DNA of 64,000 nucleotides from Streptomyces sp. HUAS MG91 (GTDB lineage: Bacteria > Actinomycetota > Actinomycetes > Streptomycetales > Streptomycetaceae), in contig NZ_CP159534.1 in assembly GCF_040529335.1 (NCBI RefSeq), positions 558,001 through 622,000 on the forward strand, in the 5' to 3' direction. The notes below the pieces were generated by a model. The model searched no databases and had not been told where the DNA came from. It was given only the letters and a program-made list of their open reading frames with translations. Positions 1 to 64,000 of the stretch are shown here, piece after piece (position 1 is the first letter of the stretch; every line of letters starts with the position of its first letter). The translations under genes and the position numbers were made by a program.

Positions 1-1
1 G

Positions 2-118
2 GTGACGGTCAGCCGTCGGCAGATCTTCGGGGACCGCCTGACGGACTGGCCGGCGGACGATCTCGCGCGGTTCGCCGAGTACCTGGTGCGCTACAACGAG
101 GCCGCGCGGGACGACTGA
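2..118 (+). CDS. 3' end of a MarR-like regulator (partial)
   Basis: An open frame runs in from the left edge and stops with TGA at 116-118, giving the last 38 residues of a protein. The tail (DRLTDWPADDLARFAEYLVR) has the spacing of the C-terminal dimerisation helix of MarR-family regulators, where a 'l..w..edl..l..ll.rl' pattern is common. The DNA-binding domain lies outside the window, so the family call is an inference from a short helix. Its 3' end overlaps the convergent acetyltransferase gene by 28 bp. Confidence 0.45.
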   Translation: MTVSRRQIFGDRLTDWPADDLARFAEYLVRYNEAARDD

Positions 119-846
119 CCGGCCACCGGCACCCGCGCGGTGCGGAACCGCGTGGTGCGGCGCAGCCGGAAGCCCAGCGCCTCGTACAGCCGGATCGCGT
201 TCGTGTTGCCCGCGCCGGTGTGCAGGAACGGCGTCTCGCCGCGGTCCCTGATCCCGGCGGCGACGGCCCGCACGAGCCGGCCGGCGAGTCCCTGTCCGCG
301 GTACGCGGGGTCGGTGCAGACGGCGCTGATCTCGGTGAAGCCCGGCGGGTGCAGCCGCTCCCCCGCCATGGCGGCCAGCACTCCGTCGCGCCGGATCCCC
401 AGATACGTGCCGAGTTCGACGGTGCGCACCTCGAACGGTCCCGGCTCGGTGCGGGCCACCAGGTCCAGCATCTCCGGCACGTCGGCCTCGGTCAGCCGCA
501 CCGCCTCCGGGTCGTGCGCCGCGTCCACGGTGTCGTCGACGAACTGCACGCCGGGAATGTCGAAGACGGCCTCCCAGCCCGCGGGCAGTTCCGCGCTCGT
601 GCCGAGCACCGGCACGGTGCCGTCGGCGGCGGCGAACGCGGCCAGGTCCGCCCAGTCCGCGGGCGTGACGTCGTCGGGCAGGGCCACCCACGGCGTCACG
701 TCGGCCGGGTAGCGCAGCACCCGGCCGCGCCGCTCGGCGAAGCGCGCGTGCGGGCCGGTCAGAGCGGCGTACGCGGGGTTGTCCAGCGGGTGCGTCCCGG
801 CATCGGGAAGGCCGGCGCCCCCGTGCTCCTCGTACGTCTGCGTCAT
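91..846 (-). CDS. GNAT-family N-acetyltransferase
   Basis: A 251-residue protein with a C-terminal GNAT fold. The acetyl-CoA pyrophosphate loop is visible as TDPAYRGQGLAGRLVRAVAAG (about residues 180-200 after start correction), followed by the usual helix and the 'NTNAIRLYEALGF' strand-helix. The N-terminal half is a second, degenerate GNAT-like domain, as in many actinobacterial FR47-like acetyltransferases. An open frame extends 24 codons upstream, but the ATG at 846 (MTQTYEE) is preceded at good distance by AAGGGGA, so I use that start. The substrate is unknown; small amines or amino acids are typical for the family. The gene overlaps the 3' end of the MarR-like gene convergently. Confidence 0.82.
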   Translation of the reverse strand: MTQTYEEHGGAGLPDAGTHPLDNPAYAALTGPHARFAERRGRVLRYPADVTPWVALPDDVTPADWADLAAFAAADGTVPVLGTSAELPAGWEAVFDIPGVQFVDDTVDAAHDPEAVRLTEADVPEMLDLVARTEPGPFEVRTVELGTYLGIRRDGVLAAMAGERLHPPGFTEISAVCTDPAYRGQGLAGRLVRAVAAGIRDRGETPFLHTGAGNTNAIRLYEALGFRLRRTTRFRTARVPVAGQSSRAASL

Positions 847-1016
847 ACCGGTCCCCTTCGCCTGCGGTGGGTCGTGTTCCGTCGGGGCCGCTCCGTGTAC
901 CGGAGCGCCCCTCATCATCGAACCAGCAGGTCAGTGCCTTCATTCCCGTGCGCGCAGGGTGTTCATGAACCTGCAATGTGTTGCCGCGCGGTGATCGTTC
1001 TTGGCATGCTGGCGCG

Positions 1017-1673
1017 ATGCCGACGATGCCGATCCACGACCAGGTCGACGCGCTGCTCGCCGCCGCCGACGCGGGCCCCCTGCCGATCGTCGCCGCCGGT
1101 GACCCGGTGCTGCGCCGCCCCGCCGAACCCGTCGACGGGCAGCTCTCCGACACCGCCCTCGCCCGGCTCGTCGAAGTGATGCGCCGCACCATGCACGAGG
1201 CGCCCGGTGTCGGCCTCGCGGCGCCGCAGATCGGGGTGGCGCTGCGGCTCGCGGTGCTGGAGGACGCGGCGACGGTGACCGAGGAGGTGGCGACGGCCCG
1301 GGGCCGGGTGCCGCAGCCGTTCCGGGTCCTGGTCAATCCGTCGTACGAAGCCGTGGACGGCGGGCGCCGGGTGGCGTTCTACGAGGGATGTCTGAGCGTG
1401 CCGGGCTACCAGGCGGTGGTCGCCCGGCACGAGCGGGTGCGGCTGCGCGCCCTGGACGAGCGCGGGCGCGCCGTCGACGAGGAGATCGGCGGCTGGCCCG
1501 CGCGAATCGTGCAGCACGAGACGGACCATCTGAACGGCACCCTGTATCTGGACCGTGCCGAACTGCGCTCCCTGGCGTCGACGCAGACGCGGGCGGCGGT
1601 GGAGCGCTGGGCGCAGCCGACACCCGTGCTGGCCGCTGCCGAGCTGGGTTTCGCGCTGCCGGAGTCCGGCTGA
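1017..1673 (+). CDS. def: Peptide deformylase
   Basis: Removes the formyl group from the N-terminal methionine of nascent proteins; an Fe2+ (or Zn2+) hydrolase at the ribosome. All three family motifs are intact: GVGLAAPQIG (residues 64-73), EGCLSVPG (123-130, metal ligand Cys125) and HETDHLNG (167-174, two metal-ligand His and the catalytic Glu). The length of 218 is normal for actinobacterial forms. The frame opens at 978, but the ATG at 1017 (MPTMPIHD) gives the family-length N-terminus. Streptomyces usually carry several def paralogues; this one is solitary, not next to fmt, so it may be an accessory copy. Confidence 0.95.
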   Translation: MPTMPIHDQVDALLAAADAGPLPIVAAGDPVLRRPAEPVDGQLSDTALARLVEVMRRTMHEAPGVGLAAPQIGVALRLAVLEDAATVTEEVATARGRVPQPFRVLVNPSYEAVDGGRRVAFYEGCLSVPGYQAVVARHERVRLRALDERGRAVDEEIGGWPARIVQHETDHLNGTLYLDRAELRSLASTQTRAAVERWAQPTPVLAAAELGFALPESG

Positions 1674-1676
1674 CCG

Positions 1677-2471
1677 TCACTCCATGGGCGGCATCTCGCC
1701 CTGGGTCTTCGTGACGTCGATGACGGAGAACGCGCAGCCCTGCGGGTCGGCGACCGAGGCCATCCGGCCGAACGGGCTGTCCATCGGCCCGAAGTGCAGC
1801 TTGCCGCCGAGGCGCTGCACGGTGGCGACGGCGTCGTCGCAGTCCTCGACGACGAAGTACACGTTGACGTACGACGGCACGTGCTCCGGGAAGCCGTCGC
1901 CCATCTGCATCCGGCCGAGGACGGGCGCGTCGTCGAGCATCCAGACGTGGAAGTCGACGTGTTCGTCGGCGACCTTCTTGGCGTCGTAGGGGAAGACGGT
2001 CGTGAAGAACGCGTCGGTCTTGGCGGCGTCGCGGGTGTTGACCTCGGCCCAGCAGTACGCTCCGGGTTCGTTGACCGCCTCGAAGCCCTCGTGCGAGCCG
2101 GGCTGCCAGAGGCTGAACATGACGCCGGCCGGGTCCTGGACGGTGACCATGGTGCCGAAGTCGGAGACCGGCATCGGCTCCATCATCAGGGTGCCGCCCG
2201 CGCCCGTGATCTTCTCGGCGCTGGCCGCGACGTCGGGGGCGGCGAGGTAGAGGTTCCAGGACGGCGGGACGCCCTCCGCGCCGGGCATCTGCGGCACGAG
2301 GGCGGCGACGTGCTTGCCGTCGGCGTTCTTCGCCTGCGTGTAGTTGCCGAACTCCTCGGCTCCCGGGTCGTAGGTCCAGCCGAACAGTTCGGCGTAGAAG
2401 GCCTTCGCCGCCTCCAGGTCCGGATACATGGCATCGGCCCAGATGGGCGTGCCCTCGGGACGTACGGACAT
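1677..2471 (-). CDS. Two-domain VOC (glyoxalase/bleomycin-resistance fold) protein
   Basis: A 264-residue protein made of two vicinal-oxygen-chelate modules in tandem. The first (about 1-125) contains the 'AKAFYAELFGW' helix and the closing 'DPAGVMFSLWQ' strand; the second (about 135-255) has 'TDAFFTTVFPY' and 'DPQGCAFSVID'. The arrangement matches the CFP32/27-kDa glyoxalase-like proteins of actinomycetes. The start is taken as ATG 2471 because GGAAGG lies nine bases upstream; the in-frame GTG at 2480 directly abuts that ribosome site. Metal ligands and substrate cannot be assigned with confidence. The gene is convergent with def, four bases apart. Confidence 0.85.
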   Translation of the reverse strand: MSVRPEGTPIWADAMYPDLEAAKAFYAELFGWTYDPGAEEFGNYTQAKNADGKHVAALVPQMPGAEGVPPSWNLYLAAPDVAASAEKITGAGGTLMMEPMPVSDFGTMVTVQDPAGVMFSLWQPGSHEGFEAVNEPGAYCWAEVNTRDAAKTDAFFTTVFPYDAKKVADEHVDFHVWMLDDAPVLGRMQMGDGFPEHVPSYVNVYFVVEDCDDAVATVQRLGGKLHFGPMDSPFGRMASVADPQGCAFSVIDVTKTQGEMPPME

Positions 2472-2531
2472 GACGCGCACCCTTCCGTGGGGGTGCCGGA
2501 CGGCGGTGCGCCCGGCGGCTACGGTTCCACG

Positions 2532-3185
2532 CTAGGCGCGCGGGCCCCCGTCCGCGATCGGTGTGCGGGACTGCGTCCGGGGCGCGGGATCGAGCGCGGG
2601 CGCCACCACGGCGAACGCCTCGTCGAGGAGGGCCACCGGGTCCCGCGCCGCGTCGCCGGCGCTCCAGCGCCGCAGCACGACGTGGAACGTGGTGAGTGCG
2701 GTGCCCGCGGCCAGCGCCGGATACGGGTCGGCGGCGGGGTCGCGGCCGGTCCTGCGGGCCAGCTCCGCCGCGAGGTCGTCGCGCCAGCGATCCTGGTGCT
2801 CGAGGAACCGGCCGAGCAGCGCCGGTGTGCGCAGGATCAGCCGGACCACGCGCAGCGCGCGCTCGGAGTCGGCGGCGCAGGTGGTGACGGGCACCCGGAC
2901 GGTGTGGAGCAGTGCCTCGGACGGCGTCTCGCCGTCCGGCCGGTCCGCGAGCGCGGTGCGCATGTCGTCGCCCATGCCGGCCAGGAACTGGACGACGACG
3001 TCCTCCTTGGACCGGAAGTACCGGAAGAACGTCCGCTTCGAGACCCCGGCCGACGCCACGATCTCGTCGACGGTGACGGCGTCGAAGCCTCTGACGGCCA
3101 GCAGTTGCAGCGCCGCCTCGGTCAGTTCGTCGGCGACGAGCTGCCGCTTGCGCTCGGCGAGGGTCGCATCGGCTCGGGTACTCAC
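2532..3185 (-). CDS. TetR-family transcriptional regulator
   Basis: A 217-residue regulator with an N-terminal TetR helix-turn-helix (ALQLLAVRGFDAVTVDEIVA, then AGVSKRTFFRYFRSKEDVV, residues about 25-65) and a helical ligand-binding domain. It is transcribed divergently from a short-chain dehydrogenase/reductase gene. The 82-bp intergenic space contains a 21-bp near-palindrome, so it most likely represses itself and the SDR gene. The C-terminus carries an 'ALTTFHVVLRRWS' helix seen in the MftR-like TetR group. The ligand is unknown. Confidence 0.9.
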   Translation of the reverse strand: MSTRADATLAERKRQLVADELTEAALQLLAVRGFDAVTVDEIVASAGVSKRTFFRYFRSKEDVVVQFLAGMGDDMRTALADRPDGETPSEALLHTVRVPVTTCAADSERALRVVRLILRTPALLGRFLEHQDRWRDDLAAELARRTGRDPAADPYPALAAGTALTTFHVVLRRWSAGDAARDPVALLDEAFAVVAPALDPAPRTQSRTPIADGGPRA

Positions 3186-3224
3186 CCCGGCATCCTACAT
3201 GCCGTGCCTTCTCTGGCACGGACA

Positions 3225-3245
3225 GCACTTCTTGACACCAAGTGC
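3225..3245. promoter_or_regulatory. Putative TetR operator over the SDR promoter
   Basis: A 21-bp near-palindrome with perfect 6-bp outer arms, GCACTT (3225-3230) and AAGTGC (3240-3245), and further inner symmetry. It covers a perfect -35 box TTGACA at 3232-3237; a weak -10 (CAATCT, 3255-3260) follows at 17 bp. A start site 7-8 bases further on would fall at the ATG at 3268, so the SDR message may be leaderless. The site is placed to control both divergent genes. Binding is inferred from position and symmetry. Confidence 0.65.
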
Positions 3246-3267
3246 CATCGGAGTCAATCTGTGCCGC

Positions 3268-4200
3268 ATGACACGGGAGCGATGGACCGATGACCGGATG
3301 TCCGACCAGAGCGGCCGCACGGCCGTCGTCACGGGGGCGAACAGCGGGGTGGGGCTCGCGACCGCCCGGGCACTCGCGCGGCGCGGGGCGCGGGTGGTCC
3401 TCGCGGTGCGCGACGTCGACCGGGGCCGCCGCGCCGCCGCCGACATCACCGCCGGGTTCCCGGCCGCCCGGCTCGACGTGCGCCACCTGGACCTGGCCGA
3501 CCTCGACTCCGTCCGCGCGTTCGCCGACGGGACACGGGCCGAGCGGCAGCGGCTCGATCTGCTCGTCAACAACGCCGGGGTGATGGCGCCGCCGCGCACG
3601 CTCGGCGCGCAGGGCCACGAGGTGCAGTTCGCGACGAACCATCTGGGGCACTTCGCCCTCACCGGGCTGCTCCTCGACCTGCTCGGCCGGGGCGCCGATC
3701 CCCGGGTGGTGACGGTGAGTTCGCCCAATCACCGGCAGGGCCGGATCGACTTCGACGACCTGGACGGCGAGCGCGCCTACTCGCCCATGGGCCACTACGG
3801 CCAGTCGAAGCTCGCGAACGCCGTCTTCGGGCTGCACCTGCACCGGCTGCTCGCGCGGACCGACAGCCCGGTCCGCAGCGTGCTCGCCCATCCCGGGTAC
3901 GTGGCGACGAATCTCCAGAAGGGAACCCCGGTCGCGGGAGTGCGGCTGCTGTACGGGCGGCTGCTCGCGCCGCTCGCCCAGAAACCGGCCGACGGAGCGC
4001 TGTCCGTGCTCTACGCGGCGACCGAACCGGGCGTCCGGGGCGGCGAGTTCATCGCGCCGGGCGGCCGGGGCGAGTTGCGCGGGGCGCCGACCAGGGTGGA
4101 GCCCGCGCCGCGCGCCACGGACGCCGTCACCGGCCGCCGCCTGTGGGAGGTGTCAGAGCGGCTGACCGGTGTGCGTTTCCCGCTGCCGGTGGCCGGTTGA
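3268..4200 (+). CDS. Short-chain dehydrogenase/reductase
   Basis: A 310-residue classical/extended SDR of the retinol-dehydrogenase-like group. The NAD(P) site TGANSGVGLATARALA is at about residues 20-35, NNAGVMAPP at about 100, and the YxxxK catalytic pair appears as YGQSKLANA (about 178-186) with the Ser in VTVSSPNH. The start at 3268 (MTRERWTDD) matches the N-terminus usual in this subfamily; ATG 3298 is an alternative. It is divergent from a TetR gene with a shared operator, suggesting induction by a carbonyl or alcohol substrate. The 3' end overlaps the convergent DUF2156 gene by 74 bp. Confidence 0.9.
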   Translation: MTRERWTDDRMSDQSGRTAVVTGANSGVGLATARALARRGARVVLAVRDVDRGRRAAADITAGFPAARLDVRHLDLADLDSVRAFADGTRAERQRLDLLVNNAGVMAPPRTLGAQGHEVQFATNHLGHFALTGLLLDLLGRGADPRVVTVSSPNHRQGRIDFDDLDGERAYSPMGHYGQSKLANAVFGLHLHRLLARTDSPVRSVLAHPGYVATNLQKGTPVAGVRLLYGRLLAPLAQKPADGALSVLYAATEPGVRGGEFIAPGGRGELRGAPTRVEPAPRATDAVTGRRLWEVSERLTGVRFPLPVAG

Positions 4201-5902
4201 ACGGCCGGCGGCTCCGCGTCCACTGGCGCAGCCGCTCGGCGGGCCGGGGCAGGACCACGAACGCCTCGGCCTGGAGGCAGGCCCAGCCGATGCGGGGCAG
4301 GTCGCGGGCGGTGGGGTAGACGACGAAGCGGGGCTGCCACTCGGGCTGGAACTTGGCGTTGAACCGGTACAGCGACTCGATCTGGAACCAGCGGGAGACG
4401 AAGACCAGCAGGGACCGCCACACCCTCAGCACCGGTCCCGCGCCGAGCCGTTCGCCGCGCGCCAGCGCGGCGCGGAAGACCGCGAAGTTGAGGGAGACCC
4501 GGCTGACGCCGAGGGCGGGCGCGTCGCGCAGGGCGGCGACGATGAGGAGTTCGTTCAGACCGGGTTCGGCGGTGCGGTCGCGGCGCATCAGGTCGAGCGA
4601 GAGTCCGTCGCCGCCCCAGGGCACGAAGTGCAGCAGCGCGCGCACCTGTTCGTGTCCGGTCGCGTCCTTCTGGTGGGCGGTGACGACGACGCAGTCCCCG
4701 TCGGCGGGGTCGCCGAAGCGGCCGAGCGCCATGGAGAACCCGCGCTCGGTGGCGCTCCCCCGCCAGGCCGCGGCGGCCTCGCGGAGCTGCTGCTTCTCGG
4801 TGTCGTCGAGGTCGCGCACACGGCGGGTGCGGCAGGAGTACCCGGCGCGCTCGATGCGGTGCACCATCTGCCGTACGTTGCGCATGGCGCGCCCGGAGAG
4901 GGTGAACGCGGCGCAGTCGACGATGGCCTCGTCGCCCAGCTCCAGGGCGCGCAGGCCTCCTTCGCGGATCCACACCTGTCCGCCGAGTTCGCTGCAGCCC
5001 ATGACCGCGGGGGTCCAGGCGTGCCGCTCGCACCGGTCGAGGAACTCCTTGATGGCGCCGGGCCAGGCCTCGGGATCGCCGATCGGATCACCGCCGGCGA
5101 GGGCGACGCCGGAGACGACCCGGTAGCCGATGGCCGCCTTGCCCGTCGGGGAGAACAGGACGGACTTGTCACCGCGCAGCGCGAAGTAGCCGAGCGAGTC
5201 GCGCCGCCCCTCGCGGTCGAGGAGGGCGCGCAGCCGGGCCGAGCCGTCCGCGGGCACGAGCCGCACCGGACGCAGCACGAGGTACGTCGTGGTGGCGCCG
5301 GTGACCAGACCGAGTGCGAGCAGCGACAGATGCACGGCGTCGCCGACACCGTCGGACGCGTACGTCAGGGGTCCACCCGCGCCCACGAGCCCGTACGCCA
5401 CCTGCTGTACACGGTCGCCGAACGAGATCCGGCCTCCGGCCTCGTCGCCCGCGCGCACCCCGACGATCAGCAGGCCGATGCCGAAGCTGAGCGTGCCGAG
5501 CACGAGCAGATTGCTCAGGGCGCGGATACGGCCGCGCGGGTCGCTGCGGGCGTGGAACTCGCCGCGGAACACGACGAGTCCGGCGCACAGCAGCGCGGAG
5601 ACGGCCGCGGCGACGAACGCGTGATGGCGCAGTCCCTGGATGACGGCGCTGCCCGCGAGCAGCACGACGGCGGCCTCCCAGGCCCGCCGTTTGCGGCGGC
5701 GCAGGCCGCGCGCGAGCAGTACGAGGAGGAGGCCCGAGGCGAGCGCGGCGGCGCGGGCGATGTCGTCGGCGAGCCCGGGGACGTAGGGCGCGATGCGCTC
5801 GATACGGGTGACGCGGACGTGCGGGAAGACGGCCGTCGCGATGTCGAGGAGCCCGATGAGCAGGCACGTGTGACCGGCCACGGCGGCAGGGCGAGGTTTC
5901 AC
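4127..5902 (-). CDS. MprF-like DUF2156 protein (phosphatidylglycerol lysyltransferase domain)
   Basis: A 591-residue protein with about six hydrophobic segments in its first 230 residues (for example LLIGLLDIATAVF, ALASGLLLVLLARGL, LLVLGTLSFGIGLLIVGV) followed by a soluble DUF2156/GNAT-like domain. Recognisable landmarks are 'DSLGYFALRGDKSVLFS', 'GYRVVSGVALAGGDPIG' and 'MDLMRRD'-like 'LSLDLMRRD'. In MprF/LysX this domain transfers an amino acid from tRNA to phosphatidylglycerol, lowering surface charge. There is no LysRS domain here, so the aminoacyl-tRNA donor or even the reaction is uncertain. A GTG at 5902 is used as start; the open frame continues far upstream as an antisense shadow of the esterase gene. 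Confidence 0.82.
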   Translation of the reverse strand: MKPRPAAVAGHTCLLIGLLDIATAVFPHVRVTRIERIAPYVPGLADDIARAAALASGLLLVLLARGLRRRKRRAWEAAVVLLAGSAVIQGLRHHAFVAAAVSALLCAGLVVFRGEFHARSDPRGRIRALSNLLVLGTLSFGIGLLIVGVRAGDEAGGRISFGDRVQQVAYGLVGAGGPLTYASDGVGDAVHLSLLALGLVTGATTTYLVLRPVRLVPADGSARLRALLDREGRRDSLGYFALRGDKSVLFSPTGKAAIGYRVVSGVALAGGDPIGDPEAWPGAIKEFLDRCERHAWTPAVMGCSELGGQVWIREGGLRALELGDEAIVDCAAFTLSGRAMRNVRQMVHRIERAGYSCRTRRVRDLDDTEKQQLREAAAAWRGSATERGFSMALGRFGDPADGDCVVVTAHQKDATGHEQVRALLHFVPWGGDGLSLDLMRRDRTAEPGLNELLIVAALRDAPALGVSRVSLNFAVFRAALARGERLGAGPVLRVWRSLLVFVSRWFQIESLYRFNAKFQPEWQPRFVVYPTARDLPRIGWACLQAEAFVVLPRPAERLRQWTRSRRPFNRPPAAGNAHRSAALTPPTGGGR

Positions 5903-6064
5903 AGCCGCCGAGCGTAGGGACGCCGGACTCCGGTGGAGTAAGAGCGGGTGAGGAGGAGGGTAAGAAGGCGCGCCGCGGCCAACCAGCCTGCCCCTCGCGG
6001 TCTCTTCACCGGAGGAAGCTGCGGGTTCGGCGGGTGCGTCGCCCGGGCGAGAGGAGAGGTGCGG

Positions 6065-7288
6065 ATGGGCCTGACGAGTCGGACGTTGCTGTACGCGACG
6101 GTGCTGATCGCATTGGGCTGCGTGGGTCTGACGGTGTGGGTGTGGCCACGTCTCGCGAGCCGGGGCCCGCTGCCCGTGCTCGGCAGGCTCGGGGCGATCG
6201 TGGTGACGCAGTTCGCCGTGCTGCTGGCGTGCGCGGTGGCGGTGAACGGTGAGTTCGAGTTCTACGGCACGTGGGACGAACTGCTCGGCCATGTGTCGAC
6301 CGCTCCCGCGCACATCGCCGAACTCGGCACCGGGAGCGGGGTCTACGCCCAGCACACCGAGCTGGTGCAGCCCGCCGGGCCGCAGGGCCTGGACCGCGTC
6401 AAGGGGCTGCCGGTGGGGCCGCCCGCGAAGGTCGGGCGGGTGGAGTCGGTGCGCATCATCGGGCGGCGCACCCGCGCGATCGACCCGGCGTTCGTGTATC
6501 TGCCGCCGCAGTACTTCCAGCGCCAGTTCCACCGGCAGCGCTTCCCGGTGATCGTGGCGATCAGCGGTTATCCGGGCGGGATCATGAATCTCGCCTCGTT
6601 CCTGCACGTGCCGCAGACCGCGGGTCAGCTGGAGCGGGCGAACCGGTTGCAGCCGACGGTGATCGTGATGGTGCGGCCGACGATCGCCCCGCCCCGGGAC
6701 ACCGAGTGCGTGGACGTGCCGGGCGGGCCGCAGGCGGAGACGTTCTTCACCAAGGACCTGCCGGAGGCGGTCAAGGCGGCCTACCGGGTGGGCCACGACC
6801 CGAGCGCGTGGGGTGCGCTCGGCTACTCGTCGGGCGGCAGCTGCGCCCTGCAACTCGCGCTGCGCGACCCGAAGGTGTACACGTCGGCCGCCGCGCTGTC
6901 GGCCGACTACAAGGTGAGCGACGATCTGACGACGGGCAGCCTGTTCGGTTCGGGACCGCTCGCCGCGCGCCGCGCGGAGGGCCACGACCTGATCTGGCGG
7001 CTGCACCATCTGCCGGTGCCGCGGGTGTCGGTCCTGGTGGCCAGCAGCCGGCAGGGCGAGCGGGACTACGGGCCCACGCTGCGGTTCCTCAAGGCGGTGC
7101 GGGCGCCGATGACGTCGGCCCGGATCATCCTGCCGCGCGGCAGCCACCACTTCACCACATGGGTGCGCGAGATCGGGCCCGCGATGGAGTGGATGGGGCA
7201 GCAGCTGACGTTCCCCCAGGACACGACACCGGCGCCACGCCCGCCGCGCAGGACCGCGCAGGCCGCGGCACCGCCGAAAAGGCGGTGA
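6065..7288 (+). CDS. Membrane-anchored esterase-family alpha/beta hydrolase
   Basis: A 407-residue protein. Two hydrophobic segments near the N-terminus (TLLYATVLIALGCVGLTVWV, about 6-25, and AIVVTQFAVLLACAVAV, about 40-57) are followed by an extracytoplasmic esterase domain of the antigen-85/esterase D type. The nucleophile elbow is GYSSGGS (about 255-261) and the likely catalytic His sits in RGSHHFTTW (about 360). The start ATG 6065 has AGGAGAGG just upstream. The gene is divergent from the DUF2156 lipid-modifying gene, so a cell-envelope role is plausible. The substrate is unknown; related proteins act on acyl esters or transfer mycolate-like acyl groups. Confidence 0.85.
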   Translation: MGLTSRTLLYATVLIALGCVGLTVWVWPRLASRGPLPVLGRLGAIVVTQFAVLLACAVAVNGEFEFYGTWDELLGHVSTAPAHIAELGTGSGVYAQHTELVQPAGPQGLDRVKGLPVGPPAKVGRVESVRIIGRRTRAIDPAFVYLPPQYFQRQFHRQRFPVIVAISGYPGGIMNLASFLHVPQTAGQLERANRLQPTVIVMVRPTIAPPRDTECVDVPGGPQAETFFTKDLPEAVKAAYRVGHDPSAWGALGYSSGGSCALQLALRDPKVYTSAAALSADYKVSDDLTTGSLFGSGPLAARRAEGHDLIWRLHHLPVPRVSVLVASSRQGERDYGPTLRFLKAVRAPMTSARIILPRGSHHFTTWVREIGPAMEWMGQQLTFPQDTTPAPRPPRRTAQAAAPPKRR

Positions 7289-7315
7289 CGCCGGGCCGGG
7301 CGCCGGGTGGCCGGA

Positions 7316-8347
7316 TCAGCCCGCGACGCGGACGCCGAACTGGAAGCTGCCGATCGTGCTCATCGACTCGTAGCGGACGACGGCGCCCGGGTACGGGGCG
7401 TGGATCACCTGGCCGTTGCCCGCGTAGAGGCCCACGTGCTCGGTGTTGTTGAAGAAGACGAGGTCGCCGGGCTTGAGGGCGCTCATGCCGATGTGGGCTC
7501 CGTCGTTGACCTGGGTGTACGTGACCCGGGAGATCTGGACGCCGGCCTGCGCGTACGCCCACTGGGTCAGGCCCGAGCAGTCGTAGGAGTTGGGGCCGGT
7601 GCCGCCGCGGACGTACGGCTTGCCGATCTGGCTGGCGGCGGCACTCAGGGCGGCGGCGCCGAACTTGGAGCCGGCGACCTCGTCGCCGAGGTCGACGCGG
7701 CTCGCGGAGGAGCGGCTGGCGCGGGTCTCGGCGTCGGCCATGGCCTTGCGCTCGGCGGCGGTCAGGGAGTTGAGGAGCTTCTGCGCCTCGCTCAGCTTGC
7801 CCTGGATCTCCCGCTTCTTCTTGCCGAGCTCGGTGCGGGTGTCGGCGAGGTCCTTGAGCTTCTCGGACGCCTCGGCACGCTCCTGGGCGAGCGTGCGCTG
7901 CTTCGCCTGGACCTTCTTCAGTGACTCCAGCTGCTGTGCGGAGAGCGAGTCGAGCGTGGACGCCTTGTCGAGGTAGTCGTCCGGGTTCGCGGAGAGGAAG
8001 AGCTGCACCGAGGCGTCGATGCCGCCGGAGCGGTACTGCTCGCTGGCCATCGCGCCGATGCCGGCGCGCAGTTCGTTCAGCTCGCTCTGCTCGCGCGCGA
8101 CCTTGTCCTGGAGCCGGCCGATCTCCTTCTCCAGCCTGTCCTGGTTCTCCTTGGCCCCGTCGTACTGGTTGGTGGCCCGCTCCGCCTCTTCGTAGAGCTT
8201 GTCGACCTTGGCCTTGACCTCGCTCTTCGTGGGCTTCGGGGCCGCGTTGGCGGCCTGGGAGGTCAGGGCGACGGCCGCGGCGGCGGTCGCGGTGAGCACG
8301 GTCACGCGGGTGCGGCTCGGCTGCTTGGGTCGACGGTGGGACGCCAC
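7316..8347 (-). CDS. Secreted NlpC/P60 peptidoglycan endopeptidase
   Basis: A 343-residue cell-wall hydrolase. A signal peptide (RTRVTVLTATAAAAVALTSQ, ending about ANAA) is followed by a long charged coiled-coil (about 45-210) and a C-terminal NlpC/P60 domain. The catalytic Cys is in SYDCSGLTQW and the His in NTEHVGLYAG; a third polar residue is in VIHAP. It probably cleaves stem peptides in peptidoglycan, as RipA-type enzymes do. The start is GTG 8347 (VASHRRPKQPSR) because AAGGAG lies nine bases upstream; the frame opens 24 codons earlier. A PHO-box-like direct repeat lies in the upstream region. I saw no clear ydaO-type riboswitch. Confidence 0.92.
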   Translation of the reverse strand: MASHRRPKQPSRTRVTVLTATAAAAVALTSQAANAAPKPTKSEVKAKVDKLYEEAERATNQYDGAKENQDRLEKEIGRLQDKVAREQSELNELRAGIGAMASEQYRSGGIDASVQLFLSANPDDYLDKASTLDSLSAQQLESLKKVQAKQRTLAQERAEASEKLKDLADTRTELGKKKREIQGKLSEAQKLLNSLTAAERKAMADAETRASRSSASRVDLGDEVAGSKFGAAALSAAASQIGKPYVRGGTGPNSYDCSGLTQWAYAQAGVQISRVTYTQVNDGAHIGMSALKPGDLVFFNNTEHVGLYAGNGQVIHAPYPGAVVRYESMSTIGSFQFGVRVAG

Positions 8348-8465
8348 GAAGGCGAGCTCCTTCATCCTCCGGCCGCCCACGGAGGAGCCCATGGACGGTG
8401 TCCCTCCACCGTCACGCACCTGATGTGAGTGATCGCCCGAGTGGAAGGTCGAAGCCCTGACACTA

Positions 8466-8482
8466 GTGACCTTCCTGTGACC
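8466..8482 (-). promoter_or_regulatory. PHO-box-like direct repeat upstream of the NlpC/P60 gene
   Basis: On the minus strand GGTCAC occurs twice, starting 11 bases apart (GGTCACAGGAAGGTCAC). Streptomyces PhoP binds 11-bp direct-repeat units with a GTTCACC-like core, so the spacing and core resemble a PHO box. It lies about 120 bp upstream of the hydrolase start codon. A regulatory role is inferred. Confidence 0.4.
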
Positions 8483-8582
8483 ATTTCAAAGTCTGTTGTG
8501 AAAAAACTCGGTCATACCCTGCATTCTTTGCACACAATTCACGTGCAGTAATGCCTATTTGACGCTGTGTCGCGTTCCGGAG

Positions 8583-9302
8583 TCATCCCGCGTCCCGGCG
8601 CGTGGCGACGACGAGCGCGCACCGCGGACTGCCGTCGGGCCGCTCTCCCAGCTCGGGCAGGCTCCGCAGCTCCAGGTCGAAGCCCGCGCGGTCCAACTCC
8701 CGGCGCACATCGCCGAAACGGAACACCCGGTAGTACATGACGAACGGCGGCCGCCACAGCGCGTTGCGCACCCGCATCACCGCGTCGAAGCCGAGCATGG
8801 CCCAGTAGCCGCGCGAGCCGGGCCGCGCGGGTGCGGGCATCGGGAACACGAACTGCCCGCCGGGGCGCAGCACCTGGTGCACCTGGGCGAACAACTCCGC
8901 CTGCTGGCGCGGCAGGAAGTGCCCGAACGCACCGAAGCTGACCACCAGGTCGAAGACGGGCCCGAACGGCAGGGCGAGCGCGTCCGCGCGCACGTACGAC
9001 GCCGTGGGCTCGCCGCGCCGGGCGACGTCCAGCATGCCGGCGCTGAAGTCGACCCCGACGGCCCGCTCGGCGCACACCTCCCACAGCACGCCGAGCCCCG
9101 CGCCGGTGCCGCAGCACAGATCGAGCCCGGTCCGGTAGGGGCCGAGTGCGCGCAGGGCGCGCGTGACCGGAGCGAGGATGGCGTCCGGGGTCCGGAACGG
9201 CGTCTGGTCGAACTTCGGCGCGAGCAGGTCGTAGCCGTGCTCGACCGACGACAGCGCCTGAACGGCCAGTTCGCGGAGGGTGGGGCCCTGAGGGGTGAAC
9301 AT
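8583..9302 (-). CDS. Class I SAM-dependent methyltransferase
   Basis: A 239-residue methyltransferase. Motif I is GLDLCCGTGAGLGVL (about residues 58-72), the ribose-binding acidic residue is in AVGVDFSAGML, and post-I/IV motifs appear as 'ADALALPFGPVFDLVVSFGAFGHF'. The closing 'VLRPGGQFVFPMP' is typical of the family. It has no neighbours on its strand, and nothing fixes the substrate. The gene is divergent from the rho leader. Confidence 0.88.
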   Translation of the reverse strand: MFTPQGPTLRELAVQALSSVEHGYDLLAPKFDQTPFRTPDAILAPVTRALRALGPYRTGLDLCCGTGAGLGVLWEVCAERAVGVDFSAGMLDVARRGEPTASYVRADALALPFGPVFDLVVSFGAFGHFLPRQQAELFAQVHQVLRPGGQFVFPMPAPARPGSRGYWAMLGFDAVMRVRNALWRPPFVMYYRVFRFGDVRRELDRAGFDLELRSLPELGERPDGSPRCALVVATRRDAG

Positions 9303-9670
9303 GGCCGCTCAGCATAGGTCGGCGGCCCCGGGAAGTCCGGGCTTGCCGCGCACCCGGGGTGGCGTGGTACTGTCCGAGTGGTACTTGTGTACGCCTCCCC
9401 TTCTCCCCATCGGGGCCAACGAGGCGCTCGTACCGAATCTCTCTTCTCAGCGCCTCCAGCGCACTCAGTCCCGCCGTTCTCGGCGCGCTGTCGCTCTGGC
9501 GCACGTCATCCCTGGTCAACGGGTTCTGACGGGTTCCGTCCCGCCCCCGTTCCAGGTTCTTCTCCCGGCAGGCCGGGCGTGACAAGTCCGCCCGCCCCTC
9601 GGATCGCCGGAATCCCACCCCCCTTCTCTGCCCGCGTACGAACGCCGTCCGCGAAAGGACCCTGATCCCC
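9303..9670 (+). promoter_or_regulatory. Long C-rich, G-poor leader upstream of rho
   Basis: This 368-bp gene-free stretch precedes the rho gene. From about 9393 to the start codon the top strand is strongly C-rich and poor in G compared with surrounding DNA, with pyrimidine runs such as CCTCCCCTTCTCCCC (9394-9408). Rho loading sites are unstructured C>G RNA, and rho genes in several bacteria are autoregulated through such a leader. A GTG-started 95-codon frame (9378-9665) ends six bases before the rho ATG; it has no family resemblance and is probably chance. GAAAGGACC serves as the rho ribosome site. No terminator hairpin is obvious. Confidence 0.5.
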
Positions 9671-10837
9671 ATGACCACCACCACACTCCGTGCGCCGGAA
9701 CGGTCCGGCGCCGCCACGTCCACCGAAGCCCCCGTCAGCGCGGCCGGTGTCCTCGACATCGCCGGGAACGGCGCCGGATTCCTGCGCTCCCCCGGCCTGG
9801 TGCCCACGCCGGACGACGTCCAGGTCCCGGCCCAGCTCATCCGCCAACGCGGCCTTCGGGCCGGCGACTTCGTCACCGGGGTGTGCGGCAGGCCGCGCAC
9901 CCTCGCCCGCGTCGAGACCGTCGAGGGCCTTCCCGCGGACACGGCGCGCAGCCGCCCGCGGTTCGCCGACCTCACCCCGCTCCATCCGGACCGCAGGCTG
10001 CGCCTCGACAGTCCCGCGGGCGGCCTCGCGGGCCGTGTCGTCGACCTGGTCGCGCCCGTCGGGAAGGGGCAGCGCGGCCTGATCGTCGCACCGCCCAAGA
10101 CCGGCAAGACGGTCCTGCTCCAGCAGCTCGCCGCCGCGATCGCCGACCGCCATCCCGAGGCCCATCTGATGGTGGTCCTCCTCGACGAACGTCCCGAGGA
10201 GGTCACCGACATGCGCCGCTCGGTGCGCGGCGAGGTGCTCGCCTCGACCTTCGACCGGCCCGCCAAGACCCATATCGCGCTCGCCGAACTCGCCGTGGAG
10301 CGCGCCAAGCGCCTCGTCGAGCGGGGCGTCGACGTGATCATCCTGCTCGACTCCCTCACCCGGCTGTGCCGGGCCCACAACAACGCCGCCGCGGTGTCGT
10401 CGAAGGGCGGCCGCACGCTGTCGGGCGGAGTCGACGCGGCCGCGCTGCTCGGCCCCAAGCGGCTGTTCGGAGCGGCCCGCAACACCGAGGAGGCCGGTTC
10501 GCTGACCATCCTCGCGACGGCGCTGGTCGACACCGGTTCACGCGCCGACGACTACTACTTCGAAGAGCTCAAGAGCACCGGCAACATGGAGCTGCGCCTG
10601 GACCGCACCCTCGCCGACGCCCGCGTCTTCCCGGCCGTCGACATCACCCCGTCCGGCACCCGCAGGGAGGAGCTGCTGCTGCCCGCCGCCGAGCTGGCGG
10701 CCGTGAGCGGACTGCGCCGGGCCCTCCAGGGCCGCGACGGGCGCTCCGGCTACGAGGCGCTGCTGGACAAGCTCCGCAAGACCCCCGACAACGCCGCGTT
10801 CCTCCGCCAGGTCCGCGGGACCGTCCCCACGGCGTGA
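9671..10837 (+). CDS. rho: Compact transcription termination factor Rho
   Basis: A 388-residue RecA-type hexameric RNA helicase that terminates transcription. The N-terminal RNA-binding fold starts almost at once (GVLDIAGNGAGFLRSPG, about residues 26-42), without the helix bundle and long Arg-rich insertion of the main Streptomyces Rho. The Walker A VAPPKTGKT (139-147), Walker B region LLDERPEEVTDM, DSLTRLCRAHN (Q-loop region) and GPKRLFGAARNTEEAGSLTI (R-loop) are intact, so ATPase and translocation should work. Substitutions relative to E. coli Rho occur beside the Q-loop (SGG for TGG; AAALLG for ANALHR). It is probably a second, accessory Rho. A GNAT gene follows 12 bp downstream, likely in the same transcript. 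Confidence 0.92.
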   Translation: MTTTTLRAPERSGAATSTEAPVSAAGVLDIAGNGAGFLRSPGLVPTPDDVQVPAQLIRQRGLRAGDFVTGVCGRPRTLARVETVEGLPADTARSRPRFADLTPLHPDRRLRLDSPAGGLAGRVVDLVAPVGKGQRGLIVAPPKTGKTVLLQQLAAAIADRHPEAHLMVVLLDERPEEVTDMRRSVRGEVLASTFDRPAKTHIALAELAVERAKRLVERGVDVIILLDSLTRLCRAHNNAAAVSSKGGRTLSGGVDAAALLGPKRLFGAARNTEEAGSLTILATALVDTGSRADDYYFEELKSTGNMELRLDRTLADARVFPAVDITPSGTRREELLLPAAELAAVSGLRRALQGRDGRSGYEALLDKLRKTPDNAAFLRQVRGTVPTA

Positions 10838-10849
10838 GGGGCACCGCCG

Positions 10850-11368
10850 ATGAGCAATACTCGTGTGATGACCGCGAGCATGACGCGCCCGGGACGCGGG
10901 CCGTCCGCGACGATCCGCCGGGCCACCGCACGGGACGCCAAGCGCCTCACCCGCCTCGTGCGCGGCTCCAGGGCCTACGAGGGCCGGTACGCGGCGATGG
11001 TCGCGGGCTACCGCGTCGGCCCCGCCTACATCGACACCCACCGGGTCTTCGTGGCGGTCGACGGGGCGGCGGGGGACGGTGAGCGGATCCTCGGCTTCTA
11101 CTCACTCCTGATCGACCCGGCCGAGCTGGACCTGATGTTCGTCGCCGACGCGGCGCAGGGCCGCGGCATCGGGCGACTGCTGGTCGACCACATGCGGCAG
11201 GAGGCCCGCGCCGCCGGGCTCGACCGCGTACGGGTGGTGTCCCATCCGCCCGCCGAGGGTTTCTACCGCAGCGTGGGAGCCCTGCGCACCGGTACCGCCC
11301 CGGCCTGTCCGCCGGCCGTCGCCTGGGACCGGCCGGAGCTCGAATTCGCCCTGCACCCCGGCGCCTGA
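10850..11368 (+). CDS. GNAT-family N-acetyltransferase
   Basis: A 172-residue acetyltransferase. The acetyl-CoA loop is VADAAQGRGIGRLLVDHM (about residues 97-114), preceded by the 'ELDLMFV' strand and followed by 'VVSHPPAEGFYRSVG', the usual alpha4/beta6 region. GAGGGG lies eight bases before the ATG at 10850. It follows rho by 12 bp with no terminator between, so the two are probably cotranscribed; the functional link, if any, is unknown. Confidence 0.87.
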   Translation: MSNTRVMTASMTRPGRGPSATIRRATARDAKRLTRLVRGSRAYEGRYAAMVAGYRVGPAYIDTHRVFVAVDGAAGDGERILGFYSLLIDPAELDLMFVADAAQGRGIGRLLVDHMRQEARAAGLDRVRVVSHPPAEGFYRSVGALRTGTAPACPPAVAWDRPELEFALHPGA

Positions 11369-11442
11369 GGGGTTCCGCCCTCGTCGCCTTCGGCGCACAC
11401 TCGGGGCACCGAACCGGGCGACCATGGGGCAAGGAGGCCACA

Positions 11443-11958
11443 TTGGGCGGCAGTGAGGCACACGCCGAGGCGTTCGACGTGATCGTGGAGATCCCACAGG
11501 GTTCTCGCAACAAGTACGAGATGGACCACGAGCTGGGCCGCATCCGCCTCGACCGGATGCTGTTCACCTCCACCCAGTACCCCGCGGACTACGGCTACGT
11601 CGAGGGCACGCTCGGCGGCGACGGCGACCCGCTGGACGCCCTGGTGCTGACCGACGACGCCACCTTCCCCGGCTGCGCCGTCGAGTGCCGCGCGATCGGC
11701 ATGTTCGTGATGAGCGACGAGAAGGGCCCCGACGAGAAGATCCTCTGCGTCCCCGCCCACGACCCGCGCCACCGCTCCGTGCAGGACATCGAGGACATCC
11801 CGGAGTTCGACCGCCTGGAGATCACCCACTTCTTCGAGGTCTACAAGGACCTGGAGCCCGGCAAGTCGGTCGAGGGTTCGCACTGGGAGGGCCGCGACAA
11901 GGCGTACGAGGAGATCGCCCGGGCCCGCGCGGCGCTGCGCGGGCCGCGCGCCGGCTGA
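11443..11958 (+). CDS. ppa: Inorganic pyrophosphatase, family I (TTG start)
   Basis: Hydrolyses pyrophosphate to phosphate, pulling biosynthetic reactions forward in the cytoplasm; a Mg2+-dependent hexamer. The 171-residue protein contains EIPQGSRNKYE, DYGYVEGTLGGDGDPLDALV with the signature DGDPLDA, and the 'FFEVYKDLEPGKSVEG' active-site segment. The start is TTG 11443 because AAGGAGG sits five bases upstream and no better start exists. The sequence is more divergent at the N-terminus than the usual Streptomyces Ppa, and the gene is not in the dacB/tilS region where the main copy usually lies, so it may be a paralogue. Confidence 0.92.
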   Translation: MGGSEAHAEAFDVIVEIPQGSRNKYEMDHELGRIRLDRMLFTSTQYPADYGYVEGTLGGDGDPLDALVLTDDATFPGCAVECRAIGMFVMSDEKGPDEKILCVPAHDPRHRSVQDIEDIPEFDRLEITHFFEVYKDLEPGKSVEGSHWEGRDKAYEEIARARAALRGPRAG

Positions 11959-12098
11959 CCGGGGCGCCCGGCGGAATCCGGGCCGTTCGGCCCCGCGACA
12001 GGGTCGATCGGCCCACCTTCAACCAACCCCCGCCCTGAGATGCTGCTGCGCAGAGCCTCCCGCGCGCCCGCTCTCCCGCCGCGGCGCACGGTAGAGGC

Positions 12099-12145
12099 CC
12101 GGGCCCGTCGGTCGTGGGCGGGGGAGCCTCGAGCGACGGGCCCGG
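12099..12145 (+). terminator. Hairpin downstream of ppa
   Basis: A perfect 12-bp inverted repeat, CCGGGCCCGTCG (12099-12110) and CGACGGGCCCGG (12134-12145), with a 23-base loop and no T-run. It lies in the 314-bp gap between ppa and the next gene and probably ends the ppa transcript. The rest of the gap holds a likely promoter just before the next gene; I saw no other feature. Confidence 0.5.
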
Positions 12146-12272
12146 CACGGGGTCGACGGCGCGTGCAGCGGGCCGGGACGCGCGACGCGACAACTGACGC
12201 GCAAATCAGCCCAATCGGAGCGATAAAGTGGTCCGTCAACCCACACGCGCCCGATCACCCAGGAGCATCTAC

Positions 12273-13502
12273 GTGACCGTAGCCATCGACGCCTCCGAAG
12301 CAGCGGCCCCGAGCGGCGACGACTCCGTACCGCCGCAGGCCGCGGAGTCCACGCCCGCGGTCGACGCGCCGGGGAGCACGACGGACGAGGAGGCGGGCAA
12401 CTTCTGGCAGCCCCCGGCGGACACCACGGCCGCCGCGCCGGGGCGCTCGGAGGGGGCCGAAGAGGCTGAGGAGGCCGAGGAGCCGGAGGAGGACGCCCTC
12501 GGCGAGGTGCCGGAGGCGATCACCCGGGACGCGCACGAGTTCGGCGTGTACGCGCGCACCGGCGGCTGGGCGTTCGCGCTGAAGGTGGCGCGCAGCGTGC
12601 GCCCCGGCGGGCAGCCGGCCGGTGAGACGTCCAAGGTCTCGGCGCGCAGGTTCGCCGGGCTCGCCGGCTGCTCGGCCGACCGCGTCATGCGCTTCTACAA
12701 GGCGTGGGACCGCGCGGCGGACGACGGCATCGTGCCGCAGTTCGAGTCGTTGGCGCCGGGGGCCGAGATCGAGCTGCCCGAGGCCGATGTCTGGCTGTCG
12801 TACTACGTCTCGCGCTCCAGCGGCACGTCCGTGCGCGGCCAGGCGATCACCGAGGCCGCCGAGGCGGAGGGCATCCGGCCGACGAAGGCGCTGGAGGTCG
12901 CGGAGAACCCGACGGCGCTGCGGGCCGCGATCCTCGCCGACCCGGGCACCGCGGAGGCCGCCCGCAAGGCGCTGATGGACCGGCTCGGCGAGGACCCGGT
13001 GCTGCGCACGGGGATGGCGCGGGACATCGTGCGCACCGACGACCTGAAGAAGGCGGTCGCCGAGGAGAGCAAGACCGGCGGCCAGCTCGACTACGTACGG
13101 AAGATCGTCGAGGAGGGGCAGGTCAAGACGCCCGCGGGGCAGAAGATCGAGGCTCCGCGCTCGCTGCGCGAGGAGGCCGAGCGCCACCTGTCCCTCATCG
13201 ACGAGCTGGACGAGGACGAGGAGACCGGCGAGTGGGCCCAGGAGGCCTACGACAGCGTGCGCACGCTGGTCGCCGAGACCGTCGAGAAGGACCCCGAGCT
13301 GCGGGTCCAGGAGCGGCGCGCGAAGTTCTACAGCAGCCTGCAGAAGGCGACGAAGGCGTTCGAGGAGCTGACCTTCGACGACGTCGACGGCGAGGAGATG
13401 GACGACATCGTCGAGGACGACATGCTGCAGCGCCTTGAGGAGCTCCAGCAGGCGATCTCGACCTGCATCTCGGCCCTGCAGAAGGCCAAGAGCGGCAGCT
13501 GA
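12273..13502 (+). CDS. Conserved acidic protein of unknown function
   Basis: A 409-residue soluble protein that I cannot assign to a characterised family. The first 85 residues are low-complexity, Ala/Pro/Glu-rich and probably disordered. The middle (about 90-200) contains a possible helix-turn-helix segment (VSARRFAGLAGCSADRVMRF, then YKAWDRAADDG), and the remainder is helical and highly charged with likely coiled coils (about 215-405). There is no signal peptide or membrane segment. The start is GTG 12273 with AGGAGC upstream; the frame opens 15 codons earlier. The architecture (disordered acidic tail, HTH-like core, coiled coil) would suit a DNA- or chromosome-associated protein, but that is conjecture. 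A strong terminator follows. Confidence 0.75.
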   Translation: MTVAIDASEAAAPSGDDSVPPQAAESTPAVDAPGSTTDEEAGNFWQPPADTTAAAPGRSEGAEEAEEAEEPEEDALGEVPEAITRDAHEFGVYARTGGWAFALKVARSVRPGGQPAGETSKVSARRFAGLAGCSADRVMRFYKAWDRAADDGIVPQFESLAPGAEIELPEADVWLSYYVSRSSGTSVRGQAITEAAEAEGIRPTKALEVAENPTALRAAILADPGTAEAARKALMDRLGEDPVLRTGMARDIVRTDDLKKAVAEESKTGGQLDYVRKIVEEGQVKTPAGQKIEAPRSLREEAERHLSLIDELDEDEETGEWAQEAYDSVRTLVAETVEKDPELRVQERRAKFYSSLQKATKAFEELTFDDVDGEEMDDIVEDDMLQRLEELQQAISTCISALQKAKSGS

Positions 13503-13520
13503 GTCCGCCGCACCGCACCG

Positions 13521-13560
13521 CCGATGCCCGGCGCTCCCCCACGGGAGCGCCGGGCATCGG
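13521..13560. terminator. Strong hairpin terminator
   Basis: A perfect 18-bp stem: CCGATGCCCGGCGCTCCC (13521-13538) pairs with GGGAGCGCCGGGCATCGG (13543-13560) around a CCAC loop. It follows the conserved-protein gene by 18 bp and separates it from the exporter promoter. No T-tract, as usual in Streptomyces. Confidence 0.8.
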
Positions 13561-13595
13561 CGCGTTCGTGGGGGTGTTACCTCGGTCACCCACCG

Positions 13596-13665
13596 AGCGA
13601 AACGTTGCCGTTTCGCTAGTGAGAGGCTTACGATCCTCGAAGACCGGAACGAAACCGTTTCGTTC
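13596..13665 (+). promoter_or_regulatory. Promoter flanked by two palindromic operators for the MFS exporter
   Basis: Two palindromes share the core CGAAAC/GTTTCG. The first has perfect 9-bp arms AGCGAAACG (13596-13604) and CGTTTCGCT (13609-13617). The second is GAACGAAACCGTTTCGTTC (13647-13665), a perfect 19-bp palindrome. Between them lies a plausible promoter, -35 TTGCCG (13605-13610) and -10 TACGAT (13629-13634) at 18 bp. The first operator covers the -35 and the second lies just past the start site, a double-block layout typical of TetR-repressed exporters. No regulator gene is adjacent, so the repressor is encoded elsewhere. Confidence 0.7.
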
Positions 13666-13722
13666 ACTTAGCTTACGCGGTTCTTATGCGGCCGCGGCTC
13701 TCACTTCCCTGGAGTGGCTCCC

Positions 13723-15231
13723 ATGTCTCAGACCTCCGCGGTCGAGGCCACCGACGCCTCCGCCCGGCGCCCGCAGGACACCCACGACGTGTCCCGCAAG
13801 CGCTGGTGGATTCTCGGCATCATCGGCATCGCCCAGCTGATGGTCGTGCTCGACGCGACCATCGTGAACATCGCGCTCCCCTCGGCCCAGCAGGACCTGG
13901 GCTTCAACGACGGCAACCGGCAGTGGATCGTCACGGCGTACGCGCTCGCCTTCGCCTCGCTCCTGCTGCTCGGCGGCCGCATCGCCGACCTCTTCGGCCG
14001 CAAGCCGGCCTTCCTCATCGGCATCGCGGGCTTCGCGGGTGCCTCGGTCCTCGGCGGCGCCTCCACCGGCTTCGGGATGCTGGTGACGGCGCGTGCCCTG
14101 CAAGGCGTCTTCGGCGCGCTGCTCGCCCCGGCGGCGCTGTCGCTGCTCAACACGACGTTCACCGACGCCAAGGAGCGCGCCAAGGCGTTCAGCGTCTACG
14201 GCGCGATCGCCGGTGCGGGCGGCGCGGTCGGACTGCTGCTCGGCGGTCTGCTGACCGACGCGCTCGACTGGCGCTGGACGCTGTACGTGAACGTGGTCTT
14301 CGCGATCGTCGCCTTCGCGGGCGGCTGGCTGCTGCTGGGCAGCCACCGGGACGCCGCCGGCTCCAAGCTGGACCTGCCCGGCACGGTGCTCGTCTCGGCC
14401 GGTCTGTTCTCGGTCGTGTACGGGTTCAGCAACGCGGAGACCCACGACTGGGGCTCCCCGCTGACCTGGGGCTTCCTGCTCGCGGGCGGGGCGCTGCTGG
14501 CCGCGTTCACCTGGTGGCAGACCCGGGCCGCGCACCCGCTGCTGCCGATGCGCGTCCTGCTCGACCGGGACCGGGCCGCCTCGTTCATCACCGTGCTGAT
14601 CACGGGCGCGGGCATGTTCGGCGTGTTCCTGTTCCTCACGTACTACCTGCAGCTGAACCTCGGCTTCAGCCCCACGAAGACCGGTGTCGCGTTCCTGCCG
14701 ATGATGGCCACGCTGATGGTCATGGCGCAGATCTCGACCACGGTCCTGGTGCCGCGGATCGGCCCGAAGATCATCATTCCCGGCGGGTTCGCCGTCGCCG
14801 CGCTCGGCATGGCCTGGCTGACCGGGATCGGTCTCGACTCCGGGTTCTCCACCCACGTACTGCCGCAGCTGCTCGTGATCGGCGCGGGCCTGGGCGCCGT
14901 GATGCCGCCCGCGATGTCGCTGGCCACCAGCGGGATCGGCGCCGAGGACGCGGGCGTCGCCTCGGCGACGGTCAACACCATGCAGCAAGTGGGCGGTTCG
15001 ATCGGCACCGCCCTGCTGAGCACCCTCGCGGCGAGCGCCGCCACCAGCTACCTCGCGGGCCGCAACCCGGCGGACAAGCTGACCCAGGCGCAGGCCACGA
15101 TCGAGAGCTACACGACCGCGTTCTGGTGGTCGGCGGGCTTCTTCGCCGCCGGCGCGGTCATCACCTTCCTGCTGTACCGGCGTGGGGCTGTGCGGCAGGA
15201 CGCGACGGCGGCACCGGTCGTCCACATGTGA
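13723..15231 (+). CDS. DHA2-family MFS drug exporter (14 TM)
   Basis: A 502-residue proton-coupled multidrug exporter of the EmrB/QacA type. Landmarks are LDATIVNIALPSAQQDLGF (motif D1, TM1), GGRIADLFGRKPAF (motif A, loop 2-3) and RALQGVFGALLAPAALSL (motif B/C region). Fourteen hydrophobic segments can be counted, and a charged tail ends in VVHM. ATG 13723 has GGAG eight bases upstream; an in-frame GTG three codons earlier is less well placed. The double operator upstream implies tight repression and induction by its substrate, probably a toxic or self-made compound. A 13-bp hairpin closes the transcript. Confidence 0.92.
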   Translation: MSQTSAVEATDASARRPQDTHDVSRKRWWILGIIGIAQLMVVLDATIVNIALPSAQQDLGFNDGNRQWIVTAYALAFASLLLLGGRIADLFGRKPAFLIGIAGFAGASVLGGASTGFGMLVTARALQGVFGALLAPAALSLLNTTFTDAKERAKAFSVYGAIAGAGGAVGLLLGGLLTDALDWRWTLYVNVVFAIVAFAGGWLLLGSHRDAAGSKLDLPGTVLVSAGLFSVVYGFSNAETHDWGSPLTWGFLLAGGALLAAFTWWQTRAAHPLLPMRVLLDRDRAASFITVLITGAGMFGVFLFLTYYLQLNLGFSPTKTGVAFLPMMATLMVMAQISTTVLVPRIGPKIIIPGGFAVAALGMAWLTGIGLDSGFSTHVLPQLLVIGAGLGAVMPPAMSLATSGIGAEDAGVASATVNTMQQVGGSIGTALLSTLAASAATSYLAGRNPADKLTQAQATIESYTTAFWWSAGFFAAGAVITFLLYRRGAVRQDATAAPVVHM

Positions 15232-15250
15232 CGCCGACCGCCGTCCGGCC

Positions 15251-15284
15251 AGGGGCCGCCGTCCTCAGGGAGACGGCGGCCCCT
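15251..15284. terminator. Hairpin terminator after the MFS gene
   Basis: AGGGGCCGCCGTC (15251-15263) pairs perfectly with GACGGCGGCCCCT (15272-15284) around an 8-base loop, followed by T-C. It separates the exporter from the dienelactone hydrolase gene. Confidence 0.8.
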
Positions 15285-15348
15285 TCGCGTTCCCGGGCGG
15301 CCGGGTGGCAGGGTGGGAGTGATCACCGGACCACACAGGAGTCACCTC

Positions 15349-16059
15349 ATGTCGGAATCCCCCCGTTCCACCGGCAAGCCCGCCCACCAGAACGTGACGT
15401 TCGACAGCAACGGCACGCCCGCCCACGGCTATCTGGCGCTGCCGCCCGCGGGCAGCGGGCCCGGTGTCATCGTCATCCAGGAGTGGTGGGGTCTGACCGA
15501 CCACATCGCCGACGTCACCGACCGGCTGGCGGCGGAGGGCTTCGTGGCGCTCGCCCCCGACCTGTACGGCGGGAACGTGGCGCACGACTCCGAGGAGGCG
15601 TTCCGCATGATGCGGGAGCTGCCGGTGGAGCGCGGCGTGGAGCTGCTGTCGGGCGCCGTGGACCATCTGCTGGCCCTGCCCGAGGTCACCTCGGACACGG
15701 TCGGCACGGTCGGCTTCTGCATGGGCGGCGGCTTCGTGCTGTACCTGGCCGCGAAGGACCCGCGGGTGAGCGCGGCCGTCCCGTTCTACGGCGTCATCCA
15801 GGGCGAGGTCCCCGACTTCTCGGGCCTGAGGGCCCAGATCCTCGGCCACTACGGGGAGCGCGACGAGACGGTCCCGGTCCCCACCCTGGACGGCCTGGCC
15901 CGCACGATCCGCGAGCAGTCGGGCATCGAGCCGGACTTCCGCATGTACCCGGCGGACCACGCGTTCTTCAACGACGGCCGCCCGGAGGTCTACGACGCGG
16001 ACTCGGCACAGAAGGCCTGGACGGCGACGACGAACTTCCTGCACTCGACCATCAAGTAG
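15349..16059 (+). CDS. Dienelactone hydrolase family protein
   Basis: A 236-residue cytoplasmic alpha/beta hydrolase. The catalytic Cys nucleophile is in GFCMGGG (about residue 124), the Asp in YGERDETVP and the His in PADHAFFND; the conserved Glu of the family is in VIQEWWGL. This Cys-Asp-His set defines dienelactone hydrolases, which open lactones in aromatic catabolism; many Streptomyces members have unknown substrates. ATG 15349 follows AGGAG at seven bases; the frame opens 12 codons earlier. No catabolic neighbours are present, so its pathway cannot be inferred. Confidence 0.9.
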   Translation: MSESPRSTGKPAHQNVTFDSNGTPAHGYLALPPAGSGPGVIVIQEWWGLTDHIADVTDRLAAEGFVALAPDLYGGNVAHDSEEAFRMMRELPVERGVELLSGAVDHLLALPEVTSDTVGTVGFCMGGGFVLYLAAKDPRVSAAVPFYGVIQGEVPDFSGLRAQILGHYGERDETVPVPTLDGLARTIREQSGIEPDFRMYPADHAFFNDGRPEVYDADSAQKAWTATTNFLHSTIK

Positions 16060-16064
16060 CAGTA

Positions 16065-16113
16065 GATCAAGCCCCTCCGGCGTTTGAGGAGCGGGGTCCG
16101 GGGCGGAGCCCCG
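16065..16113. repeat. Streptomyces dispersed intergenic repeat
   Basis: A 49-bp GC-rich element just after the dienelactone hydrolase stop codon, beginning GATCAAGCCCCTCCGGCG and ending GGGGCGGAGCCCCG. It can fold into two nested hairpins (CCCCTCC with GGAGCGGGG; GGGGC with GCCCC). From memory, near-identical copies occur many times between convergent genes in Streptomyces genomes, so it is a dispersed repeat or shared terminator cassette, not a local feature. Copy number here cannot be checked. Confidence 0.6.
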
Positions 16114-16123
16114 AAACGGGCCC

Positions 16124-16141
16124 GGGAGGCACAAGCCTCCC
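16124..16141. terminator. Short hairpin, probable bidirectional terminator
   Basis: GGGAGGC (16124-16130) and GCCTCCC (16135-16141) form a perfect 7-bp stem with an ACAA loop, between the convergent dienelactone hydrolase and M13 peptidase genes. Confidence 0.55.
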
Positions 16142-16165
16142 GACCCCGCCGCACAGAACCTCAGG

Positions 16166-18130
16166 TCACCAGATCCGCACCCGATCGGCCGGATCGAGCC
16201 ACAGCCCGTCCCCGGCCTCGGTCTCGAACGCCTGATGGAACTCGTCCAGGTTGCGCACGATGTTCGCCCGGAACTCCGGCGGGGAGTGCGGGTCGATGGT
16301 CAGGTACTGCTGCTCCTGCTCCTTGCGCCGCTTGGTGCGCCAGCAGTACGCCCAGTTCAGGAACAGCCGCTGCGAGCCGCTGATCCCCTCCTCGTCGACC
16401 GGCACGTCCGCGCCCTCGAGCGAGATCAGGTAGGCGGTGTGCCCGATGGTCAGGCCGCCGAGGTCGCCGATGTTCTCGCCGACGGTGAGCGATCCGTTGA
16501 CCCGCTCGCCCGGCAGGTTGCGCGGCTCGAAGCCGTCGTACTGGGTGATGAGCGCCTTGGACTTGGTCTCGAAGGCGGCCTTGTCGTCGGCGGTCCACCA
16601 GTCGTTCAGGTTGCCCTGGCCGTCGTACTGCGCGCCCTGGTCGTCGAAGCCGTGGCCGATCTCGTGGCCGATGACCGCGCCGATGCCGCCGTAGTTCTCG
16701 GCGGGGTCCGCGTCCGGCGAGAAGAACGGCTTCTGCAGGATGCCGGCCGGGAAGCAGATCTCGTTCGTGCCCGGGTTGTAGTACGCGTTCACCGTCTGCG
16801 GCAGCATGAACCACTCGTCGCGGTCGACCGGCGCGCCGATCTTCGCCAGCTGCCGGTCGTGCTCGAAGGCGTCCGCCGCGTAGGCGTTGGCGACCAGATC
16901 GCCCTCGACGACGCTCAGCGCGGAGTAGTCGCGGAAGGTGTCCGGGTAGCCGATCTTGGGCCGGAAGGTGGCGAGCTTCTCGTAGGCCCGCTCCTTGGTC
17001 TCGTCGGTCATCCAGTCGAGCGCGCCGATGGACTGCCGGTAGGCCTCCAGGAGGTTGGCGACCAGGTCGTCCATGAGGGCCTTGGACGCCGGCGGGAAGT
17101 GCCGGGCGACGTACTCCTTGCCGACGGCCTCGCCCATGGCGCCCTCGACGAACTGCACGGCGCGCTTCCAGCGGGCCCGCAGCTCCGGGGTGCCGTTGAG
17201 GGTGCGCCCGTAGAACTCGAAGTTGTTGTTCACGAACGCCGAGGAGAGGTAGGGGGCGCTGGTGCGCAGCACGCGCGCGAGCAGCCAGTCGCGCCACTGC
17301 TCGACGGGCGTCTCGGTGAGGACGGTCGACAGGTGCGCGAGGTAGGACGGCTGGCGTACGCAGGACTGGGCCAGGGTGTCGTCGCCGCCGCCGAGCGCGT
17401 CGACGTAGGCACGCCAGTCGAAGGCCGGGGCGAGCGCGGTCAGCTCGTCGAACGTCGTCAGGTTGTACGTCTTCTGCACGTCCCGCGTCTCGGCCCGCTC
17501 CCAGTGCCCCTCGGCGAGCCGGGTCTCCAGGGCGAGGACGGTGCGCGCGGCGGCGGCCGGGTCACCGTGCTCGCCGAGCCGGAACAGCTCGGTGAGGTAC
17601 TCCTCGTACTTCTCGCGGGTCTCGGCGAACTTCTCGTCGCGGTAGTACGACTCGTCGGGCAGGCCGAGGCCGCCCTGGAGGATGTTGTAGAGGTAACGGT
17701 CCGAGTCGCGGTCGTCGGAGTCGATGTACGCGCCGAACAGACCGGAGCCGCCCTTGCGCTCGAAACGGCCGATGAAGCCGGCCAGCCCGCTCACGTCGGT
17801 CAGCGCCGCGACCTCGTCCAGGAGCGGACGGATGGGGTCGAGGCCACGTGCCTCGACGGCCTCCTCGTCCATGAACGACGCGTAGAGCTCGGCGATCTTG
17901 CGGGCCTCGTCCGGGCCGAGGCTGGTGGGGCCGCCCGCGGCGATCTCCTGGATGATGTCCTTGACCTGCTGCTCGGCGACGTCCACGAGCTGCACGAAGG
18001 GGCCCCAGCTGGAGCGGTCGTCGGGGATCGGTTCGGTCGCCAGCCAGTGGCCGTTGACATGGCCGAAGAGGTCGTCCTGCGGTCGGATCGCCGGGTCCAT
18101 GCCCGAGCGCGCGTCATCCAGAGTGCTCAT
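16166..18130 (-). CDS. M13-family zinc metalloendopeptidase
   Basis: A 654-residue neprilysin/PepO-like peptidase. The zinc motif HEIGH lies in AVIGHEIGHGFDDQGAQYDG (about residue 486), the second ligand motif is GENIGDLGGL (about 545), and the C-terminal 'YCWRTKRRKE' and 'SPPEFRANIVRNLDEF' segments complete the family fold. The N-terminus (DPAIRPQDDLFGHVNGHWL) is the usual M13 start, without a signal peptide or membrane anchor, so it is probably cytoplasmic as in other Streptomyces PepO proteins. It cleaves small peptides. It is downstream of icd on the same strand but separated by a terminator. Confidence 0.94.
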   Translation of the reverse strand: MSTLDDARSGMDPAIRPQDDLFGHVNGHWLATEPIPDDRSSWGPFVQLVDVAEQQVKDIIQEIAAGGPTSLGPDEARKIAELYASFMDEEAVEARGLDPIRPLLDEVAALTDVSGLAGFIGRFERKGGSGLFGAYIDSDDRDSDRYLYNILQGGLGLPDESYYRDEKFAETREKYEEYLTELFRLGEHGDPAAAARTVLALETRLAEGHWERAETRDVQKTYNLTTFDELTALAPAFDWRAYVDALGGGDDTLAQSCVRQPSYLAHLSTVLTETPVEQWRDWLLARVLRTSAPYLSSAFVNNNFEFYGRTLNGTPELRARWKRAVQFVEGAMGEAVGKEYVARHFPPASKALMDDLVANLLEAYRQSIGALDWMTDETKERAYEKLATFRPKIGYPDTFRDYSALSVVEGDLVANAYAADAFEHDRQLAKIGAPVDRDEWFMLPQTVNAYYNPGTNEICFPAGILQKPFFSPDADPAENYGGIGAVIGHEIGHGFDDQGAQYDGQGNLNDWWTADDKAAFETKSKALITQYDGFEPRNLPGERVNGSLTVGENIGDLGGLTIGHTAYLISLEGADVPVDEEGISGSQRLFLNWAYCWRTKRRKEQEQQYLTIDPHSPPEFRANIVRNLDEFHQAFETEAGDGLWLDPADRVRIW

Positions 18131-18202
18131 CGGGGCAGCGTACCCAGGTCAGGGCGGGTGAACAGCATCAATTGCGGCGGCTTCCGCGCAGCGTGAACAG
18201 CG

Positions 18203-18239
18203 CACTGCCCCGCCCGGCGCGGAGCCGGACGGGGCAGTG
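18203..18239 (-). terminator. Terminator downstream of icd
   Basis: CACTGCCCCGCCCGGC (18203-18218) pairs with GCCGGACGGGGCAGTG (18224-18239) with one mismatch around a 5-base loop. It sits 16 bp past the icd stop codon. Confidence 0.75.
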
Positions 18240-18254
18240 GAGCCTGTACGGAGA

Positions 18255-20516
<2,262 letters not shown>

Positions 20517-20716
20517 TCAGTCTGCTCAATATTGCTCGACATCAAGATATCTCGTGGCCGGGTCATGTTCGAAAGGGGTCCTGTCGCGAAGATCGTGGCG
20601 GCGGCTCCGCGCGGTTACGCAAGATGGGTCGAAGGAGTGGATCAGCGCAACCTCACGGCCCCGTGCCCCGTTCTTCACGCGCAGTGATCCATCTCTGACC
20701 ATCAAGGAAACACACC

Positions 20717-21130
20717 ATGCTGAAGAAGGTCATGGCCTCGGCCGCCCTCGCCACCTCCGTCGCCGGCCTCGCCGCCGCCACCGCCGGACAGGCCGTCGCC
20801 CTCGGTGACGACATGGGCACCACCTCGGCCAGCGGCAACGCCTCCCAGTCGGAGGTCGGCAACTCCGTCACGGAGGGCTCGCAGAGCCCGCAGGTCGGCG
20901 CCGTCCAGGGTTCGCTGAACAAGCTCTGTGTCGGCCTGCCCGCCAAGGCCAACGCCGGATCGCTCGTCGGGATCCTGGTCCCCGTCGCCGCCCAGGACAT
21001 CCCCGTCCTGTCGGCCGCGCAGAACCAGCAGTGCGCCGACAACTCCACGCAGGCCAAGGGTGACGAGCCGGCCTCGCACATCCTGCACGGCATCCCGGTG
21101 CTCTCGGGCAACGGCGTCCACAACGGCTGA
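20717..21130 (+). CDS. Rodlin-family surface protein
   Basis: A 137-residue secreted protein. The signal peptide (MLKKVMASAALATSVAGLAA, cleavage near QAVA-LGDD) and the mature body match rodlins RdlA/RdlB: GNASQSEVGNSVTEG, SPQ, GSLNKLC, 'IPVLSAAQNQQCADNSTQAK' and a C-terminal SHxLxxIPVLSxNG. Two conserved Cys remain. Rodlins organise chaplin fibres into the rodlet layer on aerial hyphae and spores. AAGGAAA precedes the ATG. In S. coelicolor two rdl genes lie divergently beside a chaplin gene; here it stands alone, next to icd. A 5' UTR stem may form from TGGATCA (20638-20644) and TGATCCA (20685-20691). Confidence 0.9.
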   Translation: MLKKVMASAALATSVAGLAAATAGQAVALGDDMGTTSASGNASQSEVGNSVTEGSQSPQVGAVQGSLNKLCVGLPAKANAGSLVGILVPVAAQDIPVLSAAQNQQCADNSTQAKGDEPASHILHGIPVLSGNGVHNG

Positions 21131-21239
21131 CACGGCCGCACTCCGGCCGGCTCGCCGGGCCCGGTGACCGCCGCCGGTCGCTGAGCCCGGCGCGGACGGT
21201 TGCGGACGCCCTTCCGGTCCGCAGCCGTCCGCACACTTG

Positions 21240-21258
21240 TCCCGATATTCTGTCGGGA
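21240..21258. promoter_or_regulatory. Operator and -10 box over the start of the TetR gene
   Basis: TCCCGA (21240-21245) and TCGGGA (21253-21258) form a perfect 6-bp inverted repeat with 7 bp between. The spacer contains a good -10, TATTCT (21246-21251), placing the transcription start at or beside the ATG at 21258. The arrangement predicts a leaderless, self-repressed message. Confidence 0.6.
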
Positions 21259-21947
21259 TGGCGGACAGAACCGGCGGCGAGCCGCAGATCGACGGGCGCT
21301 CCACCCGCTGGGACGAGCACAAGGCGCAGCGTCAGGTCGAGTTGGTGGACGCGGCGGTCGCCCTCATCGAGGAGGAGGGCGCACGCTTCCGCGTGCAGCG
21401 TCTGGCGGAGCGCGTGGGCCTGCCGCGGTCGGTGCTCTACCGGCATTTCAAGGACCGGGCCACTCTGGACGAGCTGATCCGCCGGCGGGTGGTGGAGTCC
21501 TTCATGCGCCGGATGGAGCCCACCCTCACCTTCGACGGGACGATCGAGGAGTCGGTGCGGCGGGTGGTGGGCGCCCATCTGGACTGGGTGGCGCAGCATC
21601 CGCGCCTGTACGCCTACATGGGCGTCGGGGAGCACGCGATGGGTGACGGATCCCTGGTGGCGGACACCAAGACGGCCATCGCGCTGATGCTGGGCGAGCG
21701 GTTCGGGGAGGTGCTGAAGACGCTCGGAGTGCGTCAGGCGCCGATCCGTTCGGTCGCGGTGGGCATCGTGGGGTTCGTGGACACCGCGGTCAACCAGTGG
21801 GTGCGCGACCCCGAACCCGAGGTCTCCGAGGAGGAGTTGCGCGCGATGCTGTGCCGTTCGGTCTGGGCGGTGCTGGACGCGACGCTGCGGGACCTCGGCG
21901 TGGAGCTGTCGCCGCAGCATCGGGTGGCCGACCTCGAGAAGGCCTGA
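21258..21947 (+). CDS. TetR-family transcriptional regulator
   Basis: A 229-residue regulator. The HTH covers about residues 25-70 (VALIEEEGARFRVQRLAERV, then GLPRSVLYRHFKDRATLDEL), followed by a helical ligand domain with 'HLDWVAQHPRLYAYMGVGEH'. The gene converges on the oxygenase operon (25 bp between stop codons) and is the only regulator near it, so it may control that operon. Its own operator motif was not found by eye in the operon's upstream region (26138-26404). The start is ATG 21258; a TTG seven codons earlier would lie inside the operator. Confidence 0.88.
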   Translation: MADRTGGEPQIDGRSTRWDEHKAQRQVELVDAAVALIEEEGARFRVQRLAERVGLPRSVLYRHFKDRATLDELIRRRVVESFMRRMEPTLTFDGTIEESVRRVVGAHLDWVAQHPRLYAYMGVGEHAMGDGSLVADTKTAIALMLGERFGEVLKTLGVRQAPIRSVAVGIVGFVDTAVNQWVRDPEPEVSEEELRAMLCRSVWAVLDATLRDLGVELSPQHRVADLEKA

Positions 21948-21971
21948 GTCCGCCGATCGGTGTCCCGGCCG

Positions 21972-23579
21972 TCAGGCGGGTACCACCGGGGCCGTCCGCG
22001 CGGCCCCGTGCAGGGATTCCGTGTCCGTGAATTTGACCCGGGGGCGGCCCTGGGCCTCCCCCGCCGCCCGTTCCGCACGGTCGATCGCCCGCCACGCGTC
22101 CAGGCCCAGGGCCTGTGTCACCGTGCCGCCGCCGTGCACCGGCGGAGTGAGGCGCCCCGCGGAGAAGTCGTCCAGCAACGCCTCGACCGTCTCCTGGGCG
22201 CAGGTCTTGTTCGTCCCGATGAAGCCGGTCGGACCGCGCTTGATCCACCCCGCGACATAGATGCCGGGCTCGACCCTGCCGCCCTCGTGGGGCACGGTCG
22301 CGCTGTTCTCGTCGAAGGGCAGGCCGGGGACGGGCCGCGCCCGGTAGCCGACGGCGCGCAGGACGAGGCCGGTCTCCAGGGTCCGGGTCTCTCCGGTGGC
22401 GCGGGCGCGGACGGTGCCGTCCTCGTCGGTGTGCAGGGTCGTGGCGGCGACCTCCAGGGCGTGCACGGAGGTCTCGCCCGTCAGCCGGACCGGGCTGGTC
22501 AGGAAGCGCAGCACGATGCGGCGGCGGCCCTCGACCGGGGTGCGGGCGGCCAGTTGTGACAGCAGCCGGGTCTTGTCGTCCGTGTCGGGATCCAGCCCTT
22601 CGGGCCAGCCCTCGACGCTCACGTCCACGTCCTTGAGTGCGGCGAGCGCGAGGAGTTCGGGCACGGTGAACGCCGCCTGGGCCGGTCCGCGCCGCCCCAG
22701 CAGTACGACCTCGCGGACCTTGCTCCCGCGGAGTGCGGCGAGCGCGCGGTCGGAGATGTCGGTGCGGGCCAGGGCCTCGGGATCGGCGGTGAGGATCCGG
22801 GCGACGTCGAGGGCGACGTTGCCGTTGCCGACGACGACGGCGCGCTCGGTGTCCAGGTCGTAGTGGTCGTCGGCGCGGTCGGGATGGCCGTTGTACCAGG
22901 CGACGAAGTCGGTCGCCGAGGCGCTGCCCGGCAGGTCCTCGCCGTCGATGCCGAGACGCCTGTCGGTCGCGGCACCGACCGCGTAGATCACCGCGTGGTA
23001 CCCGCGCAGGAGTTCGTCGTGGGTGAGGGTGGTGCCCACCTCGACACCGAGGCGGTAGCTGAAGCCCGGCTGGGACTCGATCGTCCGGAACAGCTCGGTG
23101 ACCTGCTTGGTGTCCTGGTGGTCCGGTGCGACTCCGGCCCGCGCGAGCCCGTACGGCGTCGGGAGGCGGTCGTGCACCGTGACGCGCACGCCCGGGTGGC
23201 GCAGCAGTTCGTCGGCGGCGAAGAGCCCGGCGGGTCCGGCGCCGACGACGGCGACGGACAGGTCGCCCGCCGGGAGGCCGCGCTGCTTGGGCAGGACGTA
23301 CATGGGCGTACGGTCGTCGTGCGGATGGCGCTTGTAGTAGTCGGCGTTCAGCTCCAGGAACGGCAACTCCCCCTCGCCGAGCGCGGTGTGCGGCTTGAGC
23401 GCGTCGACCGGGCAGGCGGTGGTGCACGCGCCGCAGTCCACGCAGGTGCGCGGATCGACGTACAGCATCTCGGCCGTACCGAAGCCGGGGTCGCCCGGTG
23501 CGGGGTGGATGCAGTTGACCGGGCAGGCCAGCACGCAGGAGGCGTCGGCGCAGCAGGATCGGGTGACGACGTACGGCAC
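21972..23579 (-). CDS. Ferredoxin-NADP+ reductase with N-terminal 7Fe-type ferredoxin domain
   Basis: A 535-residue fusion. Residues about 5-65 are a ferredoxin with two cluster motifs (CCADASCVLACPVNC and CVDCGACTTACPVDAL), so the electron carrier is built in. The rest is an adrenodoxin-reductase/FprA-like flavoprotein with an FAD site (VAVVGAGPAGLFAADELL, about 105-122), an NADPH site (VVGNGNVALDVARIL) and the conserved GWIKRGPTGFIGTNK. It would pass electrons from NADPH to an oxygenase. It is the last gene of a three-gene minus-strand run, 50 bp after the diiron oxygenase gene, and so is probably that enzyme's reductase. The start is GTG 23579 (VPYVVTRSC) with GGAG upstream. Confidence 0.9.
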   Translation of the reverse strand: MPYVVTRSCCADASCVLACPVNCIHPAPGDPGFGTAEMLYVDPRTCVDCGACTTACPVDALKPHTALGEGELPFLELNADYYKRHPHDDRTPMYVLPKQRGLPAGDLSVAVVGAGPAGLFAADELLRHPGVRVTVHDRLPTPYGLARAGVAPDHQDTKQVTELFRTIESQPGFSYRLGVEVGTTLTHDELLRGYHAVIYAVGAATDRRLGIDGEDLPGSASATDFVAWYNGHPDRADDHYDLDTERAVVVGNGNVALDVARILTADPEALARTDISDRALAALRGSKVREVVLLGRRGPAQAAFTVPELLALAALKDVDVSVEGWPEGLDPDTDDKTRLLSQLAARTPVEGRRRIVLRFLTSPVRLTGETSVHALEVAATTLHTDEDGTVRARATGETRTLETGLVLRAVGYRARPVPGLPFDENSATVPHEGGRVEPGIYVAGWIKRGPTGFIGTNKTCAQETVEALLDDFSAGRLTPPVHGGGTVTQALGLDAWRAIDRAERAAGEAQGRPRVKFTDTESLHGAARTAPVVPA

Positions 23580-23629
23580 GGCGGGCTGGTCTCCGTTCGG
23601 GGAAAGGGCGGTGCGGAGCCGGCGGGCTC

Positions 23630-24598
23630 TCAGTCGGTGTGCAGGGCGGGCTCGCCGCGGAAGCGCGCCGGGCGGCCGTCGATGCGCAGGGCCCTCCACA
23701 GCGGGCGGGACACCTTGTTCATCAGGCCGATGTCCTGGGCGAGCATCCGCACGTCGGAGAAGAGGTCGTGCAGCATCCTGCGCCCGGCCTCGGACTTCCA
23801 GAAGACGTCCTTCACCACCCAGGCCGGGATGCCGACCTGTGCGGCGGACTTCCGGTCGGGGATCATGATGACGTCGCACAGGATCCGCATGATCAGCGGG
23901 AAGAGGACGGACAGGGTGCCGCGGCGGGCCTTGCCGAAGCGCGGGACGCGCAGGCGCAGGAACTCGTGGGCGAAGGAGATGTGCCGGGCCTCTTCGGCGA
24001 TGTGGATCTGCATGATCCGCTGCGGGAGGGGATGGACCGGCTCCCCGCTGCGCAGCGCGCCCTTCTGCAGGTGGTCGATGGGCTCCTCGCCGGCCAGGAT
24101 GCCGGTGAAGAACGCCTCCGGGTAGAGCGAGCCGAACAGCGGCAGGACCCGGCTGACCTGGCGGAACCAGCGCTTTCCGCCGGCGGTGTCCACGCCGGTG
24201 CGGTTGACCAGTTCCTGGAACATCTGGGTGTGGTGGGTCTCTTCGGTGATCTCGTGCGTGAGATACCTGAACTCCTGGTCCTGGTTGCCCAGTTGGTAGA
24301 CGTAGTCCAGCGCTCCCCGCATGAGGAGGTTCTCGAACTGCATGCCCACCTTGGCGATCACGGCCCAGCGCCAGATACCGATGCGGATCTGCGTCTCGAG
24401 CGGCTGTTCCTGGTACCAGGGGTGGGCGCCGAGGGCGTCCGCGCTGGTGAGCACCCAGCGGGGGTCGTCGACGTCCACGGCGAACTCGGGATCGTCCCAC
24501 TTGATGTCGATGAAGGCGTTGAAGTTGACGTTCACGGAGCCCTCGGACAGGGTCCGCAGGCGCTCGTCGTAGAGCTTCCTGGTCAGATTCGCGGTCAT
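23630..24598 (-). CDS. AurF-like non-haem diiron oxygenase
   Basis: A 322-residue helical protein of the p-aminobenzoate N-oxygenase/DUF3066 group. Two carboxylate/His iron-binding motifs are seen: EITEETHHTQMFQEL (about 130-144) and HIAEEARHISFAHEFL (about 210-225). An additional Glu in 'GMQFENLLMRGALD' supplies the first helix. Such enzymes oxidise amines or C-H bonds with O2. The gene sits between a flavin monooxygenase (33 bp upstream) and a ferredoxin/NADP reductase (50 bp downstream), a self-contained oxidative module. The substrate is unknown; no biosynthetic genes are adjacent. Confidence 0.88.
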   Translation of the reverse strand: MTANLTRKLYDERLRTLSEGSVNVNFNAFIDIKWDDPEFAVDVDDPRWVLTSADALGAHPWYQEQPLETQIRIGIWRWAVIAKVGMQFENLLMRGALDYVYQLGNQDQEFRYLTHEITEETHHTQMFQELVNRTGVDTAGGKRWFRQVSRVLPLFGSLYPEAFFTGILAGEEPIDHLQKGALRSGEPVHPLPQRIMQIHIAEEARHISFAHEFLRLRVPRFGKARRGTLSVLFPLIMRILCDVIMIPDRKSAAQVGIPAWVVKDVFWKSEAGRRMLHDLFSDVRMLAQDIGLMNKVSRPLWRALRIDGRPARFRGEPALHTD

Positions 24599-24631
24599 CT
24601 TCGTCCTCGGTTGTCTCGTGGGGGCGGACGG

Positions 24632-26134
24632 TCAGGCGGCTTCGGCAGCCGTCTCCTGGGCGGCGGGGGCGCCCGCCTTGTCGAAGCGCAGGGCGCTGTC
24701 GTCGAGGGGCGCGTCCTGGAGCAGGGCGCGGTCGCGGTAGTAGTTGTTCCACAGCCGCCACGGGTCGCGGGTGCCCTGGCGCGGCATGACCTCGTTGGCC
24801 CGGGCGATGTACCCGGAGGTGAGGGCCTCGCCCATGACGGAGAACTCCGAGCGGTCGCCGTCGGAGGCCACCGGGGTGGCGATGTCGTGCCCGTGGCGCC
24901 GCATGTGGGAGAGCAGCCGGGCGGTGTACGCGGCTGCCAGGTCGGCCTTCAGGGTCCAGGAGGCGTTGGTGTAGCCGATGACGAGGGACAGGTTGGGGAC
25001 GCCTTCGAGCAGGACGGCCTTGTAGAGCACGCGATTCTTGACGTCGACCGGGCTGCCGTCGACGGTGAGGGCCATGCCGCCCATGAGGCGGACGCTCAGG
25101 CCCGTGGCGGTGACGACGATGTCGGCCTTCAGCTCCTCGCCGGACTTCAGGCGGATGCCGTCGGCGGTGAAGGAGTCGATGCGGTCGGTGGCGACCGACG
25201 CCCTGCCGCTCCTGAGCACCTTGAACAGGTCGCCGCCGGGGACGACGCACAGGCGCTGGTCCCAGGGCTTGTACCGCGGGCTGAAGTGCCGCATGTCGAC
25301 GCCCTTGCCGGCCCGGGCCCGCACCAGGCCGAGGAGCACCTTGCGCGCGATCCGGGGGTAGTTGCGGCAGAGGGCGTAACTCCCCCGCTGCAACGCGATG
25401 TTGCGGGCGCGGACCATCCTGTACGTCAGCCGGGCGGGGGCCCGCAGCTTCTGCAGGACGGAGGTGAGCGGGTCGACCTCGGGCAGCGCCAGGACGTACG
25501 TGGGCGAGCGCTGGAGCATGGTGACGTGCGCGGCGTCGCCGGCCAGGGCGGGCAGCAGGGTGATGGCGGTGGCGCCGGACCCGATGACGACCACGCGCTT
25601 GCCGGTGTGGTCCAGGTCCTCGGGCCAGTGCTGGGGGTGGACCAGGGTGCCCTGGTAGTCCGCCTCGCCGGGGAACTGCGGGCGGTAGGGGGTGTCGTAG
25701 TCGTAGTAGCCGGTCGCGCCGACGAGGTAGCCCGCGCTGTACGACTCGTGCTCGCCGGTGTTCTCGTCCTCGACCTCCACGGTCCAGCGGCCGGCGGCGT
25801 GCGAGAAGTCGGCGCTGACGGCCCGGCGGCCGAAGCGGGTGCGCTCCAGAACGCCCTCGTCGGCCGCGGCGTCCTCGACGTACTGCCGGATCTGCGCGCC
25901 ACCGGCGAGGATGCGTGCGTCGCGCCAGGGGCGGAAGCCGAATCCGAAGGTGGACATGTCGGAGTCGGAGCGGATTCCGGGGTACCGGAAGAGGTCCCAG
26001 GTGCCGCCGACCCGGGCGCGGCGCTCGAGCACGACGAGCGAGGCTCCGGGATTGTCACGCAGGACGTGCCGGGCGGCACTGATGCCGGATATTCCGGCGC
26101 CGATGACCAGGACGTCGACGTGCTGCTGCTCCAT
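24632..26134 (-). CDS. FAD-containing monooxygenase (EthA/MymA-like, Baeyer-Villiger type)
   Basis: A 500-residue class B flavin monooxygenase. The FAD site is VLVIGAGISGISAARHVL (about 8-25), the fingerprint region reads YQGTLVHPQHWPEDL (about 158-172) and the NADPH site is RVVVIGSGATAITLLPAL. The 'GTWDLFRYPGIRSDSDM' segment is shared with EthA and MymA of mycobacteria, which oxidise ketones or sulfides. It is first in the operon; the 267-bp region upstream should hold the promoter but shows no perfect -35/-10. ATG 26134 is preferred to the GTG three bases earlier. The C-terminus is Ala-rich and variable. Confidence 0.9.
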   Translation of the reverse strand: MEQQHVDVLVIGAGISGISAARHVLRDNPGASLVVLERRARVGGTWDLFRYPGIRSDSDMSTFGFGFRPWRDARILAGGAQIRQYVEDAAADEGVLERTRFGRRAVSADFSHAAGRWTVEVEDENTGEHESYSAGYLVGATGYYDYDTPYRPQFPGEADYQGTLVHPQHWPEDLDHTGKRVVVIGSGATAITLLPALAGDAAHVTMLQRSPTYVLALPEVDPLTSVLQKLRAPARLTYRMVRARNIALQRGSYALCRNYPRIARKVLLGLVRARAGKGVDMRHFSPRYKPWDQRLCVVPGGDLFKVLRSGRASVATDRIDSFTADGIRLKSGEELKADIVVTATGLSVRLMGGMALTVDGSPVDVKNRVLYKAVLLEGVPNLSLVIGYTNASWTLKADLAAAYTARLLSHMRRHGHDIATPVASDGDRSEFSVMGEALTSGYIARANEVMPRQGTRDPWRLWNNYYRDRALLQDAPLDDSALRFDKAGAPAAQETAAEAA

Positions 26135-26404
26135 CACGGAGGTTCCTCACTCTCGCTCGCGGGGCCCGGGAGAGGCCGGGGCGGAGGGTCGCCGTCCCTC
26201 TGCGGGCGACGGCGGTTCCTCGGACGCGCGATTCCACTTCTGTGTGTTGACGGCAATTTACCTGCGACACCGTGTTTCAGATACCACCGGTAACGTGACG
26301 TGAACCACACAAGGGTGAGGACAAAACGTCGGAAATTCTGCAGACGGCCCAGGCCACCGGCACATCGGCGGTGCGCAGGCCCCGAGCGGGACCCGCGCAC
26401 CGGA

Positions 26405-28477
26405 TCACTTCGCTCCGCGCCCGCGCGCCAGCAGATACATGAAGTACGGCGTGCCGATAACGGCCGTCATGAGACCGGCGCCCAGTTGGGCCGGGGCGAT
26501 CACCGTGCGGCCGACCAGGTCCGCCGTGCAGACGAGGAGCGCGCCGAGGAGCAGGGCGACCGGGAGCACCCGCACGTGGCGGCGGCCGACCAGGGCGCGG
26601 GCCGCGTGCGGTGCGACGAGGCCGACGAAGCCGATGGTGCCCGCGGCGGCCACGGCGGTGGCGCTGAGCAGGACGGCGAGGACCAGGAAGCCGAGGCGGG
26701 CGCGGCTGAGACCGAGGCCGAGCAGCCGGGGGGTGTCCTCGTCGAGCGAGACGAGGTCGAGTTCGGTGCGCCGGTTCAGGGCGACGGCGATGCCGACGAC
26801 CAGGACGAGCGCGAGCGGCAGCGAGTCGGTGTAGGTGCGCCCGTACGTCGATCCGGAGAGCCAGGTCAGCGCCTTGGTGGCGTTGAACGGGTCGGTGAGG
26901 ATGATGAGCAGGCTCGTCAGGGCGGCGGCCCCGGTGGCGACGCCGAAGCCGACGAGGACGAGGCGGTTCTGCTGGAATCCGCCCCGCGCCGCGAGGCCGA
27001 AGACGAGGCCGGCGCTGAGCGCGGCGCCCGCGAAGGCGCCGCCCGCGACGGCCCAGGTGCCGGCCGTCGACACCGAGGTGACGACGATTACGGCGCCCAC
27101 GGCGGCGCCGTTCGTCACACCGAGCACGCCCGGTTCGGCCAGGGGGTTGCGGGTCACGGCCTGCACGATGGTGCCGGCGAGCGCGAGGGCCGTACCGGCG
27201 AGCAGTGCGGCGAGGACGCGGGGCACGCGGGTCTCCAGGACGAAGGAGACCGTCCGGCCCGCGTTGCCCTGTGCCCAGTTGACGACGTCGCCGAGGAGCA
27301 GCTTGCTGTCCCCGAGGAGGACGCCGGCGAGGGCGACGCCGACGAGGGCGACGACCAGGGCGGCCGTGGTGGCGACGGCGGCGGTGCGGCTGCGCAGCCG
27401 CAGCCGGTCGGCCGGGGCGGAGCCGCCCGCGTCCCGCACCCGTGCCGCCAGGACGACGAGGAACACCGCGCCGACGAGGCTGGTGACGACGCCGGTGGGC
27501 ACGGCCACGGCGGTGTCCGCCGACACGACGGCGCGCAGCAGCACGTCGGAGCCGAGCACGAGGGCGGCGCCGACGAGTCCGGTGAACGGCAGCGCGGCCC
27601 GGAACCTGGTGAACGCGTGGAACCTGCGGGTGAGCAGGCGGACCAGGGCGGGTGCGCACAGGCCGATGAAGCCGACGGGTCCGGCGAGGGTGACGGCGGC
27701 CGTGGAGAGCAGTGCGGACAGCACGACGGCGCCGATCCGGGTGCCGCGGACGGGGACGCCGACGCCGCGTGCCGCGTCGTCGCCGAGCGCGAGGGCGTCG
27801 ACGCGGCGGGCGAGCAGCAGCAGTCCGGCCAGGCCGAGGAGTCCGACGGGTGCCATCTGCAGGACGCCGTCGAAGCCGTTCTGCGCGATGCTGCCCTGGT
27901 TCCAGGCGTACAGGCCCTCGGTCTGTTCGGGGAAGAGCAGGATCAGCGCCTGGGTGACGGCGCCGAGGCCGAGGGTGAGAGCGCTGCCCGCGAGGATGAG
28001 CCGGACGGTGCCGGCGCCCAGGCCGGAGAGGCCGAGGACGACGGCCGCCGCCGCGAGGCCGCCGGCGAAGGCGATGCCGGACGACGCGAGCAGCGGCAGC
28101 GAGACGCCGGTGGCGGCGGCGATGCCGAGGGCGAGGTAGGAACCCGCGTTGACGGCGAGGGTGTCCGGCGAGGCGATGGCGTTGCGGCTGATGCGCTGGA
28201 GGGCGTCGCCGGCCGCGCCGAGGAGGGCGCCGACGAGCAGTCCGGCGCACATCCTCGGCAGCCGGGAGGCGACGACGACGGACGCGTCGCCGTTTCCGGC
28301 CCGGCCGGTGAGCGCCTTCCACACCTCGGGGGCGCCGACGGCGGCGGTGCCCTGGGTGATGTCGACGACCGCGAGGGCGGCGAGGAGGACGAGGAGTGCG
28401 GCCGTCACCGCGGCCGCGCCCGTCCGGGATGCGGCCGCCCTGGGACGGGTGGCGGGTGCGGTGGTGGTGACGGCCAT
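26405..28477 (-). CDS. Fused FecCD/FhuB-type iron-siderophore ABC permease
   Basis: A 690-residue inner-membrane protein that is a tandem fusion of two FecCD permeases, as in FhuB. Each half has about ten hydrophobic segments and a conserved coupling loop: GPVGFIGLCAPALVR (about 265) and GTIGFVGLVAPHAAR (about 605). The signature 'RLPRMCAGLLVGALLGAAGDALQ' and 'RVPRVLAALLAGTALALAGTIVQ' mark the start of each half. It forms the channel for a ferric-siderophore importer with the binding protein and ATPase encoded just upstream, four bases apart from the former. Transcription probably begins at the iron box beyond the ATPase gene. Confidence 0.94.
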   Translation of the reverse strand: MAVTTTAPATRPRAAASRTGAAAVTAALLVLLAALAVVDITQGTAAVGAPEVWKALTGRAGNGDASVVVASRLPRMCAGLLVGALLGAAGDALQRISRNAIASPDTLAVNAGSYLALGIAAATGVSLPLLASSGIAFAGGLAAAAVVLGLSGLGAGTVRLILAGSALTLGLGAVTQALILLFPEQTEGLYAWNQGSIAQNGFDGVLQMAPVGLLGLAGLLLLARRVDALALGDDAARGVGVPVRGTRIGAVVLSALLSTAAVTLAGPVGFIGLCAPALVRLLTRRFHAFTRFRAALPFTGLVGAALVLGSDVLLRAVVSADTAVAVPTGVVTSLVGAVFLVVLAARVRDAGGSAPADRLRLRSRTAAVATTAALVVALVGVALAGVLLGDSKLLLGDVVNWAQGNAGRTVSFVLETRVPRVLAALLAGTALALAGTIVQAVTRNPLAEPGVLGVTNGAAVGAVIVVTSVSTAGTWAVAGGAFAGAALSAGLVFGLAARGGFQQNRLVLVGFGVATGAAALTSLLIILTDPFNATKALTWLSGSTYGRTYTDSLPLALVLVVGIAVALNRRTELDLVSLDEDTPRLLGLGLSRARLGFLVLAVLLSATAVAAAGTIGFVGLVAPHAARALVGRRHVRVLPVALLLGALLVCTADLVGRTVIAPAQLGAGLMTAVIGTPYFMYLLARGRGAK

Positions 28478-28481
28478 GGCG

Positions 28482-29465
28482 TTACTTGGTCAGCGCCTCG
28501 ACGACGGAGTCGACGTACCGGCTCATCGACGCGGTCCCGCCGAACATCCAGACGCCGTCGGGCAGCCGGTGCACGTGGTCCTTCTCGACGAACGGCAGCG
28601 AGGTCCAGACCTTGTCCTTCGCGAGGACGCCGTCGAACGGGGTGGCGTTCTTGTCGTCCTTGTTCCCGATGTAGGCGAAGTGCACGTCGGCGGGGAGCTT
28701 GGTGAGGCCTTCGACGTCGGTGGAGCCGAGGCCGTAGCTCTTGTCGCCCTTGACGGTCCAGGCGTTCTTCAGGCCGAGCTTCTCGTTGACGCCGCCGATC
28801 AGCGAACCGCTGGTGTACGGGCGCACGGAGACCTGGTTGGAGGCGACGTAGCCGTCGGCGAAGGCGAAGTCGGCGCCGGACAGGCCGGCGTCGGCGAGCT
28901 TCTTCCTGCCGTCGGCGAGCTTCGCCTCGAAGTCCTTCTTCAGCTCGGTGGACTTCGCGGTGGTGCCGGTGGCCTCGGCGATCAGGTCGAGGTTCTCCGT
29001 CATCCGGCCGATCGGGTCGGAGGCGTCGGCGGAGTTGACGGTGAGCACCGGGGCGATCTTGCGCAGCTGCTTGACGGCGGCGGCCGGGAGATCGGTGGTG
29101 GCGACGACGAGGTCGGGCTTGACGGCGGCGACGGTGTCCATGCTGGGCTCGCCGCGGGTGCCGATGTCCTTGGCGTCGTTGGTGAGCGGGGCGGCCTTGT
29201 CCCACGTCCTGTAGCCCTTGACGTCGGCGACTCCGGCCGGGTCGACGCCGAGGGAGACCAGGCTCTCGACGACGTTCCATTCGGTGCCGACGACGGTCTT
29301 CGCGGGTCCGTCGAGCTTCACCTCGGTGCCCGAGGCGTCGGTCAGGGTGATGGGCTCGGCGCTCTTCTTCGCGTCGGCGTCGGCGGCGGGCTCGGTGGTG
29401 CCGCAGGCGGCGAGGGTGAGGGCCGCGACGGTGGCGGCCGCCGCGGCGATCAGGGCTCGTCTCAT
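28482..29465 (-). CDS. Iron-siderophore-binding lipoprotein
   Basis: A 327-residue FecB/FhuD-type periplasmic-binding-like protein. The signal sequence ends in a lipobox (TLAAC, Cys21), so it is anchored to the outer face of the membrane. The body contains 'VVGTEWNVVESLVSLGVDPAGVAD' and 'AVKPDLVVATTDLPAAAVKQL', typical of the TroA-superfamily binding fold, and ends with 'MFGGTASMSRYVDSVV'. It captures a ferric siderophore of unknown identity for the adjacent permease. Its ATG overlaps the ATPase stop (ATGA), implying coupled translation. Confidence 0.93.
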   Translation of the reverse strand: MRRALIAAAAATVAALTLAACGTTEPAADADAKKSAEPITLTDASGTEVKLDGPAKTVVGTEWNVVESLVSLGVDPAGVADVKGYRTWDKAAPLTNDAKDIGTRGEPSMDTVAAVKPDLVVATTDLPAAAVKQLRKIAPVLTVNSADASDPIGRMTENLDLIAEATGTTAKSTELKKDFEAKLADGRKKLADAGLSGADFAFADGYVASNQVSVRPYTSGSLIGGVNEKLGLKNAWTVKGDKSYGLGSTDVEGLTKLPADVHFAYIGNKDDKNATPFDGVLAKDKVWTSLPFVEKDHVHRLPDGVWMFGGTASMSRYVDSVVEALTK

Positions 29466-30325
29466 GAGGTGGTGCGCAGCCTTTCGGTTCGTGCGTGGTG
29501 GCGGCCGATGGCGCGGGTGCGCAGCCGGCCGGTGAGGGGGTCGGTGTCGACCTCGATGCGGATGCCGTACGTGGTGGTGAGCCGGTCGCCGGTGAGGACG
29601 TCCTCGGGCGTGCCGGAGGCGACGATCCGGCCCGCGTCGAGGAGGAGGATCCGGTCGGCCACGGCGGCGGCCTGGTCGAGGTCGTGCAGGACGGCGCCGA
29701 CGGCGATGCCGTGCTGGTCCGCCAGGTCCCGCATGAGGTCGAGGAGTTCGACCTGGTAGCGCAGGTCGAGGTAGGTCGTGGGTTCGTCCAGCAGGAGGAC
29801 GCCGGTCTCCTGGGCGAGGCAGCCGGCCAGCCAGACGCGCTGCAGCTGGCCGCCGGAGAGGTGTTCGGCGCCGCGGTCGGCGAGTTCGGCGGCGCCGGTC
29901 AGGGCGAGGGCGCGGTCGACCGCCGCCCGGCCGCCGGGGTCCGTCCTGCCCCAGCGTCCGCGGTACGGGTATCGGCCGAACTCGACGACGTCCCGCACCG
30001 TCAGACCGCCGGGCGTGGGGCGCCCTTGGGTGAGCAGGGCGACGTGGCGGGAGAAGTCGCGGGGGCTCAACGCGAGGCCGTCGATCTCGCCGTCGAGCAG
30101 GAGGGTGGCCGCCCTGGGGCGTTGCAGCCGCGCGAGGGTGCGCAGCAGTGTCGACTTGCCGCTGCCGTTCGGCCCCACCAGGACCGTCACTTCGCCGGGC
30201 CGCAACGTCATGGCGGCGCCGTGGACGACGTCGACGCCCTCGTAGGCCACGGTGACGTCGGTGGCCGACAGTTCGTGGCCGTGGCGGCGCGGGGCCGCGC
30301 TGGTGGTCTCTTCAGCTCCAAGCAC
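29462..30325 (-). CDS. Iron-siderophore ABC transporter ATPase
   Basis: A 287-residue FecE/FhuC-type ATPase. Walker A GPNGSGKST (about residue 53), signature LSGGQLQRVWLA (about 155), Walker B VLLLDEPTTYLD and the switch His (VLHDLDQ) are all intact. First gene of the operon ATPase - binding protein - fused permease. An iron box lies five bases upstream of its start codon, so DmdR1/IdeR-type repression by iron is strongly indicated. The C-terminus (RTRAIGRHHART) is basic and variable. Confidence 0.95.
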   Translation of the reverse strand: MLGAEETTSAAPRRHGHELSATDVTVAYEGVDVVHGAAMTLRPGEVTVLVGPNGSGKSTLLRTLARLQRPRAATLLLDGEIDGLALSPRDFSRHVALLTQGRPTPGGLTVRDVVEFGRYPYRGRWGRTDPGGRAAVDRALALTGAAELADRGAEHLSGGQLQRVWLAGCLAQETGVLLLDEPTTYLDLRYQVELLDLMRDLADQHGIAVGAVLHDLDQAAAVADRILLLDAGRIVASGTPEDVLTGDRLTTTYGIRIEVDTDPLTGRLRTRAIGRHHARTERLRTTS

Positions 30326-30329
30326 GCGG

Positions 30330-30348
30330 CAAGGTTAGCCTAACCTAA
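30330..30348 (-). promoter_or_regulatory. DmdR/IdeR iron box
   Basis: CAAGGTTAGCCTAACCTAA matches the 19-bp actinobacterial iron-box consensus at 17 of 19 positions (only the first two differ). It lies directly before the siderophore-importer ATPase start codon, where the bound Fe2+-repressor would block initiation. Confidence 0.9.
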
Positions 30349-30392
30349 GCGCTGCGATTGCCAGGGGGTAGACATCGTCCTCCCAGGCCACA

Positions 30393-30421
30393 GCGGGGGC
30401 ACCGTGCCTCGGTACCCCCGC
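30393..30421. terminator. Hairpin terminator downstream of the discoidin-domain gene
   Basis: GCGGGGG, one mismatch, ACCG (30393-30404) pairs with CGGT, mismatch, CCCCCGC (30410-30421) around a TGCCT loop. It follows the minus-strand discoidin-domain gene. Between it and that gene lie four CCTCA repeats (30434-30453). Confidence 0.65.
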
Positions 30422-30445
30422 CGCGCGTCAGAACCTCACCTCACC

Positions 30446-33400
30446 TCACCTCACCGAGAGCCGGACCAGCCGGACGCGCTCGGACGGCGCCCCCTCCACC
30501 TGGAAGGCGACATAGCGCGCCGACCCCGTGGCGGACAGCCGCCGCACGGGTCCGCGTCCGGAGATCCGGCCCGCGTCCCGGTAGTCGATGCCGTCGTCGC
30601 TGAACTGCACGCGACCGGCGGGTGCGCCGCCGCTCGTCCACTGCGCCTCCACGGCGGCGATGGGCCGGCCGGCGCCGAGATCCACGACCAGCCGGCCGTC
30701 ACGGCCGGGCCGCCAGGACGTGCCCGCGTCGCCGTCCACCACCACGGACGGGTCCGACATCCCTTCGGGCAGCGGGCTGTTGGGGAAGACCCGGCGCCCG
30801 AGAGCCTGGTCCTGGTGCGGATAGGGGGCGGCTCCGCGCAGCTCGACGGTCGTCTCCCTGCGGGCGTGGACCGTGACGGTGGTGGTGTGGCCCTGCCCTT
30901 CGATCCGTACGCGGGTGTCGGCGCCGGAGAGGCGCAGCCGGGCCCCGTTGTCCACCTCGGCGCGCAGGCCCTTCGGCAGCGCGCCGCCCCGGTCCGGGGT
31001 GAGGGTGAAGCGGGGCGGCAGCAGCCGTGCGTCGGCCGCGTCGAGGTGGGCCTCGAAGGACGTGCCGTCGCCGGTCACGGTCTGCACGCCTTCGAAGACC
31101 GCGACGCTCCGCCCGGGCTGCGGGACGGCGACCGTCGTCGTGACGGGGGCGGCGGAGAGGTTGAAGAGGCTGAGGTGTCCGTCGGTCAGGGCCGCGCGCA
31201 CGGCGTCGTCCTTCGCCGTCGGCCCGGCCGCGCGGGCGAGCGCCCCCAGTCGCGTCGCGGACGCCCCGGCGAAGCCCTCGACGACGAGCGGCGCCGCGGG
31301 GCCGTCGGCCAGCACGATCGTGTCGCCGTAGACGGCCAGCGGCCGGTCCGTCCCGCGCACGACGAGTCCGGCCCGGCCGTCGACGTCGAGCCAGTGGCCC
31401 CGGCTGCTCGCGTCGGGGGTCGGCCAGGCGGCCAGGTCCGCCCAGTCGGAGCCGTCGGCCGAGCCCTGGACGCGGTAGGCGCGGCCCGCGGCGGCCTCCC
31501 AGCGCAGGGTGACCTCGGTGACCTCCGCCGCCGCGCCGAGGTCGACCGCCAACCAGCTGTCGGCGCGCGGCCGTTCGGCCTTCGACACCGCCCAGCGAGT
31601 CGCCGGGTCGCCGTCGACGGCCAGGGGCGCCCCCTTGCCCGAGTCGGCGGAGGAGGCCGTCGCGGTCGCGCCGCGGGCCAGGTCCGGGGCGTCGGCGGCG
31701 GCGCGGGCCTCGAAGGCGTACAGGGAGTAGCCGTACGACGGGTCGGGGCGTGCGCCCAGCATCCGCAGGTGGCGGACGGTTGTCTTGGGGAACGTGAGCC
31801 GGTCGACGCGGCCGTCGGCGCTCGCCGCCGGGGACGCGTCCGCCGCGGCGACCGAGGCCTGCCCCTCCTCGAAGCGGTAGGTGCGGTCGCCGTCGAGGCC
31901 CGCGATACCGGGCAGGGTGAGGTTGTGGAGCTCCAAGTGGCCCTCCCCCGCCGCTGTGCCGCTGCTCGCGTAGACGACGGAACCGGTCGGCAGGGTGGTG
32001 AACCCGGCGTGTCCGCCGTCCAGTCGGAGGACGGTCGCGCTGCCGTCGAAGCCGTCGCGCACCTTCTCGTACACGCGCACCGCGCGTCCGCCGACCTTGC
32101 CGGTGGTGGCGGGCAGGAACATGGGGGTGGCGCCGCTGATCCTGAACAGCCAGTCGTCGTGCGCCGGTTGCCAGGCGAACTTCACGAACCCGGCCTTGGA
32201 GACGGCGCCCGCCCAGGCGGCGGGCGACTGGTGGGAGACGAGCCCGGGTCCGGCGCCGAAGTCGGTGACGCCGGCCGCGTGCGCGAACAGCTCTGCGCGC
32301 GAGAACGGTGTCACCTGCCGCTTCTCGCCCGCCGCCCACACGTGCAGCAGATAGCTGATGGCGATCTCGGCGCGCGCCTCGGGCTCGTACTTGGGCTCGC
32401 CGGAGAACTTCGCCAGGCGGTACTCGGGCGGGTACTTCTGGTACGCCTCCAGACGCCCCGCCAGCTCCTGCTCGGCCCGCGCCGCGGCACGGTCGCCGAG
32501 GACCTGCGACAGGAACGCCAGGGGGATCACGTCCCGGCCGTAGAGGTGTTCACGGTCGTTGACCATCGGCATCAGCGGTTCACCCGCGTCGCTCATCACG
32601 CCGAGCAGGGTCCGCCACAGCTCGGGACCGCTCGGCTGGTGCGTGAGCACCTCGGGCAGCGGGCGGCCGGCGGTCAGGAAGTGGGCGGCATTGCGGCCCG
32701 AGGTCCGCCACAGCTCTTCCTGGTAGTGGGGGCCGAAGGAGCCGTGGTTCTCCACGATGAACGTGTCGTAGAGGTTGCGGGCGGTGTTCCGCGCGACCGG
32801 CACGCCGTCGACCAGCGCGGGGTTGGCGAGGTCGGCGGGCGGCAGCCCGGTCTCGTTGCGCGACCACCGGCCGTACGTGTCCGACCAGTCGGCGGCGCGG
32901 GCGTCGTCGGGCGCCCAGGCCAGGGCGGGGGCGAGGGACTGGGCGTACACCCCCATCTCCTCCAGCTTGGTGTCGCCCTCGTGGCCGCCGTCGAGCCCGT
33001 TCGGGGTCCAGGAACCGGAGGCCGGGTCGTTGCCCGTGCCCAACGCCTGCGTGTAGGCGGCCTGTTCACGGGTGATGCGGTCGACGTTCGCGCGGGTGGC
33101 GGCGTCCAGGTCGCCCCAGAGGAGCCGGGCGGCGAGGACGAAGTACAGCTGGAAGGTGGTGTCGAAGAAGAGGGTGCGGCCCCATTCGGTGCCGCCGGTG
33201 AGCCGGTTCGAGGCGGCGAAGTGGCGCAAGGTGGCCAGGGTGCGCCGCGCGAGTTCGTCGCGGCCGATCCCGGCGAGGTCGGCGTCGTAGTCGCCGTGGG
33301 TGAGCAGCAGGGCGTTGCCGAGGACGACGGCGAACCCGAAGTCCTTCGCGGTGTAGTGCCCTTGGGTCTCGTCCCACTGGGTCTCCGACCAGCGCGTGTG

Positions 33401-33574
33401 CCGGAGCAGGACGCGGTGGTACACGGCGGCGATGCCGTCGGGCGCGGCCGTGGTGCCGGTCGCCGCGTGCGCGCTCGCCGGGCCGAACACGGGCGGCAGG
33501 ACGGCAGCCGCCCCCGTGAGGCCGAGAAGGTGGAGAAGGCGCCTGCGGTCGATCGGGGTGTTCAGGGGCGGCAC
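30446..33574 (-). CDS. Secreted discoidin (F5/8 type C)-domain protein, possible polysaccharide-active enzyme
   Basis: A 1042-residue exported protein. The N-terminus has a Tat-like signal (DRRRLLHLLGLTGAAAVL, cleavage near AHA-AT). Residues about 50-450 are helical with a conserved-looking ENHGSFGPHYQEELW segment. A beta-rich region follows, and two F5/8 type C carbohydrate-binding domains are recognisable at about 640-770 (LAVDGDPATRWAV, WLAVDLGAAAEV) and 920-1042 (VVVDGDAGTSWRP, LVVDLGAGRPIAAVE). The helical-toroid plus beta-sandwich layout resembles polysaccharide lyases such as PL8, but no family could be fixed. GTG 33574 with GAGAGGA upstream is used. A perfect 12-bp LacI-like palindrome precedes it, and sugar-import genes follow, so it may release the sugar imported by them. 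Confidence 0.8.
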   Translation of the reverse strand: MPPLNTPIDRRRLLHLLGLTGAAAVLPPVFGPASAHAATGTTAAPDGIAAVYHRVLLRHTRWSETQWDETQGHYTAKDFGFAVVLGNALLLTHGDYDADLAGIGRDELARRTLATLRHFAASNRLTGGTEWGRTLFFDTTFQLYFVLAARLLWGDLDAATRANVDRITREQAAYTQALGTGNDPASGSWTPNGLDGGHEGDTKLEEMGVYAQSLAPALAWAPDDARAADWSDTYGRWSRNETGLPPADLANPALVDGVPVARNTARNLYDTFIVENHGSFGPHYQEELWRTSGRNAAHFLTAGRPLPEVLTHQPSGPELWRTLLGVMSDAGEPLMPMVNDREHLYGRDVIPLAFLSQVLGDRAAARAEQELAGRLEAYQKYPPEYRLAKFSGEPKYEPEARAEIAISYLLHVWAAGEKRQVTPFSRAELFAHAAGVTDFGAGPGLVSHQSPAAWAGAVSKAGFVKFAWQPAHDDWLFRISGATPMFLPATTGKVGGRAVRVYEKVRDGFDGSATVLRLDGGHAGFTTLPTGSVVYASSGTAAGEGHLELHNLTLPGIAGLDGDRTYRFEEGQASVAAADASPAASADGRVDRLTFPKTTVRHLRMLGARPDPSYGYSLYAFEARAAADAPDLARGATATASSADSGKGAPLAVDGDPATRWAVSKAERPRADSWLAVDLGAAAEVTEVTLRWEAAAGRAYRVQGSADGSDWADLAAWPTPDASSRGHWLDVDGRAGLVVRGTDRPLAVYGDTIVLADGPAAPLVVEGFAGASATRLGALARAAGPTAKDDAVRAALTDGHLSLFNLSAAPVTTTVAVPQPGRSVAVFEGVQTVTGDGTSFEAHLDAADARLLPPRFTLTPDRGGALPKGLRAEVDNGARLRLSGADTRVRIEGQGHTTTVTVHARRETTVELRGAAPYPHQDQALGRRVFPNSPLPEGMSDPSVVVDGDAGTSWRPGRDGRLVVDLGAGRPIAAVEAQWTSGGAPAGRVQFSDDGIDYRDAGRISGRGPVRRLSATGSARYVAFQVEGAPSERVRLVRLSVR

Positions 33575-33593
33575 GGGTGGTCCTCTCACGCAA

Positions 33594-33605
33594 GACAACG
33601 TTGTC
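33594..33605. promoter_or_regulatory. LacI-type operator upstream of the discoidin-domain gene
   Basis: GACAACGTTGTC is a perfect 12-bp palindrome 20 bp upstream of the GTG start. Its CAACGTTG core recurs at 40671-40678, before the dehydrogenase operon, so both are probably bound by the LacI regulator encoded at 40801. Confidence 0.7.
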
Positions 33606-33758
33606 AGCTGGGGCCGCCCCATGGTCGGCGTCCGCGTGTACGTACGTCAACGCATGGGACGGAAGTGATTCCGGACGAGCTTCGGGCAGGGGTGACCGGC
33701 CGCGTCGAGGTGGACGGGGAGGCACCGGGGAAACCCGGTGCGGTCGTCCGGGGATCGT

Positions 33759-34355
33759 TCAGTCGTCCGCGCGCAGGTCCACGACGGTGGCGGCGAAGGC
33801 CAGTGGTCCGGGCAGGAGCGGGACCAGCAGCGGCGTGGACCACATCAGCAGTCCGGCGAGGATCACCGCGGCGAGCAGCAGGGCACTCCCCCGGGCGTCA
33901 CCGAGAGTACGCAACAGGCCCGCGCGCAGGGAGAGTTGGTTGTTCTCCGGCAGGGCGGTGCAGCGCAGGGCGGTGACCGCGGCGCCGAGGGTGAGCAGGA
34001 CGAGCGCGGGGGCCATGACGGCGGCTCCGGGCAGGTCGCCGCGGAGCAGGGCCGCGTCGACGAGGACCACCACGGCGACGAGCGGCAGCAGCAGCCCGGC
34101 GGCGAGGGAGCGCACGGTCGTACGGGCGCGCAGCCGGCGGACGAATCCGCCGAGGTCGGCCGGGGTCCCCGTCTCGGCGGCCCGCCGCAGCGTGCCCGAG
34201 GCGGCGGCGAACGCGGCCGGGGCGGTGACCACCGGCAGACAGGCGAGGGTGGTGAGCAGCCCCATCAGGAGCATGTCGGCGAACATCGTGAACCCGGCGC
34301 CGAAGACCTCGCCGGGCTCCCGGCGCCGCGGCGGTGCGGTGACTGTCCTTGCCAT
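33759..34355 (-). CDS. Small membrane protein, DUF624/YesL-like
   Basis: A 198-residue protein with about five hydrophobic segments (MLLMGLLTTLACLPVVTAPA; LAAGLLLPLVAVVVLVDAAL; VMAPALVLLTLGAAVTAL; ALLLAAVILAGLLMW; LLVPLLPGPLAF). Position and topology match the YesL/DUF624 proteins that follow carbohydrate ABC permeases in many Gram-positives; their role is unclear and may be accessory to the importer or its regulation. It lies six bases downstream of the second permease gene. Confidence 0.75.
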   Translation of the reverse strand: MARTVTAPPRRREPGEVFGAGFTMFADMLLMGLLTTLACLPVVTAPAAFAAASGTLRRAAETGTPADLGGFVRRLRARTTVRSLAAGLLLPLVAVVVLVDAALLRGDLPGAAVMAPALVLLTLGAAVTALRCTALPENNQLSLRAGLLRTLGDARGSALLLAAVILAGLLMWSTPLLVPLLPGPLAFAATVVDLRADD

Positions 34356-34361
34356 GCCGGT

Positions 34362-35231
34362 TCAGCCCTTCAGTCCGGAGGTCGCCATGCCCTGTACCAG
34401 GTAGCGCTGGAAGACGAAGAAGAAGAGCACGATGGGCAGCACCGAGATCACCGACATGGCGAACATGGGCCCGTACGCCGAGGTGCTCGACTGGTCGACG
34501 AAGCTGCGCAGCGCCAGGGTGATGGTGAACTTCTCCGGCGCGAACAGGTAGATCATCTGCGTGAAGAAGTCGTTCCACGTCCAGATGAAGGTGAAGATGG
34601 CCGTGGTGATCAGGGCCGGGCGGCTCAACGGCAGGGTGATGGCCCAGTACGTGCGGAAGGCGCCGCAGCCGTCAATGCGCGCCGACTCCTCCAGTTCGCG
34701 GGGCAGTCCGCGCATGAACTGGACGATGAGGAAGACGAAGAACGCCTCGGTGGCGAGGAACTTCGGCAGGATCAGCGGCCAGTAGGTGTCCACCAGGCCG
34801 AGCCGGTTGAAGATGATGTACTGCGGGATCAGCACGACGTGGTGGGGCAGCATCAGCGTCGCCACCATGAAGCCGAACATCGGCCCGCGCATCCGGAACC
34901 GCAGCCGGGCGAAGGCGTAGGCGGCGAGCGAGCAGGACACGACGTTGCCGACGACCGCGCCGACGGCGATCAGCAGTGAGTTGCCGAGCAGCCGGGTCAC
35001 GCTGACGCCGGAGACCCCGTCGAGGGCGGTCGTGTAGTTGGACCATTCCAGGTGGCTGGGCCACAGGTCGAGGCTGGTGACCACCTCGTCGGCCGGCTTG
35101 AGGGAGGTCGCGAGCAGCCAGGCCAGCGGGTAGAGGATCACCAGCAGGGACAGGAGGGCGATCGTGTGGGGCAGCCAGCGCCTGGCGCCGCGCTTCCCGG
35201 CCGTTCCGTTCTCGGCCGCGACGGTACTCAT
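34362..35231 (-). CDS. Carbohydrate ABC transporter permease, MalG/UgpE-like
   Basis: A 289-residue permease with six membrane segments. The EAA loop that contacts the ATPase is EESARIDGCGAFRTYWAITL (about 190-209), and the C-terminus ends in the FQRYLVQGMATSGLKG tail typical of the MalG branch. The start ATG 35231 overlaps the upstream permease stop (ATGA). It pairs with the MalF-like permease and the lipoprotein encoded before it. No ATPase gene is in the operon, so a shared MsiK-type ATPase encoded elsewhere is likely, as is usual in Streptomyces. Confidence 0.95.
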   Translation of the reverse strand: MSTVAAENGTAGKRGARRWLPHTIALLSLLVILYPLAWLLATSLKPADEVVTSLDLWPSHLEWSNYTTALDGVSGVSVTRLLGNSLLIAVGAVVGNVVSCSLAAYAFARLRFRMRGPMFGFMVATLMLPHHVVLIPQYIIFNRLGLVDTYWPLILPKFLATEAFFVFLIVQFMRGLPRELEESARIDGCGAFRTYWAITLPLSRPALITTAIFTFIWTWNDFFTQMIYLFAPEKFTITLALRSFVDQSSTSAYGPMFAMSVISVLPIVLFFFVFQRYLVQGMATSGLKG

Positions 35232-36193
35232 CGCCCCTCCTCGTCCGCGTAGAAGACCCAGGACCGGGAGGTCCGGAACAGGATCAGGGTGATGACGCCG
35301 ACGGCGATCAGCAGGAGCCAGGCCATCGCCGCCGCGTAGCCCATGTGGGAGGCGGTGAAGCCGCGCTCGTACAGGTACAGCGTGTAGAAGTTCGTGGAGT
35401 CGGCGGGGCGCCCGGTGCCGTTGCTGACAACGAAGGCGGGGGTGAACACCTGGAAGGACTGGATCATCTCCAGGACCAGGTTGAAGAAGACCACCGGGGA
35501 CAGCATCGGCACGGTGACGGAGACGAACTGCCGCCGGCGGCCCGCGCCGTCGAGGGCGGCGGCCTCGTAGAGGTCGGGCGATATCTGCTGGAGTCCCGCG
35601 AGGAAGATCACCATCGGGGCGCCGAACTGCCAGGCCGTCAGGCCGACCACGACGTACATGGCGAGGTCGGGGTTGCCGACCCAGCCGCCGGTGTGGATGC
35701 CGATCGAGTCGAGCAGGTGCGGGATCGTGCCGCCGTCGTTGTAGAGGGCGCGCCACACCAGGGCGATCGACATGCTCGCGCCGAGCAGCGAGGGCGCGTA
35801 GAAGGCGGAGCGGTAGAAGGCACGGCCGCGGCCGAGGTTCTTCAGGAGCATCGCCGCGCCGAGCGCGAGGCCCAGTTTGAGCGGGACGGCGATCACGACG
35901 TACAGCAGGGTGGTGCCGACCGAGCGCCAGTAGCGGGGGTCCTCGGTGAGCATCTCGGTGTAGTTGCGCAGGCCCACCCAGTGCGGCGGGTCGAACAGGT
36001 TGTAGTCCGTGAAGGACAGGTACAGCGAGACCGCCATCGGCACGAGGGTCAGCACCACGGCGCCGATCATCCAGGGCGACAGGAACACGTAGGCGGGCCA
36101 CTGCTGTTCCCGGCGGCGGCGCCGGGCGCTCTTCGGGCGGGGATCCTCGGTCTGTTCGGTGCGCGCGGGCATGTCGGTCGACATCGTTGTCAT
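35228..36193 (-). CDS. Carbohydrate ABC transporter permease, MalF/UgpA-like
   Basis: A 321-residue permease with six membrane segments after a basic cytoplasmic N-terminus (SARRRRREQQ). The EAA loop is YEAAALDGAGRRRQFVSVTV (about 208-227). Conserved 'YVFLSPWMIGAVVLTLVPMA' forms TM1. ATGA overlaps at both ends tie it to the binding-protein gene upstream and the MalG-like gene downstream. Confidence 0.95.
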   Translation of the reverse strand: MTTMSTDMPARTEQTEDPRPKSARRRRREQQWPAYVFLSPWMIGAVVLTLVPMAVSLYLSFTDYNLFDPPHWVGLRNYTEMLTEDPRYWRSVGTTLLYVVIAVPLKLGLALGAAMLLKNLGRGRAFYRSAFYAPSLLGASMSIALVWRALYNDGGTIPHLLDSIGIHTGGWVGNPDLAMYVVVGLTAWQFGAPMVIFLAGLQQISPDLYEAAALDGAGRRRQFVSVTVPMLSPVVFFNLVLEMIQSFQVFTPAFVVSNGTGRPADSTNFYTLYLYERGFTASHMGYAAAMAWLLLIAVGVITLILFRTSRSWVFYADEEGR

Positions 36194-37518
36194 GACCTCA
36201 GCTCCCGGTTCGCCTCGTCGATGAACTCACGGGCCGCCTCGCGCGGTGAGGCCCGGTCGTACATCACGCGCTGGTAGTTGCGGTTGAAGGCGGTCTGGAT
36301 CGCGACGTCCCCGCGGGGCGGCGCGCTGGGCGGGGCGTCGACGCCGTACTTCTCCATCGTCTGTCCGTAGCGGTAGATGGCCAGTTCGGGGCCCTTGAGG
36401 GTCTTGGCGACGCGGGCGGCGATCGTGCGGTTGGGCGGGGTGGAGCGGGTGAAGCCGAGGATGTCGCCGGCCCGCTTGTCGTTGAGGAGGAAGTCGACCA
36501 GTTCGGTCGCCTCCTTCGGGTGGGAGGTGTGGGCGCCGACGCCGAGCAGCATGGACGGCTTGAAGTAGTTGCCGGCGCGGCCGTCGGTGGTCGGCACCGG
36601 CGCGAGACGCACCTGGTCGCCGAGGAGCGCCGGATACCCGGGGAAGGTGGCGTCCCAGGTGAAGTCGGCGGCGGCGAGGCCGCGTCCGATGGGCGTCCAC
36701 TCGGTGCTGTCGGCCTGCACGGTGTCCTCGGCCGCGGCGACGGCGCCGTGCCTGCGCTGGTCGTCGAAGTACGTCCAGAACGCGGTGAGGTCGTCCTCGG
36801 TGAAGCCGAGCCGGGTCTGGCTCGCGTAGAGCTTGCCGCCGCGGCCGCGCAGCCAGTCCTCGAAGACGTCCTCGTTCGTGCCGCCGTCGTTGGACCCGGC
36901 GACGTGCCGTCCGTCCGGGGACTTCAGGCCGAGCGCGGCGATCTTCTTGTTGGCCTCGGCGAACTCCTGCCAGGTCCAGTCCGGTTCGGGCGCGGGGACG
37001 CCCGCCTTCTCGTAGATCTTGGAGTCGTACGCGTAGCCGGTGATGCCGCGGCCCATCGGCATGGCGTACTGCGTGCCGCCGAAGGTGCCGGTGCGCACCA
37101 GCTCCTTGTCCATCTCGGACGTACGGATCGTGTCGTCGCCGACCGCCTTGTCGAGCGGGAGCAGGGCGTCGCCGCCCGCGTACTGGGAGATCTGTCGGTA
37201 GTCGAGCTGCGCGACGTCCGGGATGCCGCCGCCGGCCGCCTGAGTGGCGAGCTTCTGCATGTAGGCGCCGAAGTCGCCGGAGGACGTGCGCACGGTGACG
37301 CCGGGGTGTTCCTTCTCGAAGAGCCGTACGGCCCTCACGGTGCGGGCGGCCCGGTCGTCGTTGCCCCACCAGGTGAAGGTGAGCGTGACGCCGTGCGACG
37401 CGTCGCCGTTCGCGCTGGAGCAGGCGGAGAGCGTGCCGGTCAGGGCGGTGCTGAGTGCGACGGCGGCCGTGGCGAGGACGGCCCGGCGCGGCAGACGGCG
37501 GCTCGGGGGCTCGGGCAT
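36190..37518 (-). CDS. Extracellular sugar-binding lipoprotein
   Basis: A 442-residue family-1 solute-binding protein. The signal has a twin-arginine-like start (RRLPRRAVLATAAVAL) and a lipobox (TLSAC), so it is probably a Tat-exported lipoprotein. 'LTFTWWGNDDRAARTVRAV' and 'AGGGIPDVAQLDYRQISQYA' are typical of the MalE/UgpB group. It delivers a sugar of unknown identity to the two permeases encoded immediately downstream. A 250-bp gap with a hexanucleotide repeat separates it from the cupin gene. Confidence 0.94.
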   Translation of the reverse strand: MPEPPSRRLPRRAVLATAAVALSTALTGTLSACSSANGDASHGVTLTFTWWGNDDRAARTVRAVRLFEKEHPGVTVRTSSGDFGAYMQKLATQAAGGGIPDVAQLDYRQISQYAGGDALLPLDKAVGDDTIRTSEMDKELVRTGTFGGTQYAMPMGRGITGYAYDSKIYEKAGVPAPEPDWTWQEFAEANKKIAALGLKSPDGRHVAGSNDGGTNEDVFEDWLRGRGGKLYASQTRLGFTEDDLTAFWTYFDDQRRHGAVAAAEDTVQADSTEWTPIGRGLAAADFTWDATFPGYPALLGDQVRLAPVPTTDGRAGNYFKPSMLLGVGAHTSHPKEATELVDFLLNDKRAGDILGFTRSTPPNRTIAARVAKTLKGPELAIYRYGQTMEKYGVDAPPSAPPRGDVAIQTAFNRNYQRVMYDRASPREAAREFIDEANRELRS

Positions 37519-37564
37519 GGGGGCCCTCCTGGTGGGTGGCGGGGGCGGGGCGGGTGCGGATAAC

Positions 37565-37733
37565 GGCTCGGATTCGGGTTCGGGCTCGGGTACGTGGTTG
37601 GACTCCGGGTCGGGCTCGGGTTCCGGCTCGGGTGCGGGTTCGGGTACGTGGTTGGGCTCGGGTTCGCGTACGCGTTGGGCTCGGGTTCCGGCTCGGGTTC
37701 GGGCTCCGGATCGGGCTCGGGTTCCGGTTCGGG
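37565..37733. repeat. Hexanucleotide tandem repeat (GGCTCG/GGTTCG)
   Basis: About 170 bp made of imperfect 6-bp units GGCTCG, GGTTCG, GGATCG and GGTTCC, in the gap between the cupin and binding-protein genes. A 14-bp variant block GGGTACGTGGTTGG recurs 54 bp apart (37588-37601 and 37642-37655), so a nine-unit block was duplicated. In the minus-strand frame of the neighbours it would read Pro-Glu/Pro-Asn repeats, but the cupin stop codon lies before it, so it appears to be non-coding. In the transcript it could form a spacer inside the operon. Confidence 0.85.
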
Positions 37734-37768
37734 AAGGTCGGGAAGGAGCGGCGCCCGTGGGCCGTGCC

Positions 37769-38494
37769 TCAGATGCCGGGATAGACGTCGAGCCGGCCGC
37801 ACATGCCGAACCGGCCGCGTGCGGTGGGCCCGGTGGCCGTGACGGCGGCGTGCGCCAGGTGGTCGGCGCGGCCTTCGCGCAGCGCCGCCAGCTGGGATCC
37901 GGTGGCGGACGCGGCGGCCTGCGCGCCGTCGCGCCAGCGCTGCTCGAAGGCGTCGAGACGCGGGCGGATCAGCGCTGCGGCGGCCCGCTGGAACGCCTCC
38001 AGGGGCGCGAGGTCGCCCTGTTCGGTGGCCGTGCGCAGTGCGAGGAAGCGGCGGGTCGCCAGGTCCCGGCGGGCCCGCGCGACCTCCGCCTGTTCGGCCT
38101 CGGGGACGTCGCCCGGGATGCGGACGGCGTCCGCGTAGGTGTCGGGGTCGGTGAGCAGGTCCTGCGGGAGGGTCAGCACCGCGTCGCCCGCCTCGGGCAG
38201 ACCGCTGTTCTGCATCACGACGGTGATCTCCAACTCCCCGTCGTTGACGAGGCGGTGGATCGTGCCGGGGGTGAACCAGGCGACGACGCCCGCCTCCAGG
38301 GGTGTCTCCTCGTACCCGGAGAGGGTCAGGGTCTGCACCCTTCCGCGCCCGCCGGTGACCACGTACCCCTCGCTGCACGCGAGGTGGAGGTGCGGGGTGC
38401 CGCCGCCGGGCAGGCCCTCGACGGTCGGCCAGTCGTAGACCTTCAGCCGGGAGACACCGACCGCCCCGGGGAAGCCGTCGTACGCGGCGCTCAT
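37769..38494 (-). CDS. Cupin-domain protein
   Basis: A 241-residue protein with a cupin barrel at about residues 15-110. Motif 1 is THLHLACSEGYVVTGGRG-like (PHLHLACSEGYVVTGG) and motif 2 is FTPGTIHRLVNDG, giving a His/Glu/His metal site. The C-terminal half is helical. It lies between the PmoA-like gene (stop and start share TGATG) and the binding-protein gene. Proteins of this kind sit in sugar-catabolic operons as epimerases, isomerases or sugar sensors; the activity here is not known. Confidence 0.85.
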   Translation of the reverse strand: MSAAYDGFPGAVGVSRLKVYDWPTVEGLPGGGTPHLHLACSEGYVVTGGRGRVQTLTLSGYEETPLEAGVVAWFTPGTIHRLVNDGELEITVVMQNSGLPEAGDAVLTLPQDLLTDPDTYADAVRIPGDVPEAEQAEVARARRDLATRRFLALRTATEQGDLAPLEAFQRAAAALIRPRLDAFEQRWRDGAQAAASATGSQLAALREGRADHLAHAAVTATGPTARGRFGMCGRLDVYPGI

Positions 38495-39414
38495 CACGCG
38501 GCCCCCTCGACCTGCGCGGCGACCCGCTCGCGGTCCCAGGCGCCGTCGGCGACGGTGACCCGGTAGGAGCGGGTGAGCGTGTCGCCGGGGGCGAGGACCA
38601 GCTCGTCGTGGAACGCCCAGGAGGGGGCGACCGCCGCGAACGGGTCGCTGCGCACGAACCAGTGCGCCGGGTGCGTCCCCTTCTCGCCCGCGTGGTCGTT
38701 GGCCGCCGCGTGCTCGAAGACCAGCGTCGCGTGCCCGTCGCGCCCGTCGTGCTCACCGACGTACGCCAGCCAGGAGGCCTGCGTGCCCATCAGCTCGCCG
38801 CCGTCCGCCTCGGCGCTGAACACTCGGCCGTCGCGGAAGGCGCGGGGGCCGCGCCAGAACAGGCCGGTGTACCCGGCGGCGGGTCGGCCGTGGGTGGTGG
38901 GGCTGCCGAAGCGCAGCGGTTCGGCACGGCGGTTGGTGACGGCGGAGGTCCAGGTCAGCGACCAGCTGCCGGCCGCCGCGTCGAGGTGCGACACCTCCAG
39001 TCGGCGCTCCTCGTCGGCCCACAGCTCGCCGTCGTACGGGTGCCAGGTGAGGCGTTCGGCGATGACGGCCCGGTCGCCGGTGGCGGAGACCTCGTCGAAG
39101 GAGACGTGCGCCATCGAGCCGATCTTCTCGGGCAGCGGGAGGTAGCCCTCGCCGTGGACGTAGGTGTTGCCGCCCCACAGGTTCTGGCCCGACAGGTGGG
39201 AGGCGGTGAGCTGGAGCCCCTTGTGCCAGCGGTGGTCGTTGGGGCGGTAGTCGGTGACCACGGCGCCGGACAGGGTGCGGATCGGGTGGAGGTAGGGCTT
39301 GGGTGCTTCCCAGGCGGCTTCCGGGCGGTACACGTAGGCGAACAGCTCGGTGCCGGTGGGTTCGTGGGCCACGGTGATGCGGTCGCCGTGGGCGTGCGTG
39401 AGTGCGAGCGTCAT
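38494..39414 (-). CDS. PmoA-like (DUF6807) protein of a sugar operon
   Basis: A 306-residue beta-rich protein of the so-called PmoA family. Recognisable segments are 'PYLHPIRTLSGAVVTDYRPNDHRWHKGLQL' in part (LHPIRTLSGAVVTDYRPNDH) and 'NLWGGNTYVHGEGY', with several conserved His residues. Despite the name it has no relation to methane monooxygenase; members are common beside Gfo/Idh/MocA dehydrogenases and sugar importers. Its stop codon overlaps the cupin start (TGATG), and its ATG overlaps the dehydrogenase stop. The role is probably in modification or sensing of an unusual sugar. Confidence 0.85.
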   Translation of the reverse strand: MTLALTHAHGDRITVAHEPTGTELFAYVYRPEAAWEAPKPYLHPIRTLSGAVVTDYRPNDHRWHKGLQLTASHLSGQNLWGGNTYVHGEGYLPLPEKIGSMAHVSFDEVSATGDRAVIAERLTWHPYDGELWADEERRLEVSHLDAAAGSWSLTWTSAVTNRRAEPLRFGSPTTHGRPAAGYTGLFWRGPRAFRDGRVFSAEADGGELMGTQASWLAYVGEHDGRDGHATLVFEHAAANDHAGEKGTHPAHWFVRSDPFAAVAPSWAFHDELVLAPGDTLTRSYRVTVADGAWDRERVAAQVEGAA

Positions 39415-40589
39415 GCCTGGGCCTCTTCCGTGGGGGCGTCGTTCGTGGGGGCGTTGTCCGTGGCGGCGTCGGCGGGTGCCCAGCCGGGGGCGTCGCCGTG
39501 CAGGGCGGTGTAGAAGGGGTCGCCGGGGCCGATGTCACCGGCGCGGACCGTGGTGTCGGTGAACGCGGACTTGTACAGGGCGGTGATGAACTCCAGCGTG
39601 CGGCGGCCGCCCTCGCCGCTGGTCGGGTGGCGCCGGCCGGCCCTGATGTCGGCCGCCAGGGCGCGGAGTTGGGCCAGGTGCGAGCTGGGCTCGTCGGCGC
39701 CGAAGTCCTGCCAGGCCGCCGCCTCCTCGTCGCCGACGCCGGGGGCGGGGGTGATGCGCCAGTCCGCGTTGCGGTACCCGTACAGGTGGGTGAGTTCGAT
39801 CGTCGCGCGCTCGCAGTCGATCCGGATGCGGCTGACCTCGTCCGGGCTGAGCACGCTGTTGACGACCGTGGCGACGGCGCCGTCGGCGAAGCGGACCTGG
39901 GCGGTCGAGACGTCCTCGGTCTCCACGTCGTGCACGAGCCGCGCCGCCATGCCGCGCACCTCGGACCAGGGGCCCATCAGGTCGAGCAGCAGGTCGGTCT
40001 GGTGGATGCCGTGCCCCATGGCCGGGCCGCCGCCCTCGGTGGCCCACCGGCCGCGCCAGGGCACCGCGTAGTAGGCGGTGTCCCGGTACCAGGTGGTCTG
40101 GCAGTGCGCCACGAGCGGCTGTCCGAAGGCGCCTTCGCGCAGCAGCCGGCGCACGTGCGCCGCGCCGGAGCCGAAGCGGTGCTGGAAGACGATCGAGGCG
40201 TACGGCGCGCTGTCGGCGCCCGCCTCGACCGCCTCGACGGCGTCGTAGTCCGCCAGCGAGGGGCACGGCGGCTTCTCGCACCACACCCACGCGCCGGCCT
40301 TCAGCGCGGCCACGGACTGCTCGCGGTGCACGGCCGGCGGGGTGCACAGCACCACGAGGTCGGGACGGACCTCGGCGAGCATCGCGTCGAGATCCGTCGA
40401 CGCGTACGGGATCGCGAACTCCTCGGCCAGGGTGCGCACCGCCGCGCCGTCGACGTCGACGGCGGCCACGATCTCCGTCTCGCCCTCCTCGGCGAGCGTG
40501 CGCAGCGCGGGCAGGTGGCTGCCGCGGGCGATCCCGCCGGCGCCGACCACGGCCGTGCGCAGCGGAGTCTTCGGACCTTGCGGGGACAT
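39411..40589 (-). CDS. Gfo/Idh/MocA-family sugar dehydrogenase
   Basis: A 392-residue NAD(P)-dependent oxidoreductase. The Rossmann motif is TAVVGAGGIARGSHLPAL (about 10-27), the active-site Lys lies in WVWCEKPPCPSLADYDA (the EKP motif, about 103), and the substrate-binding His is in MGHGIHQTDLLLDLMG. It oxidises a sugar or cyclitol. First gene of the run dehydrogenase - PmoA-like - cupin - importer. ATG 40589 has GAGAGGG upstream; an open frame extends 33 codons further through the operator region and is not used. The C-terminal 25 residues are Ala/Thr-rich and variable. Confidence 0.92.
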   Translation of the reverse strand: MSPQGPKTPLRTAVVGAGGIARGSHLPALRTLAEEGETEIVAAVDVDGAAVRTLAEEFAIPYASTDLDAMLAEVRPDLVVLCTPPAVHREQSVAALKAGAWVWCEKPPCPSLADYDAVEAVEAGADSAPYASIVFQHRFGSGAAHVRRLLREGAFGQPLVAHCQTTWYRDTAYYAVPWRGRWATEGGGPAMGHGIHQTDLLLDLMGPWSEVRGMAARLVHDVETEDVSTAQVRFADGAVATVVNSVLSPDEVSRIRIDCERATIELTHLYGYRNADWRITPAPGVGDEEAAAWQDFGADEPSSHLAQLRALAADIRAGRRHPTSGEGGRRTLEFITALYKSAFTDTTVRAGDIGPGDPFYTALHGDAPGWAPADAATDNAPTNDAPTEEAQA

Positions 40590-40645
40590 GACGGACCCTC
40601 TCGTCGGACAGGCGGGGGGAATGAACGCGGGCGAGCGACCCGACA

Positions 40646-40682
40646 GCAAGCGCTTGCCATCTCTGCGTTCCAACGTTGTAAC
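40646..40682. promoter_or_regulatory. Two LacI-type operators between the dehydrogenase operon and lacI-like gene
   Basis: GCAAGCGCTTGC (40646-40657) is a perfect 12-bp palindrome. GTTCCAACGTTGTAAC (40667-40682) is a second one with a CAACGTTG core and GTT/AAC outer arms. Their centres are about 23 bp apart, suitable for paired binding. The second shares its core with the operator before the discoidin-domain gene at 33594. Confidence 0.7.
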
Positions 40683-40800
40683 CGCCATGTCTCCACAGGG
40701 TCAACCCTCCGGACGGAATCGACTTCACGCCACCGCCGCACCGTCACAACTCCCCTGTGAGCATGCATAATCTGGAAAACTCCAGGAAGGGGACGGGTTT

Positions 40801-41844
40801 GTGCGAGCAGTGACACTCAAGGACGTGGCGGAACTCGCGGGAGTCTCCATCAAGACGGCTTCCAACGTTGTACGCGAGGCACCGAAGGTGGCTCCGGCGA
40901 CGCGGGAGCGGGTACTGCGGGCCGTCCGCGACCTGGGGTACCGCCCCAACCCCTCGGCCCGACGGCTGCGCACCGGGCGCAGCGGGCTGATCGCGCTGGC
41001 CGTGCCGCAGCTGACGACGCCCTACTTCGCCGAACTCGCCCACCACGTACGTACCGAGGCGACGGCGCTCGGCCTGACCGTCCTCATCGAGGAGACGCTC
41101 GGGGATCCGGCGGAGGAGCTGCGCCTCGCCACGGGAGTGAGCGCGTCACTGCTCGACGGCGTGATCCTGTCACCGCTGCACGTCTCGGCGACCGAACTGG
41201 CCCCGGTGGCCAGCGAGGTGCCCCTGGTCCTGCTCGGTGAGCGCAGCTACGAGGCCGAGCGCGTCGGCGCGGACCACGTCCTGATCGACAACGCGGGCGC
41301 CGCCCGGGACGCGACGGCCCATCTGGCCGGTCTGGGCCGCACCCGGATCGCCGTGATCGGCGTGGACCGCAAGGGATCGGCGACGAGCCGCCAGCGCCTG
41401 ACGGGCTATCAGACGGCGCTGCACGAGGCCGGCCTGTCCTTCGATCCCCGGCTGGCGCCCACGATCGGCGAGTTCGACCGGCCCAACGGCCTCGCCGCGA
41501 TGCGCGCCCTGCTCGCGCTGCCGCCCGCCGCCCGCCCCGACGCCGTCTTCTGCTTCAGCGACACCCTCGCCATCGGCGCTCAACGCGGCGCTTTCGAGGC
41601 GGGGTTGAGGATTCCGGAGGACATCGCCCTGGCCGGTGTCGACGGATCGCAGGAGGCCGCGTACTGCACTCCGTCCCTGACCTCCGTCGTCCCCGACAAG
41701 GCGGCCATCGCCTCCTTGGCCGTGCGGTGTCTCGCCGCCCGGATCAAGGCCGAGGAACCGCTCCCGTTCGAGGTCCACACAGCCCCGCACGCGCTCCTGG
41801 CGCGCGAATCGACGCTGGGCGGCCGTACGGAGGTGAAGCTGTAG
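40801..41844 (+). CDS. LacI-family transcriptional regulator
   Basis: A 347-residue repressor. The HTH and hinge are at residues 1-60 (TLKDVAELAGVSIKTASNVV, then YRPNPSARRLRTGRSG), followed by a periplasmic-binding-like sugar domain ending with 'DIALAGVDGSQEAAYCTPSL'. GTG 40801 has GGAAGGGG upstream. It is divergent from the dehydrogenase operon with palindromic operators between, and so is the likely local regulator of the sugar locus. Its leader contains a CTGGA/TCCAG inverted repeat (40772-40785) beside a CATAAT -10. Confidence 0.94.
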   Translation: MRAVTLKDVAELAGVSIKTASNVVREAPKVAPATRERVLRAVRDLGYRPNPSARRLRTGRSGLIALAVPQLTTPYFAELAHHVRTEATALGLTVLIEETLGDPAEELRLATGVSASLLDGVILSPLHVSATELAPVASEVPLVLLGERSYEAERVGADHVLIDNAGAARDATAHLAGLGRTRIAVIGVDRKGSATSRQRLTGYQTALHEAGLSFDPRLAPTIGEFDRPNGLAAMRALLALPPAARPDAVFCFSDTLAIGAQRGAFEAGLRIPEDIALAGVDGSQEAAYCTPSLTSVVPDKAAIASLAVRCLAARIKAEEPLPFEVHTAPHALLARESTLGGRTEVKL

Positions 41845-41888
41845 CGACTCCACCTCTCTCCTCCATCCCTCTTCCTTTTCTCGTCTGC

Positions 41889-41931
41889 TTGACGACATGC
41901 GACTCCCCATTTAAAGTCAGAGTGACTCTAA
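41889..41931 (+). promoter_or_regulatory. Promoter with 21-bp operator for the SPFH operon
   Basis: A -35 TTGACG (41889-41894) and -10 TAAAGT (41912-41917) are 17 bp apart. The -10 lies within a near-perfect palindrome at 41911-41931: left arm TTAAAGTCA, right arm TGACTCTAA, separated by GAG, with one mismatched pair. AGGGGAGGG follows as ribosome site for the ATG at 41947. Confidence 0.7.
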
Positions 41932-41946
41932 GGGGAGGGCTTCGTC

Positions 41947-42957
41947 ATGGCAGACATCACCAAGCGGTTCGGCTGGCGCCACCTGCGTTCCGCACCCACC
42001 GCCCACGTACGCCACCACCGCTCGGGGCAGCTGGCCCATGACGGTGCCGGCCTGAGCTTCTGGTTCCGCCCGCTGTCCGCCGCCATCTCCGAAGTTCCGG
42101 TGGACGACCGTGAGTTGGCGATGACGTTCCACGCCAGAACCGCCGACTTCCAGGACGTGGCGGTGCAGGCCACGGTGACGTACCGGATCGGGGACCCCGC
42201 GGTCGCGGCCGAGCACCTGGACTTCTCCATCGACCCCGACTCCGGCATCTGGCGCGGCGCCCCGCTGGAACAGCTGGCGACGCTCCTGACGGAGACCGCG
42301 CAGCAGCACGCGCTCGACGTGCTGGTCCGCACCACGCTGGCGTCCGCGCTCGCCGACGGGGTGCCCGCGGTCCGTGAGGCCGTCGCGACGGGACTGCGCG
42401 AGGAACCGCGGCTGCCCGCCACCGGCATCTCCGTGGTCGCGGTGCGGGTGATGGCGCTGCGTCCCGAGCCCGAGGTGGAGCGCGCGCTGCGCACCCCGGC
42501 CCGCGAGCGCATCCAGCAGGAGGCGGACAAGGCGACGTACGAACGGCGCGCGGTCGCCGTCGAACGGGAACGCACCATCGCGGAGAACGAGCTGGCCAGT
42601 CAGATCGAACTGGCCCGCAGGGAGGAGCAGTTGGTCGAGCAGCGCGGTGCCAACACCCGGCGGGAGGCCGAGGAGCAGGCGGCCGCCGACGCCGTACGCG
42701 TCCAGGCCGAGGCCGACCGCAGGATCCGCCTGGCCCGCGCGGAGGCGGAGGCCGCCCGCGAGGCCGGTGAGGCGCGGGCCCAGGCGCAGGCCGCCTGGCT
42801 GCGGGTGCACGGCGAGACGGACGTCGCGACGCTGCGCGCGCTGACCGGCACGCGGCTGGCCGAGAACCTGCCGCGGATCGAGAGCGTGACCGTCTCCCCC
42901 GATGTGCTCACCGGTCTCCTCGCGCGGTTCGGCGCGGACGGCGGGCAGTCGGAATGA
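41947..42957 (+). CDS. SPFH/Band-7 domain protein (flotillin-like, soluble)
   Basis: A 336-residue protein with an SPFH core (about 20-190: 'ARTADFQDVAVQATVTYRIGDP', 'LASALADGVPAVREAVATGLRE') followed by a long Ala/Glu/Arg coiled-coil (about 190-300) as in flotillins and stomatins. It has no clear membrane hairpin, so it may attach peripherally. It starts a two-gene operon with an NAD-kinase-like gene (ATGA overlap), under a promoter with its own 21-bp operator. Flotillin-like proteins organise membrane domains or respond to envelope stress; the role in this pair is unknown. Confidence 0.88.
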   Translation: MADITKRFGWRHLRSAPTAHVRHHRSGQLAHDGAGLSFWFRPLSAAISEVPVDDRELAMTFHARTADFQDVAVQATVTYRIGDPAVAAEHLDFSIDPDSGIWRGAPLEQLATLLTETAQQHALDVLVRTTLASALADGVPAVREAVATGLREEPRLPATGISVVAVRVMALRPEPEVERALRTPARERIQQEADKATYERRAVAVERERTIAENELASQIELARREEQLVEQRGANTRREAEEQAAADAVRVQAEADRRIRLARAEAEAAREAGEARAQAQAAWLRVHGETDVATLRALTGTRLAENLPRIESVTVSPDVLTGLLARFGADGGQSE

Positions 42958-43853
42958 GCCTCGCGCCCCGGGCCGTCCTGGTCCATCGCACCAGCGAGTA
43001 CGAGGAGTTGGTGGCGCACCACGGGACACACGGGCAGGCGGCGTTCTTCCTCTCGTCCCGAGGCCGTGACATCGCGGAGGTGGCGGAGCGGCACCGGCGG
43101 GCGCAGCGCGCGCTGACCGAGGCGGCCGCCGCCGTGCCGCTGAGCTGGCGGCGGGCGCAGGTGGAGCGCGCGGATCTGGACCGGTTCCTGTTCGCGCCGC
43201 AGGACGTGGTGGTCGTGGTCGGACAGGACGGGCTGGTGGCGAACGTCGCCCAGTACGTCGGCGACCGGCCGGTCATCGGCGTCGACACGGACCCGGGGCG
43301 CAATCCGGGGGTGCTGGTGCGCCACCGCTCGGCGGACGTCGCCCGGCTGCTGCCCGCCGCGCTGGACGAGGGGCGCGGCGTCGACGAGCTGACCATGGTG
43401 GAGGCGGTCACCGACGACGCGCAGCGGCTGGTGGCGCTCAACGAGATCTATGTCGGTGCGGCCGGCCACCGCACCGCCCGGTACCGCCTGGGCTTCGACG
43501 ACGACAGGGGTGTCGTCGAGGCCCAGGCCTCCTCGGGGGTGCTCATCGGTACGGGGACGGGGGCGACGGGGTGGATCCGGTCGGTGTGGCAGGAGCGCGG
43601 CGGGGCCGGGGCGCTGCCCCGGCCGACGGACGACCGGCTGCTGTGGTTCGTCCGCGAGGCGTGGCCGTCGCCGGTCACCGGAACACGGCTGAGCGCGGGG
43701 GAACTGACCGCGCGGGCCCGGCTGTCGCTGACCGTGGAGTCGGAGCGGCTGGTGGCCTTCGGCGACGGCATGGAGGCCGACGCGGTCGAGCTGACCTGGG
43801 GGCAGACGGTGCGGGTCGGGGTGTGTGCCGAGCGGCTGCGGCTCGTCGGCTGA
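42954..43853 (+). CDS. NAD(P) kinase-like protein
   Basis: A 299-residue protein of the NAD kinase/diacylglycerol kinase superfamily. Landmarks are VVVVGQDGLVANVAQYVGDRP in part (VGQDGLVANVAQY, in place of GGDG), the NE motif 'LNEIYVGAAGHRTARYRLGF' and the glycine-rich nucleotide loop 'SSGVLIGTGTGATGW'. The first Gly of GGDG is replaced by Gln, but the Asp is kept, so catalysis is possible. It may phosphorylate NAD or another diphosphate-linked substrate. Its ATG overlaps the SPFH stop (ATGA), implying stoichiometric, coupled translation. Confidence 0.8.
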   Translation: MSLAPRAVLVHRTSEYEELVAHHGTHGQAAFFLSSRGRDIAEVAERHRRAQRALTEAAAAVPLSWRRAQVERADLDRFLFAPQDVVVVVGQDGLVANVAQYVGDRPVIGVDTDPGRNPGVLVRHRSADVARLLPAALDEGRGVDELTMVEAVTDDAQRLVALNEIYVGAAGHRTARYRLGFDDDRGVVEAQASSGVLIGTGTGATGWIRSVWQERGGAGALPRPTDDRLLWFVREAWPSPVTGTRLSAGELTARARLSLTVESERLVAFGDGMEADAVELTWGQTVRVGVCAERLRLVG

Positions 43854-43875
43854 GCGCACCGCCCGCCCACGGGGC

Positions 43876-44634
43876 TCAGTGCCGGATGACCGACCGGATC
43901 CACGCCGACTGCCGGGAGACGTCACCGGCTCCGGCCGTCGCCTCACGGTCGGAGCCGAAGAAGACGCCGAGCAGGGTCTGGGTGCCGCGCGGCCCGACGC
44001 TCATCACGGGCCCGCCCGAATCGCCGCCGGCGGGGATGCCCACGATCTTGCCCATGCAGAAGTCGGTGCCGCCGGGCACGGTGTACCCCTCGCAGCGCGG
44101 GTCGGCGGGCTTGAGCACGCGCAGCGTCGCCTCTCTGAGCACGGGCGACTGGCAACGGTTCTCGTCGTCGGTGCAGGTGGCGCCCCAGCCCAACTGCCTT
44201 ACCACGGCGCCCGGTCGGGCCGGAGCGGTGGACAGGCGCGCCACGGGAACGTTCATCGGCGGCACTTTGACGAGCATCATGTCGGCGTCGGCACTGCCCA
44301 CCCGCTTACCCGGCAGAGGACGCACCAGGGTCCCCCGGCGCACGTCGAGCGCGCCGACGCGGAAGGTGATCCGGCGGTCGGCGACGGGCTCGGCCTGCTC
44401 GTAGAAGCAGTGCGACGCGCTGATGATCCACTGCCGGGCGATCGCCGTTCCGGTGCACTCGGGCTTGCCGTCGACGAACATCCGGACCGCCCACGGCCCG
44501 TACGTGCTCCGGCCCCCGCCGATCACCGCGGCGGACGGTCCCGCCGTCGCCACGGCACCGGTCACCATCACCAGAACGGCCGACGCGACCGTCCCGGCCC
44601 TGCGCACCCACGCTGTAGTCCTTCTCATCCTCAT
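43876..44634 (-). CDS. Secreted trypsin-like serine protease (S1)
   Basis: A 252-residue exported protease. A basic signal peptide (MRMRRTTAWVRRAGTVASAV) precedes the mature start near AVIGGG. The catalytic triad is visible: His in IISASHCFYE, Asp in VGSADADMMLVKV and Ser in GIPAGGDSGGPV. Paired Cys residues (CTGTAIARQW/SHC; C...C near GGTDFC) are as in streptogrisin/trypsin-like S1A enzymes. ATG 44634 is chosen as the signal-peptide start; ATG 44628 is also possible. It is convergent with the NAD-kinase-like gene, 22 bp apart. Confidence 0.92.
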   Translation of the reverse strand: MRMRRTTAWVRRAGTVASAVLVMVTGAVATAGPSAAVIGGGRSTYGPWAVRMFVDGKPECTGTAIARQWIISASHCFYEQAEPVADRRITFRVGALDVRRGTLVRPLPGKRVGSADADMMLVKVPPMNVPVARLSTAPARPGAVVRQLGWGATCTDDENRCQSPVLREATLRVLKPADPRCEGYTVPGGTDFCMGKIVGIPAGGDSGGPVMSVGPRGTQTLLGVFFGSDREATAGAGDVSRQSAWIRSVIRH

Positions 44635-44830
44635 CGAACCGACTCTGGCATGCCAGGACTCGGTTCTCCCGCAGCGGCGGCGGCGAGTTGTGCGTCGGGG
44701 CGGGGCGGGGTCCACGACCCGCTCGCCCTGCTCCTCAAGGGCACCTCCGAAACGCTGTCGACCTCGCAGCGCGAATCCAGAGCCCGGCTGTCGGCCCGCA
44801 CTTGTACTGCTCTTCGCCGAAAGCGTCCAG

Positions 44831-45454
44831 GTGGAGAAGGTCGGCGACGTCCAGTTCAACGATCCGAGTCGCGGCCGCAGCTACTACACGTCGACTCTCT
44901 ACGCACCGTCACAGCCCGAACTGGGCGCCGTCGCCGGGGACGAGGACAGCCTGGGGTCCGCTCTGGGAGGCTTCACCTTGCGCGCCGCCGTCCGCTGGGT
45001 CCTCGGCGTCGCCCGGGCCGCCGGCGTGGTCCTTTCCCTGGTCGGCATTTCCCTCACTTACGGCCTCCGCTCCTTCTCCCGGCCGGGTGGCACCACTATG
45101 GCCGTGCGTGTGACCTTCCTCGGTGCCGGCATGTTCCTGCGGGAGTCCAAGAAGCAGGTGTGCCTGAAGGTGGTGACCGCATCGTCACGCACTGCCCATT
45201 TCCTGGTCTCCGTCACTGAGGAGCACGTTCCCGCGTCCCTGGTAGGTCAGCCACTGTGGCTGGGCTGGGACGCCCGACGCGGCACCGAGAGCGGCCGGTC
45301 CTCCGGAGGCGACACCTCAGCGGCACTTGTGTCCGACGACGGCTGTGTCATGCACGGGATGAACCACCCTGACGACGACCGGGTGCGGTCGCTGTTCTCG
45401 CGATACACCTGGATCAAGACGGCCGCTATCACCGGACCGGATGGCCAGTGCTGA
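44831..45454 (+). CDS. Hypothetical membrane-associated protein
   Basis: An open frame giving about 207 residues if started at GTG 44831. I do not recognise it. It has one strong hydrophobic stretch (GVARAAGVVLSLVGISLTYGL, quoted here as GVVLSLVGISLTYGL) at about 62-82, a basic following region and a soluble C-terminal part containing 'ESKKQVCLKVVTASSRTAHFL' (CLKVVTASSRTAHFLVSVTE). Third-position G+C is lower than in neighbouring genes, and no strong ribosome site is seen, so it may be recently acquired or decaying. The frame itself extends upstream antisense to the protease gene. It begins a patch of poorly conserved DNA reaching to 49.2 kb. Confidence 0.4.
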   Translation: MEKVGDVQFNDPSRGRSYYTSTLYAPSQPELGAVAGDEDSLGSALGGFTLRAAVRWVLGVARAAGVVLSLVGISLTYGLRSFSRPGGTTMAVRVTFLGAGMFLRESKKQVCLKVVTASSRTAHFLVSVTEEHVPASLVGQPLWLGWDARRGTESGRSSGGDTSAALVSDDGCVMHGMNHPDDDRVRSLFSRYTWIKTAAITGPDGQC

Positions 45455-45536
45455 TGAACTTCCCAGAAGCTCGCGCATGATCAGCCGCCGGTCTCGGCGG
45501 GTCGTCACGTTTGTTCCTGCTCGGGCGAAGGGCCGT

Positions 45537-46472
45537 TCATGCGGGTCGCTGGGTGTCGGGGGTAGCGGCTGGGTCGTGGAGCAGTTCTCGTACGCGTCGC
45601 AGGTCGGGGCGCTTGCCGGTTCCTGCACGGCTGACGGTGAAGATGGACCGGGAGACGGGGTGGAGCAGGGGATGGAGGCTGAGGGAGTCGGTGGTGTCGG
45701 GTAGTGCCATGCGAGGGATGAGGGAGGCACCCGCTCCTGCGGCGGCCAAGGCCGCCAGCACGGCGAAGTCGCTGCTGCGGGTCCTGATGTCCGGGACGAA
45801 GCCGGCCGCGCCGCAGGCGCGTTGGATCATCTCGTAGCAGGAGGTGTCCGGGCCCGGGGTGAGCCAGGGCAGGTCTGCCGCGAGGGACAGGTCCACCGGC
45901 TGGCCTGGCCGCAGACCCAGTTCGCCGGCCTGGCGGGGGTGCAGGGCGAGCAGCACCGGTTCCTCCATGAGGAGGGCCTGCTCGTAGGCGGCGGGGAAGC
46001 TGCGTGGCAGCACGGTGTAGCTGTGGACCAGGGCGAGATCGGTGGAGCCCTTGTGCAGTTCGTCGAGGGCTTGGTCGGGTTCCTGCACGGACAGTCGCAA
46101 CGACAGTTCCGGGTCGGGACCGCTGTCGGCCAGTCGTTGCCACAGGGGTGCGACGAGGGCGCGGGCGGCGGAGGCGAAGGCGGTGATCCGCACGATGCCG
46201 CGCCGGCCGCTTCGCAGGGCGGCCAGGCCGGACTCGGCTGCCGCGAGTTCCGTGAGGATGATCTCGGCGTGAGCCACCAGCAGTTCCCCGGCCGCGGTCA
46301 GCCGCAGGGTGCGTCCTTGCTTCTCCACCACCGGTGTGCCGGCCTCTTTTTGCAGGGCGGCGAGGTGCTGGGAGACCGCCGGTGGAGTCAGGTGCAGAGC
46401 CTCCGCGGTGGCCGCGACGGTCCCGTACGCGGCGAGGTGCTGGAGGATCCGCAGGCGTCGTACATCGAGCAC
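45537..46472 (-). CDS. LysR-family transcriptional regulator
   Basis: A 311-residue regulator. The winged HTH covers residues 1-65 (RLRILQHLAAYGTVAATAEA, LTPPAVSQHLAALQKEAG), and a LysR substrate domain follows (VRITAFASAARALVAPLW...). It is encoded three bases downstream of a DMT-family transporter gene on the same strand, so the two are cotranscribed and the regulator probably controls the exporter. The effector may be an amino acid or metabolite, as is common for LysR/EamA pairs. Confidence 0.93.
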   Translation of the reverse strand: MLDVRRLRILQHLAAYGTVAATAEALHLTPPAVSQHLAALQKEAGTPVVEKQGRTLRLTAAGELLVAHAEIILTELAAAESGLAALRSGRRGIVRITAFASAARALVAPLWQRLADSGPDPELSLRLSVQEPDQALDELHKGSTDLALVHSYTVLPRSFPAAYEQALLMEEPVLLALHPRQAGELGLRPGQPVDLSLAADLPWLTPGPDTSCYEMIQRACGAAGFVPDIRTRSSDFAVLAALAAAGAGASLIPRMALPDTTDSLSLHPLLHPVSRSIFTVSRAGTGKRPDLRRVRELLHDPAATPDTQRPA

Positions 46473-46475
46473 GGT

Positions 46476-47480
46476 CTATTCCTTCATCGGGACGGGGCTG
46501 GGGACGGGTTCACCGTGGCGGGCGTCCTCGCCGTGTGCGGTCAGGGGCTGGTCGGCCGCTGGGCGGCCGGGGGCGTCTGCCCGCTCTCCGCGGCGGCGCT
46601 GCGCCGGGCCGCGCCGGTTGATCATGATCACTCCCGCGACGCTGACCGCTCCGCCCGCCAGCTCGATGAGGTGGGGCACCTCGCCCAGCCAGACGAAGGA
46701 GATGACCAGGGCCACCGGCGCGACCAGGTACAGAGCGGCGGTGGAGGTGGCGAGTGGCAGGCGGGCGACGGCGTAGGCCCAGATGACGAAGCCGAGCGCG
46801 GAGGGAAGCAGGCCCAGGTAGAGCGCGGAGGCCAGGGCGTCGGCCGGCGCCTCCAGGGCCGCGTGCCAGGTGGCGGGGGCCAGTGGCAGGGAGAGGACCA
46901 TGCCGGCGACCATCGCGTAGGTGGCGACCTCCAGGCCGGTGTAATGACGCAGCAGGGGCTTGGTGGCGACGTGGTACACCCCTTGGACCACGGCGGCGGC
47001 CAGAACGACGAGGGCGGAGGCGGTGAACCCGCCAGCACCCCTGGCCAGGCTGACGAGCGCCGCGCCGGCGATCGCGACGACGCTGCCGAGGGCGGTGTTG
47101 CGGCTCACCCGCTCCTGGAGGAACAGGCTGCCCAGCAGCACGCTGAAGACGGGGACGATCGCGATCAGCAGGCTCGCCGTACCGGCCGCCACGTTCACCT
47201 CGCCCCAGTTGAGCAGGAGCTGGTAGGCGGTGATGCCGGTCGCCCCGCACAAGGCGATCAGAGGCAGATCGCGGGACCGGGGTACGCGGACCTTCGCGAA
47301 CGGCGCCACCAGCAGCAGGGCCACAGCAGCGATCACGATCCGCAGGAACGACAGGCCTAGCGCCCCCAGGCCGTCCACCCCGATCCGGATGGCGGGGAAG
47401 GCCGAGGCCCACAGGACGACGGTGCCGGTCAGGGCGAGAAAGCGAGAAGATATGAGGCTCGGCTGCATGCGGTCCAGCAT
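46476..47480 (-). CDS. EamA/DMT-family transporter
   Basis: A 334-residue inner-membrane protein with ten predicted segments in two EamA repeats (about 12-140 and 150-285). Typical segments are 'LWASAFPAIRIGVDGLGALG' and 'VAPVALVISFVWLGEVPHL'. It likely exports an amino acid or small metabolite. It shares a transcript with the LysR gene downstream. Upstream are a GGAA/TTCC inverted repeat (47490-47504) and a degraded transposase, so the pair may have come in with a mobile element. Confidence 0.92.
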   Translation of the reverse strand: MLDRMQPSLISSRFLALTGTVVLWASAFPAIRIGVDGLGALGLSFLRIVIAAVALLLVAPFAKVRVPRSRDLPLIALCGATGITAYQLLLNWGEVNVAAGTASLLIAIVPVFSVLLGSLFLQERVSRNTALGSVVAIAGAALVSLARGAGGFTASALVVLAAAVVQGVYHVATKPLLRHYTGLEVATYAMVAGMVLSLPLAPATWHAALEAPADALASALYLGLLPSALGFVIWAYAVARLPLATSTAALYLVAPVALVISFVWLGEVPHLIELAGGAVSVAGVIMINRRGPAQRRRGERADAPGRPAADQPLTAHGEDARHGEPVPSPVPMKE

Positions 47481-47585
47481 GCTCGCCCGGAATGAAAAGT
47501 TCCATTTAGTCTTTGTGGCGCAATCCGTTAGTCGCGCTTATCCAAGGTGCCGGGTTCACTGTTCGTCATCGCCGTCCTCGGACGC

Positions 47586-47782
47586 GTAGGTGTCGTCCAC
47601 CGGGCCGACCAGGGCGAGCAGGTGCGTGGTCCTGTCTGTCCGCCCGTACTCGGTGACCGCCGCGCCCAGCGGGGCCGGGTGCCCCTCACGGCCGAACATC
47701 TGCAACAGGTACCTGGTTGGTGATGAGCGACCCGGCCACCCGGAGCATGCCGGGCCAGTGCGCGGCGATCTTCTTCCTCCCG
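47586..47782 (-). pseudogene. Tn3-family transposase fragment (frameshifted)
   Basis: Two overlapping minus-strand frames carry consecutive pieces of one protein. The first reads KKIAAHWPGMLRVAGSLITN-QV; the second, one frame over, continues YLLQMFGREGHPAPLGAAVTEYG then HLLALVGPVDDTY. From memory these match a continuous stretch of Streptomyces Tn3-type transposases (ITNQV...YDLLRMFGREG...PVDDTYRRQ). The switch occurs near 47708-47718, and the catalytic core and both ends are missing. It is a dead remnant of about 65 codons lying in the 325-bp gap upstream of the DMT transporter. No terminal inverted repeats were seen. Confidence 0.7.
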
Positions 47783-47832
47783 CACGGAGGACCAGGCTGT
47801 GAGACATGCGCGTCACCGGGTACTTGATCGCC

Positions 47833-48078
47833 ATGCATACTCACAGTGCTCATGTTCTGGCCGCATCCGGCGGCCCCGGGGTGATTCTCGTCGTCGTCGG
47901 CGTGCTCATCGTCCTGGGCCTCGTCATCGCCTTCGTCGCGGGGCGGCGCCGTACCGCGCGCCGCGCCGGGATCAGCACGCCCCCGGCCCACCCCGGCCCC
48001 ATCGACGACCAGGCGCAACGCGGAACCGGCTGGCAGACTCCGAACGACGACCCCGCCCAGGGCCACCCGCACCGCTGA
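47833..48078 (+). CDS. Small membrane protein, DUF6479-like
   Basis: An 81-residue protein with one membrane helix (GVILVVVGVLIVLGLVIAFV, about residues 15-34), a basic stretch (AGRRRTARR) and a polar tail with 'QRGTGWQTPNDDP'. The size and layout fit the Streptomyces DUF6479 family of unknown function. ATG 47833 (MHTHSAHVLAA) is preferred; the frame also opens at 47806. The DJ-1 remnant follows in the same frame. Confidence 0.6.
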   Translation: MHTHSAHVLAASGGPGVILVVVGVLIVLGLVIAFVAGRRRTARRAGISTPPAHPGPIDDQAQRGTGWQTPNDDPAQGHPHR

Positions 48079-48099
48079 GCGGCAGAGAAAGCTCTTCCC

Positions 48100-48423
48100 A
48101 TAACCGACCAACGGCTTGAGGGCCGCAGCGTCCTGGCCCTCGTCACCAACTACGGCGTCGAGCAGGACGAACTGCTCGTGCCGCTGCGGCAGCTGCGCGA
48201 GGCAGGCGTCGCCGTCACCGTCGCCGCGGTCAGCATGGATCCCGTGCGGACCTTGTGCGGCGACAAGGATCCCGGGGAGAGCGTCGACCCGGACGTCTCC
48301 CACGAGTCCCTGGGCGCCGCCCGGCACGGCCTCCTGCTCATCCCCGGCGGCACGATCGACGCCGACCAGCTGCGACGGGAGACGGCATCCGTCACGGCAG
48401 CCGTCCGCGAGCACCTCGCCTGA
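48100..48423 (+). pseudogene. DJ-1/PfpI-family remnant (start codon lost, C-terminus missing)
   Basis: The frame encodes ITDQRLEGRSVLALVTNYGV, then EQDELLVPLRQLREAGVAVT and ends 'LLLIPGGTIDADQLRRETAS...REHLA', the first two-thirds of a DJ-1/PfpI (type 1 glutamine-amidotransferase-like) protein. The expected initiator is ATA at 48100, with GAGAAAG eight bases upstream, and no other start codon exists before GTG 48178, which would delete the first strand of the fold. The stop codon at 48421 falls before the nucleophilic Cys (usually CHGP). It is probably non-functional. Confidence 0.7.
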
Positions 48424-48595
48424 CGCCGACCGGACCCGTCGCGCTCGGGGTACGGAGGGCGATGTCCGTTCGTAGGGTCGAGAGGTAGTCGCACACTGTG
48501 TGCTTGGGACGACAGGCCCGCTTCCAGGAGTACGGAGCCACCCCGGCGGAGTGTTGAGCGTGGCTCCTGGCCATCCTTGCCGACAGTGATGATGA

Positions 48596-49141
48596 GGGAG
48601 CGATCCTCCTTGTCCACCGGCCACCCCCACCACGACGCTCCGGACACGGGGCGCGCCTTCCTTCTCTTGGCCGTCACCTCCGAGGGGCGCGAGCGACACA
48701 CCCTCCTCGAGGAAATGGTCGAGGCCCTGCCGCCCATGGCCCAACCGCATCGCCACTCGGTTCCGCGACCAGAGCAAGAACCTGGAGGCCCTGAAACGGA
48801 TCGCGGCGCCGGGCCTGGTCAAGGCCGTCGAACGCACCGACGCCGACCGAAGCGCCGGGGCGGTCGGGAGCGCGAAGAAGCGTGGCGAGTCCACGGAGCG
48901 GGCCGAGGAGATCGCCGCGCGCACCGTCAGCAAGGAACGGGCGCGCAGCGGCGAGCCCCGCACTGCGAGCCGCACCTCCGCCAAGGGCCCCAAGTCGGCC
49001 TCGCAGCGCGGAGGCGAGCGGCCCCATCAGGGGGCGCAGGGACGCACCAAGGACCCGCTCCGAGCGGAAGCCGGGCGCAAGAACGACAAGGGCCGCTCGT
49101 CGATGGACAGGGCGGAGCCGGCCAAGGCCGTCGGACGCTGA
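48596..49141 (+). pseudogene. Plasmid-stabilization-like protein fragment without a start codon
   Basis: A stop-to-stop frame of 181 codons with no ATG, GTG or TTG before the conserved part. Its 3' half encodes KKRGESTERAEEIAARTVSK, then ERARSGEPRTASRTS and ends 'GRSSMDRAEPAKAVGR'. From memory this is the signature of small basic actinobacterial 'plasmid stabilization' proteins (KRGES..RAEEIAARTVNKERARSGES). The canonical N-terminus (M..S.KRERQYEHI) is replaced by unrelated sequence, including 'RFRDQSKNLEALKRIAAPGL' (about 48764-48823), which I do not recognise. The gap 48424-48595 shows no gene. The fragment is most likely a 5'-truncated pseudogene. Confidence 0.55.
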
Positions 49142-49279
49142 CCCGTGTCCGCACGGCGGCCGCTCCACATCCCGGGGCGAAAGCTGTGAGCTGGGACGTT
49201 ACGGTCAGCGGCCCGTGGGCACACGGGACGCGTCCGCGGTACCGCTTCGGCCCGAGTGCACCTGGTGAAAGGCGATGAC

Positions 49280-50269
49280 ATGACCCACCGCACCCGTCTC
49301 CCGTTCCGCGCCCGGGGTCCGGGAGCCCTGGTCACCGGTGGTTCCCGGGGACTGGGCCTGTTCATCGCCCGGCACCTCGCCGAGCGCGGGTGCACCGTGA
49401 CCATCGCCGCCCGTGACGCCGACGAGCTGGAGCGTGCGGCGGCGCAGCTGCGCGAGGAGACCGGGGCGACCGTGCACGCGGCCGTGTGCGACGTGCGCGA
49501 CCGGGACGCCGTCCGCGGCGTACTGCGCGCGGTTCGCGAGCGCGACGGTCTCGACATCGTGATCGCCAATGCCGGTGTCATCCAGGTCGCACCCGTCGAG
49601 GCGGTCGGCTCCGCCGAGTTCGCCGACGCCATGGACACGATGTTCTACGGCGCACTGCACACCTCTCTCGAAGCGCTGCCGTATCTGCGTGAGAGCCGTG
49701 GCCGTCTGGGCCTGATCGGCTCCGTCGGCGGGCTGCTCGGAGTGCCGCACCTGCTGCCGTACTCGTGCGCCAAGGCCGCCGTCGGGGCCCTCGCCGAGGG
49801 GCTGCACGCGGAGGCGGCGGGGTCGGGCGTGAGCGTCACGGCGGTCCATCCCGGGCTGATGCGGACCGGCTCGCACCGGCAGGCCGAGTTCGGCGGCGAC
49901 GCGAGCGCCGAGTTCGGCTGGTTCAGCGCCGCCGCCGGCGCCCCGCTGCTGTCGATGGACGCGGACCGGGCGGCCCGCAGGATCGTGGACGCGGTGATCC
50001 AGCGGCGGGCCCGGCTGGTGCTCACCGCGCCGGCGAAGGCGGCCCAGCTCGCGCACGGGGTGGCTCCCGGTCTCACCACCCGGCTCAGCGGTGTCGTCGC
50101 GCGGCTGCTGCCGTCCGCGTCGGGCCGGAGCCCGCTGCGCCAGGGCGCCGAGGCCGGAGAGCCCCGGAACCCGGTCGCGCGCCGGATCCGGTCCTGGGGA
50201 AGCGCACGCAACGACCGGGCGGTACGCGAGGCCAACCAGCAGGAGCCCGGGCCCCGCACCAGTTCGTAG
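49280..50269 (+). CDS. Short-chain dehydrogenase/reductase
   Basis: A 329-residue SDR. The cofactor site is ALVTGGSRGLGLFIARHLAE (about 15-34), NAG appears in VIANAGVIQV, the catalytic Ser in LIGSVGG and the YxxxK motif is YSCAKAAVG (about 160). An extra C-terminal region of about 70 residues follows the core and is basic (ARRIRSWGSARNDRAVREAN), a feature of some membrane-associated or ion-inducible SDRs. ATG 49280 has GAAAGGCG upstream. It precedes the LigD genes by 114 bp on the same strand. Confidence 0.9.
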   Translation: MTHRTRLPFRARGPGALVTGGSRGLGLFIARHLAERGCTVTIAARDADELERAAAQLREETGATVHAAVCDVRDRDAVRGVLRAVRERDGLDIVIANAGVIQVAPVEAVGSAEFADAMDTMFYGALHTSLEALPYLRESRGRLGLIGSVGGLLGVPHLLPYSCAKAAVGALAEGLHAEAAGSGVSVTAVHPGLMRTGSHRQAEFGGDASAEFGWFSAAAGAPLLSMDADRAARRIVDAVIQRRARLVLTAPAKAAQLAHGVAPGLTTRLSGVVARLLPSASGRSPLRQGAEAGEPRNPVARRIRSWGSARNDRAVREANQQEPGPRTSS

Positions 50270-50383
50270 GCCCGCCCGCCGGTGCGGTCGTGCGGCGCTG
50301 CGGGTGCCCCGGTCCCGTACGCGTGTGACCGTTGATCGTCAGGGGGTACCGGCGTTCGCGATCCGGACGGAGGAGCTCTCACC

Positions 50384-51064
50384 GTGAGTGAGAAGAACGA
50401 CAAGCCCGCGCGGCACGGCCTGCGGGCCTATCACGACAAACGGAACTTCGATCGCACGCGGGAGCCGCACGGTGAGCAGGAGGGTGCGGACGGGCGGGGC
50501 GGGCCAGACGGATCGGACGACGCGCCCAGCCGGCCCGTGTTCGTCGTCCAGATCCACGACGCGAGCACCCTGCACTTCGACTTCCGCCTGGAGGTCGACG
50601 GGGTGCTCAAGTCCTGGTCCATCCCCGAAGGGCCCTCCACGGACTCCCGGGACAGGAGGCTCGCCCTCCCCACCGAGGACCATCCCTTGTCGTACAAGGA
50701 CTTCGAAAGGCTGATCCCGGAGGGTGAGTACGGCGGCGGCACCGTGATCGTCTGGGACGCCGGTACGTACCGGCCCACCAGCCACGACGCACACGACCGG
50801 CCGGTGCCGTTCGGCGACGCGCTCGACGGCGGGCACGCCACCTTCGAACTGCACGGCGACAAGCTGCACGGCCAGTACGCCCTCACCCGCTTCCACGGTC
50901 GCGAGGAGAAGTCCGGCGCCGCCTCCGCGAAGCCGACCTGGCTGCTCGTGCGCACCGGATCCGGGCACCACGGCGACGGCACCCCCGACCCGCGGCGCGC
51001 CCGGTCGGTCCGCAGCGGACGCACCCTGCGCCAGGTCGCCGAGGCGGAAGGAGGTGAGCGGTGA
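50384..51064 (+). CDS. LigD 3'-phosphoesterase-domain protein
   Basis: A 226-residue stand-alone PE domain of the bacterial non-homologous end-joining system. The core reads FVVQIHDASTLHFDFRLEVD (His and Asp of the Mn2+ site), VLKSWSIPEGPS and 'EDHPLSYKDFE', 'GEYGGGTVIVWDAGTY'. It trims 3'-phosphate and ribonucleotide ends before ligation. It starts at GTG 50384 and its stop codon overlaps an ATG (TGATG at 51062-51066) that should be the ligase start, so the two are translationally coupled. The N-terminal 45 residues are charged and probably disordered. Confidence 0.92.
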   Translation: MSEKNDKPARHGLRAYHDKRNFDRTREPHGEQEGADGRGGPDGSDDAPSRPVFVVQIHDASTLHFDFRLEVDGVLKSWSIPEGPSTDSRDRRLALPTEDHPLSYKDFERLIPEGEYGGGTVIVWDAGTYRPTSHDAHDRPVPFGDALDGGHATFELHGDKLHGQYALTRFHGREEKSGAASAKPTWLLVRTGSGHHGDGTPDPRRARSVRSGRTLRQVAEAEGGER

Positions 51065-52076
51065 TGACCGGACTGCTGGACACACTGCCGCCCCACCTGG
51101 GGAAGGCCGCCTCTCCCCCGCCGCTCCCGGCACCGAACTGGCGGAGTCCCCCATGCTGGCGACCCTGAGCGACCGCCGCGACTTCCCCGCCGGCTGGATC
51201 TTCGAGCGGAAGCTCGACGGCGTCCGCGTCCTCGCCGTCCGCGAGAACGGGAAGGTGACACTGCGCTCCCGCTCCGGACGGAAGCTCGACGCCACCTACC
51301 CGGAGATCGTCGACGCCCTCGCCGCGCAGGACTGCGCGGACTTCACGATCGACGGCGAGATGGTCGCGTACGCCCACGGCCGCACCGACTTCGGACGGCT
51401 CCAGCAGCGCATGGGGCTCACCCGGCCCGCGGACGTGGCGCGGAGCGGCGTCGCGGTGACGTACTACGCCTTCGACCTGCTGCGGCTCGACGGCACCGAC
51501 CTGCGGCGCCTGCCGCTGCGCACTCGTAAGTCCCTCCTGCGGAACGCGTTGACGTTCCGCGCGCCCCTGCGGCTGACCACCCACCGCAACGAGGGCGGTC
51601 GCGAGCTCCTCGCCGACGCCTGCGCCCGGGGCTGGGAGGGGCTCATCGCCAATCGTGCGGACAGTCCCTACCGAGGGCGGCGCTCCGACGCCTGGCTCAA
51701 GCTGAAGTGCTCCCGGGGCCAGGAGTTCGTGGTCGGCGGCTTCACCGAGCCGACCGGCAGCCGGAAGGGCATCGGCGCCCTGCTGATCGGCTACTACGAG
51801 GACGGCCGGCTCCGCTACGCGGGCAAGGTCGGCACCGGATTCGACCAGAAGACCCTGACCGGGCTGAGAGACAGGCTCGACGAACTGCGGGTGGACACCT
51901 CGCCGTTCGACGGCCGCGTCGTCCAGCCCACCGCCCTCTGGACCCGGCCTCGCCTGGTGGCAGAAGTCGCCTTCTCCGAGTGGACGCGTGACGGCCTGCT
52001 GCGCCACCCCCGCTACCAGGGGCTGCGCGACGACAAGAAACCCACCGACGTGGTCCGGGAGCGGGCGGAGACATGA
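51054..52076 (+). CDS. ATP-dependent DNA ligase (LigD ligase domain); N-terminal frameshift suspected
   Basis: A ligase of about 340 residues. The nucleotidyl-transfer motif is FERKLDGVRVLAVREN (Lys of KxDGxR), with motifs III (YYAFDLLRLDG), IV (WEGLIANRADSPY) and V (DAWLKLKC), and an OB-fold C-terminus (FVVGGFTEPTGSRKGIGALL). It seals breaks in the NHEJ pathway. The frame opens at GTG 51054, but AGGAGG (51049-51054) overlaps that codon. The well-placed ATG at 51064 starts MTGLLDTLPPHLGKAAS in another frame that stops at 51168; adding one C in the CCCCC run near 51115-51119 joins it to the ligase frame. ATG 51153 (MLATLSD) is the fallback start. The stop overlaps the next gene (ATGA). Confidence 0.88.
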   Translation: MSGDDRTAGHTAAPPGEGRLSPAAPGTELAESPMLATLSDRRDFPAGWIFERKLDGVRVLAVRENGKVTLRSRSGRKLDATYPEIVDALAAQDCADFTIDGEMVAYAHGRTDFGRLQQRMGLTRPADVARSGVAVTYYAFDLLRLDGTDLRRLPLRTRKSLLRNALTFRAPLRLTTHRNEGGRELLADACARGWEGLIANRADSPYRGRRSDAWLKLKCSRGQEFVVGGFTEPTGSRKGIGALLIGYYEDGRLRYAGKVGTGFDQKTLTGLRDRLDELRVDTSPFDGRVVQPTALWTRPRLVAEVAFSEWTRDGLLRHPRYQGLRDDKKPTDVVRERAET

Positions 52077-52735
52077 CCGGAAAGCAGAACGTGCTGCGGA
52101 TCCTGCTGCGCGAGCACGGCCGTACCTACGCCGCCGAGGCGGGCATCCGGCTGAGGAACACGCCGCAGCCGCTGTACCGGACGCTCGTGCTGGCGAGCCT
52201 GCTGAGCGCCCGGATCCGCGCCTCGGTCGCCGTCGCGACGGCGCGGGCGCTGTACGACGTCGGCCTGCGCGACCCGCGCCGCACGGCGGACGCCACGTGG
52301 CAGCAGCGCGTCGACGCGCTGGGCAAGGGCGGCTACCGCCGCTACGACGAACGCACCGCCACCCAACTCGGCGACGGAGCAAGGCTGTTGCTGGACGACT
52401 TCGGCGGGGATCTGCGGACGGTGCGGGAGTGTGCGGACGGAGACGTCGACGAGCTGCGTGCCCTGCTGCGCCGCACCCCGGGCCTCGGCCCGGCCGGCGC
52501 CGACATCTTCCTGCGCGAGGTGCAGGACGTCTGGCCCGAGTACGCGCCGTTCCTGGACGCGAAGGCCCTTCAGGGCGCCGAGCGCCTCGGGCTGCCGGAC
52601 GAGCCCGCCGCACTCGTCCGAGGTGCGGGAGACGCCTCCCCCGCACGCCTGGCCGCGGCGCTCGTCCGTGCGGCGCTGGACCAGCGGGTGGCGGACGACT
52701 GTCTGGCCCGGGCCCGCCGACGGACGGCAGACTGA
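52073..52735 (+). CDS. Helix-hairpin-helix (endonuclease III-like) DNA-binding protein
   Basis: A 220-residue helical protein with the layout of the HhH-GPD superfamily: 'LVLASLLSARIRASVAVATA' (about 38-57) corresponds to the Nth-family N-terminal helices, and a helix-hairpin-helix is seen in LLRRTPGLGPAGADIFLREV (about 132-151). The C-terminal FeS-cluster Cys residues of Nth are absent, and the catalytic Lys is not obvious, so it may bind DNA without glycosylase activity. It lies between the ligase (ATGA overlap) and the LigD polymerase, which suggests a role in end joining. I know of no experimental function. Confidence 0.75.
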   Translation: MTGKQNVLRILLREHGRTYAAEAGIRLRNTPQPLYRTLVLASLLSARIRASVAVATARALYDVGLRDPRRTADATWQQRVDALGKGGYRRYDERTATQLGDGARLLLDDFGGDLRTVRECADGDVDELRALLRRTPGLGPAGADIFLREVQDVWPEYAPFLDAKALQGAERLGLPDEPAALVRGAGDASPARLAAALVRAALDQRVADDCLARARRRTAD

Positions 52736-52754
52736 CGGAAGGAGGTACCGCCCG

Positions 52755-53687
52755 ATGACCGGGTCCCAGTCCCTGCGGATCGGCCGCCGCACGCTGACAC
52801 TGCACCGGCAGGACAAGAGGCTGCTGCCCGCCGGCGGAACCGGTGGCGCGATCACCAAGGGGGATCTCACCGCCTACTACCGGGAGATCGCCCCGTACAT
52901 GCTGCCGCACCTGCGCGGACGCCCGTTGATGCTGGAACGTCTTCCCGACGGTCTCGACGGCTCCCGCGTCATGCAGAAGAACGTCCCCGGATACTTCCCG
53001 GACTGGGTGCACCGCGTGAAGGTGCCCAAGGAGGGCGGCAGTGTCGTGCACCCGGTCTGCGAGGACACGGCGACGCTGGTGTACCTCGCCGACCAGGCGG
53101 CCGTCACCCTGCACCGCTGGCAGTCGAGGGTTTCGGACATCCGGCACCCCGACCGCGTGGTGTTCGACCTCGATCCGTCCGGGGAGGACGATTTCGAGGC
53201 GGTCCGCGAGGCCGCCCGCCAGGTGCGGGAACTCCTCGACCGCGTCGGTCTCGCCTCCGGGGCGATGACCACGGGCTCGCGCGGTCTGCACGTGGTGGCC
53301 GTCCTCAGGGGCAGATCCACCGTCGACGACGTCCACGACTTCGCCAAGAAGGCGGCCGACACCCTGGCGGCGGCCCACCCCGACCGGCTCACCACCGCCG
53401 CGCGCAAGGCGGACCGGGGCACCCGGCTGTACCTGGACGTGCAGCGCAACGCCTACGCGCAGACAGCCGTCGCCCCGTACACGGTGCGCGCGAAACCCGG
53501 CGCCCCCGTGGCCACCCCGATCGCCTGGGACCAGCTCGACGACCCCGGACTCACGGCACGGCGCTGGACCATCGCCAACGTCGTCGACCAGGCCCGGTCG
53601 GATCCCTGGGGCGGTCTGGCACGCAAGGGACGGGCGCTGGGACCCGCCCGCGACGCGCTGCGGAAGCTGTCGGACGAACACGCCTGA
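52755..53687 (+). CDS. LigD polymerase/primase-domain protein
   Basis: A 310-residue archaeo-eukaryotic-primase-type polymerase that adds ribonucleotides at DNA ends during NHEJ. The catalytic acidic motif is RVVFDLDPSGEDDFE (about 132-146), the nucleotide site has TTGSRGLHVVA, and YLDVQRNAYAQTAVAPYTVR holds the third acidic residue. AAGGAGG lies nine bases before ATG 52755. It is the last gene of the split LigD operon. No ku gene is visible in the window, so Ku must be encoded elsewhere. Confidence 0.94.
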   Translation: MTGSQSLRIGRRTLTLHRQDKRLLPAGGTGGAITKGDLTAYYREIAPYMLPHLRGRPLMLERLPDGLDGSRVMQKNVPGYFPDWVHRVKVPKEGGSVVHPVCEDTATLVYLADQAAVTLHRWQSRVSDIRHPDRVVFDLDPSGEDDFEAVREAARQVRELLDRVGLASGAMTTGSRGLHVVAVLRGRSTVDDVHDFAKKAADTLAAAHPDRLTTAARKADRGTRLYLDVQRNAYAQTAVAPYTVRAKPGAPVATPIAWDQLDDPGLTARRWTIANVVDQARSDPWGGLARKGRALGPARDALRKLSDEHA

Positions 53688-53765
53688 GCCGGCGCCCGAG
53701 CCGGGACGACGCACCGGTGGTCGCCCCTTCCCGTCGAAGGCGACTGCGCGCGGTCCCCGGCGGAG

Positions 53766-54467
53766 TCACCCGGCCTGGGCCGAGGCCAGCGCGGCGAGGA
53801 GGTCGGCCAGTCCGCCGGGCGCCCGCCCCCGCAGACGGGACGACGTGTAGACGCACTGCCCCGAGCGGGCGATGCGGTGCCCGGTCGCCGCGAGCCGGGC
53901 CGCGAGATCCCGGTCCTCGCCGCTCGCGTACGGGCGGAAGCCGCCGACCCGCGCGTAGGCCGCCGCGGAGACCCCCAGGTTGGCGCCGTGCACATGCGGG
54001 TGGGTCCACGGGAGCCGCGTCTGCACGGGCCGGGTGCGGAAGTAGTCGCGGTCGTGCAGCTCCGCGACGGTGCGCGGCCCTGCCGAGCGGATCAGGCGGA
54101 TGGTGCCCAGGACCGCGTCGTAGTGGTGGCGGGCCCACGTGATCTGGTGGCTCAGCCAGTCGCCGGGGACCAGGGTGTCCGCGTCGGTCATGGCCAGCCA
54201 GGTGTCCGGTCCGGGCAGCAGGTCCAGTGCGCGGTCCACTCCCCGGGCGCGTGCCACCCCCACGTTGTGCGCGTCGCTGGGGACGACGATCACCCCCTGC
54301 GCGGAGGCGATGGCCGCGGTCGCGTCCTCGCAGGCGTCCGCGACGACGACGGTCACGACCGGCAGGGGGACCGCCCGGGCCGCTCTGCGGACACTGCGCA
54401 GACAGGCCGCGATGCCGCTCTGTTCGTTGTGCGCCGGGATCACGACGGCCACAGCCGCAGGATTCAT
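53766..54467 (-). CDS. Family-2 glycosyltransferase
   Basis: A 233-residue GT-A enzyme. The N-terminal nucleotide-sugar site is VVIPAHNEQSGIAACLRSVR (about 8-27), the DxD-like metal motif is AMTDADTLVPGDWL (about 93-106) and the acceptor region has GANLGVSAAAYARVGGF and the ED of GEDRDLAARL. There is no membrane segment. It is last in a four-gene overlapping operon; its ATG overlaps the methyltransferase stop (ATGA). The donor and acceptor sugars are unknown. Confidence 0.9.
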   Translation of the reverse strand: MNPAAVAVVIPAHNEQSGIAACLRSVRRAARAVPLPVVTVVVADACEDATAAIASAQGVIVVPSDAHNVGVARARGVDRALDLLPGPDTWLAMTDADTLVPGDWLSHQITWARHHYDAVLGTIRLIRSAGPRTVAELHDRDYFRTRPVQTRLPWTHPHVHGANLGVSAAAYARVGGFRPYASGEDRDLAARLAATGHRIARSGQCVYTSSRLRGRAPGGLADLLAALASAQAG

Positions 54468-55078
54468 GCGAGGCCCTCGGACTGTGCGGGGCTCAGGATC
54501 GACCCGGCGTGCGTGCGCCGTTCGTGGACGGTGAGGGTGAAGTCCGGGTCGTCGTAGCGGGCCAGCAGCCCGAGGTCGTCGCTGTCCGCCAGTTCGTCGG
54601 CGATCTGACGGCCGGTACAGGTGTGCTCGGGCACCGGGTGGTTCCAGTGCACGGCGACGAGGTGGCCCCCGGGCTCGAGACTCCTCGTACCGTGCGCGAG
54701 GATGCGACCGCGGTCGGCGGAGCCGAAGTAGTACAGCAGTTCCGAGAGGACCACGAGATCGAACGAGCCCTCGGGCCACTCATCGGGGACGACCATCTGC
54801 CGTACGGTGACGTTCTCGAGGCCGGCCGTGTTCCGGCGGGCTCGCTCGACGGCCCGGTCGACACGGTCGGTGGCGAGCAGGCGTCGGCACCGGTCGGCGA
54901 GGAGTTCGGTGAGGGCACCGACGGAGCACCCCGGTTCGAAGGCGCGACGGTAGAGCGGGCGGGGCAGCGCCGCGGCGGTCAGACGGTACTTGCGCTGGTC
55001 GTACCAGCGTTCGGCCAGATGCCACGGGTCGTCGGTGTCCGCGTACTGGTCGTCGAAGTAGCCGGCCGGGGTGTTCAA
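54464..55078 (-). CDS. NodS-like SAM-dependent methyltransferase
   Basis: A 204-residue class I methyltransferase. Motif I is FEPGCSVGALTELLADRC (about 44-61), the acidic ribose contact is in LLATDRVDRAV, and 'FDLVVLSELLYYFG' and 'LEPGGHLVAVHWNHPV' complete the fold. The N-terminus 'YFDDQYADTDDPWHLAERWY' resembles the NodS group, which N-methylates deacetylated glucosamine in nodulation factors. It starts at TTG 55078, whose TTGA overlaps the deacetylase stop. With the PIG-L deacetylase upstream, an N-methylated amino-sugar is a reasonable guess. Confidence 0.85.
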   Translation of the reverse strand: MNTPAGYFDDQYADTDDPWHLAERWYDQRKYRLTAAALPRPLYRRAFEPGCSVGALTELLADRCRRLLATDRVDRAVERARRNTAGLENVTVRQMVVPDEWPEGSFDLVVLSELLYYFGSADRGRILAHGTRSLEPGGHLVAVHWNHPVPEHTCTGRQIADELADSDDLGLLARYDDPDFTLTVHERRTHAGSILSPAQSEGLA

Positions 55079-55845
55079 AGGATCACCGTCTCGAAGTTCC
55101 GGGTGTGGTGGGCGATCTCCTGCGGGGGCAGGACGGGCGGAAGGTGGTCGCCTCGTGGTTCGAGCTGGCTGGTGAACCGGGCGAGCGCGGCCTTCTTGCG
55201 GTCGAGGGCGCGCGGCGACAGCGGCAGAACGGCTGCGCGGTGCCAGGGCACGCGCGGATCCTGGGGATGTGCCCAGTGCCACATCCACACCGGGTACGAC
55301 CAGAGGGTGACGCCGGAGCGACGCGCGGCGCTCCGGGCGGCGCGTCCGGCTGCTTCGTGGTCGCTGTGCAGGTCGTTGCTCCAGGGCGCGACAAGGAGTG
55401 CGGCGCCGGCGTCGTCCAGCAGCGCGCCGATGTGCCGCGCCGCCTCGTCCTCGCAGCGATCGAGGGCGGTGTCGGGGAGTCCGGCGTGCGCGGGCGCGCT
55501 GTGGGCACCCAACTCCGCCAGCGCGGCGCGCAGTTCGCCGCGACGACGGTCCTTGAGAGCGCTGGCGTCCCGTGGGCCGATGGCGCCGTGGGACGCCTCG
55601 CCGTCGGTGAGGCACAGCGTGTGCACGGGTGTTCCGACGCTGTGGAGTGCGGCGATCGTCCCGCCGAATCCGAGGACCTCGTCGTCCGGGTGCGCGGCCA
55701 CGACGACGACCGGGCCCGCGGGGAGGCTCGCGTGGGGCAGGCGATCGGGCAGCCCGGCTGCCAGCCAGCGGGCTTCGTCGGTGCCCTCGGCGTCGATCGC
55801 CCGTGCGGCCGCCCGACGGTGGGCGGCGGGTGGCGCGGGCTTCAT
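55075..55845 (-). CDS. PIG-L/LmbE-family deacetylase
   Basis: A 256-residue zinc-dependent deacetylase. The metal/catalytic motif AHPDDEVLGFGG is at about residues 50-61 and the second His motif HSDHEAAGRAA at about 155-165. Family members remove N-acetyl groups from glucosaminyl conjugates (MshB, Mca, GlcNAc-PI). Overlaps by ATGA with the acyl-CoA dehydrogenase-like gene upstream and by TTGA with the methyltransferase downstream, so all four proteins are translated from one message. Confidence 0.92.
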   Translation of the reverse strand: MKPAPPAAHRRAAARAIDAEGTDEARWLAAGLPDRLPHASLPAGPVVVVAAHPDDEVLGFGGTIAALHSVGTPVHTLCLTDGEASHGAIGPRDASALKDRRRGELRAALAELGAHSAPAHAGLPDTALDRCEDEAARHIGALLDDAGAALLVAPWSNDLHSDHEAAGRAARSAARRSGVTLWSYPVWMWHWAHPQDPRVPWHRAAVLPLSPRALDRKKAALARFTSQLEPRGDHLPPVLPPQEIAHHTRNFETVIL

Positions 55846-56855
55846 CGGGTGTGTCCTTCCGTGGCGCGGTCGCCGAGCGCGTGGCCGAGGGCGGCCAGGT
55901 CACCCTCGGCATGGTGCTGGCGCACGTAGACCGTGAGGTCCGCGGCCGTGCGTGCGTGTTCCTCGTCGCGGCACAGCGGACCGGCGCCGGTCGCGCGGCC
56001 CACACGGTCCAGGACGTCGGCGCAGGTCTGTGCGGCCACGGCGCGGACCCGCATGCTGCGCAGGGCTGCCTGCCGCGCCCGGTCGTGGGGGTCGGCGTCG
56101 ATGTCGGCGGCGGCTTGCCGCAGGACGGTGTCCGCGGCGTGCAGGGCGATGTCGACGGCGCCGAGGTGGGCCGCGGCGTGCTCGTTCAGGCGGCCTTCAC
56201 TGGCCCGCCGGTACAGGGTGTCGGCGACCGCGTGCGCCCCGCCGAGCCAGCACGCCGCGACACCGATGCCGCCGTGCTGGAAGCCCGGGCGTCGCAGGTA
56301 GTCCTCGGGGTCCCCCACCGGGCGGGCCACTGCCTGGTCGAAGGAGACGTCCAGACTGTCGCTGCCGGCCATCCCGAGCGCCGGCCAGGTTCCCTCGACC
56401 GCGCGGACGCCGTTCTGGTCCAGCGCCACGGCGAACAGCCGGTAGCCGTCGTCGGCCTCGGCGGTCACCAGGGCGTGCGTGCACACCCGGGCTCCGGAGC
56501 AGAAGGGTTTGACGCCGTCGAGCGTCCAGCCCTGCGCCGTGGGCGTGGCCCGGACGACCGGCTGCGGCGGCCGCGCCGCCCATACGCCCCAGCGTTGCGC
56601 GGCGGTGGGACGCGTGCCCTCGATCTCGTGCAGGACGGCCACCGCGTCCAGGTGTCCCTCGGCCAGGCGCGCCAGCGACAGGTCACGGCGCCCGAGCGCC
56701 GCCAGTGCTTCGAGGCGGCGCGGGGTGTCCACGCCGGGCAGCGGCACCTCCGCGGCGGACGTGGCGACGAAATCGGCGAAGAGCCGGGCGGCCCGCGCCG
56801 GTTCACCGCCTACCGCTTCCACGTCGTCGGTGGACAGCAGAGACATCTGCGACAT
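55842..56855 (-). CDS. Acyl-CoA dehydrogenase-like flavoprotein
   Basis: A 337-residue protein shorter than typical acyl-CoA dehydrogenases (about 380). A middle beta domain includes 'GWTLDGVKPFCSGARVCTHALV' (GVKPFCSGARVCTHALVTA) where ACADs read 'G.K.wis.g', followed by the helical domain 'VDIALHAADTVLRQAAADI'. The catalytic Glu equivalent is not obvious, and the N-terminal helical domain is shortened, so it may be an acyltransferase- or hydroxylase-like variant. ATG 56855 (MSQMSLLS) has GGAG seven bases upstream. First of the four overlapping genes. Confidence 0.82.
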   Translation of the reverse strand: MSQMSLLSTDDVEAVGGEPARAARLFADFVATSAAEVPLPGVDTPRRLEALAALGRRDLSLARLAEGHLDAVAVLHEIEGTRPTAAQRWGVWAARPPQPVVRATPTAQGWTLDGVKPFCSGARVCTHALVTAEADDGYRLFAVALDQNGVRAVEGTWPALGMAGSDSLDVSFDQAVARPVGDPEDYLRRPGFQHGGIGVAACWLGGAHAVADTLYRRASEGRLNEHAAAHLGAVDIALHAADTVLRQAAADIDADPHDRARQAALRSMRVRAVAAQTCADVLDRVGRATGAGPLCRDEEHARTAADLTVYVRQHHAEGDLAALGHALGDRATEGHTR

Positions 56856-56913
56856 CCTGAAGCTCCTGAAGGGTCGCCGGACGCCCCTGCGGCGCCGGGA
56901 GGCGGACACGGGT

Positions 56914-57168
56914 TCACAGACCGGCAGGCTCTTCCCTGCCGGTTTCCGGGGCGGGACGAAGGCCGGGTCCCACCTCTCGCACCAGCAGGGCATCCGCCGC
57001 CGCCAGCGCCTCGGCGACGGTGCGCGAGGCGGTCATGACGCACAGGGTGTAGGTGATGTCCTCGAGCGCGCGGGCGGTCCCGTCGTCGGGGCACTGCTCG
57101 TGCGCGAACCGCGCCACGGCATACCGCGCCAGCAGGGCGCGCACAGCGGAGGGCGACGGAGTGATCAT
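56914..57168 (-). CDS. DUF5133 small protein
   Basis: An 84-residue protein (MITPSPSAVRALLARYAVAR...RALEDITYTLCVMTASRTVA) matching the Streptomyces DUF5133 family, whose members are short, helical and of unknown function. GGAGC lies just upstream of ATG 57168. It sits between the STAS-ANTAR-GAF regulator gene and the four-gene acyl/glycan operon on the same strand, 58 bp before the latter, and may share its transcript. Confidence 0.75.
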   Translation of the reverse strand: MITPSPSAVRALLARYAVARFAHEQCPDDGTARALEDITYTLCVMTASRTVAEALAAADALLVREVGPGLRPAPETGREEPAGL

Positions 57169-57284
57169 GGATGCTCCAAGGAAACAGGCGACACCCCGAA
57201 AAGGTGTGGCAGCCGTACTCGTGAACGCCTGTTGTCCCAAGCGAGCACCCGAGTGCCCCCCACACCCATGGTCAAACAGAGAGG

Positions 57285-58514
57285 TCAGCCGCGCGACCCG
57301 GGCCGCGGCCACGAGGCCCGGGTGTGCAGGTGTTCCAGGGCGCTCAGGACGACGGCCCGCCGGTACCAGGAGAGCCACATCGCGAGCTCCCCGGCCAGCG
57401 ATTCCAGTGCCGTCCTCCGGCCGTCGGGCAGCCGGTGCCCCGGCCGGCGGTGATGGACGGTGATCACACCCGCGCCGACACGGTCGTCGTGGAGGGCCGG
57501 CACGCCCAGCAGGGCGCGGCTTCCCGCGGCGAGCGCCGCCCGTCCCGCCGGTGACGTCCCGACGTTCAGATCGGTGGCGAGGTCCGCCACGTACACGGTC
57601 TGCGCCTTGGCGTGCACAAGGACGGGAAGGGACAGCGGATCCTTCACCTCGGCGACCTCGTTGCGGTACTCCGCCTCCAGTCCTGCGTGCCCCTCCAGGA
57701 TCAGCGCTCTGCCCAACGCCGCGTACGGCAGATGCACTTCGACGGCGTCCGCGTCCGCCAGCGTGGCTGCCCGGGACACCACGGTCCGCAGGACCTGCTT
57801 GAAGTCGCCCGCGTCCAGGTCGCCGCCGGCGAGGAGGGCCAGCCGCGGGGCGGCGTTCGCGTCCCGTCCCGTCAGGCCCGGGAACCAGGCCCGGCCCGGT
57901 GCCGGCGGCCCGGCGGCGACCACTTCCGCGGAGAGGATCCGCACCGGCACGTTGTGGTGCTGGGAGGCCACGCGCAGCAGGTCGAACGCCGCGGACGGGG
58001 AGCGGAGTCCGTAGCGCTCGAGCACGATTCCCTGCGCCATGCCGATCACCTCTCTGCTGCGGGACTTGGCGGTCAACCCGAACACCTGCTGTTGCAGCTC
58101 GGCGAACCTGTCCTGCGTCAGTTCGGACCCGTGCGTTCCCGTCAGCGCCCGGGCCGCGGCGGCGGGCAGCTCCGGCAGGGCCGCGAGAGCCGCCTCCACG
58201 GTCTCGTACACCTGAGGCCTGGGCGCCGACGACGTGGCGAGCGCCGCCCGCGCCGCCGGGGGCGTCGCCACCAGCAGTACGGTGCGGCCGGCACCCGGAC
58301 GCAGATGCGCCGCCAGGGCGCGTGAGGCCGCCGTGCCCATCAGCCGGGCCGCCGTCAGATCAAGCACCAGCCGTTCATCGGCGGGCGGCGCCGATCCGAG
58401 GAAGGGTTCCACCAGAGCCTCGACGCTCACCGCGTCGAAGTCTCCGGAGAGGCGCACGAGCCGCACGGGAACCGCCTTCACCCACCGGGCCGTCGCCTCC
58501 GGAACACGGGTCAC
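57285..58514 (-). CDS. STAS-ANTAR-GAF regulatory protein
   Basis: A 409-residue multidomain regulator. Residues about 15-110 form a STAS-like domain (LVLDLTAARLMGTAASRAL), about 125-195 an ANTAR RNA-binding domain (SREVIGMAQGIVLERYGLRS, PSAAFDLLRVASQHHNVPVR) and about 225-395 a GAF domain. ANTAR proteins act as antiterminators on paired hairpins, and GAF domains sense ligands. Domain order differs from the common GAF-ANTAR form by the added STAS and reversed order. It is the first of a same-strand set leading into the DUF5133 and acyl/glycan operon, so it may control their transcription. Confidence 0.85.
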   Translation of the reverse strand: MTRVPEATARWVKAVPVRLVRLSGDFDAVSVEALVEPFLGSAPPADERLVLDLTAARLMGTAASRALAAHLRPGAGRTVLLVATPPAARAALATSSAPRPQVYETVEAALAALPELPAAAARALTGTHGSELTQDRFAELQQQVFGLTAKSRSREVIGMAQGIVLERYGLRSPSAAFDLLRVASQHHNVPVRILSAEVVAAGPPAPGRAWFPGLTGRDANAAPRLALLAGGDLDAGDFKQVLRTVVSRAATLADADAVEVHLPYAALGRALILEGHAGLEAEYRNEVAEVKDPLSLPVLVHAKAQTVYVADLATDLNVGTSPAGRAALAAGSRALLGVPALHDDRVGAGVITVHHRRPGHRLPDGRRTALESLAGELAMWLSWYRRAVVLSALEHLHTRASWPRPGSRG

Positions 58515-59078
58515 GCCTCGACCTCACGGGGGTGCGTGTCCCGCCGCCGCGCGACCGTCCGTCCTGGCTCGGCACCCGGGTGCGCGACGAGGAGCGCTGT
58601 GTGTTGGTGCTGCGGGCTCATGCCTCTCCTTCACGAGCGCGGTGGCTCTCAGGGAAGTGGCGGACACACGCGGCGACATGACGCAGACACCATCGAACGG
58701 AACGGAGACCCGGGCACGGCGCTGCGCAGCCGGTGACGGTGTCAGCCTGCTGTCAACGAGCACCTGTTTTGCCCAAGCGCTGCGGTCATCGATCTTACGG
58801 GACCGCGACGACCGTCCGCTGTCCGGTTCCCGCACCTCGCGAGGGTCCGGGCAGCGCGCCGTCACGCACGGGAGGACGCCGTCGATCTGTACTCCGGGGC
58901 ATCCGCCTGTTTCTGACGTACCGACGGACGACCGGGGAGGAGGCGAGCCCGTGCCTGTCGCCCGATGCTGCCTCGACGCGCTGGACCGCCCCGATCAAGC
59001 AGCACAGCGAGGACGTGCCGCGCCTGAGGCGTGTCAGGCTGGCCACACCATCAAGCCGCGCCCGCACCGAGGCTCCGG
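58515..59078. other. 564-bp stretch without a supported gene
   Basis: Lies between the STAS-ANTAR-GAF gene (minus, starting at 58514) and the anti-anti-sigma gene (minus, ending at 59079). Open frames on both strands have no family resemblance and poor start contexts. It must contain the promoter of the STAS-ANTAR-GAF gene and the 3' end of the sensor-kinase transcript. I see no clear -35/-10 pair, repeat or hairpin. Confidence 0.5.
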
Positions 59079-59369
59079 TCAGCCGGCGGGATGGGTGGTG
59101 GTGAGGTCGGACAGGCCCGAGACGGTCAGGACCGGATCCAGGAGGGGGTTGCTGATCAGTTCGAGGCGTTCGGCGTGCGGGAAGAGCACGCTCAGGCCTG
59201 CGCTGTCGAGGTACTCGACGGCTGTGAGGTCGAGCACGAGCGGGCCCGGCGTGCTGTCGAGCAGAGCGGCCAGGTCGGTCGTGTTGCTCATGTCGATCTC
59301 GCCGACGGCGGTCAGGACGACGATCCCGTCGGGTCGGCGGCTGGGTGTGAGCGTGAGGTGTGTGGCCAT
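59079..59369 (-). CDS. Anti-anti-sigma factor (STAS domain)
   Basis: A 96-residue single STAS domain. The phosphorylatable Ser of RsbV/SpoIIAA-type proteins is in [14 protein letters not shown] (Ser at about 63). Binding of the unphosphorylated form to an RsbW-like kinase releases a sigma factor. Its ATG shares bases with the stop codon of the large sensor gene (TGATG at 59367-59371), so the phosphatase/kinase and its substrate are made together. Confidence 0.9.
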
Positions 59370-62300
59370 CAGACGATCCTCGTGTGCATGTCGACGGTGG
59401 TTCCGGTGGGTGCCGGGGTGACGGTGACGCGTTCCATCAGAGCGCGCATCAGGCCAAGGCCCCGGCCCCGATGGGTGTTCCGCTCGGGTTGGGGCGTCCT
59501 CCACCGTCCGGAGTCGGCGATCGTCAGGCGCAGGTCGCCGACGAGTGCCTCGGCCCGGAAGCGGATGGCGGCGCCGGGGGCGTCGCGGTGGCCGTGCTCG
59601 ATCGCGTTGGCGCACGCCTCCCCTGCCGCCACGAGGATGTTCTGGACGGTGCCCGGCGGGAGCTCGCACTGGGCGAGCCAGTTGCGCAGAGCCTTGCGGA
59701 CGGGCGCGAGCTGGGCGGACTCGGCGGGGAAGGAGATCTCCAGCGGCGCCGGGTGGCGATAGAGCAGCAGCGCGACATCGTCGTCGTAGCCGTTGGCGGG
59801 GGCGAGCCGGGACATGACCGAGGTGGCGAGGTCGTTGACGGCGATGTTCCGGCCGTCTTGGAGGGCCTCGCCGGCTTGGTCGATGCCGGCGCTGAGCGGG
59901 CGGCGCCGGCGTTCGACCAGGCCGTCGGTGTACAGGAGCAGAGTGGAGCGGGCGGGAAGGGTGCAGGTGCCCTCGGGGCGTGGGGTGCCGGGCCGGACCG
60001 CGAGGGGAATGGACCGGCCGTCCTCCAGGAGCTGGGTGGTGCCGTCCGCGCGGGCCAGGATGCCGGGTGGGTGGCCGGCGCTGGAGTAGATGAGCTGTCC
60101 TGTCTCGGTGTCGAGCACTCCGCAGAAGACGGTGGTGCACAGGGCGCGGGGGACGCCGGCGGCGAAGTGGTCGAGGGCCATCAAGGTCTGGGCGGGGCTG
60201 CCGTTCTGGAGGAGCAGTGCACGGCAGGCACTGCGCAGCTGGCCCATGACGCTGGCGGCCTCCAGGCCCCTGCCGACGCAGTCGCCGACGACGATGCCGA
60301 TGCGCCCGTCGGGCAGGGTGACGGTGTCGTACCAGTCGCCGCCGACCTCCAGGGGGCGGGTGGCGGGCTCGTAGCGGACGGCGAAGCCGGCGGGGAGGTG
60401 GGACGGGCCCAGGATGGCGCGCTGCAGGGCGATGGCCGTCTCGCGCTGCTGGTCGATCTGGTGAGCGCGGCTCAGCCCCTGCGCCAGGTGGCCGGCGAGG
60501 AGGGACAGCAGGAGCTGGTCCTCCGCGGAGAACGGGCGCTGCTCGCCGAGGTCGACCCAGAGCACGAGCGGACCCTCGGGGTGCTCGAGGGCGATGGCGG
60601 CCGAGCCCGGTTCGGTGGTGGGCGTCAGCGGTGTCCGGTGGCGCAGCTCGGCGAGCGCCCGGCGACGGTCGGCAGGCAGTTGCTGCCAGGTCAGATCCGG
60701 GTCGGTGGCGGTCAGGACCGGTTCGTCGCCACGCGCGAAGACGGCGGCCGCCACGCATGGGGCGCGCCACAGGGCCTTGAGTTGTGCCAGGGCGCCGGCG
60801 ACCGCCTCGGGCAGGCTGGTGGCCTGGGACAGGGTGGTGTGCAGGGCCGCGAGGGCGCTCTCGCGCTGGATCGCGTAGTGCTCCGCGGTGACGTCGCGGA
60901 AGGTGCCGACGACGACGGTGCGGCTGGTGTCGGGGTCCTGGACCTGATTGAACGTGGCGGTGACCCACAGGCGGTGGCCCTCGCGATGGCGTACGGCGAT
61001 CGTGTAGCTGCCCTGTTGGCGGTCGAGCAGGGTGCGGAAGGCGTCGGCGACCTGCTGGTGCCCGACCGGGTCGGTGGCGGCGTCCGGCCACCAGGGATGG
61101 ACGGGCCGGTAGGGCAGGCCCTCGGTGCCGTAGCCGAGGATGGTGGTGAAGGCGGTGTTGATCTCGATGACCGCGCCGTCCTCGTCGCAGACGAAGAAGG
61201 CTTCCTGCAGGGAGTCGATCAGGGCGGTGCGCCAACGGGCGTGGTGGGTGCGCAGCCGTGCCAGTTCGACGTTGGCGCGGACCCGGGCGAGGAGTTCGGC
61301 GGCGGCGAACGGTTTGACGAGATAGTCGTCGGCTCCGGCCTGCAGTCCCTCGATGGAGGCCTCTTGGCCGGCGCGGGCGGACAGCAGCACGACCGGTACG
61401 GACGCGGTGCGCGGGTCGCCACGCAGCGCGCCCACCAGGGACAGGCCGTCCATGTGAGGCATCATCACGTCGCTGACCACGAGGTCGGGGGTGTGCGCGC
61501 GGACGGCATCCAGCGCCTGGCGTCCGTCGCCGACGGTGTCGACCCGGTAGCCCGCGCCACGCAGCAGCCGTCCGAGGTACTCACGCATGTCGGCGTTGTC
61601 GTCGGCGACCAGCACCCGGACCGGAGCGTCCCCGGCGCCGACGGTCGGCACGGGAGCCTCGGACATGCCCGGGTCCGCGGCGGAGGCCCCGCCGGACGTC
61701 TCGCTCGGCAGCCAGCGCAGGGCCTCCTGGAGGTAGGGGTCGGCGGCGAGGGGCGGGGCGTCGGTGACCGTGCCGCTGTGCACGGCGTCCTCGGGCAGGT
61801 GGGCGGTGCCGAAGGGCAGCCGGATGGTGAAGCAGGTCCCTTCGCCCTCCGTACTGCGGGCGGTGATGACGCCACCTTGCAGGCCGATGAGTTCCTTGAC
61901 GAGGGCAAGGCCGATGCCGCTGCCCTCGTTGGATCGGGAGCGGGCGTTCTCGATGCGGTGGAACCGCTCGAACAGGCGCGGCATCTCCGCGGCCGACACG
62001 CCTATTCCGGTGTCGGCGACGCGCACCACGGCAGCTCCGTCCTCGGCATCCACGGAGACACGTATCGCGCCCTCGAAGGTGAACTTCAGTGCGTTGCTGA
62101 GGAGGTTGAGGACGGTCTTCTCCCACATGCTCCGGTCGACGTACACCGGTGCGGGCAGTGGGGAGCACGTCACCTGGAAGTCCAGACCGGCCCGTTCGAC
62201 CGCGGAGCGGAACACGCTGGCCAGTTCACCGGTGATGGCGGCCAGGTCGACGGGTTGGTAGCTGGCCCGCATCCGGCCGGCCTCGATGCGGGAGAAGTCC

Positions 62301-63532
62301 AGCAGGGTATTGACGAGTTTGCCCAGGCGCAGTCCGTTGCGGTGGATGAGGTCCAGCTCCTCGCGCACCTGTGCGTCGGTGTCGCCGAGGCGTCCCTGCA
62401 ATTCCTGCAGCGGACCCATGATGAGGGTCAGAGGGGTGCGGAACTCGTGGCTGATGTTGGAGAAGAAGGTGGTCTTCGCCCGGTCGAGCTCGGCCAGTTC
62501 TTCGGCGCGGCGCTGCTGGGCCTGGTAACTGCGGGCGCTGCCGACGGCGGTGGCGAGGTGCTTGGCGACCAGCTCCACGAATCCGCGGTAGCCCTCGTCC
62601 AGGGCCCGGAAGCGGTTCAGGCCGGCCACCACGAAGCCGTACGGAGTTCCGCCCTGGCGTTGCAGCGGCAGCACGAGGGCCTGGACGGGGGCCCGATCGC
62701 CCGAGGCGTCGGCCGGTTCCGGGGAGATGCCGTCCAGGGACATCAGCGTCGTCTCGCCCAGGGCCGCCGCGGCGGCCGGCCACGGGTCCTGCGCGCCCGA
62801 CGGGACGGGGTCGAAGGCCGCGGGGTGGCCATCGGGCAGGCCGGTGGAGGCGGCCAGCCGGGCGCTGCCGTCGTCCGCGTAGAGGTAGGTGAGGGTGAAC
62901 GGCAGGTCGAACGGGTTGCGCGCCAACTGCGCGGAGGCGAAGTCGAGCATCTCCTGCTCGGTGCTGACGACACTGGGATCGGAACCGAGGTCGCGCAGGG
63001 TGGCCATCCGGCGTTCGCCGATGACGCGCTCGGTGTCCTCGCTGACCACGCAGAGCATGCCGACGACCCGGCCGTCGTCGTCGCGCAACGGGCTGTAGGA
63101 GAAGGTGTGGTAGCTCTCCTCGCGGTATCCGGAGCGCTCCACGAACAGCAGCAGGGCCTCGTCCCAGGTCGCCTCGCCCGTGGTGAGGACGGTGTCGATG
63201 CGTGGACTGATGTCGGCCCAGATCTCCTCCCACACCTCGTGGGAGGGCCGTCCCAGCGCCCACGGATACTTCTGTCCGAGCGTGTCGCGGCGGTAGGCGT
63301 CGTTGCAGAAGAACGTCAGCTCGGGCCCCCAGGCCATCCACATGGCGAACTTGGAGGACAGCAGGATGCTGACGGCCGTCTGGAGGCTCTGCGGCCAGCT
63401 CTCCGGTTCACCGAGCGGCGTGGCCGACCAGTCGACGCGGGCGAGATCCGCCCCGACCTTCTCGTCGGCGGCGAAGACACCGGTCCCCTGCCCCGTCGGC
63501 ACGGCAGGCCCCCCGTTCTCGAAACGCGTCAC
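59369..63532 (-). CDS. Giant hybrid sensor: histidine kinase, receiver, PP2C phosphatase and RsbW-type ATPase
   Basis: A 1387-residue cytoplasmic protein with two complete signalling systems in one chain. In order: PAS (about 30-170), GAF (190-335), HisKA with phospho-acceptor His in [10 protein letters not shown] (about 363), HATPase (465-575; [25 protein letters not shown]), receiver (639-755, Asp in [12 protein letters not shown] about 688), PAS (770-885), GAF (890-1025), SpoIIE/PP2C phosphatase (1050-1260; [34 protein letters not shown]) and a C-terminal RsbW-like ATPase (1265-1387; [21 protein letters not shown]). All key residues are present. GTG 63532 has GGAAAGG upstream. It should both dephosphorylate and phosphorylate the coupled STAS protein, like OsaC/RsbU-RsbW systems. 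Confidence 0.93.
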
Positions 63533-63936
63533 CGGTCACCCTTTCCTTCACCCGACCCCTGCGGAACATCGCGAGCGCCCGGTGCGGGGTACTGCCGGGC
63601 GCTGCGCGCATCGACCGGGTCTCCCGGCCCTGCTCGTCCGGGGACGCTCTGACGCGTTTCGTAGGATAAGCCTGCCGCGCGCGAGAGCGGCAGTCGCACC
63701 GGTCCTGCCGGAAGTGGCGGGCACAGCGACCGCTGTTCCGCCGCCCATGCCCGACAGTTCGTCCCGTTCGGCGCGCTCGCGGCACACTTTGGCTTCCCCG
63801 GGGTATGGGCTGTCAGGACGGTTCTACTATTCCGTTGGCACGCTTTGCGCCGCCGTGGGCACTGGAGCGATAGCGCCTTCCCGGCGTCCCGCTCGAGCCC
63901 ACCGGCCGACCCCAGCACTTTCTCACTGGAGCACAG
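63533..63936. other. 404-bp divergent intergenic region
   Basis: Separates the giant sensor gene from the gene starting at the right edge. It should carry both promoters. GGGTAT (63801-63806), a SigB-like -10 in Streptomyces, and TACTAT (63825-63830), a vegetative-like -10 on the plus strand, are visible, but neither has a convincing -35 at normal spacing. No repeat or RNA gene is seen. Confidence 0.4.
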
Positions 63937-64000
63937 GTGACCGACCGCACCCTGACCGCCACCCTGCTGTCCCACGCCTCGGGAGCCACCGTACTGACCT
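63937..64000 (+). CDS. 5' end of an unidentified gene (partial)
   Basis: GTG 63937 is preceded by GGAG at five bases and begins MTDRTLTATLLSHASGATVL before the window ends. It is transcribed divergently from the giant sensor. Too little is present to assign a family. Confidence 0.5.
   Translation, partial: MTDRTLTATLLSHASGATVLT

Follow-up and report, generated by a model that had tools for sequence, protein, structure and literature searches.

A recurrent four-gene cassette in Streptomyces sp. HUAS MG91 combines a de-N-acetylase and a NodS-like methyltransferase with a noncanonical ACAD-fold flavoenzyme and may modify an amino sugar

The window, the whole stretch of 64,000 nucleotides that was analysed (contig NZ_CP159534.1, positions 558,001 to 622,000), contains a run of four minus-strand genes (Table 1). 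An ORF check confirms the four reading frames and the stop/start overlaps that the first-pass annotation had described. The ACAD/PIG-L junction is ATGA (55845/55842), the PIG-L/methyltransferase junction is TTGA (start 55078, stop 55075) and the methyltransferase/glycosyltransferase junction is again ATGA (54467/54464). The genes for the acyl-CoA dehydrogenase-like (ACAD-like) protein, the PIG-L protein, the NodS-like methyltransferase and the family-2 glycosyltransferase (GT2) are translationally coupled. A split LigD, with separate ligase and primase-polymerase genes, adjoins the cassette, the end of the primase-polymerase gene being 78 bp from the GT stop; on the far side, a GAF/ANTAR/STAS protein and a STAS protein are encoded. 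For these surroundings, the earlier term "stress-sigma regulators" is fair by domain; the DUF5133 gene next upstream had been passed over in that description.

Table 1. Genes of the four-gene run and its neighbours; positions are those of the window.
Feature	Position	Strand	Remarks
ACAD-fold flavoenzyme (putative flavin binding, from the fold)	55842..56855	-	337 aa; noncanonical, N-terminal domain shortened
PIG-L (LmbE) zinc de-N-acetylase	55075..55845	-	256 aa; AHPDDE and HxDH motifs intact
NodS-like SAM methyltransferase	54464..55078	-	204 aa; TTG start overlaps PIG-L stop
Small family-2 glycosyltransferase (GT2)	53766..54467	-	233 aa; DxD and ED motifs
DUF5133 protein	56914..57378	-	gene next upstream, 58 bp from ACAD start
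LigD primase-polymerase domain protein	52431..53687	+	convergent neighbour (NHEJ), outside cassette
ATP-dependent DNA ligase	51054..52076	+	LigD-like by position; neighbour, outside cassette

The ACAD-like protein has the ACAD fold, with only the middle domain recognised by Pfam (37.2 bits, cut-off 33.3). Residues H68, R271, D306 and Q313 are invariant. The RQHHAE motif is invariant in alignment A1, yet not universal across phyla: in a cross-phylum alignment D306 and Q313 are present in 23 of 23 proteins and R312 in 21 of 23, and the HH pair is not kept. Q313 occupies the position of the catalytic Glu in all 23 proteins, which come from several phyla, and the Glu of the YEGT motif in PDB entry 4u83 aligns with the Gln of the Deinococcus radiodurans homologue; the comparison is one of aligned sequences at this site in the C-terminal domain. 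"Acyl-CoA dehydrogenase-like", as the protein had been named, is not upheld as a function, given this invariant Gln. Nine of the best 16 Foldseek matches are DszC, TdsC, 5z8t, DnmZ or KijD3, and the structure and profile matches together include DszC, 5z8t, DnmZ, TdsC, KijD3 and MsuC. This likeness to flavin monooxygenases, seen in both fold and profile, is not exclusive: ACADs score alike, true acyl-CoA dehydrogenases are level with the monooxygenases by VIA-align, and the profile search also returns CarC and short-chain ACADs. The protein may catalyse an oxidation other than acyl-CoA dehydrogenation, most likely on an amino sugar.

The PIG-L protein is recognised by Pfam with 95.8 bits (cut-off 28.2), and its presumed catalytic residues, AHPDDE (A51-E56), H160, D162 and H163, each make up at least 97% of the letters in their alignment columns. 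The same holds for the D95-A96-D97 and E184-D185 motifs of the glycosyltransferase, which we likewise take to be catalytic; here, Glycos_transf_2 is matched with 59.9 bits (cut-off 23.3). The methyltransferase matches NodS in Pfam (48.4 bits, cut-off 24) and, slightly better, Methyltransf_11 (50.6 bits). NodS is also its nearest NCBIfam family, at 69.3 bits against an equivalog cut-off of 300. Its closest relative of solved structure is 4isc (E 5e-32 over residues 24-184), which is listed as "Methyltransferase" with no function given and which we take to be from Pseudomonas syringae. NodS follows as the next-best solved match (1e-14), and the N-3'' gentamicin methyltransferase is a weak later one (4e-5). 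For the 233-residue GT2, the best weak NCBIfam matches are TIGR04283, EpsD and MftF, and at E 0.001 there is no match to NodC, a model presumably included in that library. Because none of the four proteins reaches an NCBIfam equivalog cut-off, their substrates are not fixed by these assignments.

The four genes are strongly co-conserved. Among the best 80 relatives of the ACAD-like protein, 78 have a PIG-L gene and a methyltransferase gene beside them (77 from the locus survey, plus locus L073). Of 246 genomes from the same phylum as the window, 23 have the ACAD-like protein and 27 the methyltransferase. Both are found in 21, always less than 1 kb apart, which makes the cassette rare; the hypergeometric P for the co-occurrence is 5e-23, a figure that serves as a guide only, the genomes being related. 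Distances among the four proteins correlate at 0.82-0.86 over 74 loci and the window, a correlation for which species ancestry accounts in part. The glycosyltransferase is the least constant part: it was not found in 5 of the 80 loci, of which four are truncated at the end of a contig, and is absent from some plasmid cassettes, for instance L119. Outside the Actinomycetota, where the named sample consists of plasmid records, the cassette occurs on plasmids of Proteobacteria, Deinococcus and Nostoc, and it is also found on Rubrobacter plasmids. The triad of the other three genes is missing from 2 of 24 plasmid regions (L116 and L144). This patchy and plasmid-borne occurrence suggests horizontal spread.

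The PIG-L and methyltransferase genes are joined in one frame in 52 of 77 loci. Several NCBI matches are named accordingly as one bifunctional protein, and the RefSeq label "bifunctional PIG-L family deacetylase/class I SAM-dependent methyltransferase" corresponds to a fusion of the second and third genes, although it is an annotation that specifies neither pathway nor substrate. In the Rubrobacter-like family f27, a CE4 deacetylase, unrelated to PIG-L, takes the place of that enzyme in all six loci examined, as it does on the Rubrobacter plasmid L114, where PIG-L is likewise lacking and the deacetylase is closest to NodB (E 9e-33; 113 bits, cut-off 240). NodB-type enzymes replace PIG-L in the six Rubrobacter-like genomes, and N-deacetylation is therefore the conserved element. 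A reductase gene is also present in each of these f27 loci and in L114, its product in L114 being most like dioxygenase ferredoxin-NAD reductases. Co-conservation and fusion bear out the earlier view of a functional unit and contradict the outcome, foreseen in the first-pass annotation, of genes that are not co-conserved; its pairing of deacetylation with NodS-type N-methylation is likewise supported.

No flanking partner is common to more than 11 of the 80 actinobacterial loci among the 40 largest flank clusters. Of the clusters that span more than one genus, those scanned with Pfam comprise an ABC ATPase in 11 loci, a ferritin-like gene in 10 (nine in Cryobacterium and one in Arthrobacter citreus; directly upstream of the ACAD gene in L056), a zinc alcohol dehydrogenase in 9, a LuxR-type regulator in 7, a GT2 that is likewise present in 7 and is part of the cassette in L068, and one cluster of 6 loci that matches no family. 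The other listed clusters of six or seven loci are mostly confined to Cryobacterium or Agreia. In 22 annotated plasmid regions, a gene named catalase is present in eight, trehalose or GlgE genes in five and Ku in two. On 14 plasmids, four of ten catalases are located within 10 kb of the cassette, against 0.75 expected (P 0.003), and Ku is weakly near it (2 of 9 within 10 kb). The stress context that had been suggested is seen again in some of the unrelated bacteria; in the 80 actinobacterial loci such genes are rarely adjacent (catalase in four, Ku in two). A role of the cassette in stress may be proposed from these plasmid neighbours and from the LigD gene beside it in the window.

The reading we favour, to which we give about an even chance, is that the four genes form one biosynthetic cassette for a modified amino-sugar glycoside or glycan, oxidised and N-methylated, that serves stress survival. 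The GT2 enzyme would attach or extend an N-acetylated sugar, and the PIG-L enzyme would take the acetyl group off. The NodS-type enzyme would methylate the amine so exposed, just as NodS follows NodB when Nod factors are made. The ACAD-fold flavoenzyme would perform an oxidation, with the amino sugar itself as its most likely target. The product may help cells to survive oxidative stress, desiccation or DNA damage. This reading is based on gene co-occurrence and adjacency, gene fusion, the deacetylase swap, the intact motifs and the loss of the ACAD Glu in the alignment. The deacetylation and N-methylation steps are well supported; the substrate, the product, the oxidation with its target and the places of the glycosyltransferase and flavoenzyme in the order of steps we infer.

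The cassette is probably not a Nod-factor system. It would share with NodB and NodS the de-N-acetylation of a GlcNAc unit followed by SAM-dependent N-methylation, its methyltransferase being nearest to NodS and the L114 deacetylase nearest to NodB. However, it lacks a NodC- or NodA-like gene, its deacetylase in the window is PIG-L rather than CE4, the NodB-like form being confined to Rubrobacter-type relatives, it has an extra flavoenzyme, and all its matches are far under the nod equivalog cut-offs. PF02474 (NodA) has no match genome-wide, but the control likewise matched nowhere. The absence of any sign of a lipochitin-oligosaccharide system agrees with what had been noted before.

The cassette might instead tailor an envelope glycan or exopolysaccharide, its deacetylated and N-methylated residues being on a surface glycan and not on a free small molecule; this is possible, though clearly less probable than the favoured reading. 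Three extra glycosyltransferases are present in the same run in the sphingomonad cassettes L121 and L142, a related glycosyltransferase cluster adjoins the ACAD and methyltransferase genes in the actinobacterial locus L131, and UDP-galactopyranose mutase and glycosyltransferases adjoin the cassette in Deinococcus gobiensis. The glycosyltransferases of the window, L121, L114 and L112 also weakly match those of exopolysaccharide synthesis. The run in the window, however, has one small glycosyltransferase and no polymerase or flippase gene, and in two Acinetobacter plasmids the next gene after the set encodes an MFS transporter, which would suit a small-molecule product.

It is improbable that the product is an aminated, N-methylated derivative of trehalose or trehalose-6-phosphate. 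In Comamonas antarctica, otsA and otsB are located on either side of the four genes in one run, otsBA adjoin the cassette in two Acinetobacter plasmids, and treZ and glgE are near it in Paracoccus and Cupriavidus, respectively; but stress islands often carry trehalose genes in their own right, and none of the 80 actinobacterial loci (flanks up to 8 kb) matches the proteobacterial otsA, otsB, treZ or glgE. It is just as improbable that the ACAD-like protein truly dehydrogenates an acyl chain and that the product is a glycolipid. Fold and rank place the ACAD-like protein level with short-chain ACADs, and the best match of the Deinococcus homologue is butyryl-CoA dehydrogenase, but Gln replaces the catalytic Glu in every aligned protein and the cassette has no acyltransferase or acyl carrier gene. 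A fatty-acid role for the ACAD-like protein is given low weight because this Glu and the acyl genes are missing, and the "glycolipid" once suggested finds no acyl or lipid enzyme in the cassette. A pathway to a low-molecular-weight thiol resembling mycothiol or bacillithiol is very improbable, as the weak NCBIfam matches of the PIG-L enzyme to BshB1 (55.9 bits, cut-off 182.5), BshB2 (53.7, cut-off 195.25) and MshB (29.6, cut-off 224.35) are far under the cut-offs and the four genes include neither an MshA/BshA-type GT4 nor a cysteine ligase.

The core of three, a noncanonical ACAD-fold flavoenzyme, a de-N-acetylase and a NodS-type methyltransferase, in most cases accompanied by a GT2, is found again and again in Actinomycetota, among them Rubrobacter, and in Proteobacteria, Deinococcus and one cyanobacterium; some of the species are radiation-tolerant. 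No description of it was recognised in the searchable literature; the excerpts of four papers (PMC12029717, PMC10653896, PMC13118837, PMC13130816) name ACAD or methyltransferase genes and do not tie them to the cassette. If the product is a protective metabolite, accounts of desiccation and oxidation tolerance miss a class of stress molecule, and the chemistry of Nod factors would look like a single application of a broader scheme of deacetylation and N-methylation. With the fused proteins and the replacement of PIG-L by NodB-type enzymes, these first two steps are open to direct test.

With regard to the oxidation, the nitrososynthases and amino-sugar N-oxygenases KijD3, DnmZ and 3mxl (which we take to be ORF36) likewise have the ACAD fold and use a flavin, and their substrates are amino sugars. 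The profile search returns all three, the best structural matches include KijD3 and DnmZ, and KijD3 was solved with an amino-sugar nucleotide. They differ in that the cassette protein has about 20% identity to them and a shorter N-terminal domain, the cassette lacks dTDP-sugar pathway genes, and DszC, TdsC and true ACADs match equally well. An unlikely extension of the favoured reading is that the flavoenzyme would N-oxygenate the deacetylated and methylated amine, giving a sugar with an N-methyl hydroxylamine or a nitrone group, an encoded radical trap acting alongside catalase and end-joining repair and spread between phyla on stress plasmids. In D. radiodurans, the ACAD homologue is part of a fusion protein. 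Its N-terminal 400 residues match no family at E 0.001; at E 0.013, below the cut-off of that family, they match Glyco_hydro_53, a lead only towards a glycosidase-like domain.

The four minus-strand genes of the window form a co-occurring biosynthetic cassette, the chemistry of which most likely combines transfer of a sugar by the GT2 enzyme, de-N-acetylation by the cassette deacetylase, N-methylation by the NodS-like methyltransferase and a flavin-dependent oxidation. As the first-pass annotation had described, stops and starts of neighbouring genes overlap. None of the four proteins reaches an NCBIfam equivalog; the nearest named families, all far below cut-off, are SfnB/DszC for the ACAD-like protein, BshB1 for PIG-L, NodS for the methyltransferase and TIGR04283 for GT2. 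Upstream of ACAD, 58 bp from its start, lies a DUF5133 gene (56914–57378, minus strand) that possibly shares a transcript with the cassette.

Features of the window locus and of three Deinococcus loci (L111, L123, L143)
Feature	Position	Strand	Remark
ACAD-like gene	window 56855-55842	-	Pfam above cut-off, middle domain alone
PIG-L gene	window 55845-55075	-	Pfam above cut-off
NodS-like methyltransferase gene	window 55078-54464	-	TTG start; Pfam above cut-off
GT2 gene	window 54467-53766	-	233 aa; Pfam above cut-off
DNA ligase gene	window 51054-52076	+	
LigD primase-polymerase gene	window 52431-53687	+	end 78 bp from GT stop
ACAD of ~780 aa	L111 3193-5532; L143 5696-8044; L123 3448-5820		Deinococcus
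TnpB gene	L123 5828-7180		between ACAD and PIG-L
Helicase gene	L111 6249-8861		between PIG-L and methyltransferase

Streptomyces supplies the closest relatives, so the phylum is taken to be Actinomycetota. An ACAD query against GTDB contigs gave 188 relatives, the best 80 of which were retained as loci. Among these 80, PIG-L and methyltransferase genes both adjoin ACAD in 77 and all four genes are present in 74; 52 of the 77 encode PIG-L and methyltransferase in a single open frame. Of the three other loci, L073 has a PIG-L match found using a proteobacterial query, L047 stops just past ACAD and L095 shows no match in the ~1.4 kb beyond ACAD. Across 246 evenly sampled genomes from this phylum (E up to 1e-15 for ACAD, up to 1e-10 for the methyltransferase), ACAD was found in 23, the methyltransferase in 27 and both in 21, always on the same contig and strand and at most 1 kb apart. 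ACAD occurs alone in two genomes (G053, G153) and the methyltransferase in six (G115, G122, G133, G232, G252, G263), of which G122 also proved to contain ACAD once its locus (L137) was retrieved. The genes of the proposed operon are thus co-conserved. Within the genus (G000 and 36 others) distribution is patchy: only in G000, G005, G023, G024 and G029 does a strong match to the methyltransferase adjoin the other three genes. G024 has two strong matches to the methyltransferase on separate contigs, and G036 has one (8e-31), with the neighbours absent from the stretch examined.

Twenty-four plasmid regions were picked by organism among the plasmid-search matches listed, and the trio of ACAD, deacetylase and methyltransferase is present in 22 of them: Acinetobacter (two), Comamonas, Cupriavidus, Pandoraea, Paracoccus (two), Novosphingobium, Sphingobium, Sphingomonas, Sulfitobacter, Roseomonas, Komagataeibacter, Jiella, Bradyrhizobium, Methylobacterium aquaticum, Deinococcus (three), Nostoc and, within Actinomycetota, Rubrobacter and Kitasatospora. 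Of the other two, L116 has ACAD only and L144 methyltransferase and GT only; genes of two unannotated records (L118, L146) were located by local search. The cassette has probably spread horizontally. In Cupriavidus, PIG-L is separate, ~3 kb away on the opposite strand, and in D. radiodurans and D. wulumuqiensis a helicase gene and a TnpB gene lie within the cassette. Two sphingomonads have a longer cassette with three extra glycosyltransferases (L121 3051–9406, L142 3813–10099), and in one actinobacterial genome a related GT cluster adjoins ACAD and methyltransferase (L131 9433–12379).

In six loci of one family (L125, L129, L130, L133, L136, L137) and in the Rubrobacter plasmid region L114, the genes run polysaccharide deacetylase, ACAD, methyltransferase, FAD reductase, GT. 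These Rubrobacter-type loci carry a CE4 deacetylase, not PIG-L (Polysacc_deac_1 in L114, closest match NodB). Unrelated enzymes in the same slot argue that N-acyl group removal is the conserved step, and the PIG-L–methyltransferase fusion speaks for subsequent methylation of the freed amine. From the NodB/NodS likeness, a weak methyltransferase match to aminoglycoside N-methyltransferase and the presence of a GT, we infer that this amine sits on a sugar. The cassette would work like the NodB-NodS pair, yet is not a Nod-factor system, in agreement with the initial view of Nod-like chemistry outside lipochitin-oligosaccharide synthesis.

The predicted structure of the ACAD-like protein (pLDDT 92.8) shows an ACAD fold in which the N-terminal domain is short, 312–325 residues aligning to targets of 362–416. 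Among the first 16 Foldseek rows, nine are DszC, TdsC, 5z8t ("flavin-containing monooxygenase"), DnmZ or KijD3, five are MAB_4123 and one Rv3094c, with labels lacking a function, and the remaining row is a "putative acyl-CoA dehydrogenase". In VIA-align, dehydrogenases score on a par with the monooxygenase-type matches, so the fold does not decide function. H68, G114, G181, F192, A201, G205, R271, G290, D306 and Q313 are invariant in 23 of 23 aligned proteins from several phyla. The HMMER alignment places this Gln, in the D. radiodurans homologue, opposite the catalytic Glu of a butyryl-CoA dehydrogenase; together with the invariance of Q313, this makes ordinary acyl-CoA dehydrogenation unlikely, so that of the original "acyl-CoA dehydrogenase-like" label the fold is borne out and the function is doubtful. 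The extra reductase in L114, closest to dioxygenase ferredoxin-NAD reductases, hints that the ACAD-like enzyme may be an oxygenase. No family significantly matches the first 400 residues of the D. radiodurans ACAD, the one hit being Glyco_hydro_53 at E 0.013.

A stress role had been suggested from the neighbourhood, where adjacent ligase and polymerase genes make up a split LigD (51054–53687, plus strand), convergent to the cassette. In the first 14 plasmid records, taken whole, 10 catalases score above cut-off, of which 4 are no more than 10 kb from the cassette (0.75 expected, P ~0.003); for Ku the figure is 2 of 9, a weak association. Among 22 annotated plasmid regions, eight have a catalase-named gene (L112, L117, L120, L121, L139, L141, L142, L147; L112 and L147 have one block in common), five trehalose or GlgE genes (L112, L113, L117, L120, L147) and two Ku (L121, L124); L144 has a "catalase family protein". 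In the 80 actinobacterial loci, however, such neighbours are only occasional (catalase in 4, Ku in 2), the exception being a ferritin-like gene, mainly in Cryobacterium. The association, supported in the plasmid sample, points to a shared setting and not to a function. In L056 the ferritin-like gene (PF00210, 7431–7925) is immediately upstream of ACAD, with relatives in nine other loci, and in Comamonas antarctica (L113 5945–10941) otsA and otsB flank the four cassette genes in one tightly spaced run.
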